A stretch of 64,000 bases of DNA from Flavobacteriaceae bacterium PS02337 (lineage in GTDB: Bacteria; Bacteroidota; Bacteroidia; Flavobacteriales; Flavobacteriaceae). Made by a program: the position numbers and the translations under genes. Under the pieces are notes generated by a model. The model did not search any database. It was not told where the DNA came from and worked only from the letters and a program-made list of their open reading frames with translations. This document shows positions 1 through 64,000 of this stretch, piece after piece (the first letter of the stretch is position 1; the number at the start of each line of letters is the position of its first letter). Location: the NCBI GenBank assembly GCA_029959285.1, contig JASCOE010000003.1, positions 453,481-517,480 of the forward strand, read 5' to 3'.

Positions 1-2717
1 GAGTTTGTTGAGAAATTAAAAGATGTAGTCCAGTTTAAGTTTTTATTATGAACGTTTGTTGAAGTAAGCGTAAATTCCCATCCTTTATTTTCAACCAATG
101 CGCCAATATTTGCAGTATAACCTGTAAAACCAGCCTGCGGACTAAGTGTTGCAGTTACCAATTGATTTCCAGAAGTGTTTCTGTAAAAAGCAGCAGTAAA
201 AGATAAACGGTCATTAAAAAATCCAAGATCTAAAGCAGCTTCAAACTTCTTTGTAGTTTCCCATCTGTAATTTGGGTTTGCAATTCTGGTTGCAGCCATA
301 GCAGCGTTTCCGATTCCATATGTATTAGAACTGTAAGTATCTGCATATCCATAATCGCCAGAAGGATCGTTACCAACTTCTCCATAACTTGTACGAAGTT
401 TACCAAAACTAAGCACTGAATTATCTTTTAAGAAATTTTCTGCTGTAAAAATCCAAGCAGCACCAAGAGAACCAAAATTTCCATATCTATTATTGGCACC
501 AAAACGCGAAGATCCGTCTCTTCTAAAATTGGCATTCACTATATATTTGTTTAAAATATTATAGTTTATCCTGCTAAATAGAGATGCATATTTGTATTCA
601 GATGAACTATTGAATGAAGTTACAGTTGTTGCAGAACCTGTAATACCAATTAAATTATCAGCACTATAACCTGATGTATTTACATACGAAGGCATTTCTG
701 ATTTTCTGCTTTGCCAAGAACCTCCAACCAATACAGAAAGATTACCTTTCCATAAAGAAGTCACATAGTTTAATTGCGGATCAATAGTGAAGTTATTGGT
801 ATTGTTGTTAGAAACCGTATAAGTTCTTGAAGCGTTAAGCGAAAGATTATTAGCAGTATAATACACATTATTCATTCCAGATGCAGGTAAAATCTGCTCC
901 GAAATCATTTCTGCTTTTCCATATCCTAAGTCCGTTTTGAAAGACAAACCTTTTGCAATTTCCAACTGAAAATTGAAACTTGTAATCAAATTATTTCCTT
1001 TGTCTTCAACTCTTCTGTCTAATGCAGCAATTGGGTTTACATCACTAAAATAAGTTGGTGACCAATAGTAAGAACCATCAGGATTGTAAATCGTATGATT
1101 TGGTGCCGTTACTACAGCATAATTGGTAATGTCATAAAAAGGAAGTTTATTTTTATCTGTAGAATATAAAACTGTAGCTCCAATTTTCAGTTTTTTATTT
1201 AATGTAGTATGAGTTACATTAAAGTTCGTTGAGAATTTATTATAACCAAAATCTCCAGGTAAAACTGTAGTTTCTTTGTGATAAGTACTACTCAAAAGGA
1301 AATTAGTATTCTCATTTCCACCTTTTAAACTTGCAGAATAATCATTAAAATTAGCAGAACCTCCAATTAATTTTTTCTGCCAGTTTGTATAAGCATTTTG
1401 GTCAAATGCTGTCAAAGCAATACCGTTACTAAATCCAGTAGGAGCAGTATTTGTAGTATTTAAAGCCGTACGCAGCATGTTTAGATATGTTGGTGTATCT
1501 AATGTTTTTATCATGTGTGCAACTTCCGAAACTCCCGAATTTGTATTTATAGTAAAGACAGTTTTTCCAGATACTCCTTTTTTAGTTGTAATAAGCACAA
1601 CACCATTTGCAGCTCTTGAACCGTAAATAGCAGTAGCATCTGCATCTTTAAGAATTTCAATACTTTCAATGTCATTTGGGTTAATGATATTTAATGGACT
1701 TGTTGCTTTCTGCGCACCTCTGATAACTCGATCTGTTTGGGCTTGTTCCTTAATGTCATTTGAGATATACGGAATACCATCAATTACATAAAGAGGTAAA
1801 TTATTTGACTGAATTGAGTTTGTACCACGAATGTTAATATTGATATTACTTCCTGCATACCCAGACGTTTGAGAAACAAAAACACCAGGAGTTCTTCCTT
1901 GTAATGTTTGCAAAATGTTAGTTACAGGTTGTTTTTCAATATCTTCAGCAGTAATTTTAACTACAGATCCTGTTGAAGTTCTTTTAGTAGTTGTACCATA
2001 ACCAATAACGACAACTTCATCTAATTTTGCCAAATCTGACTGCATTTTGATGGTAATTGAAGTTTGGTTTTCTACTGTAACTTCTTGTGTTTTATAGCCT
2101 AAATAAGAGATTCTTAAAACATGTTTTCCTTTCGGTAATTCAATAAAGAACTGTCCGTCAAAATCAGATATTCCTTGCTTATTTCCTCCTACAACAGCAA
2201 CAGAAACACCAGGAAGAGGCTGACCGTTTTCATCCAGCACTTTTCCATTAAGCATAAAATCGACTTCATCTGCATTTTCTTTTTTCTCTGTGCTGACAAC
2301 AGCTTTTACGGCTTCTTTTTTATAAATGACAACATTTTTATCTACTTGTTTGTAGACTAAACTAGTACCTTGAAATACAGTATTTAAAATATCACTTACA
2401 CTTCTGCGTCCTCGTTGTGTAGTTACTTTAGGAAAATCTTTTATGATTTGCGGCTGGTAAGCAAATAATAGTCCCGTTCTATTTTCTATGGTTTTAAATA
2501 AAGTTTTAATATCCTGATTGTGTAGTTCAATGTCAACAGATATTGATTCTAAATTTTGGCCACTCATCTCTGTAGCAAAGATCATATGAGTACCGCAGGT
2601 CAGTAAGAAAATGTGGAATAGACTGATTCGCATAATCATAATGGTTTTTTTTGACAAGTGAAAAAAAGACGAATTCTTTTCACTATCAAACATGGTTGTT
2701 TTACAGCGTAATTTCAT
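1..2717 (-). CDS. SusC/RagA-type TonB-dependent outer-membrane transporter with STN domain (3' end outside window)
   Basis: Outer-membrane transporter that imports glycan fragments using TonB energy. I translated the minus strand from the ATG at 2717-2715; the frame stays open to the window edge, giving about 905 residues of an expected 1,100 or so. In order: an unusually long N-terminus with a hydrophobic signal segment at about residues 28-48, a secretin/TonB short N-terminal (STN) domain at about 50-110, a carboxypeptidase-regulatory-like domain (GKVLDENGQPLPGVSV), the DEVVVIGYG TonB-box-like stretch, the plug with LYVIDGIPY and DADATAIYGSRAANGVVLITTKKG, then beta-barrel sequence. The STN domain is the known contact for FecR-type anti-sigma factors, and genes for a FecR and an ECF sigma lie directly upstream. 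A downstream Met (about residue 28) is an alternative start. The matching SusD gene should lie to the left of the window. Confidence 0.93.
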   Translation of the reverse strand, partial: MKLRCKTTMFDSEKNSSFFHLSKKTIMIMRISLFHIFLLTCGTHMIFATEMSGQNLESISVDIELHNQDIKTLFKTIENRTGLLFAYQPQIIKDFPKVTTQRGRRSVSDILNTVFQGTSLVYKQVDKNVVIYKKEAVKAVVSTEKKENADEVDFMLNGKVLDENGQPLPGVSVAVVGGNKQGISDFDGQFFIELPKGKHVLRISYLGYKTQEVTVENQTSITIKMQSDLAKLDEVVVIGYGTTTKRTSTGSVVKITAEDIEKQPVTNILQTLQGRTPGVFVSQTSGYAGSNININIRGTNSIQSNNLPLYVIDGIPYISNDIKEQAQTDRVIRGAQKATSPLNIINPNDIESIEILKDADATAIYGSRAANGVVLITTKKGVSGKTVFTINTNSGVSEVAHMIKTLDTPTYLNMLRTALNTTNTAPTGFSNGIALTAFDQNAYTNWQKKLIGGSANFNDYSASLKGGNENTNFLLSSTYHKETTVLPGDFGYNKFSTNFNVTHTTLNKKLKIGATVLYSTDKNKLPFYDITNYAVVTAPNHTIYNPDGSYYWSPTYFSDVNPIAALDRRVEDKGNNLITSFNFQLEIAKGLSFKTDLGYGKAEMISEQILPASGMNNVYYTANNLSLNASRTYTVSNNNTNNFTIDPQLNYVTSLWKGNLSVLVGGSWQSRKSEMPSYVNTSGYSADNLIGITGSATTVTSFNSSSEYKYASLFSRINYNILNKYIVNANFRRDGSSRFGANNRYGNFGSLGAAWIFTAENFLKDNSVLSFGKLRTSYGEVGNDPSGDYGYADTYSSNTYGIGNAAMAATRIANPNYRWETTKKFEAALDLGFFNDRLSFTAAFYRNTSGNQLVTATLSPQAGFTGYTANIGALVENKGWEFTLTSTNVHNKNLNWTTSFNFSTN

Positions 2718-2724
2718 AAATTTG
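2696..2724 (+). promoter_or_regulatory. Bacteroidota-type promoter, antisense to susC start
   Basis: TTG at 2696-2698, an 18-base spacer, then TAAATTTG at 2717-2724 matches the Bacteroidota housekeeping consensus TTG-N17-23-TAnnTTTG on the plus strand. It points away from the susC coding region into the fecR-susC gap. No plus-strand gene follows, only a hairpin and T tract at 2767-2798. This is a motif match only. Confidence 0.5.
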
Positions 2725-2730
2725 CTTGTT

Positions 2731-2798
2731 TTTTAATGGTTACTGGATTAATTGTTAAAAATCTTGGCCATCTGGTGTAGGAGCTGGATGGCTTTTTT
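2731..2798 (+). ncRNA. candidate short antisense RNA in the fecR-susC gap
   Basis: A plus-strand promoter match (2696-2724) is followed about 45 bases later by a hairpin with a T6 tail. A transcript of roughly 70 bases would start near 2731 and end near 2798. It would be complementary to the 5' untranslated region of the minus-strand susC gene that starts at 2717. Cis-antisense RNAs at exactly this place, between anti-sigma and susC genes, are known in Bacteroides glycan loci (the DonS type). The assignment is inferred from layout and signals; no sequence similarity to a known RNA was tested. Confidence 0.4.
2767..2798 (+). terminator. hairpin plus T6, plus strand
   Basis: GCCATC (2767-2772) pairs with GATGGC (2787-2792) across a 14-base loop and is followed by TTTTTT (2793-2798). 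In the minus direction the same hairpin is followed only by CAAGATTTTT, so it acts better as a plus-strand terminator. The stem is short. Confidence 0.45.
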
Positions 2799-2889
2799 AA
2801 TTTAGTTTTGGTTAATTGGTCTTTGTTTTTAAGGTTAATATTTAATTTTAAAAGCTTTCTAAGTAGGAGGTAAGTCAGCTTCTTTATTT

Positions 2890-3930
2890 TTATTCACAGC
2901 CTTTTCCGTCTAAAATGACTGTGCCAGCTTTATTATATCGGTATTCAGTTTCTAAAACACTGCTGATAACTTTCAAGACATGATCTAAATCTTCTTCATT
3001 CAAGAAACTCGCAGTTATTCGGCAATTTTTAATTTTTTCATTTGAGATTAAAATCTGCACTTTGTATTTTTGAGATATTAGAGAAACAGCTTCAGCCATA
3101 TTAATATCATCTAGAATCAGGTAATTGCTTTTCCATTCGGTTACAACAGCCGCACTTACAGTATTCTGTTCAAAATTCATTGTGCTTTTATTGACTTTAA
3201 TCTGTTGATTTGGAGTAATTACACCATATACTTTTTCGATATCTCCAACCTGAACTTTTCCTCTTGCAACTGTAACTTCCACATTATCTGAAGAATTTTG
3301 TGCATTAATATTAAAAGCGGTTCCTAAAACTCTAGTCTGAATTTTACCTGTATGTACGATAAAAGGTTTTTTAGGATTGTGTTTAATATCAAAAAAAGCT
3401 TCTCCGGTAAGTGTTACTTCACGGGTTTTAGAATCAAAAGAATTCTGATCGTATTTTAAAGTACTGTTATCATTTAAGAGAACTGTACTTCCGTCAGGTA
3501 AATGAACCAATTGTTTACCACTAAAGTCAATTAAAGTATTTTGTGCAATAACTTCTGGTGACTCAGGCGTAACTGGAAGAACTGTCTTTTGCTTAAAAAA
3601 CAACGAATTTCCCAAAGCAATCAACAAAGCAATGCTGGCTGCAGCAAAAAGCGATTGTAAAATTATTTTTCTTCTTCGCTTCGGGTTTAAATCAACCACT
3701 TTAGGTTCATTTTGTGGCTTAGATAAAATGTAATTCAGAATATCATCACTCTGTTTTTTATCCATAACTTCGGTAACTTCTTCTTTTTCCAGCAGATTCT
3801 GAATTTTTTCTTTTAGAAAATCATCATAAGTCCCCTGCTGAATTATTTCCATCATTTGCTGCTGTTCTGCATCGGATAATTTGTTCTGCAGATAGCTTTC
3901 AAATAATTCTTCGAATTTTTTTTGCGACAT
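2890..3930 (-). CDS. FecR-family anti-sigma factor
   Basis: Inner-membrane anti-sigma regulator of 346 residues. It carries an envelope signal from the STN domain of the neighbouring SusC to the cytoplasmic ECF sigma factor. The N-terminal 80 or so residues are cytoplasmic and rich in Gln, Glu and Lys. A single membrane helix lies at about 90-110 after a basic RRRKI stretch. The periplasmic FecR domain at about 130-230 contains LPDGSTVLLNDNSTLKY, GEAFFDI and RVLGTAFNI. The C-terminal segment (about 265-340, NYLILDDINMAEAV to SVLETEYRY) looks like the DUF4974 domain typical of Bacteroidota FecR proteins. It lies between the sigma gene and susC, all on the minus strand. A long T tract sits in its upstream gap. 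Confidence 0.95.
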   Translation of the reverse strand: MSQKKFEELFESYLQNKLSDAEQQQMMEIIQQGTYDDFLKEKIQNLLEKEEVTEVMDKKQSDDILNYILSKPQNEPKVVDLNPKRRRKIILQSLFAAASIALLIALGNSLFFKQKTVLPVTPESPEVIAQNTLIDFSGKQLVHLPDGSTVLLNDNSTLKYDQNSFDSKTREVTLTGEAFFDIKHNPKKPFIVHTGKIQTRVLGTAFNINAQNSSDNVEVTVARGKVQVGDIEKVYGVITPNQQIKVNKSTMNFEQNTVSAAVVTEWKSNYLILDDINMAEAVSLISQKYKVQILISNEKIKNCRITASFLNEEDLDHVLKVISSVLETEYRYNKAGTVILDGKGCE

Positions 3931-3978
3931 TTTTTCGTAGATTAAATTAGTTCTTGTTAGTTAATGATAGATTTTGGA

Positions 3979-4014
3979 TTTTTTTTTTCTTTTTTTTTTT
4001 TTTTTTTTTTTTTT
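3979..4014. repeat. long homopolymer T tract
   Basis: Ten T, one C, then 25 consecutive T on the plus strand (3979-3988 and 3990-4014). It lies in the gap between the ECF sigma gene and fecR, about 50 bases upstream of the fecR start. Runs of this length are prone to slippage and also to sequencing error. Confidence 0.95.
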
Positions 4015-4169
4015 CAGCCCTTCTTATTTTAGGGTTAAGACACGTTTAAAATGTCCCTTTTATATAAAGACCATTGAAAAAAGGGGAGGGAGTAGTCGAA
4101 AGTGAAAAAAATGTAAAAAAAATGTAAATAAAAGTAAAATGAGTCTTTTTTGAAGGAAAAAACTTTAGA

Positions 4170-4775
4170 CTAAATATTGAAAAAAAGAAGAAGCGACATG
4201 AACATATTCATGTACGGAGAAATTTTAAGACGTATAAATTTTAAAGCCTGTGCCATATGTTTTTTTACAGTCTCTGTAGAAATTCCTAAATCTTCTCCAA
4301 TTTTTTGATGGCTTAAACCATCTCTCTTAGCCATTTGATACACTTTTTGCTGTTGTGGAGGAAGTTGTTCCACTATCTGATTTAAAATAGTGTTGTACTG
4401 CTCATCTTTTATATTCATATCAGTATCTATAACCGCAGTTTCTTTCTGATCGAACTCAGATATCAGATTGGTTTCTCTCGCAATTTTCTTAATTGAATTG
4501 AATAAATGATTTCGGGAAATTATAAAGATATAATTCTCAAAACTAGATATTTCGGCTAGATTTTCACGATTCTGCCAGATTTTCAAAAAGATATCCTGAA
4601 CAGCTTCTTCAGCTAAAATTTTTGATTTAGTAATTTTTAATGCTGTACCGTAAACAATATTTTTGTAATTGTTATACATGTTTGTAAATGCAAGCTCACT
4701 TCCTTGAGACAATTCAAGAAGAAGTTTTTTTTCATCGATATGTGAATTTTGAGCCATTTTTTTACTAACTATCAA
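4170..4775 (-). CDS. RNA polymerase ECF-type sigma-70 factor (FecI-like)
   Basis: Alternative sigma factor of 201 residues, expected to direct RNA polymerase to the downstream susC operon when released by the FecR-type partner. Region 2 is at about 25-95: YNNYKNIVYGTALKI, then ILAEEAVQDIFLKIWQNRE. Region 4 is at about 135-190: QLPPQQQKVYQMAKRDGLSH, then IGEDLGISTETVKKHM forming the helix-turn-helix. A start at the second Met (4757) is equally possible and would give 195 residues. It heads the ECF-FecR-SusC set and is divergent from the M28 peptidase gene. No clear housekeeping promoter was found for it. Confidence 0.95.
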   Translation of the reverse strand: MIVSKKMAQNSHIDEKKLLLELSQGSELAFTNMYNNYKNIVYGTALKITKSKILAEEAVQDIFLKIWQNRENLAEISSFENYIFIISRNHLFNSIKKIARETNLISEFDQKETAVIDTDMNIKDEQYNTILNQIVEQLPPQQQKVYQMAKRDGLSHQKIGEDLGISTETVKKHMAQALKFIRLKISPYMNMFMSLLLFFNI

Positions 4776-5097
4776 TTCAGCAATATTATTTATTTTTTTT
4801 TAATTGAAGATTATTAACCTATAATTAGCGTCGAAAAATGTTAATTTAATAAAATATCATTAAAATAATAAATTATTGTAAAAATTAGCAACCGACTTTT
4901 ACATAACATTCAATAATATTTTTTCGGTCAGTTAAAATATTGTAGGTTAAGTCCTGTTTTAATTATGGATTAAACAGAAAATAAATTAAATTTCACTTTT
5001 TTTTGAAGTATGTTTATAAAAAATATAGATTTGTCTTTTTTTCAGACTCTTCTTTTTTTATCAGAAAATATTCAATTTTTAATTCGATTTTTAAATT
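4776..5097. other. divergent AT-rich intergenic region
   Basis: A 322-base gap between the divergent sigma and peptidase genes. It is very AT-rich. The only clear signal is the plus-strand promoter match at 5003-5033. No coding or structured RNA signal was seen. Confidence 0.6.
5003..5033 (+). promoter_or_regulatory. Bacteroidota-type promoter for the M28 peptidase
   Basis: TTG at 5003-5005, a 20-base spacer, and TAGATTTG at 5026-5033 fit the TTG-N17-23-TAnnTTTG consensus. The start codon of the peptidase follows 64 bases later. Confidence 0.65.
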
Positions 5098-6567
5098 ATG
5101 AAAAAGAAGTTATTTCTATTAATTACTTTCAACTGTACTTTGATTTTTTCACAGTCAGTTAAAAAACCTTTAGTCTCTGCAATTACTGTAAAAGATTTAA
5201 AAACAGATATGTACCAAATGGCTGGCGATCATTTTAATGGACGTGAAGCAGGTACACTTGATGAATTAAAAGTATCTATGTGGCTAGCAGAGAAAGCAAA
5301 AGAAGCCGGAATGTCGCCTGCTGGAGACGATGGTACTTTTTTTCAGTTTTTTGATTTATACAGACATCAGGTTACTAATTATTCCAAATTTAGAATCGGA
5401 CAAAAAGAGTTTAAATTATGGAGTGAAGTTCTAATTGCCGAAACAACTACAAACAAAGTAGATGCGCCATTACTTTTTTTAGGAAATGCTTCTGCAGATG
5501 ACATCAGAAAAACAGATGTAAAAGGAAAAGCAGTTGTGATACTGGCATCTAAGGATGGAATTTCTGATAATATTTCACTTTTTGAAAGACGTTATCCAGG
5601 ATTTGTAAAACAGAAATATTACGAAGATTTAGCTTATAGAGGCGCCGCGGCTCTTATTATTGTTGCTGATGAATTGGGCGAAAAAAGCTGGTCTGAAGTA
5701 GAACCACAACTAAAACGAGGCGTTTATGGTATCGAAGGATATAGAGATAAATTGCCTGTTCCGCCTAGAATGCCTGCTTTTTGGGTTCACAACGATCAGT
5801 TAGAATTTTTGAAGAACACAAAAGAGCATTTAGTTGCCGAAGTAATTTCTGAAACCTACAAATATCCTTCTGTAAATGTGGTTGGAAAAATAGAAGGCAC
5901 AGACGCTAAATTGAAGAATGAATACGTCCTTTTTAGCGGACATCAGGATCACGACGGAGTAAGACAAAAATACGGACAAGATTCTATTTACAACGGAGCC
6001 GATGATAACGCAAGTACTTGTGTAGCGATGCTCGCTATTGCCAGAGCATACAAAAAACAGCCAGCCAAAAGAACAGCTTTGTTTGTATTTCATGGTTCAG
6101 AAGAACGCGGATTGTTAGGTTCGAGTTGGTACGCATCAAATCCTACAGTGCCAGAAAAAGATATAATTGCGGTTTTAAACGGCGACATGATAGGAAGAAA
6201 TGATATTAATCAGGCAGCACTTTTAGGTTCAAGCGATCCGCATCAAAATTCTCCAGATTTGGTTGCCGTGGCTAAAAAAGCAAATGACGAAGGTCCAAAA
6301 TTTGAACTCGATAAGCTTTGGGACAGACCAGAACATCCTGAATTCTTTTATTTCAGATCAGATCATTTGCCTTATGCAAGAAAAAATATTCCAGCTGTTT
6401 TCTTTACAAGCGTATTGCACAGTCAATATCATACTCCAATGGATGAATCTGAAAATATTGATTTCGCTAAACTTCATAAAATGACAGACTGGATGTACAG
6501 AACAGGTTGGATTTTATCTAATCAGACAGATCGTCCAAAAGTTGTTCCGCAAAAAAGAGAGCGATAG
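5098..6567 (+). CDS. secreted M28-family zinc aminopeptidase with PA domain
   Basis: Exported metallo-aminopeptidase of 489 residues. A signal peptide at 1-19 ends in FSQ. An inserted PA-type domain at about 120-240 contains VKGKAVVIL and YRGAAALIIVADE. The catalytic M28 domain runs from about 250 to the end. Visible zinc-site and catalytic residues are His282 and Asp284 (SGHQDHDG), Asp302/303 (NGADDNAS), Glu335/336 (HGSEERGLLGS), Asp363 (NGDMIGRN) and His445 (QYHTPMDE), so the set looks complete. The gene stands alone between its own promoter and a bidirectional terminator. The likely role is release of N-terminal amino acids from peptides in the periplasm or outside the cell. Confidence 0.93.
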   Translation: MKKKLFLLITFNCTLIFSQSVKKPLVSAITVKDLKTDMYQMAGDHFNGREAGTLDELKVSMWLAEKAKEAGMSPAGDDGTFFQFFDLYRHQVTNYSKFRIGQKEFKLWSEVLIAETTTNKVDAPLLFLGNASADDIRKTDVKGKAVVILASKDGISDNISLFERRYPGFVKQKYYEDLAYRGAAALIIVADELGEKSWSEVEPQLKRGVYGIEGYRDKLPVPPRMPAFWVHNDQLEFLKNTKEHLVAEVISETYKYPSVNVVGKIEGTDAKLKNEYVLFSGHQDHDGVRQKYGQDSIYNGADDNASTCVAMLAIARAYKKQPAKRTALFVFHGSEERGLLGSSWYASNPTVPEKDIIAVLNGDMIGRNDINQAALLGSSDPHQNSPDLVAVAKKANDEGPKFELDKLWDRPEHPEFFYFRSDHLPYARKNIPAVFFTSVLHSQYHTPMDESENIDFAKLHKMTDWMYRTGWILSNQTDRPKVVPQKRER

Positions 6568-6630
6568 TTGTTTAAATTTTAAAAGTTAATCTCTACATCC
6601 GAAAAGAAATATTATTTTCTTTATACTCAT

Positions 6631-6671
6631 AAAAAAATGCGCAAATGTCTCTGACTTTGCGCATTTTTTTT
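6631..6671. terminator. bidirectional rho-independent terminator
   Basis: AAAAAAATGCGCAAA (6631-6645) and TTTGCGCATTTTTTTT (6656-6671) form a stem with a 10-base loop. A/T runs flank both sides, so it can serve both the M28 gene (plus) and the convergent methyltransferase gene (minus). Confidence 0.9.
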
Positions 6672-6706
6672 AATTCGAAATATAAAAACTTTAAAATAAA
6701 TATATT

Positions 6707-7165
6707 TTAAGAACGTGGCTTAGGCAAATTTCTATCGTACATAACTATAGTTCCCGCGACAGCTACATTTAAACTTTTTACTGATTTAAATTTCACTAAA
6801 TGATGGCATTTTGCCATTACTCTTTTCGGTAAGCCATGATCTTCTGCGCCTAATATATATACGCAGCGCCTCGGATGTTCGAAGGTTTCTAAATCAGAAG
6901 CATTTTCAGATAATTCAACACCAACTAATCGTGCGCCTTTTGGTAAATTTTCAAAAAAATCTTCAAAATTTTCATAATGAAAATATGGAATTGCTTTTAC
7001 TGCATCGTGAGTATCGCATGCTTGTTTGGCATATCGATTGCCAATGGTAAATATAAAAGTTGCTCCTAAATTTTGTGCAGATCGCCATAGAACGCCTAAG
7101 TTTTCTGGCGTTTTACCATTTTGTATTCCTATTCCGAAATATTCATTTATAAAATTATCATTCAT
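6707..7165 (-). CDS. SpoU/TrmH-family RNA methyltransferase
   Basis: S-adenosylmethionine-dependent 2'-O-ribose methyltransferase of the SPOUT class, 152 residues from the ATG at 7165. An upstream ATG at 7201 would add 12 residues without family similarity. Motif 1 is at about 15-35 (NGKTPENLGVLWRSAQNLGA), motif 2 is VYILGAEDHGLPKRV, and motif 3 is SLNVAVAGTIVMYDR near the C-terminus. These are the knotted cofactor-binding motifs. There is no N-terminal substrate-binding extension, so it is the minimal tRNA-methylase-like form. The exact RNA target cannot be told from sequence. Confidence 0.88.
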   Translation of the reverse strand: MNDNFINEYFGIGIQNGKTPENLGVLWRSAQNLGATFIFTIGNRYAKQACDTHDAVKAIPYFHYENFEDFFENLPKGARLVGVELSENASDLETFEHPRRCVYILGAEDHGLPKRVMAKCHHLVKFKSVKSLNVAVAGTIVMYDRNLPKPRS

Positions 7166-7470
7166 AAGCGCAAAAGTACAAACTGTAAATACATAAATCA
7201 ATTTTTATTGAAATGAAAAAAGAATAGAGGATGAATAATCTTAAAATGTTTAATTTCAAATTGTTGAGTTTGTATTGGGTCTGGAAAAAAGAAACTTAAC
7301 TTTATGCTTTTTTAGTATTTTGAAAGTGTTTTCTTAGAAAAAATGTTTACCTTTATAAGTAGAATATTCCACAATCCCTCTTTTGGTTAGTTTTTAAAGA
7401 CTTAAGTTTTTTAGTAACCGCTGCAGTTTTTAGATTTTATTTTTCTTTCTGCATTATAAAATTAAGAGCC

Positions 7471-7917
7471 ATGTCACCACACCAAAATTTAGAGAAAATT
7501 ATTTATTTAGCAGACGACGATGAAGACGATAGAATATTATTTCTCGACGCGGTTGAGGAACTAAATCTACCTCTTAATGTGGTGCAAACAACTGACGGAA
7601 ATGAACTGCTAGAAGCACTCAATAAAGCAGATCATCTTCCTGATATTATTTTCTTGGATATTAATATGCCTTGTAAAAATGGTTTTGAATGTCTTAAAGA
7701 GATTCGAAGTACTTATGGAAATTTAAAAAAAGTAAAAATTATTATGCTTTCTACCAGTAGCAGTTTAATACATATAAAAATCTCTTATAAACTCGGTGCA
7801 GATTTTTATGCAATCAAACCAGGAAGTTATCAAGGACTTAAAGAACTTCTTGGAAAAGTTTTTACTGATTTTAAAAGTCTTAAAAAAGAAGTAAATAAAT
7901 ATATGTTAGCCTATTAA
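7471..7917 (+). CDS. single-domain response regulator (CheY/Rcp-like)
   Basis: Stand-alone receiver domain of 148 residues with no output domain. The acidic pocket is ADDDEDD at about 14-20, the phospho-acceptor is Asp63 in FLDINMPCKNGFE, the conserved Ser/Thr lies in IIMLSTSSS, and the Lys lies in YAIKPG. The DEDD pocket and short C-terminus resemble the Rcp1-like receivers that work with phytochrome-type or other histidine kinases. No kinase is adjacent; the nearest is the TPR kinase at 13823. It probably passes phosphate to or from an unlinked partner. Confidence 0.92.
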   Translation: MSPHQNLEKIIYLADDDEDDRILFLDAVEELNLPLNVVQTTDGNELLEALNKADHLPDIIFLDINMPCKNGFECLKEIRSTYGNLKKVKIIMLSTSSSLIHIKISYKLGADFYAIKPGSYQGLKELLGKVFTDFKSLKKEVNKYMLAY

Positions 7918-8022
7918 TAAGATCGCTTAAAAAAGCAATGAATTTTTAAAGGAATTATACCTTGAAAATCTGTAATCTTAGAATAATATTATGTAAGACT
8001 TTTGTTTGAGCTTTTAATACTT

Positions 8023-8051
8023 TTGCTTAGATAATGGTATAATAAACTTTG
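8023..8051 (+). promoter_or_regulatory. probable promoter of the structured RNA
   Basis: TTG at 8023-8025, an 18-base spacer and AAACTTTG at 8044-8051. This is one mismatch from the TAnnTTTG consensus. It places a start near 8058, just upstream of the GC-rich stem. Confidence 0.45.
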
Positions 8052-8057
8052 TACTCA

Positions 8058-8186
8058 GACAGAAAAGAACAGGGGACCGGCGGAGTTCGTCTGGAGGATC
8101 TGGACAAAGATTTAGTTAGTTACCGCATACCTCAGGCACCCGCCGGCTGCCGAAAAGCTCCTTAAGTTTTTAAGGAGCTTTTTTTC
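8058..8186 (+). ncRNA. structured non-coding RNA of unknown class (6S-like or Flavo-1-like candidate)
   Basis: A GC-rich island in AT-rich DNA with no reading frame. CCGGCGG (8077-8083) pairs perfectly with CCGCCGG (8140-8146). Inside this, GTCTGGAGG (8089-8097) pairs with CCTCAGGC (8130-8137) with one bulge. Together they form a long interrupted hairpin. A rho-independent terminator follows at 8153-8185, and a near-consensus promoter precedes at 8023-8051, giving a transcript of about 130 bases. The interrupted rod shape recalls 6S RNA, and uncharacterised structured RNA families are known in Flavobacteria. I cannot assign a class without a covariance search. The signal-recognition-particle RNA tetraloop motif is absent. 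Confidence 0.6.
8153..8185 (+). terminator. rho-independent terminator of the structured RNA
   Basis: AAAAGCTCCTTAA (8153-8165) pairs with TTAAGGAGCTTTT (8170-8182) and is followed by more T to 8185. It can also serve, less well, the convergent SDR gene ending at 8217. Confidence 0.9.
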
Positions 8187-8216
8187 ATTAAAAGTGTTAA
8201 TATTTAATATTTATTT

Positions 8217-9200
8217 CTAAAGTTTTTTACCCATAAAAAATAAAGCAGTTGTAATACCAACTCCGGCAAGCAAAGCTAAACCAAGATTATTGGTTTTCTT
8301 TGAGGGTAAATTTCCATAGACACGTAACGGTTCTTTTGATTTTGTGAGAACATTTCCAGGGTTTTCCACTTTAGAATCGTTTAGTTTCATTTTTGTGCGT
8401 ACTGCGGCAGATGCAGTATTTATTATTGTTTTTGGAAATAAGCGATACATATTTGTGATTGCTGCAGAACGTAAGTCCGGAAATAAATCTTTTTGCGGAT
8501 GTTTAGCCAAATCAACCATTTTAGCTGCAGTATCACGCGGATCTGAAGCAATAAAAGAAATTTTCATGTCAAAACCTGAATATTTAGCCGAATGCAGATT
8601 TCCAGTAGAATTTTGTAACTGCGGATAAAGATTGCAAATATGAATATCTCTATGATTAGAAATCTCACCTTGAAGGCATTCCATCATGCCTCTAATTCCG
8701 TATTTTGTGGCAGAATATACGGCGCTGTAAGGTGCAGGCATAAATCCGCCGATGGAAACATTATTTATTAAAATACCTTCATTTTGTTTTTTGAAAATTT
8801 TGACAGCATTGTAAGCGCCATGCATATACCCAAATAAATTTGTTTTAATAACTTGTTGGTGAATTTCTAACGGAATTTCTTCAAATTTTCCACTTGCCAT
8901 TACGCCAGCATTATTAACCCAAATATCAATTTTTCCATTCATAGCCAAAGCTTCTTTAGCTACACGTTCCACATCTTCAGCAATCGACATATCTGCTTGA
9001 ACTCCAATAGCCAAAACATTTAGTTTTCGACAATATTCTACTGTTTCATTAATGCCTTTACTGCCTCTGGCAACTATAACAACATTACAGCCTTCATGTG
9101 CAAAGGCTTCTGCAGCAGCACGTCCGACACCGCTGCTTGCACCCGTTATAACAACATTTTTTCCTTTTAGGCTGTTATCTTTTATTTTAATATCTTCCAT
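8217..9200 (-). CDS. membrane-anchored short-chain dehydrogenase/reductase
   Basis: NAD(P)-dependent oxidoreductase of 327 residues. The Rossmann cofactor motif TGASSGVG is at 19-26 and NNAG at 97-100. The catalytic Ser is near 150 (NNVSIGG), with Tyr163 and Lys167 in YSATK. Beyond the usual 250 residues there is an extension of about 70 residues. It ends in a hydrophobic helix at about 304-324 followed by GKKL, suggesting a C-terminal membrane anchor. The usual PG-x-V-x-T stretch after the active site reads YPQLQNSTG, so substrate handling may differ. The gene stands alone; substrate unknown. Confidence 0.9.
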   Translation of the reverse strand: MEDIKIKDNSLKGKNVVITGASSGVGRAAAEAFAHEGCNVVIVARGSKGINETVEYCRKLNVLAIGVQADMSIAEDVERVAKEALAMNGKIDIWVNNAGVMASGKFEEIPLEIHQQVIKTNLFGYMHGAYNAVKIFKKQNEGILINNVSIGGFMPAPYSAVYSATKYGIRGMMECLQGEISNHRDIHICNLYPQLQNSTGNLHSAKYSGFDMKISFIASDPRDTAAKMVDLAKHPQKDLFPDLRSAAITNMYRLFPKTIINTASAAVRTKMKLNDSKVENPGNVLTKSKEPLRVYGNLPSKKTNNLGLALLAGVGITTALFFMGKKL

Positions 9201-9319
9201 GTTTTTAGTATTTAAGTAGACATATAATATGTCTGAAAATCATTTATTTAAGTTACTAAAAATAACTTTTACATGGGTGTGATTTAATAAAACTTTAGTG
9301 TATGTTTAATTTTATAAAA

Positions 9320-10813
9320 TTATCTAGCGCTAAGATTCAGGGAAACTGTAGACATATTTGCGGTTCCATCAAAACGTTCTGCCCAGACTTCGATGTAATC
9401 ATCTTTTTTTAACTGCATAGTGCCCACAATTGGAAGGGTTAAAATTCCTGCGGTGGCCAAGAAACCAGTATTTGGTCTTGCATACACTTTTGTATCAGGA
9501 AGTACAACTCCATTTTTAGCTATATATAGTATAAGTGTTATATCCGTGCTAGTTACTTGACAAGAAAGAGAGGCAGTCACCAGAAAATATCTTGTTTTAT
9601 TTCCTCTGTATGTAATTCTGTTGTTGCCATCTTTAGTAAATCGAAACAAATTGTTTGAGGTAGTTGTACCACTTAGTTTTATTCTGCTGGCAGTAGTTGT
9701 ACCAGTAAAAGTTGTAGTGGCTCCAGACCCCACAGGAAGATCGAGATTAATGTCCCCTGTAGAATCTGCATCACCTTCTCTTGGAATACCAGGTGCATCT
9801 ACAGTCCACGCAATACTAAAATTATATCCAGTATAAGTAGATGCTGCAGGATAACGGTTAATAAATCCGTTAGCATTTGTAGTGGTGCCCGAAAAAACAG
9901 TACCAATTAAAACTCCAGTTCCAACACTAAGCGTTGCGTTGCTTACGTCCATTGCTACATCGGCGCCGTTCATTATACTGAAACCGCTATTTTTTTGAAT
10001 TAGTCCAAATGTTCCAGTAAAGGTTTCAAAAGTTCCGTTGTTGCTAGAAGTCCATGCTTGATTATTTAGCAGTAAACTTCCAATATTCGAATATGTAATT
10101 CCGTTAGTATTATTAACGAACTGTATAATATTACCAAAATATAATCCGAATCCAGTAATAGTTCCTACACTTGAAGTCATTCCGTCTACAACAACATTCT
10201 GAACCAAAAGGGCAGATGCGGTTCCAGCTCCTGGTCCAGTGATAGAAAATGCCGATGCTCCTTTTAAAGTTACATTTCTAATGCTTCCACCAGATGTAGT
10301 TCCTGAAAAAATGGTTCCAGTTGATGATAAAACATCTTCATTGGCATCGAGTCCAGAAATGTAAGCATTGTTTAGATTTATTGGACTCGTAATATTGATT
10401 GTACCATTTATTTCATACAAAGTATTTGTATTTAATAAATAGGATGATCCTCCGCCAGCAACTAATTCTGGAGCTAAATCTGCAGCAGATTTTACCAATT
10501 TATAATTGTTTCTTTTTAGAGCACTTTCATTAGCGATTTTTATCCACGCTGTAGTTGCAGTATTATAAAAATAAAAAGCTTTATCAGTCGTGTCAAAAAC
10601 AAGCAAACTTTCGGCTGGAGTTGTAATGGCTGTTCGCTGGGCGGTAGTCATTCTTGGAGCTAACATACCTTGCGTTGTAGAAGTTATATCTAATATAGAA
10701 GTAGAATTTGGAGAAGTAGTTCCTATTCCGATTTGGGCATTTGTTCCGATGCTCAGGAATAAAAAACATATTATTAATACCGTATAACTTTTTGAAGTAG
10801 ATTTCGTAAACAT
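9320..10813 (-). CDS. secreted surface protein of unknown function, Flavobacterium type
   Basis: Exported protein of 497 residues with a signal peptide ending in TNAQ near residue 27. The next 65 residues (IGIGTTSPNSTSILDITS, APRMTTAQRTAI, LLVFDTTDKAFYFYN) are the module found at the N-terminus of many large Bacteroidota cell-surface and fibre-like proteins. The rest is low in Cys and rich in Thr, Ser, Gly and Asn, with repeated turns that suggest a beta-solenoid or beta-sandwich. No enzymatic motif and no type IX sorting domain was seen. It follows the T9SS protein gene on the same strand with a 47-base gap, so the two may be co-transcribed. A role in adhesion or surface-layer structure is a guess. 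Confidence 0.75.
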   Translation of the reverse strand: MFTKSTSKSYTVLIICFLFLSIGTNAQIGIGTTSPNSTSILDITSTTQGMLAPRMTTAQRTAITTPAESLLVFDTTDKAFYFYNTATTAWIKIANESALKRNNYKLVKSAADLAPELVAGGGSSYLLNTNTLYEINGTINITSPINLNNAYISGLDANEDVLSSTGTIFSGTTSGGSIRNVTLKGASAFSITGPGAGTASALLVQNVVVDGMTSSVGTITGFGLYFGNIIQFVNNTNGITYSNIGSLLLNNQAWTSSNNGTFETFTGTFGLIQKNSGFSIMNGADVAMDVSNATLSVGTGVLIGTVFSGTTTNANGFINRYPAASTYTGYNFSIAWTVDAPGIPREGDADSTGDINLDLPVGSGATTTFTGTTTASRIKLSGTTTSNNLFRFTKDGNNRITYRGNKTRYFLVTASLSCQVTSTDITLILYIAKNGVVLPDTKVYARPNTGFLATAGILTLPIVGTMQLKKDDYIEVWAERFDGTANMSTVSLNLSAR

Positions 10814-10860
10814 ATTCTATAAGTTTTAGTTTTTAATGAGCTTGATAATATTAGAATGTA

Positions 10861-12651
10861 TTATTTATCTGAATTAGAAATCAATACTTTTTTGGTAAGT
10901 TTTTGATTGTCATCAGTTAGAAATTCTGCAATGTAAATACCGTAACTTAATCCGATAGTAGGAAAGTTATAGTTTGAATCTGTTTTTAAGTCCTTTTTAG
11001 ACAACACCGTTTTTCCCGTTATATCATATAATTTAAAAGATTTTACAGCCAAACCATTTGGATTTGAAGCCTTAATAGTTCTATTGACATTGTCTTGATA
11101 TATTATAAAGTTTTGTACACCTAAATTTTCTTCAGTACCAAGAGTTTGATCTACAAATGCAATCAGAAATCGATCTTTGTATGTTCCGGGAGTTACCGAA
11201 ACTTCATACGATGCATTTTTAATATCATGATAAGATTCATCAGATTTATCATAAATATAAACAGCTTGAGAAGCATCAAAATTTATAAATTCCGAAATCT
11301 TAAATTTAAGAGTTGTGTTTACCGATGCTTTTACTGCAAGAGGTATTTTTTTTGAAGGATCAAAAGCGATTCCTTGTATTAAATAATTTCCATCTTCAAT
11401 CCAAAAATTTACATCGTCTGGAAGATCTCCTGTCATATTTATAGCATCAATTCCAGAATCGACACCATCTGTGGCTTCAGGAAGAAACGCTAGAGCAAGT
11501 TGTCTCGTAAATTGATTGTTTATCATAGCATTTAATCTAAAATAAGATAAAGGTTCGGGGTCTTCTGTTTCTTGAGTTTTTTTCTGAGTCTGTGCACGTT
11601 TCTCAAATTGCGATACACCAGCTAATTCTTTAAATAGTACACGATGTGCATTTTTAAAAGTCACCGTTCCATTAGCTGTTCCGTTAAGTAAAAATCCTTG
11701 ACCAATTGGGGCATATCTGCGCTGTAATATTGTTCCCGTTCCCGAACCTGGTCCAGGATTTACTGTTCCGTCCTGCTTATAAGCGTTAAATGTGGGCGGA
11801 ATATAAATACCTTCAGAAGTTGTATTAATAGGAGCATAAGAGCCATAACCGCCTCTGTAGGCACTTAGATAATGAGAATCTATTGTTCTGTCCTGTTGCC
11901 AAAAAAATGCTGTTCCGCCAGTAATAGTTCGATTGGTTGGGTCTAATAAAAATTCATTTAAATGCAAAGCAGACGGATATGGATTTCCAGTTAAGGTCGC
12001 ACTATTGGCTCCAAGTGTAACGATTATATCGCCATCATTTGGTTTGCCTCTAAAATCATATCGTTGTGCTCCGCCTGGATTATTTGAAACTCCTTCAGAT
12101 GGATCGACAGCATCTGTTCCACTTGTGCCTTTCATCGTAAAACCTTCGCCAGGTGCTATTGTTGAAGCTCCTCCAACTAACATCCATTGTGAATAATTGT
12201 TGGCATTTATTAATTTATAAATCCATGAAGAAGCTATAGAAAGCGGGTTTGATATGCCATCATAACTTCCTGCTGGCAATATAACGGTTGGAGTTGTGGC
12301 TGTTGAAGTTGTAGGACGTCCTAACATTGAAATTCCGAAATTTGTATTTCCAGCCGTATTTGAAGGCGCGCCAATCGGTGAACACCAATAATTGTAATCG
12401 TAATTGTCTGATGTTCCTTCCTGATAAACAGACATTGATCCTAAACCTGTGTTGGTAGAAGTTGAATTTCCGCCTTGAATTAGCTGCGCATTATTTCTTA
12501 AATATAAATTGGAATCTGTATTTAAATGAATATTTTGCTGTACATATAAAACTTCATTTTTAACATACATACTTGAATTAGTGCTAAAGTAAATTTGAGA
12601 AATTGACTTTGTACTTATAATTATAAAAAACAGAAGTAATATTTTTTTCAT
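10861..12651 (-). CDS. secreted protein with type IX secretion C-terminal sorting domain
   Basis: Exported protein of 596 residues with a signal peptide at 1-18 (ending SIS). The body has many Gly/Ser/Thr/Asn turns and no recognised catalytic motif. The last 75 residues or so form a type A T9SS sorting domain: NFIIYQDNVNRTIKASN, VKSFKLYDITGKTVLSKK, LSYGIYIAEFLTDD and KLTKKVLI. It should therefore cross the outer membrane through the gliding/type IX machinery and be anchored or released at the surface. Its start codon overlaps the stop of the small upstream gene (ATGA at 12651-12648), pointing to translational coupling. It probably forms an operon with that gene and the next one. Confidence 0.88.
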   Translation of the reverse strand: MKKILLLFFIIISTKSISQIYFSTNSSMYVKNEVLYVQQNIHLNTDSNLYLRNNAQLIQGGNSTSTNTGLGSMSVYQEGTSDNYDYNYWCSPIGAPSNTAGNTNFGISMLGRPTTSTATTPTVILPAGSYDGISNPLSIASSWIYKLINANNYSQWMLVGGASTIAPGEGFTMKGTSGTDAVDPSEGVSNNPGGAQRYDFRGKPNDGDIIVTLGANSATLTGNPYPSALHLNEFLLDPTNRTITGGTAFFWQQDRTIDSHYLSAYRGGYGSYAPINTTSEGIYIPPTFNAYKQDGTVNPGPGSGTGTILQRRYAPIGQGFLLNGTANGTVTFKNAHRVLFKELAGVSQFEKRAQTQKKTQETEDPEPLSYFRLNAMINNQFTRQLALAFLPEATDGVDSGIDAINMTGDLPDDVNFWIEDGNYLIQGIAFDPSKKIPLAVKASVNTTLKFKISEFINFDASQAVYIYDKSDESYHDIKNASYEVSVTPGTYKDRFLIAFVDQTLGTEENLGVQNFIIYQDNVNRTIKASNPNGLAVKSFKLYDITGKTVLSKKDLKTDSNYNFPTIGLSYGIYIAEFLTDDNQKLTKKVLISNSDK

Positions 12652-12899
12652 AATGTAGGTTTTATAGTTCTAGAATTGATTTTAGAGCAGTACAATGAAG
12701 TTTTAAGTTTTCTTCTTGAGATTATTACAATCAAACCTAACAGAAGTCCAGCGACTAGTAATATTGTAGAATAAGTATCAATTGGTAATGGTGGATTAGG
12801 AAGTCCCGGCGGTGGCGGACCTCCACCTTGTGCAAAAACACTTAGCGGTAATTGCAAAAGAAAATATAAGGCGAGTAATTTAGTTTTATCGGCGTACAT
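12648..12899 (-). CDS. tiny exported protein with PID-type C-terminal sorting signal
   Basis: From the ATG at 12899 this gives 83 residues: a signal peptide (KLLALYFLLQLPLSVFAQ), a 20-residue Gly/Pro-rich spacer (GGGPPPPGLPNPPLPID), one membrane helix (about 42-60) and a basic tail starting RRKLK. The PPxPID motif plus helix plus basic cluster matches the layout of Flavobacterium proteins annotated as carrying a PID-CTERM-type sorting signal. Almost nothing of a mature domain remains. An ATG at 13001 would add 34 residues without signal-peptide logic and is less likely. It overlaps the T9SS gene by four bases. Function unknown. Confidence 0.72.
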   Translation of the reverse strand: MYADKTKLLALYFLLQLPLSVFAQGGGPPPPGLPNPPLPIDTYSTILLVAGLLLGLIVIISRRKLKTSLYCSKINSRTIKPTL

Positions 12900-13187
12900 A
12901 AAATTTGGGTGCTTTAAACTGATTATTGCAATACAGTTAAATTGAGAATTTGATCGACTTTCAGAATGAAAAATGTAGGTATTCAGAAAGTTAACTTTCA
13001 AATAATTAGGTGGTTATACTCAAATGTAATTAAAATAAAACTCTCCTCTATTATAAAACCAAAGTTTAACTCAGATTTTTCTTATAACTTAAAAAAAGCT
13101 ATTTAAGGCGTTAAAATTGTTAAATTAAATTTCTCATTTTGTGTGTTTTAACCGCTTTCTCAATGCTTTAAGAGACAATTCAAAATA

Positions 13188-13222
13188 AAAAAAACAGCCT
13201 CAATATAAGCTGAAGCTGTTTT
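13188..13222 (-). terminator. rho-independent terminator of the acidic protein gene
   Basis: AAAACAGCCTCA and TGAAGCTGTTTT (about 13191-13222) pair with one mismatch. On the minus strand the stem is followed by a T-rich run (A-rich at 13182-13194 on the plus strand). Confidence 0.75.
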
Positions 13223-13249
13223 TCTAAATCTTTATAAATACGTATCGAA

Positions 13250-13507
13250 TTACATCAAAAAAGTTCCGGGTTCACGAATTTCTTCTTCTGTATTTTCCTC
13301 TTCATTTTCTTCTTCCTCTTCCCAATCATTTTCGTCATATTCGGTATCAAGATCATCTAATTCGAGATCATAATGATTTTCTGCTTTTAAAGAATAAGAA
13401 GAACTATGTTCTAAATATTCATCATAATTCATCAGTAATTCTTCTTCAAATGAAGTTAAATCTTCATAAGAGTCATGTTGTCTATTATAGTAATCTTCGG
13501 ATATCAT
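13250..13507 (-). CDS. small highly acidic protein, unknown function
   Basis: A protein of 85 residues with no signal peptide or membrane segment. It is extremely rich in Glu, Asp and Tyr; residues about 48-78 are almost continuously acidic (LDDLDTEYDENDW, then runs of Glu). No known domain was recognised. It stands alone, is oriented away from the kinase gene at 13823, and has its own terminator at 13188-13222, which supports it as a real gene. Such acidic proteins often act as nucleic-acid mimics or chaperone-like partners, but nothing here proves that. Confidence 0.65.
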   Translation of the reverse strand: MISEDYYNRQHDSYEDLTSFEEELLMNYDEYLEHSSSYSLKAENHYDLELDDLDTEYDENDWEEEEENEEENTEEEIREPGTFLM

Positions 13508-13822
13508 ATCAATAAGTTTAAATTAATGTTGCTGTGTTTAGATATCTTAAAAATAGTATTTATAATAGCCGATTACTTTATACAATTTTCTGTTCGAATT
13601 GCTAAATTCTCATTTTAAAACATTCAAAATATAAAAGTCAAAGTTTGTAAATTCATTATATATAATCTGAAAAAGAACATTATTTATTTAGAAAATATCG
13701 ACTGCTTTTTATTTGGTAGTGCATACTGCTTTTACGTACTTTTAAAAATTATATAAATGGTTTCTGATGATCTGAAATCAGTTTCAGAAAACAATTTATT
13801 TCTAACTGTTATCTTTCTAAAA

Positions 13823-16078
13823 ATGAGTGTTTACTCTATTAAAAAGCGTTTACTATTTTTTCTCCTGCTAATTTGCGTTTATTCTTTAAATGCAAATAGT
13901 TATCGCTATAATTCTTTTAAAACAGAACAAGCTTTTAATTCAACACAAGAAAAAATAAATCAATTGTTAGAAAGAGGAGCTTTCTTTTTATACAAATCGG
14001 ATAGTTTTAAAACCGATTTAGATAATGCGAGATTAAATTTTGATAAAGCTTATGTTTTGAGTAATCAAATTAATGATCAGGATTTAATTCATAAATGTTT
14101 TTTCTATTACAGTGAATTATTGTTTGAGGAAAATAAATATCCAGAAGCTTTAAAAAAATTAGAGAAAGTTATTGCTTATTATCACGATAATAAAAATTTT
14201 GAAAAGGAAGCAAACACGTGGGAAGCGATGGGATCTAGATTATTTTGGAGATCTCCAAGATCTTTTGCATCTATAGAAGAATCTGTAAGCAGTTTTGAAA
14301 AAGCGGCTCAGTTATATAAAATTCTTGGTTTTAACGAAAAGTATGCTTATGCGCTAAAAAGTATTGCAGATGCTCACTTAAATCAAGGAAGATTAGATCT
14401 GGCAGAAAAAGAATTGCTTAAGATACTTATTTTTTATAAAAAAATCGGTTATAAGAAATTGCATTTTACTTATGATCTTCTAGCCGATTCTCAACGTCTT
14501 AAGGGCGATCTTGGGAAAAGCCTGTATTATTCTGAATTATGCGTTAAAAGCATGGAAAACACAGGTGATTTTTCATATGCGCCTATATTTTATCAGCAGT
14601 TAGCAGTAGCCTATAGAGACATTGGTAAACATCAGCTTGCTATCGATTTATTAAGAAAAGCAGTTTCTTTTTTGCAATCTCAAAAAGATATCGATTACGG
14701 AAATTTATATGAAACTGTAGATTTACTGGCAAAAGAGCTCGTTGAAGTAAAAAAGCAGAAAAAAGCTTTAAAACTCATTCAAAATATTATAAAAGAATAT
14801 CCTCCTACGAAAAGTGTAGATCAAGCACGAGTTTTTGGTTCTTTGGCTTTTTGTTATAATAAAAACAATCAGATAGCATTAGCCGAATCAAATTATTTAA
14901 AAATGATTGATTTGTATGAAAATAAGCAGCCTACATTTTTTTTGATCGATTTATCTAAAGCTTATTTTCAATTAGGCAAATTCTATCAGGAACATAAAAA
15001 ATTTGATAAGGCAAAAAACTACTTCCTTAAATCGCTTAATTTTTCTAAAGGAATTGTAGAACTCAATCAGATCAAAGAGGTTAATTTGTCTTTGTTTAAG
15101 ATTGATTCGGTTCAGGGAAATTATATAACAGCAATTCAGTATTTCCAAAAATATAAAAATCTTAATGATTCCATTTTTAATGAGAAAAAAAACAAGCAGA
15201 TAGAAGAACTGCAGATTTTATATGGTTTGGAGAAAAAAGAAAAAGAATTCTCTAAACTTAAATTAGACATCAATAATGAAAAGGGAAAAAATACTCAGGC
15301 ACGCAATATGATAAAATGGGGCGCTGGTATTTTGATTTTTTTATTAGTCGGCATATTTGTTTTTTGGAAAAGCTATCAGACCAAGCAAAAAAACAACAAA
15401 CTTCTTCTGAGTCAGAAAAATGAAATTGATCAAAAAAACTATGCACTTCAAAAATTAGTGCTGGAGAAAGAATCTCTTATGAAAGAAATTCATCATAGAG
15501 TTAAAAATAATCTTCAGATTGTGATGAGTCTTTTACGTTCGCAGTCACATACTTTAAAAAATGAGGAAGCTTTTGAGGCCATTCAAAAGAGTCAGCACAG
15601 ATTATATGCCATTTCTCTTTTGCACCAGAAATTATATATGACTGATATTGTTAGAGAAATTGAAATGAAAAGTTACATTAATGATTTACTGATAAATTTT
15701 ACAGATACTTTTGATATCAAAGATCGCATTAGTTTTGAAGTAGATTTTGATAATATTTACCTTCACGAAACACAGGCAATTGCGGTAGGACTTATACTAA
15801 ATGAATCTGTTACCAATGCTATTAAATATGCTTTTTCAGATCAAACAATGGGAATTATTTCCATTGCAATGAAATCTAAGGAAAACAGCAAGATACTGCT
15901 TGAAATTAGAGATAACGGAAAAGGAGTTTCTAATAACTTTAATTTTGACACTTCATCTACACTTGGCATAACATTGATAAAAGGTTTGGCAGAGCAACTT
16001 GATGGAAATGTGTCTTTTATAAATAATAACGGATGGACTGTAAGAATCGAATTTTTGAGAAATACTAGTCTAACTTAA
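13823..16078 (+). CDS. TPR-containing sensor histidine kinase (HisKA_2 type)
   Basis: Membrane histidine kinase of 751 residues from the ATG at 13823, which places a signal peptide (KKRLLFFLLLICVYSLNANS) at the N-terminus. An ATG at 13757 would add 22 residues. TPR-like helical repeats fill about 45-420 in the periplasm. A coiled stretch and one membrane helix (WGAGILIFLLVGIFVFW) lie near 500-520. The kinase core has EIHHRVKNNLQIV with the phospho-acceptor His557 or His558, and an HATPase with LNESVTNAIKYAF and EIRDNGKGVS. The HHRVKNNLQ form marks the HisKA_2 group. No response regulator is next to it. Confidence 0.92.
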   Translation: MSVYSIKKRLLFFLLLICVYSLNANSYRYNSFKTEQAFNSTQEKINQLLERGAFFLYKSDSFKTDLDNARLNFDKAYVLSNQINDQDLIHKCFFYYSELLFEENKYPEALKKLEKVIAYYHDNKNFEKEANTWEAMGSRLFWRSPRSFASIEESVSSFEKAAQLYKILGFNEKYAYALKSIADAHLNQGRLDLAEKELLKILIFYKKIGYKKLHFTYDLLADSQRLKGDLGKSLYYSELCVKSMENTGDFSYAPIFYQQLAVAYRDIGKHQLAIDLLRKAVSFLQSQKDIDYGNLYETVDLLAKELVEVKKQKKALKLIQNIIKEYPPTKSVDQARVFGSLAFCYNKNNQIALAESNYLKMIDLYENKQPTFFLIDLSKAYFQLGKFYQEHKKFDKAKNYFLKSLNFSKGIVELNQIKEVNLSLFKIDSVQGNYITAIQYFQKYKNLNDSIFNEKKNKQIEELQILYGLEKKEKEFSKLKLDINNEKGKNTQARNMIKWGAGILIFLLVGIFVFWKSYQTKQKNNKLLLSQKNEIDQKNYALQKLVLEKESLMKEIHHRVKNNLQIVMSLLRSQSHTLKNEEAFEAIQKSQHRLYAISLLHQKLYMTDIVREIEMKSYINDLLINFTDTFDIKDRISFEVDFDNIYLHETQAIAVGLILNESVTNAIKYAFSDQTMGIISIAMKSKENSKILLEIRDNGKGVSNNFNFDTSSTLGITLIKGLAEQLDGNVSFINNNGWTVRIEFLRNTSLT

Positions 16079-16115
16079 TTATCAAAATGATATTACTATT
16101 ATCATTTTGATAATT
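16077..16115. repeat. perfect 15-bp inverted repeat after the kinase gene
   Basis: AATTATCAAAATGAT (16077-16091) and ATCATTTTGATAATT (16101-16115) pair perfectly across a nine-base loop and overlap the kinase stop codon. There is no T tail, so it may be a weak terminator or an mRNA-stabilising hairpin. Confidence 0.8.
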
Positions 16116-16233
16116 AGTTCAATATTTATTAATGGTTCAAGTTGTTCTTATATAGTATGTTATGTTTTAGGTATTAAAATTGAATATTCATTTTCTGTAT
16201 TGAATACATTATTCACAGAAATGATAAATATTT

Positions 16234-16845
16234 ATGAAACATAGTAAACTGCAATCTTTAGAAAATGATTTTTTAGTTGTTGAAGATGATTTTTATATTG
16301 AATTAACAAACGCCAGTCATATTTCGTGGATCAAAGAAATAGCTGAAGTCACACTTTCATCTGCTTTAGCAAGAGGAACAGGAATTTCAGGTCGTTCGGC
16401 TGAATTATTAGAAGAAAAAATGAAAAATGGAGAAGCTGTTATTGCATTTTCTTTTGATGGAAAATGGGCAGGTTTTTCTTTTATTTCTTCTTGGAATAAT
16501 GGTCGTTTTGTTTCTAACTCAGGATTAATTGTCGCGCCAGAATTCAGACATACTGGTCTTGCTAAAAAAATTAAAAGAAAGATTTTCGAATTGAGTCGAA
16601 CAAAATATCCAGAAGCAAGTATATTTAGTCTTACAACTGGTTTGGCTGTGATGAAAATGAATCACGAACTTGGTTTTGAACCCGTGACATATTCTGAACT
16701 TCCGCAAGATGATGCTTTTTGGCAAAATTGTAAAACCTGTATCAATTGTCCTATTTTGATGAGTAAAGAAAGAAAAAACTGTTTATGTACCGCCATGTTA
16801 TATAATCCGAAACATAAAATAATAGATATTAGAACGGCAAAGTAA
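16234..16845 (+). CDS. GNAT-family N-acetyltransferase with Cys-rich C-terminus
   Basis: Acyl-CoA-dependent N-acyltransferase of 203 residues. The acetyl-CoA site is visible as NSGLIVAPEFRHTGLAKKIK at about 91-110. Conserved flanks are ARGTGISGRSAELL near 48-61 and TTGLAVMKMNHELGFEPVT near 132-150. The C-terminus carries a Cys set, CKTCINCPI then CLCTAMLY. As I recall, this arrangement is that of the GNAT proteins encoded beside argG in Bacteroidota arginine operons and proposed to acylate glutamate. No arginine gene is adjacent here; the next gene is the isoleucine-attenuated ilvN-like gene. The family call is firm, the substrate is not. Confidence 0.85.
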   Translation: MKHSKLQSLENDFLVVEDDFYIELTNASHISWIKEIAEVTLSSALARGTGISGRSAELLEEKMKNGEAVIAFSFDGKWAGFSFISSWNNGRFVSNSGLIVAPEFRHTGLAKKIKRKIFELSRTKYPEASIFSLTTGLAVMKMNHELGFEPVTYSELPQDDAFWQNCKTCINCPILMSKERKNCLCTAMLYNPKHKIIDIRTAK

Positions 16846-16884
16846 AATACTGTAAACATTACAATAGAAATTAAAAAATATCAA

Positions 16885-16892
16885 TATATTTG
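16885..16892 (+). promoter_or_regulatory. minus-7 promoter element of the attenuator leader
   Basis: TATATTTG at 16885-16892 matches TAnnTTTG and lies 17 bases before the first leader-peptide ATG. No convincing TTG was found at the minus-33 position. Confidence 0.5.
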
Positions 16893-16909
16893 CGCTTCAA
16901 ATCAAGCAA

Positions 16910-16960
16910 ATGAAAAACTTAATTACTATCATTTCTATTATCATTATTATCATTCGATAA
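16910..16960 (+). CDS. isoleucine-rich leader peptide 1
   Basis: A 16-residue reading frame, MKNLITIISIIIIIIR, with nine Ile codons. It is followed 43 bases after its stop by a strong rho-independent terminator (17004-17034). This is the classic layout of transcription attenuation by isoleucyl-tRNA supply: ribosome stalling on the Ile codons would let RNA polymerase read through. Confidence 0.85.
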   Translation: MKNLITIISIIIIIIR

Positions 16961-17003
16961 TCGTGCAGGGATGTTATATAAATAAGTAAAAAATAAAACT
17001 TAG

Positions 17004-17034
17004 AAAACCTCCCCATAAAACGGGAGGTTTTTTT
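17004..17034 (+). terminator. attenuator terminator 1
   Basis: AAAACCTCCC (17004-17013) pairs with GGGAGGTTTT (17022-17031) over an eight-base loop, followed by T to 17034. Confidence 0.92.
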
Positions 17035-17047
17035 GTTTACAGCAATT

Positions 17048-17107
17048 ATGAAAAATTTAGTTCAAAATAGCATTATTATTTCAATTATCATTATTCGTTT
17101 TACATGA
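17048..17107 (+). CDS. isoleucine-rich leader peptide 2
   Basis: A 19-residue frame, MKNLVQNSIIISIIIIRFT, with seven Ile codons. It begins only 14 bases after terminator 1 and is followed by terminator 2. No room is left for a promoter between terminator 1 and this ATG, so it lies on the same transcript as leader 1. The similar start (MKNL) and Ile run suggest it arose by duplication. Confidence 0.82.
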   Translation: MKNLVQNSIIISIIIIRFT

Positions 17108-17132
17108 CGAGTTAGGAATATATTGTCTATAC

Positions 17133-17169
17133 AAAAAAGCCTTTCTCAATTATGCGAAAGGCTTTTTTT
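17133..17169 (+). terminator. attenuator terminator 2
   Basis: AAAAAAGCCTTTC (17133-17145) pairs perfectly with GAAAGGCTTTTTT (17156-17168), with a T run to 17169. The ilvN-like start codon follows 35 bases later. Confidence 0.92.
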
Positions 17170-17203
17170 ATACCTGAAAAAAAGCACAATTAACAAATAC
17201 AAA

Positions 17204-17713
17204 ATGAAAAACGAATTTACACTTACCATTTACTCCGAAGATCAATTAAGATTAATTAATAGACTTACTTCCATGTTTCTTAGAAAACAAGTGGAAGTTT
17301 TGAGCCTTAATATGTCTGTTTGCGAAATTGATAAAATGTACCGCTATACAATTGTAATAAGAGAAACGCTTGATCAAGCGCGTAATTTAGCGGCACAAAT
17401 AGAGAAAATTATAGAAGTATATAAATGTCATTTTAATTGGAATGAAGAAACGGTTTTCAGACAAATAGCGTTATTCAAAATTCCGACTGAGTTATTTATG
17501 ACAGAAACAAAAATGGAATCATTACGTAAAATAAATGATTTCAAAATTTCAGAAATTCATAAAGAATATACCATAATTGAAGCGACAGGAGCAGAAGAAG
17601 AAATAAATTCTTTTACTGAAAAATTACGTTTTTTTGGATTGATTGAATTTGTAAAAAGTTCTAGAATTGCTCTTATAAAAACGAAGGAAGGTTTTTGTGA
17701 AGAAATCGAATAA
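17204..17713 (+). CDS. ilvN: acetolactate synthase small (regulatory) subunit-like protein
   Basis: ACT-domain protein of 169 residues that resembles the regulatory subunit of acetohydroxyacid synthase, the first common enzyme of isoleucine and valine synthesis. The N-terminal ACT domain (about 3-75) reads FTLTIYSEDQLRLINRLTSM and VEVLSLNMSVCEID. The C-terminal domain has ETVFRQIALFKI and FGLIEFVKSSRIALIKT. The start at 17204 is chosen because an earlier ATG at 17123 lies before terminator 2. The ilvB, ilvC and ilvD genes are absent nearby, so this is an orphan copy. Control by two tandem Ile attenuators supports a role in branched-chain amino-acid metabolism. Confidence 0.85.
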   Translation: MKNEFTLTIYSEDQLRLINRLTSMFLRKQVEVLSLNMSVCEIDKMYRYTIVIRETLDQARNLAAQIEKIIEVYKCHFNWNEETVFRQIALFKIPTELFMTETKMESLRKINDFKISEIHKEYTIIEATGAEEEINSFTEKLRFFGLIEFVKSSRIALIKTKEGFCEEIE

Positions 17714-17795
17714 ATCAAATAAAGGCAGATTTTTAACCTTTGAAGACTTTATTTTTCTGCCATAATTTCTTATTTTTAATAAAAGCAAAAGAAAT

Positions 17796-19571
17796 ATGAT
17801 TTTAGCAACTAAACGTTTACTGTCTTTTTTACTACTGATTACTGCATTATTGATTCAGCCGAATTCTATGAATGCACAACTTTTGGGTACAAAAACAGCA
17901 GTAGAAGAACCCGTTAAAACGCCAGAAGATTCGCTTGGAAGAAGAACGCCGCAAGGAACGGTTAACGGATTTATTAAAGCAATTGGTGACCAGAATTATC
18001 TGCGTGCCAGCCAATATTTTGTTTTAAGTAAACGCTCTTACCGCAAAACAGCCGAAAGAATACGCATAGCAAAAGCTTTTCAGCAGTTGTTAGATCAAGG
18101 TGGAAATTTTTCGCCATCGTCTATTATAAGTAATAAAGAATTTGGTCGTGTAGATGACGAATTGGCGACAGGAGTAGATTTAGTAGGAAACATATCAACC
18201 AATAAAATTAATATTCAGCTTTATGTAGAAAACCAATCTGATGATAGTCAGCCCGCAATATGGCTTTTTTCTTCAGAAACAATCGAGTCAATTCTTTCTG
18301 CTGATCTTACTGGAGAAAAATCTTTTTTAGATCGAATTTTGCCTAGAATATTAAAAGAAAAAAAAGTAGGAAATGTGCCTATCGGACATTGGGCAGTCGT
18401 AGTCGTTATGGCCGTTGTTACGTATTTGCTTTCTAGATTGCTGATTTTTGTACTTATTTTTCTCATTCAAAAAATCTGGAGAAAAGCAGATAGCGATAAA
18501 GGGACAGCAATGATTGACGCTTTTAGTCTTCCAGTTCAGCTTTATCTTACCGTAATTTTATTTGTGGCATTAACGCAACGAATGGGAATTTCTATTGTCG
18601 TTCGTCAGCGATTTAGCATCATTATAATTACAATCGGAATTGTAGCTTTTCTAATTCTGCTTTGGAGAATGACAGATTTCGTAAGTATGTTTACGCGTAG
18701 CAGAATGAACAGACGCGGACGTATTTCTGCAGTTTCTGCAATTTTATTTTTAAGTCGCACCACAAAAGCAGCAATTATCGTTATCGGAATTATTGCCATT
18801 CTTGGAATCATTGGCGTAGATGTTACTGCTGGACTTGCTGCTCTTGGTATTGGAGGTATCGCTTTAGCTTTGGGAGCTCAAAAAACAATAGAAAATTTTG
18901 TGGGAAGTGTAAGCCTTATTGCAGATCAGCCATTGCGAGTTGGCGATTATTGCCGAGTTGACGATATAAAAGGAACTGTAGAATCTATCGGAATGCGATC
19001 GACTACGCTTCGAACTTCTGCGCGAACAATTGTAACAATTCCTAACGGACAATTGTCTGCGAGTAAAATCGAAAATTATGCACATCGTGATCGTTTTATT
19101 TTCAATCCGATTTTTAATTTTAGAATGGAAACTACTCCAGATCAGATGCGTTATTTACTTGTAGAACTTAGATCTTTGTTGTATGCGCATCCAGCAATTT
19201 TAAATTCATCACCAATAGTGCGTTTTACAGGAATTACTGCCGATGCATTAAAAGTTGAAATTACCGCCTACATCGAAGCAATAAATGTTGAAGTTTCACA
19301 AGAAGTACAAGAAGATATTTTGTTGAGAATGATGGATATTATTGAAAAAAGTGGTACATCTTTGGCTTATCCTTCTCAGACACTTTACATGGCACGAGAT
19401 TTTTCTTTCTCAACAGAAAAAGCCGAAGAGGTTTCTGAAACAGTAAAAAAATGGAAAGAAAATAACGAACTGCAATTACCGAAATTCGACCCTAAACGAG
19501 TTGAAGATTTAAAAAATAGTATTAAATATCCAGATGAAGGAAGTTTTAATCCTAATGAAGATAATTCGTAG
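17796..19571 (+). CDS. MscS-family mechanosensitive channel
   Basis: Inner-membrane channel of 591 residues that opens under membrane tension to release solutes. A signal peptide (about 1-28) precedes a periplasmic domain at about 30-190. Membrane helices follow at about 200-225, 250-265, 275-295 and 320-345. The pore helix is AALGIGGIALALGAQKTIEN, followed by the beta domain GSVSLIADQPLRVGDYCRVD, GTVESIGMRSTTLRT and TIPNGQLSASKIENY. The C-terminal alpha/beta domain runs to about 540 and the tail is charged. Size and layout fit the enlarged MscS forms with an N-terminal periplasmic part. It has its own terminator. Confidence 0.93.
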   Translation: MILATKRLLSFLLLITALLIQPNSMNAQLLGTKTAVEEPVKTPEDSLGRRTPQGTVNGFIKAIGDQNYLRASQYFVLSKRSYRKTAERIRIAKAFQQLLDQGGNFSPSSIISNKEFGRVDDELATGVDLVGNISTNKINIQLYVENQSDDSQPAIWLFSSETIESILSADLTGEKSFLDRILPRILKEKKVGNVPIGHWAVVVVMAVVTYLLSRLLIFVLIFLIQKIWRKADSDKGTAMIDAFSLPVQLYLTVILFVALTQRMGISIVVRQRFSIIIITIGIVAFLILLWRMTDFVSMFTRSRMNRRGRISAVSAILFLSRTTKAAIIVIGIIAILGIIGVDVTAGLAALGIGGIALALGAQKTIENFVGSVSLIADQPLRVGDYCRVDDIKGTVESIGMRSTTLRTSARTIVTIPNGQLSASKIENYAHRDRFIFNPIFNFRMETTPDQMRYLLVELRSLLYAHPAILNSSPIVRFTGITADALKVEITAYIEAINVEVSQEVQEDILLRMMDIIEKSGTSLAYPSQTLYMARDFSFSTEKAEEVSETVKKWKENNELQLPKFDPKRVEDLKNSIKYPDEGSFNPNEDNS

Positions 19572-19579
19572 ATTTAAAT

Positions 19580-19610
19580 AAAAGAGCTTCAAAATTTGAA
19601 GCTCTTTTTT
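19580..19610 (+). terminator. rho-independent terminator after the MscS gene
   Basis: AAAGAGCTTC and GAAGCTCTTT flank an AT loop (19581-19607) with a T run to 19610. Confidence 0.92.
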
Positions 19611-19972
19611 GTTTCCTAAAACATACTTTCTGAATTCTTTTTTTTTGGTATCAATCATAATATTTAGATTTAAAGTGTAAAAAACACCTTTATATATGCC
19701 GAGTTTCTTCGATATGTAAAAAATGTCTATTCTTTTGATTGATCTGTCCATCTTTAGAAATAACTATCGGAGTAATTTTATTTTCGATTCAAAACCCAAA
19801 TACTTTCGCTAGAATTAATCGACTTAAATTGTCGTATTATTTGGTATGAAAAACAAAAATCAGAGGTTTATTAATTAGTAAATATTTTGTTAGTTTTTAT
19901 TAGTTAGGGAGATTAATTCAAAATTTAATCTCCCTTTTTTGTTAGAATAATAGGTTATAATTTATTAAATAT
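19611..19972. other. intergenic leader region before the GH89 gene
   Basis: AT-rich gap with no gene. It ends in a second terminator (19906-19940) just before the GH89 start, which implies a short leader RNA. A ten-codon frame (ATG at 19846) has no special composition. Confidence 0.5.
19906..19940 (+). terminator. terminator in the leader of the GH89 gene
   Basis: AGGGAGATTAA (19906-19916) pairs with TTAATCTCCCT (19925-19935), then T to 19940. It lies only 33 bases upstream of the GH89 start codon and more than 290 bases after the MscS terminator. It may therefore attenuate the GH89 transcript rather than end an upstream one. Confidence 0.8.
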
Positions 19973-22150
19973 GTGAATATGAAAAGAATGAATTTTGAGA
20001 TTAAAAAACGCAATTCCATAAAAATGGTTACGCTATTTGTTGCGTTGTTATTTTTTGGAGGAATAAAAGGATATTGTCAAAACGACGAAAAAACAAAAAA
20101 CGCTTCTGCGGTAATAGAAAGACTTATAGGCAATCGCGTTTCTGAATTTGAATTGACGATTATTGAAAATAAAACAGCAAATAAAGATTGGTTTGAAATT
20201 GAAACGACAAACAATCTGGTAAAAATTAAAGGTTCTAACAATACAGCAATTTGCTATGCAGCATATAATTTTTTAAGAGATATAGGAGCCGCACTTGTAA
20301 GTTGGGAAGGAAATAAAGTTAACTTACCGAAAACCTGGCCTAAATATTCTAAAAAAGGAAATACGCCTTTTGAATATAGAGAATACTTAAACGCCTGTAC
20401 TTTTGGTTACACAACTCCGTGGTGGGACTGGAAACGTTGGGAACAGGAAATCGACTGGATGGCGCTTCACGGAATTAATCTTCCTACAGCAATGGAAGGT
20501 CAGGAAGCCGTTTGGAAAGAATTGTGGCAAGAATATGGTTTAACAAATAACCAATTGGAAGCACATTTTGCTGGGCCAGCTTTTTTGCCTTGGCAACGTA
20601 TGGGAAACATTAATAGTTTAGAAGGTCCGTTGCCGCAAGAATGGTTTACAAAAAAAGAAGCACTTCAAAAGAAAATTCTAGAAAGAATGCGCGCATTAGA
20701 TATGCATCCTGTTGTTCCGGCATTTAGCGGTTATGTTCCTAAGGCTTTCGCCGAAAAACATCCTGAAGCAAAAATTACCGAATTAAAATCATGGTCAGGC
20801 GGAGGTTTTGCAAGTACTTTTTTATTAGATTCAAAAGATCCTTTATTTAAAAAAATCGGAAAACGCTTTATCGAAATTTATACTAAAACGTACGGAAAAT
20901 CTAATTTCTATTTGGCAGATTCTTTTAATGAAATTGAACCTCCAGTTTCTGAACATAATAAATATGAAGAATTGGCTAATTATGGTAGTGCCATTTATGA
21001 AACTATTAATGAAGCTGCTCCAGGTGCAATTTGGGTAATGCAAGGCTGGCTTTTTGGTGACAACAAAGAATTTTGGACAAAAGAAGCTACAAGTGCATTT
21101 TTAAGTAAAGTGCCAAATGATAGATTAATGGTTCAAGATTATGCCAACGATCGTTACAAAGTTTGGGAAAATCAAGAAGCATTTTACGGAAAACAATGGA
21201 CATATGGTTATGTACATAATTATGGTGGATCAAATCCTGTATATGGTGATTTGAATTTCTATAAAAATGAATTGACAAGTTTATTGAAAAATCCGAATAA
21301 AGGAAATGTTGTCGGCTACGGCGCAATGCCAGAAGGTTTAAACAATAATTCAATTGTATATGAATACATTTATGACCTTCCGTGGAGTAAAGGTGAACAA
21401 CCTGTTAACGATTGGCTAACAAAATATCTTAATGCAAGATATGAACAGACAACTTCTAAACCAGTTTTTAAAGCGTGGCAATTATTATTAGAATCTGTTT
21501 ATAATGTAAAATACTGGGAAACACGTTGGTGGAATGATAGGGCTGGAGCGTATTTGTTATTTAAACGTCCAACGGCGACTATTCCGGAATTTAAAGGAAA
21601 TCCTGGAGACAAGAAAAAACTAAAAGAAGCTTTGGACATTTTGAGTAAAGAAGCGAAGAAATACAATAAAAATAATTTTATTCAATACGATTTAATTGAC
21701 GCTTCAAGACATTATTATTCTTTATGTATTGATGAAGATTTAATTGAATGTGTAAAAGCATATCAGAAAAAAGATATTGCAAAAGGCGATCAATTATTTA
21801 AAAAGATAGAAAAACAAGCTTTAGAAATAGATAAAATGATGTCGGCACAACCCTTAAATAGTTTAGATCAATGGGTAAAATCGGCTTCAGATTATGGTAG
21901 TTCAACTGCAGTTTCTAAATTGTATGCAAAAAATGCTAAAACATTAATTACACTTTGGGGCGGAGAAGGTCATTTGAACGATTATGCTTCAAGATCTTGG
22001 CACGGAATGTACAAAGGTTTTTATTGGCCGAGATGGAAAATGTTCTTAGAAGCTTATAAAAAATCAGCAGAAAATAATACTCCGTTTGATGAAACAAAAG
22101 AAAGAGAATTAATTAAAAATTGGGAAATAAATTGGACAGAAAGCAATTAA
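19973..22150 (+). CDS. alpha-N-acetylglucosaminidase, GH89 (NAGLU family)
   Basis: Exported exo-glycosidase of 725 residues that removes terminal alpha-linked N-acetylglucosamine, as human NAGLU does on heparan sulfate. A signal sequence ends near residue 36 (GYCQ). An N-terminal small domain at about 40-125 (CYAAYNFLRDIGAALVSW) precedes the TIM barrel, marked by YLNACTFGYTTPWWDW and WMALHGINLPTAMEGQEAVW. The predicted acid/base is Glu320 in ADSFNEIEPP and the nucleophile is Glu454 in GAMPEGLNNN, matching the two catalytic Glu of the human enzyme. An all-helical C-terminal domain follows. It is the first gene of the carbohydrate region, before susC. Confidence 0.94.
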   Translation: MNMKRMNFEIKKRNSIKMVTLFVALLFFGGIKGYCQNDEKTKNASAVIERLIGNRVSEFELTIIENKTANKDWFEIETTNNLVKIKGSNNTAICYAAYNFLRDIGAALVSWEGNKVNLPKTWPKYSKKGNTPFEYREYLNACTFGYTTPWWDWKRWEQEIDWMALHGINLPTAMEGQEAVWKELWQEYGLTNNQLEAHFAGPAFLPWQRMGNINSLEGPLPQEWFTKKEALQKKILERMRALDMHPVVPAFSGYVPKAFAEKHPEAKITELKSWSGGGFASTFLLDSKDPLFKKIGKRFIEIYTKTYGKSNFYLADSFNEIEPPVSEHNKYEELANYGSAIYETINEAAPGAIWVMQGWLFGDNKEFWTKEATSAFLSKVPNDRLMVQDYANDRYKVWENQEAFYGKQWTYGYVHNYGGSNPVYGDLNFYKNELTSLLKNPNKGNVVGYGAMPEGLNNNSIVYEYIYDLPWSKGEQPVNDWLTKYLNARYEQTTSKPVFKAWQLLLESVYNVKYWETRWWNDRAGAYLLFKRPTATIPEFKGNPGDKKKLKEALDILSKEAKKYNKNNFIQYDLIDASRHYYSLCIDEDLIECVKAYQKKDIAKGDQLFKKIEKQALEIDKMMSAQPLNSLDQWVKSASDYGSSTAVSKLYAKNAKTLITLWGGEGHLNDYASRSWHGMYKGFYWPRWKMFLEAYKKSAENNTPFDETKERELIKNWEINWTESN

Positions 22151-22365
22151 AAAATACTTCCAATAAAATTAATCTCGTATATAATCAAAATTTAACTTAA
22201 CACTTTTACCATAACCTTAAACCAAATAGAATTTATGAAATGAAAACATTACGAAATCGATTAATTAATAAGTTTTTAACTATAGAATTTTATAAAAACA
22301 ACCTTGAAAACCCTTGCCGTTATTGGCTTTAAAGAAATTATCCATGTTTATGAATAACTTGTCCA

Positions 22366-22395
22366 TTTGTTAACATTTCTTTAGCACTAATTTCG
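22366..22395 (+). promoter_or_regulatory. probable promoter of the susC gene
   Basis: TTTG at 22366-22369, an 18-base spacer and TAATTTCG at 22388-22395. This is one mismatch from the consensus. The susC start codon follows at 22429. Confidence 0.5.
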
Positions 22396-22428
22396 TCAAT
22401 ACTATTTAACCAATTAACCAATATCACA

Positions 22429-25400
22429 ATGGAAAAACTTAAACTTTTATTATTAGCCTTTTTCTTTGGCTTCTCAATTAATACTTGGGCACAAAAAACA
22501 GAAGTGTCCGGTGTAGTTTTAGATGACAAAGGCATTCCTCTGCCAGCCGCTAACATACTCGAAAAGGGTACAACAAATACTGTAACAACAGATTTTGATG
22601 GAAAATTTAGATTTTCAGTTTCAAACAAAAATGCAGTATTAGTAATTTCTTTTATTGGATTTGACGATCAAACTTTAAAATTAGACGGAACAAAATCTAA
22701 TTATTCGATTAAATTACAATCTACTACAAATAATCTTGAACAAGTTGTAGTAGTAGGATACGGAAAAGGATCCCGTAAAAACCTTACCACTTCTGTAACG
22801 TCCATTAAAGCAGAAGAATTAAATAAAGGAGCGATAAGTGATGTCGGACAACTTTTACAAGGTAAAGTTTCTGGTTTGAATATCTCTTCAAGCGGTGACC
22901 CAACAAAAACTGCTTCTGTAGTTTTACGTGGAGTTTCGACATTAAATAGTTCTCAAGGTCCATTTTATGTAATTGATGGTATTCCTGGAGTTGATATTTC
23001 GGTAATTTCTCCAGATGACATTGCTACAATCGACGTCTTAAAAGATGCCGCTGCAACTGCAATTTATGGTAACCGTGCTGCAAATGGAGTTATCATGGTA
23101 ACAACTAAAAAAGGAAGTAAAGGCAGAACGCAAATTGCATATAACGGATATGTTGGTTTTGAAGAAGTTTCTAATAATCTGGACATGATGAATGCAGATC
23201 AGTTGAGAGCTTTTACAACAAAAAACAATTTGAACTTTACTCCAGAAAATGATAAAGGCGCGAATACAAACTGGTTAAAAGAAATTATGAGACCAAATCG
23301 TGCAGTATCTACAAGTCATAATTTATCTATGAGCGGAGGTGGAGATCACGGAAATTATACTGCTAGTATTACTTCTCTTAACAGAGAAGGGGTAATGCAG
23401 AAAAGTGATTTCTCTCGTATTATTGCTCGTTTATCTGTAGAACAATTTGCTTTTGATGATAAAGTGAAATTCGGTTTAAATGTTACCAATTCAAAAACAG
23501 ATTACCAAAACGTACCACAACGTAATACAGTACTTTTACAAGCAGCAAGTTATTTGCCAGTTTCTCCAGTAAGAAATGCAGACGGAACTTTCTTTGAAAA
23601 TTTTGTAAGTCCAGGATATTTCAATCCAGTTGCTTTAATAGAGCACGGAACAGATGAAACAACAACAAATAACCTTGTTGGTAATCTTACTGCAGAAGTA
23701 AAACTTCCATTCGGAATTACTTACAACTTAAATTTAGCACACCAAAAATTAACTGCATTTCACGGAGAGTTTTATGACAGCTATTATTCACAATATAATA
23801 GTGCGAACTTTTACAACAACCCAGATCCACCTTTGACAAAAACTTTGGTTAACTTTGGAGTAAACGGTTCTGCTTTAAGAAATGCTTATGAAACTAGAAA
23901 TAACATTATCGAAAGTTTCTTTACTTGGGATAGAACATTTGGTTCTCATAAATTAAAAGTTGTTGCAGGTTATTCTTGGCAAGAAAACACACTTGGAGAC
24001 GGATTTCAAGCTACAACTACAAACTTCCCAGTTGATAATGTAGGTTACAATAACCTTGCGTTGAGTAATTATACTTCTGTAAACGGTTATGTAGTAAACT
24101 TTGGAGATAGTAAAGCGTATCAAAAAACACGTTTAATTGCTTATTTCGCTCGTTTAAACTACAATTATAAAGATAAATATCTTTTACAAGGTTCTATTAG
24201 AAGAGACGGTGGATCTATGTTTGGAAAAAATAATCAATGGGGTTATTTTCCATCTGTAGGTGGTGCTTGGAGAATTGACAAAGAAAGCTTTATGCAAAAT
24301 CAAGGTTTCTTTAGCGACTTGAAACTTCGCGGAAGCTGGGGTGTAACAGGAAACTCATCTGGATTTAATGCTTATACTGCACAATTTATTTCTGGAAGTT
24401 TAGGAACTTTCTATTACAACGGACTACAAATTGGTGCTTACGGACCAAACCAAGCCGCGAATCCAGATTTGAAATGGGAAAAAACAGCAACTGCAAATAT
24501 TGGACTTGATTTCTCAATCTTAAAAGGAAAAGTAACAGGTTCTGTTGATGTTTACGACAAGAAAACAACTGACATGATTTTCAACTACAATGTTAATCCA
24601 GTATTGGTTCCAGTAGGTTCTATTGTAGCAAACGGAGGAACAATGTCTAATAAAGGTATCGAAGTTAGTTTTAGCACAACTCCGGTTAAAACAGCAGATT
24701 TCAGCTGGACAACTAATTTGAATTTAGCACATAATAAAAATGAAATCGTAAAATTGACTAGTCCATTCTTTGTTGGTGGAGATTCAATTCGTCGTGTGCA
24801 GCCAGACGGAGGCGGACAAACAGGAAGTACGTTACAAATTTTCAAAGAAGGAAAACCTTTAGGACAATTCTTTACATTGAAATACGCAGGAAAAAATGCT
24901 GCAGGAGTTTCTCAGTATTATGACAAAAATGGTGCTTTGACAACTACACCTTTAAACGGAGTAGATTACCACTATGCAGGAAGTGCACAGCCAAAATTAT
25001 TATTAGGATGGGGAAATAACTTTCAATACAAAAAATTTGATTTAAGTATTTTCTTCAGAGGAGTATTTGGCAATAAGATTTTTAATGCAACTCGTGCCGA
25101 TTTATTTAGACCAAGCACAGCAATGACCAATAATATCTTAGTTGACGCAGGAAATGAGTCACCAAGCGACCTTAACTCTTATAAATACTCGGATCGTTTT
25201 ATCGAAGACGGTAGTTATTTAAGATTAGACAACATGACTTTAGGATACAATTTTGGAAAAGTTGGAAGGTACATCAGTAGTGTACGTATTTACCAAACAA
25301 TAAACAATGTGTTTGTTATTACGAAGTACACAGGAATTGATCCAGAGGTTGAACAAGGAGGAACAGCTCCAGGTGTAGATTCGAATAACTTCTATCCAAA

Positions 25401-25440
25401 AACTAGAACATATATGTTCGGTTTAAATGTGAGCTTCTAA
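22429..25440 (+). CDS. SusC/RagA-type TonB-dependent outer-membrane transporter
   Basis: Complete 1,003-residue outer-membrane transporter. The signal peptide is at 1-21 (INTWAQ). A carboxypeptidase-regulatory-like domain at about 23-105 starts TEVSGVVLDDKGIPLPAANI and is followed by LEQVVVVGYGKGSRKNL. The plug domain contains LRGVSTLNSSQGPFYVIDG and DAAATAIYGNRAANGVIMVT. The rest is beta barrel ending in the aromatic C-terminal strand YMFGLNVSF. It has no STN domain, so it is not controlled by a FecR/ECF pair; the HTCS at 35913 is the likely regulator. It is followed after 18 bases by its SusD partner. Confidence 0.96.
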   Translation: MEKLKLLLLAFFFGFSINTWAQKTEVSGVVLDDKGIPLPAANILEKGTTNTVTTDFDGKFRFSVSNKNAVLVISFIGFDDQTLKLDGTKSNYSIKLQSTTNNLEQVVVVGYGKGSRKNLTTSVTSIKAEELNKGAISDVGQLLQGKVSGLNISSSGDPTKTASVVLRGVSTLNSSQGPFYVIDGIPGVDISVISPDDIATIDVLKDAAATAIYGNRAANGVIMVTTKKGSKGRTQIAYNGYVGFEEVSNNLDMMNADQLRAFTTKNNLNFTPENDKGANTNWLKEIMRPNRAVSTSHNLSMSGGGDHGNYTASITSLNREGVMQKSDFSRIIARLSVEQFAFDDKVKFGLNVTNSKTDYQNVPQRNTVLLQAASYLPVSPVRNADGTFFENFVSPGYFNPVALIEHGTDETTTNNLVGNLTAEVKLPFGITYNLNLAHQKLTAFHGEFYDSYYSQYNSANFYNNPDPPLTKTLVNFGVNGSALRNAYETRNNIIESFFTWDRTFGSHKLKVVAGYSWQENTLGDGFQATTTNFPVDNVGYNNLALSNYTSVNGYVVNFGDSKAYQKTRLIAYFARLNYNYKDKYLLQGSIRRDGGSMFGKNNQWGYFPSVGGAWRIDKESFMQNQGFFSDLKLRGSWGVTGNSSGFNAYTAQFISGSLGTFYYNGLQIGAYGPNQAANPDLKWEKTATANIGLDFSILKGKVTGSVDVYDKKTTDMIFNYNVNPVLVPVGSIVANGGTMSNKGIEVSFSTTPVKTADFSWTTNLNLAHNKNEIVKLTSPFFVGGDSIRRVQPDGGGQTGSTLQIFKEGKPLGQFFTLKYAGKNAAGVSQYYDKNGALTTTPLNGVDYHYAGSAQPKLLLGWGNNFQYKKFDLSIFFRGVFGNKIFNATRADLFRPSTAMTNNILVDAGNESPSDLNSYKYSDRFIEDGSYLRLDNMTLGYNFGKVGRYISSVRIYQTINNVFVITKYTGIDPEVEQGGTAPGVDSNNFYPKTRTYMFGLNVSF

Positions 25441-25458
25441 AAATTAAATTCAAAAATT

Positions 25459-27072
25459 ATGAAAAAGATATTAAAATATTTAGGTCTTCCAGTACTTTTG
25501 GCTGGTTTAGTATGGTCTTGCGACGATCTTGAAGTGCCTATTACAACTCAATTGACACCGGAAGTATTTCCACAGAATTCGACTCAATATATTCAAACAA
25601 CAGGACCAGTTTATGCAGCTTTCCGTGGTGAATTCTCATTTGCTTGGTAGTGGTCACAATCGCTTTCTACAGATGAAGCTATTTTGCCTGCAAGAGGAGG
25701 TAACTGGTTTGATAACAGAAACTATATTGCCATGCATTACCATGACTGGAATGCAGACAACGGAATCATAGGAAGTCTTTGGGATTGGTCTTCTAAAGTA
25801 ATCGGAACTAGCAATCAGGCTATTTCTATCTTAAGACAAACAATGCCAGAAGGTGCAGAGAAAAAAACATTGATCTCTGAATTAAAAACAATGCGTGCCA
25901 TTTCTTATTTTATGTTAATGGATGGTTACGGAGATGTACCTTTAGATACGTTGTATGGAGATTTTACTTCTCATGCAAAAACGCCAAGAGCTGAAGTTTT
26001 TAATTTTATTGAAAAAGAATTAAAAAGCGCGGTTCCAAATTTAAATCCTGCATCTGGTGTTACAACTTACGGAAGACCAAATAAGCAGACTGCTAATGCA
26101 ATGTTAGCTAAATTATATTTGAACGCAAATATTTATACTGGAACTTCACGTTACAACGAATGTATTGCTGCTTGTGATGAGGTAATCAATTCTAATTTAT
26201 ACGCAGTTGAGCCAAGAGCATCTTATCTTCAAATGTTTTATCCGACAAACGGACCAGCAATGAAGGAGTTTATTTTTGCAGTTCCTTATGATCCAGCAGC
26301 AGTTACAGTTGGTTTCAACGGACAAATGTACCACGCTCGTTATGATGTACCACGTTCAGAAAGAGTTAAATTCGGTCTTCCTTACACGCCAAGTGCGCCT
26401 AGAAGTACGTTGCCAGAATTTTACGCTTATTTTAATGATGCAAATGATATTCGTAATAGACAATGGTTAACAGGTCTTCAATATTTAAATGATGGTGTAA
26501 CTCCAGTAATGGTTACAACAACTAAAAAAGGGTACGATCAATTTTACACAGGATCTGACGGAGGTGCTACTTATACTTATCAGGTAAATTTAACACCAAA
26601 CATTGTAGCCCGTCAAAGTGTAGCTTTATTTGATCTTGGAAATGACGAAATTGCTTGGAACATGGGATACAGAAACATTAAGTTTTATCCAGATGCAACT
26701 TCAACAAACCGTAATCAAAAGAACGACGTTCCTTTCTTACGTTATTCAGATATTCTTTTAATGAAAGCAGAATCAATTCTACGTGGCGGACCAGTAACAT
26801 TAGGACAAAGCGCAGATGCATTAGTAAATATGGTTCGTTCTAACCGTACAACTTCTACAGCTTTAAGCGGTGTAACATTAGAAGATCTTTACAAAGAAAG
26901 AAGCCGTGAGTTTGCTTGGGAAGCTTGGCATAGAAATGATATGATTCGCTTTGGAAAATATGAAGGACAATGGGGTTACAAAACCAATACAGACGTTTAT
27001 CGTCGTGTTTTCCCAATTCCAACAAACGCTATGGTTTTAAATCCAGCTCTTACTCAGAATACTGGATATTAA
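25459..27072 (+). pseudogene. SusD/RagB-like glycan-binding lipoprotein interrupted by an amber codon
   Basis: Surface lipoprotein that caps SusC and binds the glycan. The frame spans 537 codons. It has a lipoprotein signal with Cys21 (GLVWSCDD), a RagB-type helical core (about 75-300) and a C-terminal SusD domain (FLRYSDILLMKAE, LEDLYKERSREFAWEAWHRND). Codon 64 is TAG (25648-25650), between TGG and TGG, in the conserved stretch that continues SQSLSTDEAILPARGGNWFD. The frame is unchanged on both sides. One G-to-A change of a Trp codon would explain it. The product would be a 63-residue fragment unless the stop is read through or is a sequencing error. All neighbouring genes are intact. Confidence 0.88.
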
Positions 27073-27111
27073 ATAAGAATTTAGTTAAGTAAGCATTTGT
27101 AATTTTAATTT

Positions 27112-27149
27112 AAAAAGGAGAGGAGAGTCAAAATTCTTCTCCTTTTTTT
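27112..27149 (+). terminator. terminator after susD
   Basis: AAAGGAGAGGA and TCTTCTCCTTT pair (one G-U) with a ten-base loop, followed by a T run to 27149. It closes the susC-susD transcript. Confidence 0.85.
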
Positions 27150-27203
27150 CAAAAGAAAACTGGTTTTTTCAGTTGCTCGTGAGAATCAGTTCAGTTTAGT
27201 TTT

Positions 27204-27275
27204 TTGAATGAAAACAAAGCTTAATTGAATGCCGTTTCGGAAAATGATTGAAAAATTAAGCTTTGTAACATTCAA
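27204..27275. repeat. long interrupted inverted repeat between susD and GH92
   Basis: TTGAATG (27204-27210) and ACAAAGCTTAATT (27214-27226) are mirrored by AATTAAGCTTTGT (27254-27266) and CATTCAA (27269-27275). This gives 20 paired bases around a 27-base loop. No T tail follows. It lies in a 333-base gap otherwise empty apart from the susD terminator. Confidence 0.85.
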
Positions 27276-27405
27276 CTCAATATCTTTTTGAGAATAAATA
27301 ATAGATTCTCATCGCTAATCTTCTGTTTTTAATTTCGATTTAGAAATAAATCAACCCAAAATAATCCTTTCTAAGCCAATAATGCCCCATCAATAAAAAG
27401 AATAA

Positions 27406-29706
27406 ATGGAACTAAATAAAATCTCTAAAATAGGTCGTATTGCAATAAGTTTAGCCCTTATTTTTTTAGTGTCATGCAACGCGCAAAAATCTGCTTCTCT
27501 AAAAAAGAAACAACTTTCAGACATGGTTTATCCGTTGTTGGACACTGAAAATTCAAGATGGTTTTACTTTTCATCAGCAAGTCGTCCGTTTGGAATGGTA
27601 AATTTAAATCCCGATACAGAAATTAATGGCGATTGGGGAGGCGGTTATAAATACACAACAGATACGGTTAAAGGTTTTAGCCACGTACACGAATGGCAAA
27701 TGTCGGGCGTATCAGTAATGCCAGTAACAGTTTCAACTCAAAATAAAACAACTATTTTTAAAGATTTCTATTCTAAATTCAGTCATAAAAATGAAATTAT
27801 AACACCCGGTTATCATTCCCTAAAATTAGAAAGATATCAAATACAAGCAGAATTAACCAGCACTATAAGAGTTGGTTTTCATCAATATACTTTTCCAGTT
27901 AATGCTCAGAAAGCGGTACTTTTTAACTTGAATACCATTTTGGGGCCTTGTGAAAATACAAATGGGAAATTAGAAAAAAACAATGATTTTGAACTTTCTG
28001 GATCGTTAGTTTTAAGCACCAATTTTAGACGTCCGAAACCATTAACAGTATTTTTTAAAGTTAAAACCAATCTGCCTATTACTTCTGTTGAAAGAGATAA
28101 TCAAACGGGGAATTATTTGGTGAATTTTAATAAAAAAGCTTCAAAACTTTTGATGAAAATCGGAATCTCCTACACTTCAATTGAGAATGCCGATAATAAT
28201 ATGGCAACCGAATTACCAGATTGGGATTTCAATAAAACTGTTGCAGATTCTAGAAATGAATGGAGTAATTTACTGGGAAGAATAAAAATTGAAGGCGGAA
28301 CAGAAACCGAACAAAGAAGATTTTACACTGATCTATGGCATGCATTGCAAGGGAGAAAAAAGATCAGTGATGCAAATGGCTCCTATCCTGATAACACGGG
28401 GGACACATTCAGGATAGGACATTTACCTTTAAATTCAGACGGAAAACCGAAATTTAATCATTATAATTCGGATGCTTTTTGGGGCGCACAATGGACTATA
28501 AATAATCTTTGGGGATTGGTTTATCCAGAAATTATGGAAGAATTTGTGTACTCTTTAATGCAATATTATAAAGACGGAGGTTCAATTCCGCGCGGACCTT
28601 CTGGAGGAAACGATACATATGTAATGACTGGAGCTTCGGCAACGCCATTTATTGTCAGCGCCATTCAAAAAGGAATTGTAAAAGAAGATTTAGAAGCAAT
28701 TTACATCGCACTAAAAAAAGGTCATATGTCAGGCGGAATTATGGCAAAAGCTGGTTATGAACATAAAACCAGTATTGGCGGCGGATTAAAATATTATTTA
28801 GAGAAAGGATATGTGCCGTATCCGCTTCCTGAAGGAAATTTTGGAAGTCATGAAGACGGTGCAAGTCAGACTTTGGAATATGCGTATCAAGATTGGACTT
28901 TAGCGCAATTGGCTAAAAAACTAAATCATGAAGACGATTATAATTATTTTATGAAAAGATCAAAAAACTACCAAAATGTTTTTGATGGAACGATTGGTTG
29001 GATGCGTCCAAAAAATGTCGACGGAAAATGGCGTGAAAATTACGATCCGTACCAATATGAAAATGGTTTTATAGAATCTAATGGAGCACAATCAACTTGG
29101 TTTGTACCGCATGATATTCTAGGTTTAGCTAATTTAATGGGAGGAAAAGAAAAAGCTGTAACTAAACTAAACGAACAATTTCAAGGTGCTAAAAAACAAA
29201 AATATACTTCTGGTACATCGCACGATGCAGAATTGCACCCAGAATTCAGTAGAATTCCTGTAAATTTTGGAAATCAGCCTTCAATACAAACCTCAAATAT
29301 TTTTACGGTTTTAGGAAGACCAGATTTATCGCAATATTGGACAAGAAATGTAGTAAAAGAAACCTTCAGCGGATTATCGCCTGCAACAGGTTATAATGGA
29401 GATGAAGATCAAGGATTAATGGGAAGTTTGAATGTTCTCTTAAAAATTGGTTTATTTCAAATGAATGGTGGAACAGACAAAGATGCCGTTTATCAAATCG
29501 GAAGTCCAATATTCAATAAAATAACAATTGATTTAAATTCGAAATTCTATTCAGGAAAAACATTTGTTATTAAAGCTCAAAATAATAGTATTGATAATGT
29601 GTATATAAAAGAGATAAAATACAATAATAAAGCAGTAGAAAATTTTACGCTTTCGCACCAAGATATTACAAATGGCGGAGAATTAATTTTAGAAATGTCT
29701 AAGTAA
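27406..29706 (+). CDS. GH92 family glycosidase (alpha-mannosidase type), lipoprotein
   Basis: Calcium-dependent exo-alpha-mannosidase family protein of 766 residues. A lipoprotein signal ends at the Cys of FLVSCNAQ, so it is probably anchored at the outer membrane or cell surface. The N-terminal beta-sandwich (about 35-270) has SASRPFGMVNLNPDTE and KGFSHVHEWQMSGV. The (alpha/alpha)6 catalytic domain follows, with FYTDLWHALQGR, GAQWTINNLWGLVYPEI and the acidic motif Asp666-Glu667-Asp668 in YNGDEDQGLMGS. The stretch after this motif (SLNVLLKIGLF) departs from the more common SAWYVFSALGF, so linkage preference may differ. It pairs with the second GH92 at 29832. Confidence 0.9.
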   Translation: MELNKISKIGRIAISLALIFLVSCNAQKSASLKKKQLSDMVYPLLDTENSRWFYFSSASRPFGMVNLNPDTEINGDWGGGYKYTTDTVKGFSHVHEWQMSGVSVMPVTVSTQNKTTIFKDFYSKFSHKNEIITPGYHSLKLERYQIQAELTSTIRVGFHQYTFPVNAQKAVLFNLNTILGPCENTNGKLEKNNDFELSGSLVLSTNFRRPKPLTVFFKVKTNLPITSVERDNQTGNYLVNFNKKASKLLMKIGISYTSIENADNNMATELPDWDFNKTVADSRNEWSNLLGRIKIEGGTETEQRRFYTDLWHALQGRKKISDANGSYPDNTGDTFRIGHLPLNSDGKPKFNHYNSDAFWGAQWTINNLWGLVYPEIMEEFVYSLMQYYKDGGSIPRGPSGGNDTYVMTGASATPFIVSAIQKGIVKEDLEAIYIALKKGHMSGGIMAKAGYEHKTSIGGGLKYYLEKGYVPYPLPEGNFGSHEDGASQTLEYAYQDWTLAQLAKKLNHEDDYNYFMKRSKNYQNVFDGTIGWMRPKNVDGKWRENYDPYQYENGFIESNGAQSTWFVPHDILGLANLMGGKEKAVTKLNEQFQGAKKQKYTSGTSHDAELHPEFSRIPVNFGNQPSIQTSNIFTVLGRPDLSQYWTRNVVKETFSGLSPATGYNGDEDQGLMGSLNVLLKIGLFQMNGGTDKDAVYQIGSPIFNKITIDLNSKFYSGKTFVIKAQNNSIDNVYIKEIKYNNKAVENFTLSHQDITNGGELILEMSK

Positions 29707-29720
29707 ATATTTGTAATAAG

Positions 29721-29798
29721 TTTTTTTGCCACAGATTTTAAGGATTAAATTGATTTTAAAATAATCCTAATAATCAGTGAAATCAGTGGCAAAAAAAA
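29721..29798. repeat. palindromic intergenic repeat (GCCACAGATT type)
   Basis: TTTTTTTGCCAC (29721-29732) and GTGGCAAAAAAA (29786-29797) form the outer arms; GATT/AATC continues the pairing with one mismatch. It fills the gap between the two GH92 genes and shares its arm word with the elements at 32685 and 39956. Confidence 0.85.
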
Positions 29799-29831
29799 TG
29801 AGTTTTGTTCTTAAAGAAATAAAAATAAATA

Positions 29832-32105
29832 ATGAAAATATCTAGTAAAAATATACTTTTAGGAATATCATTTTTGTTTGCAATAACTATTAATGCTCAA
29901 AAAACTGTACATCAATATGTAGATCCAATGATTGGTTCTGAAGGAGTTGGTAGGGTTTTTATCGGGCCTTCATGTCCGTACGGAATGGTTAAACCAAGTC
30001 CAGACTGTACTTCGAGTCCAAATAGCGGTTGGTTGCCAATGCCAAAAGAAGTGACAGGTTTCAGCCAAGTGCACGTAAGCGGAACTGGCGGCGGACCAAA
30101 ATATGGGAATATTCAAATTATGCCTTTTTCTGGAGCTTTAGATAAAATGGATCAAACCTCATTTAGAGCTGAAGAAAATGTTAAACTAGGTTATTACGAA
30201 ACTGTTTTTAAAGAAAATAAAATCAAAACAGAAATAACTACGGGCGAAAAAGTATCTTTTTATAGAATAACGTATCCAAAAAATACTTCAAAAGAATTAA
30301 AAATTGATCTAGGATTTTTTCTAGGTGAAGAAAAAATTCCTGACGCTAGAGAAGCGCAGCAGTTTGTAGGCTCGCAAATCGAAATTGTTTCTGATACAGA
30401 AGTTAGAGGTTACAGCAGAATTAGAGGCGGTTGGAATAACGGACGCGCTTATACGGTTTATTTTTGGGCAACTTTCGATCAGCCAATTGCAAAATATGTG
30501 ACTTTTAAAGACGGAAAATTTTATAACAATCAAAAAGCGCAGTTTGATTCTGGAAAGAAAACCGCAGCTTTACTTTCTTTTGGAAACTCTGGAAAAGAAG
30601 AATTAAATGTCAAAATCGGAATTTCTTTTTTAAGTGAATTAAAAGCAAAAAACAATATTGAAGTTGAAATTCCGCACTGGAATTTCGATAATGTTTTAGT
30701 TGCATTAGAAAATAAATGGGAAAATCTCTTAAATCGAATTCAGCTTTCTGCAGATACTTCAGAAGAATATAAAAAAATGTTCTACACAGGTTTGTATCAC
30801 ACGATGATTATGCCTGTTGACAGAAGTGATGAAAATCCATTGTGGACTGACGATGCGCCTTATTACGATGATTTTTACACGATTTGGGATACATTCAGAA
30901 CTTCAAGTCCGTTGATAACATTGATAGACTCGAAACGAAAAGTTGACATTATCAATGCGATGTTAAACATTTATAAACGCGAAGGATATTTGCCAGAAGG
31001 AAGAAGCGGAAATGATAACGGAAGAACGCAAGGCGGTTCTAATGCTGAGGTTGTTATTGCTGATGCTTTCGTAAAAAACTTAAAAGGAATAGATTATGAG
31101 TTAGCACTTCAAGCAATGCTAAAAGACGCAACAGTTCCTCCGGGAGGAAATGAAGAAAAAGAAGGAAGAGGCGGATTGATAGATTATCTAAAATTAGGTT
31201 ACGTTCCGTACGGTACAGATCGCGCTGGAAACCGAACTATCGATTATTCATACAATGACTATAATATTGCTGTTGTTGCCAAAGGATTAGGAAAAACAGA
31301 TTTGTACAATCAATACATGAAACAAGCCGAAAACTGGCAGAATTTATGGCGCTCAGATTACGAAAATAATGGAGCAAAAGGCTTCATTATGCCAAAAGAC
31401 AAAGATGGAAATTGGCTAGATGATGTTGTTTTTGGGGAATCTAAAATCCAGAAACCGACTTTTAAATATACGCCTGTAATTATCGAATCGCCTTGGTATG
31501 TTTGCCATTGGTGCGTGTTTTTCTACGAAGGAACTTCTTGGGAATATTCATTTAGCCTTCCGCATGATATTCCAGAATTGGTGAAAAAGTCAGGTGGAGA
31601 AAAAGCATTTGAAAACCGATTAAATACTTTCTTTGATAATGATTTATTTAATGTTGCCAACGAACCTTCATTTTTAACACCTTGTTTATATCATTGGATT
31701 GGAAAACCATATTTAAGCAGCGACAGAATCAGAACGATTATAAAAAATAGTTTCAACACTTCTAGGGAAGGTTTGCCAGGAAATGATGATTCTGGTGCAA
31801 TGTCATCGTGGTTAGCTTTCCACATGATGGGATTATATCCGAATGCGGGACAGCCTTATTATCTTATTAATACACCGCTGATTAAGGAAACAGTTATGAA
31901 ATTAGAAAACGGTAAAAGTTTCAAAATCACAGCTAAAAAAATGAGCGATAAAAACAAATATGTAAAAGCTGCATTTTTGAATGGGAAGCCATTTAATCAA
32001 GCTTGGATTTTGCATGAAGATATTAATAACGGAGGAGAACTTGTTCTTGAAATGGATTCTAAACCTTCAAAATGGGGAACAACAATTTTACCGCCAGCAA
32101 AATAA
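29832..32105 (+). CDS. GH92 family glycosidase (alpha-mannosidase type)
   Basis: Second GH92 exo-alpha-mannosidase family protein, 757 residues, with an ordinary signal peptide at 1-22 (ITINAQ) rather than a lipoprotein signal. The beta-sandwich contains GPSCPYGMVKPSPDCT and VTGFSQVHVSGTGGGPKYG. The catalytic domain contains YTGLYHTMIMPVD, YDDFYTIWDTFRTSSPL and LPEGRSGNDNGRTQGG, and Asp652/Asp653 in GNDDSGAMSSWLAF. The two GH92 genes belong to clearly different subgroups of the family, so they likely cut different mannose linkages. The next gene starts one base after the stop codon. Confidence 0.94.
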   Translation: MKISSKNILLGISFLFAITINAQKTVHQYVDPMIGSEGVGRVFIGPSCPYGMVKPSPDCTSSPNSGWLPMPKEVTGFSQVHVSGTGGGPKYGNIQIMPFSGALDKMDQTSFRAEENVKLGYYETVFKENKIKTEITTGEKVSFYRITYPKNTSKELKIDLGFFLGEEKIPDAREAQQFVGSQIEIVSDTEVRGYSRIRGGWNNGRAYTVYFWATFDQPIAKYVTFKDGKFYNNQKAQFDSGKKTAALLSFGNSGKEELNVKIGISFLSELKAKNNIEVEIPHWNFDNVLVALENKWENLLNRIQLSADTSEEYKKMFYTGLYHTMIMPVDRSDENPLWTDDAPYYDDFYTIWDTFRTSSPLITLIDSKRKVDIINAMLNIYKREGYLPEGRSGNDNGRTQGGSNAEVVIADAFVKNLKGIDYELALQAMLKDATVPPGGNEEKEGRGGLIDYLKLGYVPYGTDRAGNRTIDYSYNDYNIAVVAKGLGKTDLYNQYMKQAENWQNLWRSDYENNGAKGFIMPKDKDGNWLDDVVFGESKIQKPTFKYTPVIIESPWYVCHWCVFFYEGTSWEYSFSLPHDIPELVKKSGGEKAFENRLNTFFDNDLFNVANEPSFLTPCLYHWIGKPYLSSDRIRTIIKNSFNTSREGLPGNDDSGAMSSWLAFHMMGLYPNAGQPYYLINTPLIKETVMKLENGKSFKITAKKMSDKNKYVKAAFLNGKPFNQAWILHEDINNGGELVLEMDSKPSKWGTTILPPAK

Positions 32106-32106
32106 A

Positions 32107-32682
32107 ATGATAAGCAAGATGAAAAATATATTTTTAATGATTCTTTTCTGCATTGTTTATCAGAAAGGAATAGCACAGAATTACATTCCGACAATAAAAA
32201 ATAACACAGAGCTAAATTACGTTTGCAAACTTCATGGACAAACCAGAACGCTTTCGCTTAAAGCTGAAACAAAAGGTGACGGTTTAACTTTTAAACTAGA
32301 AACCAGAGGCGTAAAAAGTAGTATTGTGATGCTTCCAGAAGCTGTAAAAAACGGAACAGAATTAAGTTTTAATCAGGGTGAATATGCACCAGTTTTGAAC
32401 TTAAAGCCAACCGAAACTTTTTTCATGATTTCGAGATCAGCTTATCAAAATTTAGTGAAAAATAATTCATTTATCTATAATAACACAACTTATATTTTAG
32501 ATAAAAATAATGACAAAAAGAGTATTTCTATTGACGGAAAGACTGTCGAAACTTTACACGTAATTGCACAAATCGATGAAACAGAAATGTGGATTGTAAA
32601 AAATCCTGAATTTCCATTAATCTGTAAAATAATTAAGAATCCGCTAGGGATCAATCCAACATTAGTAAAAGTAGTGGATTAA
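32107..32682 (+). CDS. secreted protein of unknown function
   Basis: Exported protein of 191 residues from the ATG at 32107; a start at 32119 (MKNIFLMILF) is equally good. The signal peptide ends in GIAQ. The mature part is mostly beta-strand sequence with no Cys except one near its N-terminus and one close to the C-terminus (LICKIIKNP). I recognise no domain. It follows the second GH92 gene with a one-base gap, so it is translated from the same message and may bind or help process the same glycan. The reading frame extends upstream into GH92, but a start inside that gene is unlikely. Confidence 0.75.
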   Translation: MISKMKNIFLMILFCIVYQKGIAQNYIPTIKNNTELNYVCKLHGQTRTLSLKAETKGDGLTFKLETRGVKSSIVMLPEAVKNGTELSFNQGEYAPVLNLKPTETFFMISRSAYQNLVKNNSFIYNNTTYILDKNNDKKSISIDGKTVETLHVIAQIDETEMWIVKNPEFPLICKIIKNPLGINPTLVKVVD

Positions 32683-32684
32683 TT

Positions 32685-32783
32685 TTTTTAAGCCACAGAT
32701 TAAAATGATTAACACAGATTAATTAACAGATTAATTAATTGTATAAAAAAAACCTTTTAATCTTTTTAATCTGTGGCAAAAAA
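32685..32783. repeat. palindromic intergenic repeat (GCCACAGATT type)
   Basis: GCCACAGATTAAAA (32692-32705) is mirrored by TTTTTAATCTGTGGC (32763-32777), with A/T runs outside. The AT-rich middle contains further copies of ACAGATTAATTAA. Confidence 0.88.
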
Positions 32784-32959
32784 TAAATATGAATTACACA
32801 TAGTAAAAAGAAAAAGTAAAAAGAGATTTTGGGGTTTAAAATTTTTCACATTTTGAGTATAAATTGATAATTTCTGAACATTAGACAGAATTCTTGGCAA
32901 ATTGTTGAAAGTTGTTTTTAAATTTACAGGAATTACACTTAAACTATAATATTTAAATT

Positions 32960-33811
32960 ATGAAATTATCTATCGTAACCTCTTTACTTTTTTGCTGCAT
33001 TTGTTTCGGACAAAATAATACAGACACCAGTTTGTATATGAAGTCTGATAAAATTACGTACTTAACAGATATTGGCTCAGAATCAGGAGATTTATATAAA
33101 ACAATCGGACATCATGGCCCAGCTGTAGAAAACGAATGGATGGCCTTGAGAATTTACTTCAGCGATAAAGTTGCGATTGATGTTTATTCTAAAGCAAAAC
33201 CAGGTTTAGAATTAAGAAAAGCAAATTGGTATCCGACGCCGCAACAGCAAAAAGAAGGTTGGGGAGCCGATTATTATAAAGTAGCTTCAACTGTTGGTTT
33301 GGGAGGTGTAAAACTTTGGGACGGAGAAAAAGTTGTGCCTTTAAATCCGGTAACAAATCGTTTGGCTCGCGTAGGTAAAACAGATACAACTTCTTGGATG
33401 GAAATGATTTCAAGAGGCGTGCCTTACAAAGGAAAAAAAGTAGACATTTTAGTTCGTGTAACGGTATTTTCTGGTAAAAGAGAAGCTAAAGTTGAGGCGA
33501 TTTCTTTAACTGGAGAAAAAGTACAATTTGCGACGGGAATCAATTATTTTAAAGATTTCGGAACTAAAAAAGGAACAAATTATATTGCAGTTTGGGGAAA
33601 ACATCCAGAAGACGTAGCAGCAGAAATTGTAGAAATTGGCGCTGCAATTATGTACAATCCAAAAGATTATGAAAAAACTACAGACGACGGTACGCAATAT
33701 TTATTGATTTCGAAACCTGCAAAGAGTTTAGAAACTTCGATTATATCTTCAAGTGCAAGAGAAACAGAACTAAACACTTTAGATAAATTAGAAGCTTACA
33801 TCAAAAAGTAA
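32960..33811 (+). CDS. DUF4861-like secreted protein
   Basis: Exported protein of 283 residues with signal peptide 1-17 (CICFGQ). The segments TIGHHGPAVENEWMALRIYF, AIDVYSKAKPGLELRK, GWGADYYKVASTVGLGG and RKVEA-like beta strands resemble the DUF4861 family, which is common in Bacteroidota glycan loci, often beside pectin or alginate enzymes. Such proteins look like beta-sandwich carbohydrate-active or binding proteins, but no activity is assured. Repeats isolate the gene on both sides; a weak promoter match (TAAATTTA near 32915) precedes it. The family call rests on remembered motifs. Confidence 0.7.
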   Translation: MKLSIVTSLLFCCICFGQNNTDTSLYMKSDKITYLTDIGSESGDLYKTIGHHGPAVENEWMALRIYFSDKVAIDVYSKAKPGLELRKANWYPTPQQQKEGWGADYYKVASTVGLGGVKLWDGEKVVPLNPVTNRLARVGKTDTTSWMEMISRGVPYKGKKVDILVRVTVFSGKREAKVEAISLTGEKVQFATGINYFKDFGTKKGTNYIAVWGKHPEDVAAEIVEIGAAIMYNPKDYEKTTDDGTQYLLISKPAKSLETSIISSSARETELNTLDKLEAYIKK

Positions 33812-33832
33812 TAGAATTATCCTTTAAGTATG

Positions 33833-33964
33833 GACGCGGATTGAACGGATTTACTTCGTAAAGACGCGGATTAAAACGGATAATCTATTTATGTTTTTTG
33901 TAAGATTAATAAAAAATCCGTTTAATCCGCGTCTTCGCGTTAGCGAATCTGTTTAATCCGCGTC
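33833..33964. repeat. nested palindromic repeat (GACGCGGATT type)
   Basis: Two copies of GACGCGGATT (33833 and 33863) face two copies of AATCCGCGTC (ending 33933 and 33964). The inner pair GACGCGGATTAAAACGGAT (33863-33881) matches ATCCGTTTAATCCGCGTC (33916-33933), and the outer pair is 33833-33850 with 33949-33964. It fills the gap between the DUF4861 and phosphoesterase genes. Confidence 0.88.
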
Positions 33965-34033
33965 TAATTTTATAGGTTTTCTATTTTTAAATAGGACAAA
34001 TAACGGATAATCATAAAAATTAAAATATAATAA

Positions 34034-35860
34034 ATGCTTAGAATATCGGCTATATTAGTACTATTACTTTCTTTAAATTCCTGCAAATCACAGCAGAATA
34101 CCAAAAAAGAAGTTCAAATTGCTTTTATAGCCGATGTTCATTTACAAGATATTTTTGCCAAGTTTGAGGATAGCGATTATAAAGGAATCAAAAATCATAA
34201 AACGGGTGAGTATGTTAATATCAGAACCATGAATGCACAATTGCATTCTACCAGAATCTTCAATGAAAATTACTTCGCTTTTTTAGAAGCTTTAAATGAT
34301 ATTGTCAAAAGAAATATCAAACAAGTTGTACTTCCAGGCGATTTTAGCGATGACGGACAGCCTGTTCACGTTCGCGGATTGCGAAAAATTCTTGATGAAT
34401 ATTCAAAAAAATACGGAATTTCATTTTTTGTAACTACAGGAAATCACGATGTTGTAAAACCATTTTCTCAAGATGCCACTAAAACTGATTTTTTAGGAAA
34501 AGATGGAAAAGAGCAAATTATAAGTTCTAAAAACAATTTGAACAAAACTAAGAGTGATCTACAGCCAATTATTACCGCAGATATAAAAAATTGGGGTTAT
34601 CAAGAAACCATTCAAGAAATGCGAGATTTTGGTTTTTTTCCTAAAAAAAACGATTTGTATTGGGAAACTCCATTTTCAGATTACAGTTACGACCAATATA
34701 ATTTTGAAAAAGCCCAAAAAGAATCTGCTTTAGAAAAAAGAACGTATCTAATAAAAAACACCAATCTATTTCTTCCAGATGCGAGTTATTTAGTTGAGCC
34801 TGTAAAAGGAATTTGGCTTTTGGCAATAGATGCCAATGCGTATGTTCCAAACGAAAAATTATCAGGTTTGCCTAATAATCCAAATGATTTTTCGGGAGCA
34901 AATACGGGTTATAATAATGTTCTGATTTATAAAAGTCATCTAATAAATTGGGTTAAAAAAGTTTCCGCGGAAGCGAAACATAAAGGAAAAATTTTGATTG
35001 CTTTTAGTCATTATCCAATGGTTGAATTTAATGATGATGCTTCGCCTGAATTAAAACAACTTTTTGGCGCAAACAAAATGCAATTGCACCGAGTTCCAGA
35101 TGAAGAAGTGGCAAAGCAATTTGCAGATGCTGGAATTCAGATTCATTTTGGCGGACATATGCATATTAATGATACTGGTGTAAGAACTTCGGCAAAAGGA
35201 AATACTTTGTTTAATATTCAAACGCCGTCGCTTGCTGCTTACATGCCAGCGTATAAAATATTGACGATTCATTCAAAAACTGAATTTGAAGTCGAAACGA
35301 TTGTAATTGGGAAAGTGCCTAATTTTGATAGTTTATTTGATTTATACGAACAAGAATATGCTCATTTACAAAATATTAAAAGCGATCAAATTTGGAATAA
35401 AGAAATTTTAAAAGCCAAAGATTATAAAGATTTTACCAATTGGCATTTAAAAGAATTAGTTCGTTTACGATTCTTGCCCGAAGATTTTCCAGTAGATTTC
35501 TTAAAATCAATCGAAAAACTTTCTGGTAAAGATTTATTAGAGTTGAATAAAAATACAACTGAAATCAATCAAGATTTAAAGACAAATTCTTTGACAATTT
35601 CTGATTTTGAATCGTGGACTGGATTTGATATGATTTTTGATTTTTATCGCCTAAAAAGTGCCGATGAATTGGCTTTTTCTGAAATAGGAAAGCAGAGATT
35701 AAAACAATATGAATTGATCTGCAAGCAGTTAAAAAAATCAAATGATCCTAAACTGATTTTATGGGCAGAAATATTTTGGAAAACCATGAATGGCGAGCCT
35801 TCCGATCATTTTAAAATTGATTTGAAAAATAACAAAATCGATAATTTATCTGTTAAATAA
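34034..35860 (+). CDS. calcineurin-like metallophosphoesterase lipoprotein
   Basis: Binuclear-metal phosphoesterase of 608 residues anchored by a lipoprotein signal (LSLNSCKSQ). Metal-site motifs are Asp34-x-His36 (ADVHL), GDFSDDGQ, GNHD at 136-139, SHYP, and GGHMH with His375 and His377. All five classic motifs are present. The C-terminal 180 residues are helical and have no assigned domain. Its place beside glycosidases suggests it removes phosphate from glycan or inositol phosphates, but the substrate cannot be read from sequence. The HTCS regulator gene follows 52 bases later. Confidence 0.9.
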   Translation: MLRISAILVLLLSLNSCKSQQNTKKEVQIAFIADVHLQDIFAKFEDSDYKGIKNHKTGEYVNIRTMNAQLHSTRIFNENYFAFLEALNDIVKRNIKQVVLPGDFSDDGQPVHVRGLRKILDEYSKKYGISFFVTTGNHDVVKPFSQDATKTDFLGKDGKEQIISSKNNLNKTKSDLQPIITADIKNWGYQETIQEMRDFGFFPKKNDLYWETPFSDYSYDQYNFEKAQKESALEKRTYLIKNTNLFLPDASYLVEPVKGIWLLAIDANAYVPNEKLSGLPNNPNDFSGANTGYNNVLIYKSHLINWVKKVSAEAKHKGKILIAFSHYPMVEFNDDASPELKQLFGANKMQLHRVPDEEVAKQFADAGIQIHFGGHMHINDTGVRTSAKGNTLFNIQTPSLAAYMPAYKILTIHSKTEFEVETIVIGKVPNFDSLFDLYEQEYAHLQNIKSDQIWNKEILKAKDYKDFTNWHLKELVRLRFLPEDFPVDFLKSIEKLSGKDLLELNKNTTEINQDLKTNSLTISDFESWTGFDMIFDFYRLKSADELAFSEIGKQRLKQYELICKQLKKSNDPKLILWAEIFWKTMNGEPSDHFKIDLKNNKIDNLSVK

Positions 35861-35912
35861 TTTCGTTATTTATTAAATCAAAAAGATTAAATTGCATTTA
35901 TAATTTATTTCC

Positions 35913-38900
35913 ATGAGACCAAAATTCCTTTTACTATTCTTATTGTTTGCTGTTTTTTATTCTTCTTATTCACAGAATATAAAATTTGCGCATTATAATG
36001 ATAATAACGGATTATCTCATAATTCGGTACGCCATATTGTGCAGGATAAAAAAGGTTTTATGTGGTTTGGAACATTTTCTGGATTAAACCGTTTTGACGG
36101 TTATCAGTTCAAAAACTACATGAGTTCTACACCTGGAAAAAATAAATTATACAACGACGATATTACCGCTTTAGAATTGGATGAAGCATCGAATCATTTA
36201 TGGATTGGAACTCGAAAAGGACTGACGCTTTTCAAAATGGACACGCATGTTTTTACGACTTTTTTCCATAAAAAAGAAGATCCAAACAGTTTACCAGACG
36301 ACGAAGTTCGTGCGGTTTATGTAGATAAATTTAAAAGAGTTTGGGTTGGAACAAAAACAAAAGGAGTTTATTTATTTTTTTTGAAAGAAAACCGATTTGA
36401 AAAAATTAAACTGAAAGGTTTTGAGTACGTAAAAGAAATTTTTGAAGACAAAAATGGCAATATTTGGGTTGGAAGTTATGAGAAATCGGGTGTTGCCAAA
36501 ATTACGATGGATGCAAAAGGCGCGATTGTTAGAATCAACAATTACACACTTTCTGTTCCATATTCAAACGTAAAAAATCCGTATATCAATTTTATTTACG
36601 AAGATGCAAAACAAGATATTTTTGTTGGTACACGTGAAGGTTTGTATAAATTAAATAAAGCAACTAATCAGTTTGTTAATTTATATATTGAAAATAAACA
36701 GGTTAGAGGAGCTTTAGGTCCGTATTTTTTATCGGTTGCACGTGCTCCAGACGGTAAATATTGGGTTGGAACTTTAGGCGGATTATTAGTTTGCGATCAG
36801 TTAGAAGACATTCAAAAAGGAAATTACAAATGGTATTATTCTATTTTGTCTGATGACACTTCGCTTGTCGATAATTTAATTTCGTCTCTTTATTTTGATA
36901 AATCTGGCGTCTTATGGATTGGGACAGAAGATGGTTTAGACAAATACGATCCTTATGAAAATCAGTTTACTTTAAACAAAGATATTTCGCGTTCTATTGG
37001 CAATCAAGCGCCTAGGATTAGAGGATTTGCAAAAACGTACGATGAAAAAATAATCGTTGCGACTTATCACAACGGACTTTTTATTTCGAATACAAAAAGT
37101 TCAACTCCGCTGCATAATACAGGAAAAGACATTGCGAGCATTTATTCTGATGATGGAAAAATCTTTTATTGTGGACTTTGGGACGGAAATGTTTTGGTGT
37201 ACAATTACAGTACAAATTCTTCGAGAGAAATTAAAGTTGGGTTTGAAAAATCGCCTGTTTTTGCTTTTAATAAAATCAATAACGATTTAATAATTGTGGG
37301 CTCTTTTGGCGAAGGCGCGGTACTTTTAAATACCAAAACGTTGCAAGTGCAGAGTTCTAGCGAACTTTTGCCAGGTTTTCAAATCAATGCAATTGAAAGA
37401 GATGCAAAAAATAATGTTTGGTTTGCCACAGAAACTGGTGTTGTAAAATACAATATCAATTCGGGGAAAATAGAAACGTATTCTTCACTTTTTATTAAAG
37501 AAAAAGGCGTTCCTCATGACGAAAATGTAAGCGATGTTTTAGTAGATGTAAAAGGAAAAATTTGGGCTTCAACACGTTTCGGATTGTGTTTGTATAATTC
37601 GAAAAAGAATGAATTTGAGCCGGTTAAAAACCTAAAAGAACTTTCAGGAAAATGGATTACCGATATTTTGTCAGACGCAAATGGAAATCTTTGGCTGAAT
37701 ATCAACAATAACAATATTGCTTTCGTTAAATCGAACTTAAAAGACATCAGCATTTATCATGTAAATAGTGGAAACAGATTGGACGTTTTTAGTTCAAGCG
37801 GTTTCTTTTATTTTAATAATTCTAATATTTTTCTTGGCGGAAAGAACGGAATTATTTCTTTTTCGCCACCCGCAATGAAAAGAAATAATTGGTCGCCATT
37901 GCCGGTTATTTCCGAATTTAAAATTCAGAACGAAGAAGTTTTTCCAGAAATGGAAATTAATGGAGAAATTCCGCTTTCTAGAGATTTGAATTATGGAAAA
38001 GAAATAGAATTGAGTCATAAAAACCGTAACTTTTCACTTCAGTTTTCGGCTCCGTCTTTCGCAAATGAAAAGCTGAATAAGTTTCAATATATGCTGGAAG
38101 GTTTTGATAAACATTGGATTACAGCAAATAGTACATCGAGAATTGTTCAGTATACTAACCTTTATCCTGGAAATTACACTTTTAAAATCAGATCGAGCAA
38201 TAGCGACGGATATTGGAGTAAAACGGTTTCTTATAAAATCAAAATTCTGCCTCCTTTTTGGTTAACGCCGACTTCGTTTTTACTGTTTTTCGCACTTTTG
38301 TTTGGTATCTTTTATTTTATTAGAAAAGAAATCAAAAACCGTATTCGTCTTAAGCAAGAGCTTCTTACAGAGAAAGTTAATAGAGAACACGACGTTAAAT
38401 TGAACAATGAGAAATTACGTTTCTTCACGAATATTTCGCACGAATTAAGAACGCCTTTAACGCTAATTTTAGGTCCAGCGAAACAGTTATTAGACGAAAA
38501 TAGTAACGCTACAGATTACGAAAAAAGCAGATACAATCTGATTTATCAAAACGCCAGCAGATTATTAAATCTAGTAAATCAAGTTTTGGATTTCAGAAAA
38601 GCGCAATCGGGAGAATTGAAACTGAAAGTAACTAAAACTGATATTTTATCGTATTCTAAAAATATCTTTGATTCGTTTAAAGAAATGGCTTATAACAAAA
38701 AGATTAAGCTCAATTTTATCGTTGAAGATGAAGAAATAAACGGCTGGATTGACAATGATAAATACGATAAAATTCTATATAATCTTTTATCGAACGCTTT
38801 AAAGTTTACCAATAAAAATGGAAATGTTGATTTATATATCAGACTAAAAGATACGGTCGAAGATGTTTTGGTTATTGAAGTTACCGATGATGGAATTGGT

Positions 38901-39947
38901 ATTCCATTAAAAAGTATAGATAAAATCTTCAAGCGTTTTTATCAGGCTTCAAACAGCAAAGACAATAATACGGGATCTGGAATTGGTTTGTCATTAGTAA
39001 AATCTTTGGTGGCGATTCATAAAGGAATTATTTCTGTAGAAAGTACAGCAGGAAAAGGAAGTACGTTTAGAGTTGAAATTCCGATTGATCGTTCTTCGTA
39101 CGAACATAAAGAAGTTTTTGAATATGCATTGAAGAATGACAATTTGAGTATGCTTATTCCAGAAAAAGCGGCGAAGAAAATCATTCAAAATACCGATATG
39201 AAAGAGAAAATATTGGTTATTGAAGATAATAGCGAGCTTAGAAAATATTTGGTAGATTATTTATCTGATTATTATAAAGTTTACGATGCCGAAAATGGCG
39301 AAGAAGGTTTAAGAATCTGCCGTCAAATAAAACCAATTTTATGTGTTGCCGATGTTATGATGCCGGTTATGGATGGTTTAGAGTTTGTTCGAGAACTTAA
39401 AAATGATGAATTTATTAGCCATATTCCGGTTGTGATGTTAACTGCTCTCGGTGAAAATAATGACAAAGTTAAAGGCTATGAAATGGGCGCTGATGGATAT
39501 TTAGCCAAGCCTTTTGAACCTTTATTGCTTAAAACAGTTATCGAAAATATTGTAAAATCAAGATTAGAACTTAAACAAAAATTCTCTGGAGAAGTAGAAA
39601 GTAAAGTAAGTATGTTGACACATTCTCCAATTGATGAGGAATTTATGGAGAAAATCACCAATTTGATTAATGATAATTTAAGCGAAGTAGATCTTTCTAC
39701 CGATTTTCTTTGCGATAAATTGGGCGTAAGTTCTTCTAAATTATATAGAAAAATTAAAGAATTGACCGATTTGGCACCAAACGAATTCATTAGAACAATT
39801 CGATTAAAAAAATCAGCAGAATTGCTTAAAACGAAAAAGTATAATGTTTCTGAAGTAACGAATTTAGTTGGGTTTAATGATCCTTTATATTTTAGCCGAT
39901 GCTTTAAAAAACAGTTTGGTTTCCCACCAAGTAAATTGATTAATTAG
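35913..39947 (+). CDS. hybrid two-component system (HTCS) regulator
   Basis: One-protein sensor and transcription factor of 1,344 residues that senses a glycan fragment in the periplasm and activates the locus. In order: signal peptide 1-20; two seven-bladed Reg_prop propellers at about 25-660 (repeated WIGT, WVGT, LWIGTEDGLDKYDP units); Y_Y_Y domain at about 690-770; a membrane helix near 785-805; HisKA with His843 in FTNISHELRTPLTLI; HATPase (NLLSNALKFTN, DDGIGIP); receiver with Asp1147 in VADVMMPVMDGLEF; and an AraC-type DNA-binding domain at the C-terminus (LYRKIKELTDLAPNEFIRTI, YFSRCFKKQFGFPPSK). The domain set looks complete. It is the only regulator in the large glycan region. Confidence 0.97.
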   Translation: MRPKFLLLFLLFAVFYSSYSQNIKFAHYNDNNGLSHNSVRHIVQDKKGFMWFGTFSGLNRFDGYQFKNYMSSTPGKNKLYNDDITALELDEASNHLWIGTRKGLTLFKMDTHVFTTFFHKKEDPNSLPDDEVRAVYVDKFKRVWVGTKTKGVYLFFLKENRFEKIKLKGFEYVKEIFEDKNGNIWVGSYEKSGVAKITMDAKGAIVRINNYTLSVPYSNVKNPYINFIYEDAKQDIFVGTREGLYKLNKATNQFVNLYIENKQVRGALGPYFLSVARAPDGKYWVGTLGGLLVCDQLEDIQKGNYKWYYSILSDDTSLVDNLISSLYFDKSGVLWIGTEDGLDKYDPYENQFTLNKDISRSIGNQAPRIRGFAKTYDEKIIVATYHNGLFISNTKSSTPLHNTGKDIASIYSDDGKIFYCGLWDGNVLVYNYSTNSSREIKVGFEKSPVFAFNKINNDLIIVGSFGEGAVLLNTKTLQVQSSSELLPGFQINAIERDAKNNVWFATETGVVKYNINSGKIETYSSLFIKEKGVPHDENVSDVLVDVKGKIWASTRFGLCLYNSKKNEFEPVKNLKELSGKWITDILSDANGNLWLNINNNNIAFVKSNLKDISIYHVNSGNRLDVFSSSGFFYFNNSNIFLGGKNGIISFSPPAMKRNNWSPLPVISEFKIQNEEVFPEMEINGEIPLSRDLNYGKEIELSHKNRNFSLQFSAPSFANEKLNKFQYMLEGFDKHWITANSTSRIVQYTNLYPGNYTFKIRSSNSDGYWSKTVSYKIKILPPFWLTPTSFLLFFALLFGIFYFIRKEIKNRIRLKQELLTEKVNREHDVKLNNEKLRFFTNISHELRTPLTLILGPAKQLLDENSNATDYEKSRYNLIYQNASRLLNLVNQVLDFRKAQSGELKLKVTKTDILSYSKNIFDSFKEMAYNKKIKLNFIVEDEEINGWIDNDKYDKILYNLLSNALKFTNKNGNVDLYIRLKDTVEDVLVIEVTDDGIGIPLKSIDKIFKRFYQASNSKDNNTGSGIGLSLVKSLVAIHKGIISVESTAGKGSTFRVEIPIDRSSYEHKEVFEYALKNDNLSMLIPEKAAKKIIQNTDMKEKILVIEDNSELRKYLVDYLSDYYKVYDAENGEEGLRICRQIKPILCVADVMMPVMDGLEFVRELKNDEFISHIPVVMLTALGENNDKVKGYEMGADGYLAKPFEPLLLKTVIENIVKSRLELKQKFSGEVESKVSMLTHSPIDEEFMEKITNLINDNLSEVDLSTDFLCDKLGVSSSKLYRKIKELTDLAPNEFIRTIRLKKSAELLKTKKYNVSEVTNLVGFNDPLYFSRCFKKQFGFPPSKLIN

Positions 39948-39955
39948 GTTTTTTA

Positions 39956-40023
39956 GCCACAGATTAAATGGATTAAAAGGATTTTTTCTTTTGCCACGAA
40001 TTACACGAATTTTCTCGAATTTT
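39956..40023. repeat. two half-elements of intergenic repeats
   Basis: GCCACAGATTAAATGGATT (from 39956) matches one arm of the GCCACAGATT elements. It is followed by GCCACGAATTACACGAATTT (from 39993), an arm of another type also seen at 49197. Neither has its matching arm here, so these look like decayed or solo arms. Confidence 0.7.
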
Positions 40024-40031
40024 GAAATGAT

Positions 40032-40070
40032 AAATCTTTGCCAAAGTTTAAAACTTTGGCAAAGATTTTT
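40032..40070. terminator. perfect 18-bp palindrome, terminator of the HTCS gene
   Basis: AAATCTTTGCCAAAGTTT (40032-40049) and AAACTTTGGCAAAGATTT (40051-40068) pair fully, followed by more T. It also has the look of a dispersed repeat. Confidence 0.82.
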
Positions 40071-40098
40071 TGCATTTTTTCAAATATAAACCTCAATC

Positions 40099-40200
40099 TT
40101 GTCATCCTGACGAAGGAAGGATCATGCTAGAAACTCTACAAAGATTGGTCATTACTCAAAGGAAATTCAAGTACGATTTCTTCTCACGTCGAAATGACAA
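40099..40200. repeat. TGTCATCCTGACG...CGTCGAAATGACA repeat
   Basis: TTGTCATCCTGACG (40099-40112) faces CGTCGAAATGACAA (40187-40200), with GAAGGAAGGATC inside. This word pair is a dispersed intergenic repeat seen in many bacterial genomes. It lies between the HTCS terminator and the inositol oxygenase promoter. Confidence 0.75.
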
Positions 40201-40290
40201 ATATGCGCGGAAATGCATATTTTTAGTGTAAAATAACGTAAAAATCTTACATAAATAAAAATTATCCATGTTTTTGATGTATTAATCCAT

Positions 40291-40319
40291 TTTGAAACAT
40301 ATATGTAATTCTATTTTTG
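40291..40319 (+). promoter_or_regulatory. Bacteroidota-type promoter of the inositol oxygenase gene
   Basis: TTTG at 40291-40294, a 17-base spacer and TATTTTTG at 40312-40319: a full consensus match. The start codon follows 28 bases later at 40347. Confidence 0.7.
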
Positions 40320-40346
40320 TCTTGTAACTTTTAACTATTTAACATT

Positions 40347-41234
40347 ATGAAAAAGCATATAGACACAGACAATCCGTTGAATAATTTAGATGAGTGGGAA
40401 GATGATTTGTTAATGCGTTATCCTGACCCTTCTGAAGAAAATGAAGAAGTAAAAGAAAAGCAGAAAGAAGAGTTCAGAAATTATGTCGATTCAGAAAGAG
40501 TAGAAACAGTTAAAGAGTTTTACAGGATTAACCACACCTATCAAACTTATGACTTTGTATGCAGTAAAGAACAAGATTTTCTGCAATTTAATAGAAAAGA
40601 AATGTCAATCTGGGAAGCTGTTGAGTTTTTAAACACGCTTGTAGACGACAGCGACCCAGATATTGACTTAGATCAAACGCAACACCTTTTGCAAACATCA
40701 GAAGCTATTCGTGCAGACGGTCATCCAGATTGGTTTGTGTTGACAGGTTTCATCCATGATTTAGGTAAAGTCTTATGTTTGTTTGGAGAACCGCAATGGG
40801 CAGTTGTTGGAGATACATTTCCTGTAGGTTGTGCGTATTCTGATAAAATTGTTTATTCTGAGTTTTTTAAAGAAAATCCAGATTATACAGACGAAAGATT
40901 CAATACAAAATTTGGCGTTTACACAGAAAACTGCGGATTAGAAAACGTAAAAATGAGCTGGGGACACGACGAATATTTGTATCAGATTATGAAAGATTAT
41001 CTTCCAGATCCAGCTTTATATATGATTCGTTATCATTCTTTTTATTCTCAGCATAAAGAAAATGCTTATGCGCATTTGATGAATGAAAAAGATATTGAAA
41101 TGTTTGACTGGGTTAGAAAATTCAATCCGTATGATTTGTACACAAAAGCTCCGGTTAAACCAGATGTAAAAGCATTGCTTCCATATTATAAAGAATTAGT
41201 GGCTAAATATTTACCTGAAAAATTGAATTTTTAA
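40347..41234 (+). CDS. myo-inositol oxygenase (MIOX family)
   Basis: Cytoplasmic di-iron oxygenase of 295 residues that converts myo-inositol and oxygen to D-glucuronate. No signal peptide. All expected iron ligands are visible: His113 (THLLQ-like [11 protein letters not shown]), His137-Asp138 (FIHDLGK), His207 (WGHDEY), His230 ([10 protein letters not shown]) and Asp254 ([14 protein letters not shown]). The length agrees with animal and plant MIOX (about 285-300), which makes it a close family member. It has its own strong promoter and repeats on both sides, so it is transcribed alone within the glycan region. It suggests that inositol, perhaps released from a glycoside, is a growth substrate. 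Confidence 0.94.
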
Positions 41235-41245
41235 AAGTTTATTTA

Positions 41246-41379
41246 AACACATAGAAACATAGATTTTTTTTGAGTGTAAAAACATTATTTAAAAGAAACT
41301 AGTTTCCCACACATAGCTATGTTTTTTGTAATAAATGAAATGCCTTTTGATACAAAGAAAAGCTATGTTTCTATGTGTT
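41246..41379. repeat. palindromic intergenic repeat (CACATAGAAACATAG type)
   Basis: AACACATAGAAACATAG (41246-41262) is mirrored perfectly by CTATGTTTCTATGTGTT (41363-41379). An inner ACACATAGCTATGT (near 41310) is itself a palindrome. It separates the inositol oxygenase and GH2 genes. Confidence 0.9.
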
Positions 41380-41381
41380 GA

Positions 41382-44555
<3,174 letters not shown>

Positions 44556-44570
44556 CTTAAATAAGTTTAG

Positions 44571-44653
44571 TTTCAGTTTTCAGTCTCGGTTTTCAGTTTC
44601 AGTTAGAACTGAAAACTGCGACTGTGACTGAATACTGAAAAGAATACTGAAAA
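44571..44653. repeat. TTCAGT-rich palindromic repeat
   Basis: TTTTCAGTT (44590-44598) pairs with AACTGAAAA (44607-44615). Around it lie further copies of CAGTTTTCAG on the left and ACTGAAAAG on the right. It fills the gap between GH2 and the membrane acyltransferase gene. Confidence 0.75.
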
Positions 44654-44697
44654 GATTACTAAAAAAAACTATCAACCGACCACTGAATATTAAAAAA

Positions 44698-45840
44698 ATG
44701 AGTAACTCTACAAATGGAAGATTAATTTCTTTAGATGCCTTGCGCGGATTTGTGATGTTTTGGATTATGAGCGGAGAACATATTATTCACGCTCTTGCCA
44801 AAGCGGCTCCAATTCCTGTATTTATTTGGATGTCATCACAATTGCATCATGCGGAATGGAATGGAATTACATTTTATGATATGATTTTCCCTGTTTTTCT
44901 GTTTGTTGCAGGAGTTTCGATGCCGTATTCTTTTGAAAAGAAAATGAGTTTGGCAGGCGTAAAATCACCACAACAATTGCCTTCAAGCGAAAAGCGAAAA
45001 ATCTATTTATCAATGCTGAAAAGAACTTGTATTTTACTGGTTTTAGGATTTGTGGTAAATGGATTATTGCGATTTGATGGTTTCGATCATACTCGTTTTG
45101 CAAGTGTTTTAGGCAGAATTGGATTGGCTTGGTTTTTTGCAGGAATCATTTATTTGAATTTTGATTTTAAAAAACAATTAATCTGGTTCTTCGGAATTCT
45201 GATTGGTTATTATGTAGCCATGAAATGGATTCCAGTTCCTGATTTTGGAGCGGGAGTTTTAACCAAAGAAGGATCATTAGAAGGCTATATCGACCGTTTA
45301 CTTTTACCTGGAAGATTGCACAGCACCGTTTACGATCCTGAAGGAATATTTTCTACAATTCCTGCTATTGCAACAGCTTTATTAGGAGTTTTTATAGGAA
45401 CATTTTTAAAAGCGAAATGTCCGTTTTCTATAAAAGTGAAATTGCTTTTAATGGCTTTAACAGCTACTGTTCTAATTATTGCAGGTTTGATTTGGGATAT
45501 TAATTTTCCAATCAACAAACATTTATGGACAAGCTCTTTTGTTTGTTTTGTTGGCGGATTTAGCATTTTGTTTTTTGTCTTTTTCTATTTAATAATCGAT
45601 TTGTTTGGTTTTCATAAGTGGGCATTTCCATTAATATTAATCGGTTCAAATTCAATTTTAATTTACATAGCCGCTGAAGGTTTAGTCGATTTCAAACACA
45701 CAGCAGATTACGTTTTTGGCGGACTTATACAATATACGCCAATTATTTGGCAACCTTTTTTTATTGCTTTATCTGTAACAGTTGTACAGCTTATTTTACT
45801 GTACTTTTTATATAAAAGAAAATGGTTTCTAAAAATTTAA
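44698..45840 (+). CDS. NagX/HGSNAT-like membrane acyltransferase (DUF5009-type)
   Basis: Polytopic inner-membrane protein of 380 residues with about ten helices. The start SLDALRGFVMFWIMSGEH and YDMIFPVFLFVAGVSMPYSF are signatures of the family that includes heparan-alpha-glucosaminide N-acetyltransferase and bacterial NagX. These proteins are thought to move an acetyl group across the membrane onto terminal glucosamine. The same region encodes GH89 alpha-N-acetylglucosaminidase, the enzyme that acts after HGSNAT in lysosomes. The symporter gene follows 56 bases downstream, so the two may form an operon. The exact acceptor is not known. Confidence 0.85.
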   Translation: MSNSTNGRLISLDALRGFVMFWIMSGEHIIHALAKAAPIPVFIWMSSQLHHAEWNGITFYDMIFPVFLFVAGVSMPYSFEKKMSLAGVKSPQQLPSSEKRKIYLSMLKRTCILLVLGFVVNGLLRFDGFDHTRFASVLGRIGLAWFFAGIIYLNFDFKKQLIWFFGILIGYYVAMKWIPVPDFGAGVLTKEGSLEGYIDRLLLPGRLHSTVYDPEGIFSTIPAIATALLGVFIGTFLKAKCPFSIKVKLLLMALTATVLIIAGLIWDINFPINKHLWTSSFVCFVGGFSILFFVFFYLIIDLFGFHKWAFPLILIGSNSILIYIAAEGLVDFKHTADYVFGGLIQYTPIIWQPFFIALSVTVVQLILLYFLYKRKWFLKI

Positions 45841-45896
45841 GAAACATTACATTTTAAAATACATTTTACTATCTAACCACACAATAACCACACATT

Positions 45897-47534
45897 ATGA
45901 ATGTATTACAAACCGCAGATTACATTGTTTTCTTTATCTACTTTGGCATAGTTACCAGCTATGGTATGTACATTTATAGAAGTAAAAAAACTGCAGCAAC
46001 GAGTTCTAACGAATATTTTTTAGCAGAAGGATCGCTTACTTGGTGGGCAATTGGAGCTTCGTTAATTGCTTCTAATATTTCAGCCGAACACTTTATTGGT
46101 ATGAGCGGTTCGGGTTTTGCTATCGGACTTGCTATCGCGTCTTACGAATGGATGTCAGCTGCAACTTTAATACTTGTAGCGATGTTTATTCTGCCTGTTT
46201 ATCTGAAGAATAAAATCTTCACCATGCCGCAGTTTTTGGCTAAAAGATATAACGGAACCGTAAGCACAATTATGGCTATTATTTGGCTGTTAATCTATGT
46301 TTTTGTTAATCTTACTTCAATAATTTATTTAGGTGCTTTAGCTATTTCGTCTATTGCGCCTGTCAGCTTTCAGTTTTGTGTTATCGGTTTGAGTTTATTC
46401 TCTGTAATCGTAACCTTGGGCGGAATGAAAGTAATTGGATACACAGATATGTTTCAAGTTATTGTTTTAATTTTAGGAGGTTTAGTAACAACTTATTTGG
46501 CACTTACTTTACTTTCTGATCAGTTTGGTTTTGGAAAAGATATTCTAAAAGGGCTTTCTATAATTGCTCAAGAAGCGCCCGGACATTTACATATGATCTT
46601 AGACAAATCGAATCCGCATTATACTGAATTGCCTGGAATGTCAGTTTTGGTTGGCGGAATGTTAATCAATAATCTAGCATATTGGGGATGCAATCAATAT
46701 ATTGTTCAAAGAGCTTTAGGAGCCGATTTAAAAACGGCGCGTAAAGGAATTTTATTTGCCGCTTTCTTAAAATTATTGGTTCCGATTATTGCTGTTTTAC
46801 CTGGAATTGCCATGTTTGTAATGCATTCAAACGGAATGTTTCAACAAGAAATGGTTGACGCAGCTGGAGTTTTAAAACCAGATCATGCCTATCCGACTTT
46901 AATGAATTTGCTTCCTGCGGGATTAAAAGGTGTTGCTTTAGCGGCTTTAACAGCAGCAATTGTGGCTTCTTTGGCAGGAAAAGCCAATAGTATTTCGACT
47001 ATATTTTCTTTAGATATTTATAAAAAATATTTCAATTCTCAAGCATCAGAAAAAAAACTGGTTCGTACCGGAAGATGGTGCGTTGTGGTTTGTATGATTA
47101 TCGCAGCTTTTGTTGCTCCGGCATTAAAATCATTAGATCAAGCGTATCAGTTTATTCAAGAATATGTTGGGTTCTTTTCACCGGGAGTTTTAGCAATCTT
47201 TTTATTGGGAATGTTCTGGAAAAAAACAACTCCAGCGGCTGGACTTGCAGGAGCATTATTAACTGTGCCGCTTGCAGCAATATTAAAATTCTTGCCAATG
47301 TGGACAGAAGGCGCTTTTCCAGATTACCCATTTTTAGATAGAATGACTATCGTTTTCTTTATAATCGTATTTATCATGATTGGTATCAGTTTAGCAAGTC
47401 CAGTTTCTGATGAAGAAGCCGAAATTCATAAAATAGAAGTTGACAAATCGATGTTTAAAGTATCTTCAGAATTTATTGTTGGCTCTTTTATCATCTGCGG
47501 AATACTAGTGGCTTTGTACACTGTTTTCTGGTAA
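45897..47534 (+). CDS. sodium/solute symporter, SSS family (SGLT-like)
   Basis: Inner-membrane sodium-coupled transporter of 545 residues with 13 to 14 predicted helices. Family signs are YFLAEGSLTWWAIGASLIASNISAEHFIGMSGSGFA near the N-terminus (helices 1-2), VTLGGMKVIGYTDMFQV, NNLAYWGCNQYIVQRALGA, and AALTAAIVASLAGKANSIST near helix 8, which holds the Na2-site Ser/Thr residues. It is of SGLT size. It should import a monosaccharide, sugar acid or inositol released by the enzymes around it. Its place between the NagX-like gene and GH28 genes does not decide the substrate. Confidence 0.93.
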   Translation: MNVLQTADYIVFFIYFGIVTSYGMYIYRSKKTAATSSNEYFLAEGSLTWWAIGASLIASNISAEHFIGMSGSGFAIGLAIASYEWMSAATLILVAMFILPVYLKNKIFTMPQFLAKRYNGTVSTIMAIIWLLIYVFVNLTSIIYLGALAISSIAPVSFQFCVIGLSLFSVIVTLGGMKVIGYTDMFQVIVLILGGLVTTYLALTLLSDQFGFGKDILKGLSIIAQEAPGHLHMILDKSNPHYTELPGMSVLVGGMLINNLAYWGCNQYIVQRALGADLKTARKGILFAAFLKLLVPIIAVLPGIAMFVMHSNGMFQQEMVDAAGVLKPDHAYPTLMNLLPAGLKGVALAALTAAIVASLAGKANSISTIFSLDIYKKYFNSQASEKKLVRTGRWCVVVCMIIAAFVAPALKSLDQAYQFIQEYVGFFSPGVLAIFLLGMFWKKTTPAAGLAGALLTVPLAAILKFLPMWTEGAFPDYPFLDRMTIVFFIIVFIMIGISLASPVSDEEAEIHKIEVDKSMFKVSSEFIVGSFIICGILVALYTVFW

Positions 47535-47565
47535 ATTTTAAAGATTGCTAAATGCATAAAGTGAT

Positions 47566-47643
47566 TTCTCGCAAAGACGCGAAGTCGCAAAGCTTGTTGA
47601 AAGATTTAAAAAAAAACTTAGCGACTTGGCATCTTTGCGAGAT
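47566..47643. repeat. palindromic intergenic repeat (CTCGCAAAGACGC type)
   Basis: TCTCGCAAAGA (47567-47577) and GTCGC (47584-47588) are mirrored by GCGAC (47621-47625) and TCTTTGCGAGA (47632-47642). A-rich loop. It lies just before the first GH28 gene. Confidence 0.88.
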
Positions 47644-47660
47644 TAAAAAAAATAAAAAAA

Positions 47661-49190
47661 ATGAAAAGAAATTTTATAATCATACTGTTTGTTTTTTGTA
47701 TTTCCTTGACCGTTTCGGCTCAAAAAGTATTTGACATTAAAAAATACGGCGGCGTAGGAGATGGAAAAACATTAAATACAAAAGCCATTCAAAAAGCGAT
47801 TGATGCAGCGAATAAAAATAAAGGCGGAAAAGTTGTTTTTTCTAAAGGAACATTTCTTTCTGGAAGTATTGTTTTAAAAAATAATGTTGAGTTATTTTTT
47901 GAAGACGGAGCTATTTTGTTAGGAAGCACCAATCCAGATGATTATCCAAAATATGAAGGAATTCGAGCTTTTATTATTGCTAATGAATCTAAAAATATTG
48001 CTGTAAATGGAAACGGAATTATTGACGGACAAGGTAGAGAACTCGCTTTAGCTATTGACAGTTTGCATCATACAGGAGTTAGAATTGATCCAAAATATAA
48101 TTACAGAAGAATGCGTCCAGAAGATGGAAGAGGAAAACTGATTTCGTTTGTAAAATGCGATTCGATTACAATGATGCAAATTACCTTGAAAAACAGTCCG
48201 GGCTGGACAATGTGTTTCAGAGAATGCAAAAACATTGTAATTGATTTTATGAAAGTGGAAAGCCGCGCGTATTGGAACAATGACGGAATCGATCTTGATG
48301 GCTGTGAAAATGCACGAATAACAAATTGTAACGTTAATGCTGCCGATGATGGAATTTGTCTGAAATCTGAAGTTCCAGGATTGCATAATAACAATATTTA
48401 CATTGGAAATTGTACCATTAGATCAAGTGCCAATGCAGTTAAATTTGGTACGGGTTCTTATGGAAGTTTCAAAAATGTTACAATTGAAAACATAAAAGTT
48501 TTCGATACTTTCAGATCTGCGGTCGCAATTGAATCTGTCGATGGAGCTGAAATAGAGAATATTAAAGTTTCAGATATTACGGCAGTTAATACTGGAAATG
48601 CAGTATTAATTCGTTTAGGTCATAGAAATGGAGAAAAACCAGGTTATATCAAAAATATATCGGTTAAAAATGTAAAAGTGCAAGTTCCATTTGGTCGTCC
48701 AGATATTGATTACGATATGCGTGGACCAGAAGTAGATTATTTCCATAATCCCTTTCCAGCTTCAATTGCGGGAATTCCAGGGTATTCAATAGAAAATGTG
48801 ACTTTAGAAAATATTGAAATTGTTTATCCGGGAAGAGCTTCAAAGGGAATGGCGTATCATCCTTTAAGCAGATTGAAAGATGTAAAAGAAAACATAAACG
48901 GTTATCCTGAATTTACCATGTTTGGAGAATTGCCTTCTTGGGGATTTTACGTTCGTCACGTTAACGGAATCGAAATGAAGAATATAAAATTGGTTTTAGA
49001 CAAAGAAGATTTTCGTCCCGCTTTTGTTTTTGATGACGTAAAGAATCTGACAATGAAAGCGATCGATGTTCCTTCAGATAAAATCAATCAAATTATTTTT
49101 AAAGATGTTTCATCAAGTAATTTGGATAGCGAATCTTTAAAACGAAAAATAGAACCAGAGCAAAATAAATTTGAATTGCCAGCTCATTAA
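47661..49190 (+). CDS. GH28-like glycosidase (polygalacturonase family), first copy
   Basis: Exported right-handed beta-helix protein of 509 residues, signal peptide 1-20 (LTVSAQ). The N-terminal KKYGGVGDGKTLNTKAIQKA is typical of the pectate-lyase-3/GH28 fold. Catalytic Asp candidates are Asp208 (NNDGIDLDG) and Asp229/Asp230 (AADDGICLKS). The usual Gly-His-Gly is replaced by the region FGTGSYGSFKN, so it belongs to a divergent subgroup, probably an exo-acting galacturonidase or a rhamnogalacturonan enzyme. Its tandem neighbour at 49424 has the same signal-peptide and N-terminal sequence, which suggests gene duplication. Confidence 0.9.
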   Translation: MKRNFIIILFVFCISLTVSAQKVFDIKKYGGVGDGKTLNTKAIQKAIDAANKNKGGKVVFSKGTFLSGSIVLKNNVELFFEDGAILLGSTNPDDYPKYEGIRAFIIANESKNIAVNGNGIIDGQGRELALAIDSLHHTGVRIDPKYNYRRMRPEDGRGKLISFVKCDSITMMQITLKNSPGWTMCFRECKNIVIDFMKVESRAYWNNDGIDLDGCENARITNCNVNAADDGICLKSEVPGLHNNNIYIGNCTIRSSANAVKFGTGSYGSFKNVTIENIKVFDTFRSAVAIESVDGAEIENIKVSDITAVNTGNAVLIRLGHRNGEKPGYIKNISVKNVKVQVPFGRPDIDYDMRGPEVDYFHNPFPASIAGIPGYSIENVTLENIEIVYPGRASKGMAYHPLSRLKDVKENINGYPEFTMFGELPSWGFYVRHVNGIEMKNIKLVLDKEDFRPAFVFDDVKNLTMKAIDVPSDKINQIIFKDVSSSNLDSESLKRKIEPEQNKFELPAH

Positions 49191-49196
49191 TAATTG

Positions 49197-49357
49197 GCCA
49201 CGAATACGCAAAGACTCAAAGTTTTTTGCCAATGATTATAAAATTTTGTTTCACGCAGATTTAAAAGATTTAAGCAGATTTCGCAGATTTTTTTTAAAGA
49301 AATCAAATAAAATCTGCCCAAATCTGTAAGATCTGCGTGAAAAAAAACTTTGCGAGA
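49197..49357. repeat. nested double palindromic repeat
   Basis: Outer element: CGCAAAG (about 49207-49213) with CTTTGCG (about 49348-49355). Inner element: TTTCACGCAGAT (49249-49260) with ATCTGCGTGAAA (49331-49342), plus CAGATT/AATCTG copies between. One repeat type appears to have inserted in another. The preceding GCCACGAAT word matches 39993. Confidence 0.85.
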
Positions 49358-49423
49358 TTAAAAAAATAAACCAAAAAACTTTGCGGAGCATATCTCAGAT
49401 AAAGTTTTTAATACATAAATGAA

Positions 49424-50863
49424 ATGAAAAAGAAATCTATAATCACAATCCTAATTTTCTGTATTTCCCTAACTATTTCGGCACAGAAAATATACGACGT
49501 TAAAAAGTACGGAGCAAAAGGAGACGGAAAAACCAATGACGCTGTTGCAATTCAAAAAGCAATTGATGCTTGCAGTAAAACGGGCGGAAGAGTTTTAATT
49601 CCAGCACCGTTTACTTTTCTATCAGGACCAATCGATGTAAAATCGAAAGTAGATTTACATATCGAAGCTGGAGCAAAACTATTAGCAAGTCCAGACGAAA
49701 AATTATACACCAAAAGCGCTTTCAGAACCAATCCGGGAGAAGGAACAATTTGGATTGGAGGAGAAAATATTGAAGATTTTACCATTAGCGGAAGCGGAAA
49801 AATAGACGGAAACGGAATTTCTTTTATGGGCGCAGAAGAAGACGATGCTTATATTTTAAAACCGTTTAATGTATTAGATCCAAGACCACACGTTTTGACT
49901 ATTATTGGCGGAAAAAATATCAGAATTAAAGATGTTCATATCGGAAATTCGGCTTATTGGACCGTTCATTTAATTGGCTGTAATGATGTTGTAATTAGTG
50001 GAATTACATTATTGAATAGCTTGAAAGTCCGAAACAGCGACGGAATCGATTTGGATCATTCTAAAAATGTGAGAATTAGCGATTGTTATATCGAAAGCGG
50101 CGATGATTGTATTTGTTTGAAAAACAGAAGAGAATTTGAGGAATTTGGAGCATGTGAAAACATTACAGTGACTAATTGCACGATGACAAGCAGCAGTTGC
50201 GCGATTAAAATTGGTTCAGAAAATATGGATGCGATTAGACAAGTGGTTTTCAATAACTGTATTATCAAAAACAGCAATCGCGCTTTAGGAATCCAAAACA
50301 GAGATGAAGGAACTGTGAGCGATGTTATTTTTTCTAATATTATTATAGAAGCTAAATTAAATACCGATACTTGGTGGGGAAAAGCAGAACCGATTTATAT
50401 AACGGCTTTTAGCAGAGCAAAAGGAAATCATAAAGATGCGAATTGGCGTTTTCCAAAAGGAGCGACAGAAGGAAAAGTAGGAGAAATTAAAAATATCTAT
50501 TTTTCTAATATTCAATGTACAGGAGAAAACGGCGTTTTTGTAAGCGGTGAATCTAAAGATAAAATCAAGAATATTGTTTTTGATAATGTGAGCGTTTTTA
50601 TAGATAAAACAACTTCTTTTCTTGGCGGATTATACGACAGACGTCCTGCAAATGTAGAAGGTTTTGTAAAAGGAAGCACTTCAGGATTTTATTTTGATTC
50701 GGCAGAAAGTATTAAAGTTCAAAATTGTACTGTACAATGGGGAAAAAATAAACCAGAATATTTTAAATACGCTGTAGAAAGTAAAAATGTTGATGTATTA
50801 AAAGTTATAAATTTAGATGGAGAATCAGCTTTTCCTGCTAAATTAGAAGCTGTAAAAAAATAA
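49424..50863 (+). CDS. GH28-like glycosidase (polygalacturonase family), second copy
   Basis: Exported beta-helix glycosidase of 479 residues, signal peptide 1-20 (LTISAQ), with KKYGAKGDGKTNDAVAIQKA at the N-terminus of the mature part. Catalytic Asp candidates are Asp206 (NSDGIDLDHS) and Asp227/Asp228 (SGDDCICLKN). It also lacks the canonical Gly-His-Gly; the region reads SCAIKIGSEN, followed by RALGIQNRDEG. It likely removes galacturonosyl residues from pectin fragments in the periplasm. It is 18 bases upstream of the GH51 gene and so shares its message. The two GH28 copies differ enough inside the helix to have separate substrates. Confidence 0.93.
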   Translation: MKKKSIITILIFCISLTISAQKIYDVKKYGAKGDGKTNDAVAIQKAIDACSKTGGRVLIPAPFTFLSGPIDVKSKVDLHIEAGAKLLASPDEKLYTKSAFRTNPGEGTIWIGGENIEDFTISGSGKIDGNGISFMGAEEDDAYILKPFNVLDPRPHVLTIIGGKNIRIKDVHIGNSAYWTVHLIGCNDVVISGITLLNSLKVRNSDGIDLDHSKNVRISDCYIESGDDCICLKNRREFEEFGACENITVTNCTMTSSSCAIKIGSENMDAIRQVVFNNCIIKNSNRALGIQNRDEGTVSDVIFSNIIIEAKLNTDTWWGKAEPIYITAFSRAKGNHKDANWRFPKGATEGKVGEIKNIYFSNIQCTGENGVFVSGESKDKIKNIVFDNVSVFIDKTTSFLGGLYDRRPANVEGFVKGSTSGFYFDSAESIKVQNCTVQWGKNKPEYFKYAVESKNVDVLKVINLDGESAFPAKLEAVKK

Positions 50864-50881
50864 CCATCTCATTCCGAAAAC

Positions 50882-52861
50882 ATGAAAAATACTATTCTTA
50901 CCAAAATAACAATTTGTAGTCTGATGTTGAGCAGTTTTTATATGAATGCTCAAAAAACGACTTTAGAAGTTGATGCTTCAAAAACGATTACTAAAATTCA
51001 GCCAACAATGTTCGGTTTATTTTTTGAAGACATCAATTTTGCTGCAGATGGAGGATTATATGCCGAAATGATTAAAAACAGATCTTTCGAATTCGACAAA
51101 CCTTTAATGGGATGGGAACAGCCAAACACGAAAAGATCTTCTATGAATAAAGAATCGGGTAGTGCGCTTCCGATAAATATTGCGGCCGATAATACTAATT
51201 TTTGTAGAGTTGAAATAAACAATGACAAAGGTTACGCATTAATAAATGAAGGTTTTAGAGGAATGGGAGTGAAGAAGGGTGCTAAATACAATCTTACTCT
51301 AAAAGCATTTAATCATAATGGAGATATCAAAAAAATTATTTTTCAATTTATTGATAAAGACCAAAAAGTAATTGGAGAAACGAGCATAGTTCCAAAATCT
51401 CCATTATGGACTTATTATGTTTCACAAATTGTAGGAACTCAAACCGAAGCAAAAGCAAAACTTAAGATCACTTTTGAAGGAACAGGAACAATCGATTTAG
51501 ATATGATTTCGCTGTTTCCTGAAGATACTTGGAAAGGTAGAAAAAACGGATTGAGAAAAGATCTTGTACAATTATTATATGATGTAAAACCAGGTTTTTT
51601 ACGTTTTCCTGGCGGTTGTATTGTTGAAGGAAGAACATTGTCTGATCGTTACCAATGGAAAAAATCAATTGGAGTTGTAGATGATAGAGAAACAAAAATG
51701 AACCGTTGGAATGTAGAATTCAACCACAAACAAACTCCAGATTATTTTCAAAGTTTCGGATTAGGTTTTTTTGAATATTTCTTGCTTTCAGAAGATATTG
51801 GAGCAGAACCGCTTCCAATTTTGAGTTGCGGAATGGCGTGTCAATATAATACTGGAGAATTAGCTCCGCTAGACGAACTTGATCCGTATGTTAAAGATGC
51901 TTTAGATTTAATTGAATTTGCGAATGGTGCAGTTACGACAACTTGGGGAAAAATCCGTTCGGATATGGGACATCCAAAACCATTCAATTTAAAGTATATC
52001 GGAGTCGGAAACGAACAATGGGGACCAGATTATATTGACAGATTCAAAGTTTTTGAAAAAGCTATTAAAGCTAAATATCCAAATATTATTATTGTTTCTG
52101 GAAGTGGACCTTCTCCCGCAGGAGAACATTTCGATTTTGCGATGAAAGAACTTAAAAAACTGAACGCAGAATTGGTAGACGAACATTATTATGAAAGTCC
52201 AAAATGGTTTAGAGAAAACGCCGGACGTTATGATAATTATGATAGAAAAGGGCCAAAAATATTTGCTGGAGAATATGCAGCGCAAAGTGTTTCGGGAGCA
52301 AACCCAAACAATAGAAATAATTGGGAATGTGCTTTTTCTGAAGCCGCTTTTATGACTGGATTAGAAAGAAATGCAGATGTAGTTCAATTGACATCGTATG
52401 CACCTTTAATGGCGCACGAAGATGCTTGGCAATGGACGCCCGACATGATTTGGTTCAATAATTTACAATCTTACGGATCGGCCAATTATTATGTACAGCA
52501 ATTATTTTCTACCAATAAAGGAACAGATTTGTTGAAAATTACAAAAGATGGTAAAGCTTTAATTGGACAAAATAATTTATATGCATCGGCTGTAAAAGAT
52601 GTAAATAGCAAAGAAATTATTGTGAAATTGGTTAATACAGCTTCAGTAAGTCAAGAAGTTAGTATTGATTTAAAAGGAACAAAATTAGGTTCAAATGGTT
52701 CGATTATAACGCTGGCAAGTCCAAGTACGCAAGATGAAAATACTTTTGCTGAACCAAAAAAAATTAGTCCAAAACAAAGTGAATATAAAATTACAAAAGG
52801 GAATCAGCAATTGAATCTTCCTGCTTATTCGGTAATTGTTTTGAAATTGAAAATCAATTAA
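50882..52861 (+). CDS. alpha-L-arabinofuranosidase, GH51
   Basis: Exported retaining arabinofuranosidase of 659 residues, signal peptide 1-23 (FYMNAQ). The N-terminal region GLFFEDINFAADGGLYAEMI and a carbohydrate-binding-like beta domain (about 70-210) precede the TIM barrel (LRFPGGCIVEG). The predicted acid/base is Glu378 in GVGNEQWGPD and the nucleophile is Glu464 in FAGEYAAQ. The C-terminal beta-sandwich starts near 560. It should release arabinose from arabinan or arabinogalactan side chains. It is tightly spaced with the GH28 gene before it and 39 bases from the GH95 gene after it. Confidence 0.95.
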   Translation: MKNTILTKITICSLMLSSFYMNAQKTTLEVDASKTITKIQPTMFGLFFEDINFAADGGLYAEMIKNRSFEFDKPLMGWEQPNTKRSSMNKESGSALPINIAADNTNFCRVEINNDKGYALINEGFRGMGVKKGAKYNLTLKAFNHNGDIKKIIFQFIDKDQKVIGETSIVPKSPLWTYYVSQIVGTQTEAKAKLKITFEGTGTIDLDMISLFPEDTWKGRKNGLRKDLVQLLYDVKPGFLRFPGGCIVEGRTLSDRYQWKKSIGVVDDRETKMNRWNVEFNHKQTPDYFQSFGLGFFEYFLLSEDIGAEPLPILSCGMACQYNTGELAPLDELDPYVKDALDLIEFANGAVTTTWGKIRSDMGHPKPFNLKYIGVGNEQWGPDYIDRFKVFEKAIKAKYPNIIIVSGSGPSPAGEHFDFAMKELKKLNAELVDEHYYESPKWFRENAGRYDNYDRKGPKIFAGEYAAQSVSGANPNNRNNWECAFSEAAFMTGLERNADVVQLTSYAPLMAHEDAWQWTPDMIWFNNLQSYGSANYYVQQLFSTNKGTDLLKITKDGKALIGQNNLYASAVKDVNSKEIIVKLVNTASVSQEVSIDLKGTKLGSNGSIITLASPSTQDENTFAEPKKISPKQSEYKITKGNQQLNLPAYSVIVLKLKIN

Positions 52862-52900
52862 TTGTGAATTGTTAATCATAAATTATTAATTAAAAATACC

Positions 52901-55369
52901 ATGCTTCATCATTTTTTTAAAAAGTCTTTTGCACTTATTGCTGTAATTACTGGGTTTTCGGGATATGCACAGGATTTGAAATTGCATTACAATCAGCCAG
53001 CGGTAGAATGGACAGAAGCGTTGCCGGTTGGGAATGGTACTTTGGGTGCAATGGTTTTTGGCAGAGTAGATTCAGAATTAATTCAGTTAAATGAAGCTAC
53101 TTTATGGAGCGGCGGACCTGTACAGAAAAATGCAAATCCAGATGCGTTTAAGAATTTAGCTTTAATTAGAGAAGCGCTAAAAAATGAAGATTTCGAAAAA
53201 GCGAATGTTCTAACTAAAAACATGCAGGGCGCCTACAGCGAAAGTTTTATGCCGTTGGGAGATCTTATTTTGAATCAGAATTTTAACGGACAAAAATCAG
53301 ATTCTTATAACAGAAGTCTTGATATTGAAACAGGATTAGCAGTAACCAATTTTAAAATTGACGGCGTAAATTATAAAAGAGAAATCTTTGCTTCGGCACC
53401 TGCTCAATGCATTGTAATTAAACTTTCGGCAGATCAGTTAAAGAAACTTTCGGTAATAATTGACGCTTCAAGTCTATTAAAAAATCAAAAATTAATACAA
53501 AATCAAACGTTGGTTTTAAAAGGAAAAGCGCCTTCACATTCAGATCCAAATTATATTGATTATAATAAAGAACCAGTTGTTTATGAAGATCCATCGGGAT
53601 GCAGAGGAATGCGTTTTGAATTAATTGTTAAACCGATTGTAAAAGATGGAGAAGTAACTTATGAAGGAAATAAATTAGTGATTAAAAATGCTAGTGAAAT
53701 TTTACTTTTTGTTTCGGCTGCGACAAGTTTCAATGGTTTTGATAAATGTCCAGACAGTCAAGGAAAAGACGAACATCAATTTGCAGAAATGCCAATAAAA
53801 AAAGCTTCTGCAAAAAAATATGATGTTTTATTAAAAGAACATATTGCCGATTTCCAGCATTTCTTTAATCGAGTTTCTTTAAAATTAAATGAAAAAGAAA
53901 ACAGTAAATCCAATTTGCCAACAGACACAAGATTAGAGCAATATGCAAAAGGAGAGAAAGATGCTGGATTAGAAGCTTTATTTTTTCAATACGGACGCTA
54001 TTTATTAATTTCTTCTTCACGAACGCACAATGCGCCAGCCAACTTGCAAGGAATTTGGAATAATAAACTTCGTGCGCCTTGGAGCAGTAATTACACAACA
54101 AATATCAATGTACAGATGAATTATTGGCCTGTAGAATCGGCAAGTTTGTCTGAATTGTTTTTTCCGCTTGACGAATACATTAAAAATGCTTCTGTAACAG
54201 GAGCAGAAACTGCCAAAAGTTATTACCACGCCAAGGGTTGGGTTTTGCATCATAATTCAGATATCTGGGCGATGACGAATCCTGTTGGCGATTTCGGAAA
54301 AGGAGATCCGATGTGGGCAAACTGGTATATGGGCGCCAATTGGTTAAGCAGACATTTATGGGAACATTATCAATATACTGGTGATGTGGCGTATCTTAAA
54401 AAAGTATATCCAATTATAAAAGGAGCGGCAGAATTTAGTTTAGACTGGCTTCAAAAAAATAAAGATGGTTATTTGGTAACAATGCCTTCGACTTCGCCAG
54501 AAAATATATTTTATTATGATGGCAAAAAGAAAGGTACCGTAACGACTGCTTCTACAATGGATATCGGAATCATAAAAGATTTGTTCGAAAATACTGTAGC
54601 AGCTTCTAAAGTGTTAAATACTGATTTAGAATTCAGACAAAAAGTTAGCAAAGCTGAAGATCAATTACTGCCTTTTCAAATTGGAAGCAAAGGACAATTG
54701 TTAGAATGGTATAAAGATTTTGAGGAAGAAGACCCACATCATAGACATACTTCACACCTTTATGCTTTACATCCTACCAATTTAATTTCTCCTTTAAAAA
54801 CTCCAGAGTTGGCTTCGGCGGCAAAGAAAACATTAGAATTGCGTGGAGATGACGGAACTGGTTGGAGCCTTGCTTGGAAAGTAAATATGTGGGCGAGACT
54901 TTTAGACGGAAATCATGCTTATACATTATTCAAAAATCAATTGAGATTAACAAAAGATAATGATCCTAAATATAGCAGACATGGAGGTTGTTATCCGAAT
55001 CTTTTTGATGCGCATCCGCCTTTTCAAATTGATGGAAATTTTGCAGGAACTGCGGGCGTGATAGAAATGTTAATGCAAAGTCAGAATCAAGAAATTCATT
55101 TACTTCCAGCACTTCCAGATGCGTGGAAAGATGGTGAAATTAAAGGAATTACTGCAAAAGGGAATTTTACTGTAGATATAAAATGGAACGATGGAAAAAT
55201 GAGCCAGACTAAAATTGTGTCTAATAATGGAGGTAAATGCACGATAAGATCGGCTGAACCTTTTATAATTGAAAAACAGAATATTAAAAGCGAAAAATCT
55301 TCGATTGGATATACCGCAGTTTTTGATACCAAAAAAGGAATGTCATATACGGTAAAACCTCTTAACTAG
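52901..55369 (+). CDS. GH95 alpha-L-fucosidase/alpha-L-galactosidase family
   Basis: Exported inverting glycosidase of 822 residues, signal near 1-23 (GYAQ). The N-terminal beta domain begins LHYNQPAVEWTEALPVGNGT, the family hallmark, with NEATLWSGGP. The (alpha/alpha)6 barrel has NLQGIWNNKLRAPWSSNYTT, then Asn401/Asn403 in TNINVQMNYWP, EDPHHRHTSHLYALHP, and Asp711 in QIDGNFAGTAG, the usual Asn and Asp catalytic network. GH95 members remove alpha-1,2-fucose or the alpha-L-galactose found in pectin and xyloglucan; sequence does not decide between these. It is part of the run of pectin-type enzymes. Confidence 0.93.
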   Translation: MLHHFFKKSFALIAVITGFSGYAQDLKLHYNQPAVEWTEALPVGNGTLGAMVFGRVDSELIQLNEATLWSGGPVQKNANPDAFKNLALIREALKNEDFEKANVLTKNMQGAYSESFMPLGDLILNQNFNGQKSDSYNRSLDIETGLAVTNFKIDGVNYKREIFASAPAQCIVIKLSADQLKKLSVIIDASSLLKNQKLIQNQTLVLKGKAPSHSDPNYIDYNKEPVVYEDPSGCRGMRFELIVKPIVKDGEVTYEGNKLVIKNASEILLFVSAATSFNGFDKCPDSQGKDEHQFAEMPIKKASAKKYDVLLKEHIADFQHFFNRVSLKLNEKENSKSNLPTDTRLEQYAKGEKDAGLEALFFQYGRYLLISSSRTHNAPANLQGIWNNKLRAPWSSNYTTNINVQMNYWPVESASLSELFFPLDEYIKNASVTGAETAKSYYHAKGWVLHHNSDIWAMTNPVGDFGKGDPMWANWYMGANWLSRHLWEHYQYTGDVAYLKKVYPIIKGAAEFSLDWLQKNKDGYLVTMPSTSPENIFYYDGKKKGTVTTASTMDIGIIKDLFENTVAASKVLNTDLEFRQKVSKAEDQLLPFQIGSKGQLLEWYKDFEEEDPHHRHTSHLYALHPTNLISPLKTPELASAAKKTLELRGDDGTGWSLAWKVNMWARLLDGNHAYTLFKNQLRLTKDNDPKYSRHGGCYPNLFDAHPPFQIDGNFAGTAGVIEMLMQSQNQEIHLLPALPDAWKDGEIKGITAKGNFTVDIKWNDGKMSQTKIVSNNGGKCTIRSAEPFIIEKQNIKSEKSSIGYTAVFDTKKGMSYTVKPLN

Positions 55370-55401
55370 AATTTAAAAATTACAATAAAAAACGATATAT
55401 A

Positions 55402-57825
55402 GTGTATACAAATAAGATCTTATTACCCGCACTTCTTTTCTCCTGTTTTTCGGCAATAAGCCAAATTTCGTTTGGAGATTCAAATAAAATCAATGATAAT
55501 TGGAAATTTAATCTTCAAGATGTTTCTGATGCCAAAAATGTTTCATTTGATGATAGTAAATGGAAACAAGTAAATGTTCCGCACGATTGGAGCGTTAAAG
55601 GACAATTGAGTCCAACTTTGGCAAGCGCAACAGGATATTTGCCAGGCGGAATTGCTTGGTACAGAAAATCGATTACAGTTCCGCAAAGTAAATCGGGCGA
55701 AAAAGTGTATTTGTATTTTGAAGGCGTTTACAACAGAAGTGAAGTTTTTATCAACGGTCATTCATTAGGAAAACGTCCAAACGGATATATTTCTTTTGCT
55801 TACGATGCAACAGAATTTATAAAATACGGTGGAGAAAATACAATTTCTGTTCGGGTTGATCACAGTCAAAGTGCCGATTCAAGATGGTACAGCGGTTCTG
55901 GAATTTATAGAAATGTTTGGGTTGTATATGCAAATCCTATTCATATTGCACAATGGGGCGTTTACGCTTATCCAGAAGTTAAAAATGGAAACGGAATTTT
56001 AAATGTTGAAGTGGATCTAGAAAATGGTTCTTCAGCAAAAACGACTTTGACTGTTTTAAATGAATTAATTTCAAAAGACGGAAAATCAGTTGCAAAATCT
56101 TCTTCCAAAATTGAAATTTCTCCAAATCAAAACGGAAAGATTTCGGCAAAAATCAATGTTAAAAATCCGCAATTGTGGGACTTAGAAAATCCGAACTTGT
56201 ATCAATTGAAAACAACAGTTTTACAAAACGGAAAAGAAATTGACAAAACCGTAACTAAAACAGGTTTTAGGACTTTTACATTCGATGCCAATAATGGTTT
56301 TGCCCTTAACGGGAAATGGATGAAAATGCAAGGCGTTTGTTTACACCATGATGCAGGAGTTTTAGGTTCGGCGGTTCCAAGAGAAGTTTGGAAAACAAGA
56401 TTAGAAACTTTGAAAGAAATTGGAGTAAATGCCATTCGTACAAGTCATAATCCGCAAGCACCTGAATTCTATGAACTTTGTGACGAATTAGGTTTATTGG
56501 TTTTGAATGAAGCTTATGACGAATGGGAATTTCCAAAACGTAAATGGCTAGAAGGTTGGAATTATGGAAAACCAGGATATGAAGGTTCTTTTGATATTTT
56601 TGCGAATTGGGCAGAAAAGGATTTGGAAGATTTTGTAAGACGCGATAGAAATCACCTTTCAGTTTTTGCTTGGAGTATTGGTAACGAAGTCGATTATCCA
56701 AACGATCCCTATTCTCATCCCGTTTTAGATAAAGGAAAAGACGGTTTTGGTCAGGCAACTTATGGCGGTTACAAAAAAGATGCTCCAGATGCAATGCGAC
56801 TTGGAGCGATTGCGAAACGCTTGGTTGCTGCAGTTAAAAAATACGATAAATCTCGCCCGACAACTGCTGGTTTGGCAGGCGTTGCAATGTCTAACGAAAC
56901 AGAATATCCTGGCGCTTTAGATATTACAGGATACAATTATACAGAAAGTAAATATCAATCAGATCACGAAAAATATCCAAAAAGAGTCATTTACGGAAGT
57001 GAAAATACTCATGATATGCAGCCTTGGCTCGCAGTGAAAAACAACAAACACATTTTCGGACAATTTCTTTGGACAGGAATTGATTATTTAGGAGAATCTG
57101 GAAGATGGCCTTCTAGAGGGTTTTATTCTGGATTAGTTGATTTTGCAGGAGTTATTAAACCTAGAGGATATTTCCGTCAGTCTTTATGGTCCGATAAACC
57201 AATGGCTTATTTAGGAACTTATCCGTTAACAAACGAAAAAGATATTTCTAAAGATGCTTGGGCAATTTGGAATTATGAATCTGGACAAAAAATTCGTGTA
57301 GTTTGTTATACCAATGCCGCAAAAGCACGCTTAGAATTAAACGGAAAAGTGGTTGGAGAAACTAAATTATATGATGAAAATACAGGAATTATGTATTGGG
57401 ATATTCCGTTTGCTTCAGGAAAATTGGAAGCTATCGGTTTAGATAAAAATGATAAAGAAATAAGTCGTTACGCAATCAATACTACGCAACAGCCTGTTGA
57501 GCTAACAATCGAAAATAAAAATATTACAATTAGTAAAGACAAAGGCGTTGCGAAAATCATAGTTCAGGTTAAAGACCAAAACGGACTTCCAGTAATGCTT
57601 TCAGATAATGAAGTGACTTGCACGATTAGCGGCCAAGGAACATTATTAGGACTTGAAGCGGGAAATAATAGTGATATGACAGATTACACCGATAATATTC
57701 AAAGAGTTTTCCACGGACATATTGCGGCTTACATTCAATCCAATGGAAATTCATCAGAACCAATAAAAGTAAAATTTACAAGCCAATGGTTAAAACCAGT
57801 TGAAGTAACAATTAATGTCAAGTAA
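55402..57825 (+). CDS. GH2 beta-galactosidase-like glycosidase, exported, GTG start
   Basis: Retaining beta-glycosidase of 807 residues. The start codon is GTG at 55402; no in-frame ATG exists between the GH95 stop and here, and the sequence from GTG gives a proper signal peptide (ILLPALLFSCFSAISQ). Order: jelly-roll domain (WKQVNVPHDWSVKG, ALS-like beta strands), Ig-like domain, TIM barrel with HHDAGVLGSAVPREVW and RTSHNPQAPEFYELCDELG, and extra C-terminal Ig-like domains. The predicted acid/base is Glu429 (SIGNEVDYP) and the nucleophile is Glu534 (YGSENTHD). It is a shorter type than the GH2 at 41418. The last codons overlap the GH97 upstream region. Confidence 0.92.
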   Translation: MYTNKILLPALLFSCFSAISQISFGDSNKINDNWKFNLQDVSDAKNVSFDDSKWKQVNVPHDWSVKGQLSPTLASATGYLPGGIAWYRKSITVPQSKSGEKVYLYFEGVYNRSEVFINGHSLGKRPNGYISFAYDATEFIKYGGENTISVRVDHSQSADSRWYSGSGIYRNVWVVYANPIHIAQWGVYAYPEVKNGNGILNVEVDLENGSSAKTTLTVLNELISKDGKSVAKSSSKIEISPNQNGKISAKINVKNPQLWDLENPNLYQLKTTVLQNGKEIDKTVTKTGFRTFTFDANNGFALNGKWMKMQGVCLHHDAGVLGSAVPREVWKTRLETLKEIGVNAIRTSHNPQAPEFYELCDELGLLVLNEAYDEWEFPKRKWLEGWNYGKPGYEGSFDIFANWAEKDLEDFVRRDRNHLSVFAWSIGNEVDYPNDPYSHPVLDKGKDGFGQATYGGYKKDAPDAMRLGAIAKRLVAAVKKYDKSRPTTAGLAGVAMSNETEYPGALDITGYNYTESKYQSDHEKYPKRVIYGSENTHDMQPWLAVKNNKHIFGQFLWTGIDYLGESGRWPSRGFYSGLVDFAGVIKPRGYFRQSLWSDKPMAYLGTYPLTNEKDISKDAWAIWNYESGQKIRVVCYTNAAKARLELNGKVVGETKLYDENTGIMYWDIPFASGKLEAIGLDKNDKEISRYAINTTQQPVELTIENKNITISKDKGVAKIIVQVKDQNGLPVMLSDNEVTCTISGQGTLLGLEAGNNSDMTDYTDNIQRVFHGHIAAYIQSNGNSSEPIKVKFTSQWLKPVEVTINVK

Positions 57826-57856
57826 CAACTGTGTTTTAATAAATATTCTTTATACA

Positions 57857-59779
57857 ATGAAAGCAAAAAGGAACATTCTGATTTTTAGTTTTTTAATAAA
57901 CTTCTGTTTTTTAAAAGCACAAGAACTTGTATCACCAAACGAGAAAATTAAAGTGGAGTTAAAAACTTCAAAAGAAAAAAAGGATCGTGTTTATTTCAAA
58001 ATTTCATATAAAAATAAAGAAACTTACACAGAAGTTTTGCCAGAATCTCGTCTTGGAATTTTACAAAGTACTGCACGTTTTGATAGTTTAGTATTTACAG
58101 GAGAATCTAAAGTCGTAAAAATTCACGATGACTATAAAATGATTTGCGGTAAACGTACACATTGTGAAAATTTTGGACAGGAAAAAAAGTTTAGTTTTAA
58201 AAATAAAAACAATCAAAAACTAGATATTGTATTTAGAGTTTACAATAATGGAGTAGCATTTCAATATGTATTTCCTAATCAATCAGAAAAAAAGGTTAAT
58301 ATAACGGAAGAACTTACAACATATGTTATTCCAGAAGGAACTTCGAGATGGACACAGCCTTTTCAGGTTTCATATGAAGAATTTTTTCCTCAAAGTAATA
58401 CAGGAGTAAATCCACAAAAAAATAGTAATTGGGGTTTTCCTGCATTATATAAGATAAATGAAAATCCAATTTGGGTACTTATTTCTGAGGCAGGAATTAC
58501 CGAAAATCATTGCGCTTCGATGTTGAACAATAGTAGTGTTTCATCAGAATATAAAGTTACTTATCCTGCGCAAAGAGATGATTTTAAACAAATTGGAGCC
58601 ATGACTAAATTGCCTTGGAGTTCTCCTTGGCATACATTTGCTATTGGAAATTTATCTGATATAGTAGAATCTAATTTGGTTACCGATGTTAGTGAATCCA
58701 ATAAATTAGATAATACAAATTGGATAAAACCAGGAGCAGTTTCTTGGATTTATTGGGCATATAATCACGGATCAAAAGATTACAAAAAAGTGGTTGAATA
58801 TGTTGATTTAGCTGTAGAAATGAAGTGGCCCTACGTCTTAATTGATTGGGAATGGGATGCAATGACAAATGGCGGAAACTTAGAAGACGCAACGAAATAT
58901 GCGAAAAGTAAAGGAATAAAACCACTTATTTGGTATAATTCAGGAACAAGCTGGCTCGAACCAACACCAGTAGATAGATTGCTAACAGCAGAAAAACGAA
59001 GAAAAGAATTTGCTTGGCTTAATAAAATCGGTATTTATGGAATAAAAGTGGATTTTTTTGCTGGAGATCAGCAAGATATGATGAAATATTATATTGATAT
59101 TTTAAAAGACGCAGCAAAATATCATTTAATTGTAAACTTTCACGGGGCTACAATTCCACGCGGTTGGGCAAGAACGTATCCACACTTAATGACAACGGAA
59201 GCTGTTTATGGAGCAGAATGGTACAATAATAAAGCTGTCTTAACAGATAAAGCAGCAGTTCATAATACAACACTTCCTTTTACAAGAAACGTAGTAGGCT
59301 CAATGGATTACACGCCAGTAACCTTTTCAGATAGTCAGCATCCTCATGTTACGACTTACGGACATGAACTTGCATTGTCTGTTGTTTTTGAATCGGGTTT
59401 ACAACATTTTGCAGATCGACCTTCTGCATATTATAATCTGCCAAAAGAACCAAAAGAATTTCTTAAAGACTTTCCTTCAACTTGGGATGACACAAAATTG
59501 ATTGATGGATATCCTGGAGAAAAAGTAATTATCGCACGCAAGAAAAATGATAATTGGTATATCGCAGGATTAAACGGAAAAAATACGGCTCAGGTTTTAA
59601 CCGTTAATTTTGACTTTCTTTCAACAGGAGATTATAATTTAGAATTAATTGCAGATGGAAAAGATGATAAATCTTTTGATTCTAAAATACTCAGAGTTAA
59701 AAAGGGAGAAAAAATAAATATTAATTGTCTTCCTCGAGGCGGATTTTCAGGTCTTATTAAAATCATAAAATCTAAATAG
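57857..59779 (+). CDS. GH97 glycosidase, predicted retaining alpha-galactosidase subgroup
   Basis: Exported alpha-glycosidase of 640 residues from the ATG at 57857, which starts the signal peptide (NILIFSFLINFCFLKAQ). An earlier frame-open ATG at 57815 overlaps the GH2 gene and adds 14 unlikely residues. Order: beta-super-sandwich (about 20-270), TIM barrel (WIYWAYNHGSKDYKK, YVLIDWEWDAMT) and C-terminal beta domain. In GH97 the retaining enzymes have an Asp nucleophile where SusB-type inverting enzymes have Gly; here Asp399 in GIKVDFFAGD fits the retaining alpha-galactosidase type. Glu448 in TTEAVYGAEW is the likely acid/base. Calcium is expected as cofactor. Confidence 0.92.
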   Translation: MKAKRNILIFSFLINFCFLKAQELVSPNEKIKVELKTSKEKKDRVYFKISYKNKETYTEVLPESRLGILQSTARFDSLVFTGESKVVKIHDDYKMICGKRTHCENFGQEKKFSFKNKNNQKLDIVFRVYNNGVAFQYVFPNQSEKKVNITEELTTYVIPEGTSRWTQPFQVSYEEFFPQSNTGVNPQKNSNWGFPALYKINENPIWVLISEAGITENHCASMLNNSSVSSEYKVTYPAQRDDFKQIGAMTKLPWSSPWHTFAIGNLSDIVESNLVTDVSESNKLDNTNWIKPGAVSWIYWAYNHGSKDYKKVVEYVDLAVEMKWPYVLIDWEWDAMTNGGNLEDATKYAKSKGIKPLIWYNSGTSWLEPTPVDRLLTAEKRRKEFAWLNKIGIYGIKVDFFAGDQQDMMKYYIDILKDAAKYHLIVNFHGATIPRGWARTYPHLMTTEAVYGAEWYNNKAVLTDKAAVHNTTLPFTRNVVGSMDYTPVTFSDSQHPHVTTYGHELALSVVFESGLQHFADRPSAYYNLPKEPKEFLKDFPSTWDDTKLIDGYPGEKVIIARKKNDNWYIAGLNGKNTAQVLTVNFDFLSTGDYNLELIADGKDDKSFDSKILRVKKGEKININCLPRGGFSGLIKIIKSK

Positions 59780-59867
59780 CGAGTAAAAAATTAGAATTAA
59801 TACTATTATAGAAGGAAATAAATTTCATTATATCTAAAGTGTAGTAAATACACGTAACCACAAAACA

Positions 59868-61238
59868 ATGAAAAAATCAAACTTACTAGCGATCGTAATA
59901 GGAGCTTTTTTGTTATCAGTTGTATCTACTGCACAAAACAAAACCTTCCAAAAAGAAGAATTCAAACAATGGGCTCAAACACCGCCAATGGGTTGGAACA
60001 GTTGGGATTGTTATGGTCCAACTGTAGAAGAACACGAAGTAAAAGCCAATGCCGATTATATGGCAAAAGAACTGAAGAAATTCGGCTGGGAATATATTGT
60101 AGTTGATATTAGATGGTTTGTAGAAAATGATAAAGCAGGAGGTTACAATCAGAAAGATCCTCGTTATGTAATAGACTCATACGGAAGATATTTACCTGCT
60201 GTTAATCGATTTCCATCAGCAAAAGACGGACAGGGTTTTAAACCTTTAGCAGATTATATTCATAAAAAAGGATTGAAATTTGGAATCCATATTATGCGCG
60301 GAATTCCGAAAAAAGCCGTTAAAGATAAATTACCGATTAAAGGTGCAAACGGAATTACTGCAGATCAAATTTATACAACAGCTTTGCAATGTGAATGGTT
60401 GAAAGATAATTATACCATTTTAGCAGATAAACCCGGAGCGCAAGAATATTACAATTCTATTTTTGAATTGTATGCACAATGGGGAGTTGATTTTATTAAA
60501 ATTGATGATTTATCAAGACCATATCACGAAGGCGAAATCAATTTAATTAGAAATGCAATTGACAAATGTGGGCGTAAAATTGTCTTAAGTACATCACCTG
60601 GAGAAACTCCAATTTCGGCAGCTCCGCACGTAACCAGACACGCAAATATGTGGCGTATGGTAGACGACGTTTGGGATACATGGCCACACATAACACATTT
60701 GATGGATGTTGCTCAAAAGTGGTATCCACACATTGCGCCAGGAACTTGGCCAGATTGTGATATGATTCCGTTGGGGCGTATTTCTATAAGAGGAGAACGA
60801 GGAAATGATAGAATGACTCGTTTAACAAAAGACGAACAATATACTTTAATAACATTTTTCAATATTTTCAAATCACCACTTTTTTTTGGTGGAGATTTAC
60901 CTAGTAATGATGCTTTCACGCTATCATTATTAACTAATAAAGATGTTGTTAAGATGCATAACGAAAGTACAGGTGTAAAACAACTTTTTCAGAAAGACGG
61001 AAAAATTGCTGTCACTTCAAAAAATGCTAAAGATGGAAGTATTTATTTGGCTTTATTTAATATTTCAGATAATGAAAACCAAAAAATAGCTGTAAACACT
61101 AATGATTTAGGAATTACAGGTTCTTTTGAAGTTCTAAATATGTGGACAGGCGAAAAATCTAAAATAACAGGAAAAGAAATTGAAGCAGATTTAAAACCAC
61201 ATAGTTCAGTTTTATTTCAATTAAAAAATAAAAAATAA
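59868..61238 (+). CDS. GH27 alpha-galactosidase-like glycosidase
   Basis: Exported retaining alpha-glycosidase of 456 residues, signal peptide 1-23 (STAQ). The barrel starts with TPPMGWNSWDCYGPTVEE, the family hallmark. The nucleophile is Asp213 in FIKIDDLSRP and the acid/base lies in Asp266/Asp267 (WRMVDDVWDTW). A small C-terminal beta domain follows (VALFNISDNENQKIAVN-like strands). It is about 50 residues longer than compact GH27 enzymes, with an insert near 120-165. Alpha-galactosidase is the most common activity, but GH27 also holds alpha-N-acetylgalactosaminidases and beta-L-arabinopyranosidases. Its stop codon directly abuts the next start. Confidence 0.93.
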   Translation: MKKSNLLAIVIGAFLLSVVSTAQNKTFQKEEFKQWAQTPPMGWNSWDCYGPTVEEHEVKANADYMAKELKKFGWEYIVVDIRWFVENDKAGGYNQKDPRYVIDSYGRYLPAVNRFPSAKDGQGFKPLADYIHKKGLKFGIHIMRGIPKKAVKDKLPIKGANGITADQIYTTALQCEWLKDNYTILADKPGAQEYYNSIFELYAQWGVDFIKIDDLSRPYHEGEINLIRNAIDKCGRKIVLSTSPGETPISAAPHVTRHANMWRMVDDVWDTWPHITHLMDVAQKWYPHIAPGTWPDCDMIPLGRISIRGERGNDRMTRLTKDEQYTLITFFNIFKSPLFFGGDLPSNDAFTLSLLTNKDVVKMHNESTGVKQLFQKDGKIAVTSKNAKDGSIYLALFNISDNENQKIAVNTNDLGITGSFEVLNMWTGEKSKITGKEIEADLKPHSSVLFQLKNKK

Positions 61239-63173
61239 ATGAGAAGTATATTTTTTGTCCTCTTATCACTATTAACCGTTTTTAATTTTTCGCAAGCACA
61301 GAACAGCGTAAAAGATAGCCCGCCAGTTATTGCAGAGAAAGATTTGACGGCTTATTTGTTTGTTTATTTCATCGGAAATAAAGTAGAAGAAGAAGCTGTA
61401 AATTATGCAGTAAGCACAGATGGGTATCATTATTACGCACTAAATAACAACAAACCAGTTTTAGATAGTAAAAAAATCAGTTCAACAGGCGGAGTTCGTG
61501 ATCCACATATTTTAAGAGGTGAAGACGGTAAAACATTTTATATGGTTTTAACCGATATGACTTCTTCCAAAGGCTGGGACAGTAATCGTGCAATGGTTTT
61601 ATTAAAAAGTACAGATTTAGTAAACTGGAAAAGTACAGTTATAAATATGCAGACTGCTTTTCCGGGAAATGAAAACTTAAAAAGGGTATGGGCGCCTCAA
61701 ACAATTTATGATGCTAAAGCAGGTAAATACATGATTTACTTTAGTATGCAACACGGTTCAGAGCCAGATAAAATTTATTACGCTTACGCGAATGAAAACT
61801 TCACAGCCTTAGAAAGCGCTCCAAAATTATTGTTTGTACCAAAATCTAAAGGAGCTTGTATTGATGGAGATATTATTCTGAAAGATAGCGTTTATCATCT
61901 TTTTTACAAAACCGAGTCAGAAACCGCGGGCATTAAAACAGCAACCACAACCGACTTAACATCTGGAAATTGGAAAGAAAACGATAATTATCTTCAACAA
62001 ACCAAAGAAAAAGTAGAAGGTTCGAGTATTTTCAAACTCAATAATTCAGACCAATATATTTTAATGTACGATGTATATTCGAAAGGAAAATATCAATTTA
62101 CAAAAACTAAAGATTTAGAAAACTTTACAGTTATTGATCAAGACATTTCAATGGACTTCAAACCGCGCCACGGAACTATTCTTCCAATAACGCGTTCCGA
62201 ATTAAAAAGAATAACTGCAAAGTGGGGAATTCCAGATGAATTCCCAAAAATAAACAACAATCCAGTTCTCGAAGGTTATTATGCCGATCCTGAAATTTTG
62301 TATTCAAACAAAACAAAAAAATATTACATCTATCCAACAACAGACGGATTTAATGATTGGTCAGGATATTATTTCAAAACATTTTCGTCAGACAATCTAG
62401 TCGATTGGAAAGATGAGGGCACTATTCTAGATCTCAAAAAAGATGTCACTTGGGGAAATAGAAATGCATGGGCACCTTGCATCGTTGAGAAAAAAATAAA
62501 AGGCAAGTATCAATATTTCTATTATTTCATAGCCGCACAAAAAATTGGAGTAGCAGTTTCAGATTCTCCAACTGGACCTTTTAAAGAGAGTGGCAAAGCA
62601 ATAATAGCCTCAAGACCAAAAGGAATAACAGATGGGCAAGAAATAGATCCAGATGTTTTTACAGATCCAAAAACGGGTAAAAGTTATTTGTACTGGGGAA
62701 ATATGTACATGGCAGTTGCCGAACTAAATCCAGATATGATTTCTTTAAAAGAAGGAAGTACAAAAACAATTGCTGTTAACACAACATTTCGAGAAGGAAC
62801 TTATGTTATATATAGGAACGGGAAATATTATTTCTTTTGGAGCGAAGACGATACGCGTAGCCCAAATTATAAAGTAAGATATGCAATTGCAGATTCTCCA
62901 ACAGGACCTTTAGAAATTCCAGAAAATAATATAGTAATTCAAGGAAAAACAGAACTTGGAATTTTCGCTACAGGACATAATTCTATTTTGCAACTTCCAA
63001 ATAAAGACGAATGGTATATTACCTATCATCGTTTCTCTTATCCAACAGGAATCAAAATGGGAAGAGCAGGAGGTTTTCATCGAGAAGTTTGTATAGATAA
63101 ACTAGAATTCAATTCAGACGGAACCATAAAACAAGTGCAGCCAACTCACGAAGGAATCAAAGCAATTAAATAA
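61239..63173 (+). CDS. protein with two GH43-type five-bladed propeller domains
   Basis: Exported protein of 644 residues, signal peptide 1-20 (SQAQ). The start ATG directly follows the GH27 stop. The N-terminal propeller (about 33-330) has GGVRDPHILRGEDG with Asp88 as the base candidate, and RVWAPQTIYDAKAGKYMIYF. The C-terminal propeller (about 340-644) has EGYYADPEIL with Asp350, NAWAPCIVEKK, DPDVFTDPKTGKSYLYWGN and FREGTYVIYRNGKYYFFWS, which carries the Glu acid. The second domain has the full catalytic triad; the first has the base but its Glu acid is less clear. Family activities are arabinofuranosidase, arabinanase, xylosidase and galactosidase. It is the last gene of the locus. Confidence 0.92.
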   Translation: MRSIFFVLLSLLTVFNFSQAQNSVKDSPPVIAEKDLTAYLFVYFIGNKVEEEAVNYAVSTDGYHYYALNNNKPVLDSKKISSTGGVRDPHILRGEDGKTFYMVLTDMTSSKGWDSNRAMVLLKSTDLVNWKSTVINMQTAFPGNENLKRVWAPQTIYDAKAGKYMIYFSMQHGSEPDKIYYAYANENFTALESAPKLLFVPKSKGACIDGDIILKDSVYHLFYKTESETAGIKTATTTDLTSGNWKENDNYLQQTKEKVEGSSIFKLNNSDQYILMYDVYSKGKYQFTKTKDLENFTVIDQDISMDFKPRHGTILPITRSELKRITAKWGIPDEFPKINNNPVLEGYYADPEILYSNKTKKYYIYPTTDGFNDWSGYYFKTFSSDNLVDWKDEGTILDLKKDVTWGNRNAWAPCIVEKKIKGKYQYFYYFIAAQKIGVAVSDSPTGPFKESGKAIIASRPKGITDGQEIDPDVFTDPKTGKSYLYWGNMYMAVAELNPDMISLKEGSTKTIAVNTTFREGTYVIYRNGKYYFFWSEDDTRSPNYKVRYAIADSPTGPLEIPENNIVIQGKTELGIFATGHNSILQLPNKDEWYITYHRFSYPTGIKMGRAGGFHREVCIDKLEFNSDGTIKQVQPTHEGIKAIK

Positions 63174-63204
63174 TATAAAGTTCTACATATATATTATAGT
63201 ACAC

Positions 63205-63240
63205 AACCCGACAGGTTTTTAAAACCTGTCGGGTTTATTT
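63205..63240. terminator. strong terminator at the end of the glycan locus
   Basis: AACCCGACAGGTTTT (63205-63219) and AAAACCTGTCGGGTT (63221-63235) form a perfect 15-bp stem, followed by a T-rich run. The AACCCGACAGG palindrome also looks like a dispersed element. Confidence 0.9.
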
Positions 63241-63281
63241 TTTATAAATATATATAAGGACAAAATTAAAACCGATTTTCT

Positions 63282-63418
63282 GTAGAGGCGCACCGCATTG
63301 CGTCTTCTGCGCACCATATGTCCCATGTATATAATAAGGAGCTGTTTCCCGCTATCCGCTTCAATCTTTTGCGCCGAACCCCGGCACAAAAGGATTTCCG
63401 CTTCTATCGGGGCTATGG
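63282..63418. repeat. mosaic of two dispersed repeats
   Basis: TAGAGGCGCACCGCATTGCG (63282-63301), continuing to TCTTCTGCGCA, resembles dispersed elements with the word pair AGAGRCGCA/TGCGTCT. Next comes an element with AGCTGTTTCCCGCTATCCGC (about 63340) and AAAAGGATTTCCGCTTC, ending CTATCGGGGCT (to about 63415), the layout of a common Flavobacterium intergenic repeat. The region is notably GC-rich and not coding. Confidence 0.65.
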
Positions 63419-63630
63419 CGGCGGTTTTCAGAAGATGCGATCTGTGCAGAAAACAGCCATGAAGAATAAAAATTCCTCAAAAACAGCACCAGCAAAGCGC
63501 GGTCAAATAAGGAAAAAGCACTTCAATAAGGAAAAAACTTACGCAAGCCTAAAAAAAGTACAGCTTTAAAAGTTATGTTATCAAGGTGTTAAGAAAAAGA
63601 TTGGAAAAACATGGAAAAAATATAAAAAAA
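63419..63630. other. non-coding A-rich spacer before the rRNA-type promoters
   Basis: I see no supported gene, hairpin or repeat here. Small open frames exist only because the strand is purine-rich. Confidence 0.5.
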
Positions 63631-63634
63631 ACGC

Positions 63635-63664
63635 TTGTAAATGTAAATAAAGGCGCTACTTTTG
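63635..63664 (+). promoter_or_regulatory. rRNA-type promoter P1
   Basis: TTG 63635-63637, a 19-base spacer and TACTTTTG 63657-63664, directly followed by CACCCGC. A box-A-like GTTCATCGAAATACTTG lies at 63684-63700. Confidence 0.82.
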
Positions 63665-63755
63665 CACCCGCAACAGCGAAGGCGTTCATCGAAATACTTG
63701 CAGGGAAAACGGATCGGACTGATAAAAAAAATCAGAAAAAAAGATTCGGAAAAGC

Positions 63756-63786
63756 TTGCGAGATTTGAAAAATGCATTTACATTTG
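63756..63786 (+). promoter_or_regulatory. rRNA-type promoter P2
   Basis: TTG 63756-63758, a 20-base spacer and TACATTTG 63779-63786, followed by CACCCCGC. A box-A-like GTTCATTGGGATATTGG lies at 63807-63823. Confidence 0.82.
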
Positions 63787-63880
63787 CACCCCGCAAAACA
63801 GGGAAAGTTCATTGGGATATTGGAAGAAAGATTGAGAAAAAGAAACGAAAAAAAAAGTTTCAAAATTTTTTAGATTTTTC

Positions 63881-63911
63881 TTGCGAGAAACAAAAAGAAG
63901 TTTTAGTTTTG
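63881..63911 (+). promoter_or_regulatory. rRNA-type promoter P3
   Basis: TTG 63881-63883, a 20-base spacer and TAGTTTTG 63904-63911, followed by CACCCGC. A box-A-like GTTCGTAGACATATTGA lies at 63952-63968. The rRNA leader appears to continue to the window edge; no 16S sequence is inside the window. Confidence 0.82.
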
Positions 63912-64000
63912 CACCCGCTTTGAGATACAGGCAAAAAACAAAAGAAGACACGTTCGTAGACATATTGAATTGACAGCCGTTTTAACAGAGATGTTAGAAC

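Follow-up and report, generated by a model that had tools for sequence, protein, structure and literature searches.

Two predicted isoleucine attenuators in series, apparently inherited from an ilv operon, precede a lone and putatively valine-blind ilvN-like gene in Flavobacterium

The ilvGMEDA and ilvBN operons of Escherichia coli are controlled by ribosome-mediated leader-peptide attenuators, and to our knowledge each of the classical ilv operon attenuators is a single one. Leader-peptide attenuation has also been described for ilvBNC of Corynebacterium (PMC11857589). The array reported here resembles these attenuators in that an open reading frame (ORF) rich in codons for the end product, and an antiterminator opposed to an intrinsic terminator, stand before branched-chain genes; it differs in that complete units, two here and three elsewhere in Flavobacteriaceae, follow one another in series and serve the same amino acid. 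The Salmonella mgtCBR leader, referred to as "tandem attenuators", likewise has two short ORFs, but it senses ATP and proline, whereas our array would read one signal; moreover, the mgtCBR leader, unlike metE, is reported to lack two intrinsic terminators, which our array possesses (PMC3641672). In mefA/msrD two leader peptides serve the same inducer, an arrangement termed a double-lock, but the inducer is erythromycin, and the first attenuator controls mefA and msrD and the second only msrD, whereas both units described here stand before one gene (PMC10314930). Tandem T-box riboswitches are another case of same-signal serial control of amino-acid genes (PMC12452182, PMC7583486), for which a digital, pseudo-cooperative response is expected (PMC12452182); T-boxes, however, bind tRNA directly, and our array has no Rfam match at gathering score. 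In some Gammaproteobacteria the rimP leader has a second tandem terminator before one gene, but its description, in the part available, includes no leader peptide that reads amino acids, as our units have (PMC2965389), and the two leader peptides of ermB act translationally (PMC8274638). For Flavobacterium psychrophilum, clues to leader-peptide attenuation before amino-acid operons have been mentioned in general terms (PMC9723704). Within the open literature (subscription papers fell mostly outside this scope) we found no report of serial leader-peptide attenuators for the same amino acid; the closest tandem leader-peptide attenuators found there respond to different signals (mgtCBR) or to an antibiotic (mefA/msrD).

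Our analysis concerns a stretch of 64,000 nucleotides (hereafter "the window"), which is part of contig C33 of the 5.7-Mb genome of Flavobacteriaceae bacterium PS02337. At 16885–17713 a promoter motif is followed by leader 1, terminator 1 (T1), leader 2, terminator 2 (T2) and a gene for an IlvN-like protein (Table 1). This confirms the order, with one promoter at the far end, given in a preliminary description of the window. The promoter element matches TAnnTTTG, which we take to be the Bacteroidetes-type -7 motif and the class to which TATATTTG belongs. In all 36 aligned copies of the array this motif lies upstream of leader 1. None of the 36 has it in the stretch from T1 to leader 2, and none in the stretch from T2 to the gene, the place where the preliminary description had considered an independent promoter; on this ground we reject an extra promoter ahead of leader 2 or of the gene. 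TTG 17123, given as the start in the ORF list, is an unlikely start of the gene, as ATG 17204 is conserved among relatives.

Table 1. Elements of the array and their positions in the window
Feature	Position	Strand	Remarks
Promoter -7 element TATATTTG (presumed class)	16885..16892	+	TAnnTTTG match; sole such motif in the array
Leader peptide 1 MKNLITIISIIIIIIR	16910..16960	+	9 Ile codons, none ATA; alignable in 36 loci
Antiterminator half, attenuator 1 GGGATGTT	16968..16975	+	Candidate pairing with 17006-17013
Intrinsic terminator 1	17003..17034	+	Stem AACCTCCC/GGGAGGTT and U tract; -16.4 kcal/mol, z -4.35; stem covaries
Leader peptide 2 MKNLVQNSIIISIIIIRFT	17048..17107	+	7 Ile codons, none ATA; alignable in 36 loci
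Antiterminator half, attenuator 2 GAGTTAGG	17109..17116	+	Candidate pairing with 17140-17147
Intrinsic terminator 2	17133..17169	+	Stem GCCTTTC/GAAAGGC plus A/U, U tract; -16.5 kcal/mol, z -5.83
Lone ilvN-like gene, 169 aa	17204..17713	+	AHAS small-subunit paralogue lacking valine-site residues

Under a strict definition, which asks for a terminator and for at least six Ile within 12 residues, neither strand of the window has any unit besides the two of the array, and 12 dinucleotide-shuffled versions (768 kb) contain none; a looser definition (six Ile, Leu or Val) brings in three further units in the window, two of them on the plus strand and the third on the minus strand, with two in the 12 shuffles. 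Together the two leaders comprise 16 Ile codons and one Val codon. The codon ATA accounts for 16 of the 588 leader Ile codons in the 36 loci; for ORFs of the window with at least 250 aa the corresponding figure is 237 of 1232. A search of the genome for an ilv operon with a leader of its own, as proposed in the preliminary description, identified ilvD-B-N-C, located after leuA-leuB, with the single leader MQISIIITSVVVVNVIHTSASGMV that contains both Ile and Val codons; the genome encodes one AHAS catalytic subunit. Compared with this Ile/Val leader, the nearly pure Ile composition of the window pair fits a gene meant for isoleucine shortage. At gathering score no known RNA family, T-box included, was detected at the array; the only such match in the window is a Flavo-1 RNA (63341-63418, minus strand, 78.9 bits). 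On contig C52 of the same genome we observed two short ORFs in series, each followed by a terminator (L119, ~3872-4180 and 4657-4764), some 480 bases upstream of a SAM riboswitch (RF00162), perhaps another stacked leader, in a cluster of what are presumably methionine/aspartate-family-like genes. On the same contig a receptor-like gene is preceded by the leader-like ORF MKFTVCNMMSCKMPEFSAETLL and a terminator (L099, ~1500-1625), with a SAM-II riboswitch on the opposite strand.

In the genus alignment, the terminator stems are paired in 97.2% (T1) and 96.9% (T2) of cells, with compensatory changes; in T2 a G-C pair is changed to A-U in 10 of 36 copies. The antiterminator half (region 2) starts at the eighth base past the leader stop in unit 1 and at the second base in unit 2; in both units it would be covered by a terminating ribosome. 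Its predicted duplex with the terminator reaches -8.3 kcal/mol in each unit (shuffle p 0.023 and 0.04 for units 1 and 2; z of the window folds -1.3 and -1.75) and is paired in 89.6% and 96.8% of cells, respectively, within the genus. Per sequence the signal is modest, with better values than shuffles at p<0.05 in 13 of 36 loci for unit 1 and 9 of 36 for unit 2, and no compensatory change was found within the genus in the antiterminator of either unit. In L030 and L049 the A1 pairing after the stop is absent, because the leader ORF extends through region 2.

Since covariation of the antiterminators is absent within the genus, we used a family-wide arm-swap test instead. Over 79 attenuators, region 2 pairs with the arm of its own terminator at a mean of -9.17 kcal/mol, compared with -6.56 (sd 0.27) for permuted arms; none of 5000 permutations was as low, although this figure is no exact probability, because related sequences are not independent. 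The terminator arms vary by lineage across the family, and region 2 varies along with them. For example, region 2 of the CTGTATC class (17 cases, frequently TGATACAG) yields -9.9 when matched with arms of the same class and only -3.4 to -3.9 with those of the other main classes. Such a preference is not seen in every class: in the CCTCCC class (10 cases, including unit 1 of the window) the own arm gives -4.25, no better than the other arms of the class at -3.95, and in several members region 2 is overrun by the leader ORF. For the window units better-pairing arms exist, amounting to 32% of all arms for unit 1 and to 57% for unit 2, the arm of which was taken too short in the test. Overall, the comparison supports co-evolution of the antiterminator halves with their own terminators across the family.

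The preliminary description had suggested a survey of relatives for the double array. Sixteen relatives of the lone protein in named genomes all come from Flavobacterium (61-72% identity over the best segment), and both leaders are present in all of them. Among 200 Flavobacterium genomes, 104 have some match to the lone protein. All 16 matches in type-2 operons were inspected; about 88 others showed 32-38% identity, and the 27 of them that were fetched all lie beside ilvB. We identified 24 ilvN-like genes away from ilvB (17 full-length and 7 shortened), a count that leaves out the remaining matches of the ~88 group as well as G050, G074 and G185. All 17 full-length cases belong to genomes of 5 Mb or larger. 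The leader-terminator pair is present in 24 of 24; it was recognized, by covariance models derived from 36 loci, as an A1-type match with an A2-type match no more than 100 bases downstream. Because many of these loci had also served to train the models, independent support comes from the leaders read directly, which revealed the pair in 41 of 41 loci, or 36 after removal of duplicates (L022, L024, L025, L026 and L028, left out of the alignments, have contigs of the same length and sequence as those of L015, L008, L012, L016 and L018, respectively). The genes around the lone locus vary between lineages. In L066, an insert of ~85 bases, with an inverted repeat recognized by eye, lies between T1 and leader 2, and both units are intact.

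We propose that transcription from the one promoter would run through one complete leader-peptide attenuator and then a second, each of which reads Ile codons. With charged Ile-tRNA, the ribosome would reach the stop codon and cover the antiterminator half, so that the terminator could form and transcription would stop at T1 or, after leaking past T1, at T2; with the ribosome stalled on Ile codons, the antiterminator would form. As the gene is reached only after both checkpoints have been passed, read-through should multiply, and the multiplied read-through would leak less and respond more steeply than a single attenuator. We consider serial isoleucine attenuation very probable: the two Ile checkpoints in series envisaged in the preliminary description are backed by the anatomy of the array, by its conservation in all 24 genes away from ilvB and by the family-wide co-evolution of antiterminators with terminators. 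The isoleucine response itself and the multiplication, like the AHAS binding and valine insensitivity discussed below, are our inference. It is possible, although on balance we think it unlikely, that the two units serve only to prevent leakage, as a double lock, and do not make the response steeper; the two erythromycin-sensing attenuators of mefA/msrD have been called a double-lock guarding against basal expression (PMC10314930), but leak control and steepness would both follow from multiplication.

Where the array came from can be traced in its relatives. In a phylogenetic tree all ilvN copies away from ilvB form one clade (SH-aLRT 100), nested within type-2 operon IlvN, although the tree was a quick one, without bootstrap and with a long-branch warning, and the branching within the clade is unsure. 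Relatives carry such a pair before ilvEDBNC, ilvBNA, ilvNA or a lone ilvN. The ancestral site is marked by a DUF4136 gene (179 aa) upstream of the ilv arrangements. This gene precedes full type-2 operons in L051 (ilvE-D-B-N-C with two attenuators), L052 and L117 (one attenuator) and L056 (none found), the pair with ilvB-ilvN-ilvA in L055, and the pair with ilvN-ilvA in five of the seven shortened cases (L063, L066-L069); it was not seen in the flanks of the other two, L064 and L065. It also lies upstream of ilvA with one unit, both in L109-L115 and in the window genome itself (contig C44, L091), where ilvA has a single A1-type unit, MKNFNNIIIAIISIIAIQQ, at the ancestral site. Elsewhere in the window genome A1-type matches are weak (at most 41 bits; 21 rows, E up to 10), and inspection of five loci revealed no further Ile unit. 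A second A1 match without an A2 partner (92-111 bits) is present in all 17 genomes with full-length copies, and in the five that were fetched it lies before ilvA. This pattern indicates that the window pair moved together with ilvN and that ilvA was left in place with a single unit. A duplicated operon is suggested by G187, where the pair precedes ilvN-ilvA and one unit precedes a second ilvA.

On this comparative evidence, we interpret the window pair as the inherited control region of a larger, lost ilv operon. The preliminary description had called a double attenuator for a lone regulatory subunit unusual; the lone gene does have the pair, but the predicted serial attenuator was not made for it, since two or three attenuators stand before ilv genes in 8 of 53 genera of Flavobacteriaceae, where such series recur.

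The lone protein exceeds the domain cut-offs for ALS_ss_C (51.7 vs 23.2) and ACT_5 (29.1 vs 27), and stays below them for ACT_AHAS_ss (14.5 vs 27), TIGR00119 (56.2 vs 56.9, 0.7 bits short) and NF008864 (72.4 vs 119). It is like IlvN/IlvH, the small subunit of acetohydroxyacid synthase (AHAS), in combining an ACT domain with ALS_ss_C and in its place within type-2 operon IlvN in the tree; it differs from them in that no ilvB adjoins it and in that the equivalents of Gly14, Asn11 and Asn29 are replaced. Asn11 and Asn29 of E. coli IlvH we take to be valine-site residues. As for Gly14, the three residues from this position on are described, in a report on the E. coli protein, as having the greatest impact on valine inhibition (PMC13158618). 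Valine-site residues were scored by alignment to E. coli IlvH, and the window protein has Arg at the position of Gly14 and Glu at that of Asn29. Gly14 and Asn11 are kept in all 39 ilvB-linked IlvN. Full-length copies away from ilvB have lost Gly14 in 22 of 28 cases (it is kept in six), Asn11 in 27 of 28 and Asn29 in 26 of 28. Within the clade of the window protein Gly14 is lost in 19 of 19, with Arg or Lys instead, and among the shortened copies it is kept in five of seven. Type-2 operon IlvN has Ser at the position of Asn29 in 9 of 16 cases, so that a change there carries less weight by itself.

In E. coli, valine-sensitive AHAS is inhibited when valine is in excess, and the cell can then run short of isoleucine. 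We suggest that in severe isoleucine starvation, for instance from excess valine, the lone subunit would join the single AHAS catalytic subunit of the genome, and that the enzyme with this subunit would stay active despite valine. A valine-blind subunit held back by two gates and made only upon shortage of charged Ile-tRNA would be well suited to relieve starvation caused by valine; with two gates on the lone gene and one on ilvA, the product of the lone gene would be made later than IlvA. On whether the lone protein is a valine-blind AHAS small subunit, our own judgement is evenly poised.

Instead of AHAS, the lone protein may serve IlvA (threonine deaminase) or another partner as an ACT regulator of the isoleucine pathway. 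ilvA lies directly downstream in 8 of the 24 genomes, behind the full-length copy of G187 and behind all seven shortened copies, in which the C-terminal half is reduced, and in the same genome both ilvA and the lone gene have Ile attenuators. On the other hand, the AHAS-specific ALS_ss_C domain is kept (9.2e-14), and AHAS entries make up all of the 23 best Foldseek matches, albeit with TM-scores of only ~0.4 and for a predicted structure of moderate confidence (pLDDT 66.7, pTM 0.42), used for the fold match only; the adjacency of ilvA is accounted for by descent from ilvB-ilvN-ilvA. We regard this alternative as rather unlikely for the window protein. The shortened IlvN-like proteins themselves (L063-L069; 142-146 aa, right before ilvA) possibly have a new partner role.

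Returning to the lone gene as an AHAS small subunit, one may ask whether it has a present role at all. The preliminary description had considered the array the scar of a lost ilv operon, and survival of the intermediates ilvB-N-A, N-A and N would fit a decaying leftover in which attenuators and gene serve no present role, as would a dN/dS above that of the operon copies. By simple counting, the median dN/dS in the clade of the window protein is ~0.17 (usable pairs, 156 of 171), roughly six times the value for type-1 operon IlvN (0.028; 40 of 105); type-2 operon IlvN has 0.048 (6 of 120), and the five shortened copies that were compared have 0.30 (10 of 10). Judged by these ratios, the lone gene is under relaxed yet non-neutral, purifying selection, and both attenuators persist in 24 of 24 genomes although the neighbouring genes vary by lineage, which makes decay improbable. 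The part of the earlier proposal that concerns descent of the array holds, given the intermediates in relatives and the ancestral site in the window genome; the gene is kept under selection. The other role proposed for it, tuning of the feedback sensitivity of a catalytic subunit encoded elsewhere, appears partly right: a selected gene with a changed valine site fits altered feedback.

Serial attenuators of this kind are not confined to the lone gene. We identified ilvD in 108 of 139 Flavobacteriaceae genomes, 106 of them outside Flavobacterium. Every other one of these 106, which made 53 genera, was scanned over 1.8 kb upstream of the gene. One attenuator was found in 27 genera, two in seven, three in one and none in 18, while the antisense strand gave a single attenuator in 1 of 53 and shuffles gave none in 106. 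The A2 model detected 29 loci outside the window genome, of which 10 have two or three units. Three units precede ilvD-ilvB-ilvN in three Flavobacterium genomes (L101 in G009, L102 in G197 and L103 in G193), where unit 1 is of the Ile/Val type and units 2 and 3 are near-identical copies of the Ile type. Both module types, A1 and A2, are found singly or in series, and since each also occurs singly, including before the ilvA of the window genome, each would be self-sufficient. The predicted attenuator modules of this family thus stand alone or in series, with a number of stages that varies from one to three. The view that the Ile-rich short ORFs are themselves small hydrophobic toxins or other proteins, with the terminators as ordinary 3' ends, finds some appeal in the hydrophobic 16-19 aa peptides with a terminator after each, but is hardly credible, as such units precede ilv genes in many genera, the leaders of full ilv operons often have added Val codons, the antiterminators co-evolve with the terminators and leader 2 has no promoter motif.

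The explanation as a whole, in which serial isoleucine attenuators inherited from an ilv operon control a valine-blind emergency small subunit, is in our opinion moderately likely. More tentatively, and for the family at large, we speculate that arrays of one to three attenuators for the same amino acid may form a modular, tunable gate in Flavobacteriaceae, and that in Flavobacterium with large genomes an operon leftover may have become a double-locked, valine-blind override of AHAS feedback, which would be made only when isoleucine starvation is severe and would free the single AHAS from valine. Serial attenuators for the same amino acid would turn the textbook attenuator into a cascade in which the number of stages varies naturally from one to three, and this variation offers a ready basis for comparing genomes to learn whether the stages multiply, make the response sharper or just cut leak. 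The lone gene suggests that a simple override of feedback may be achieved by swapping the regulatory subunit rather than the enzyme.
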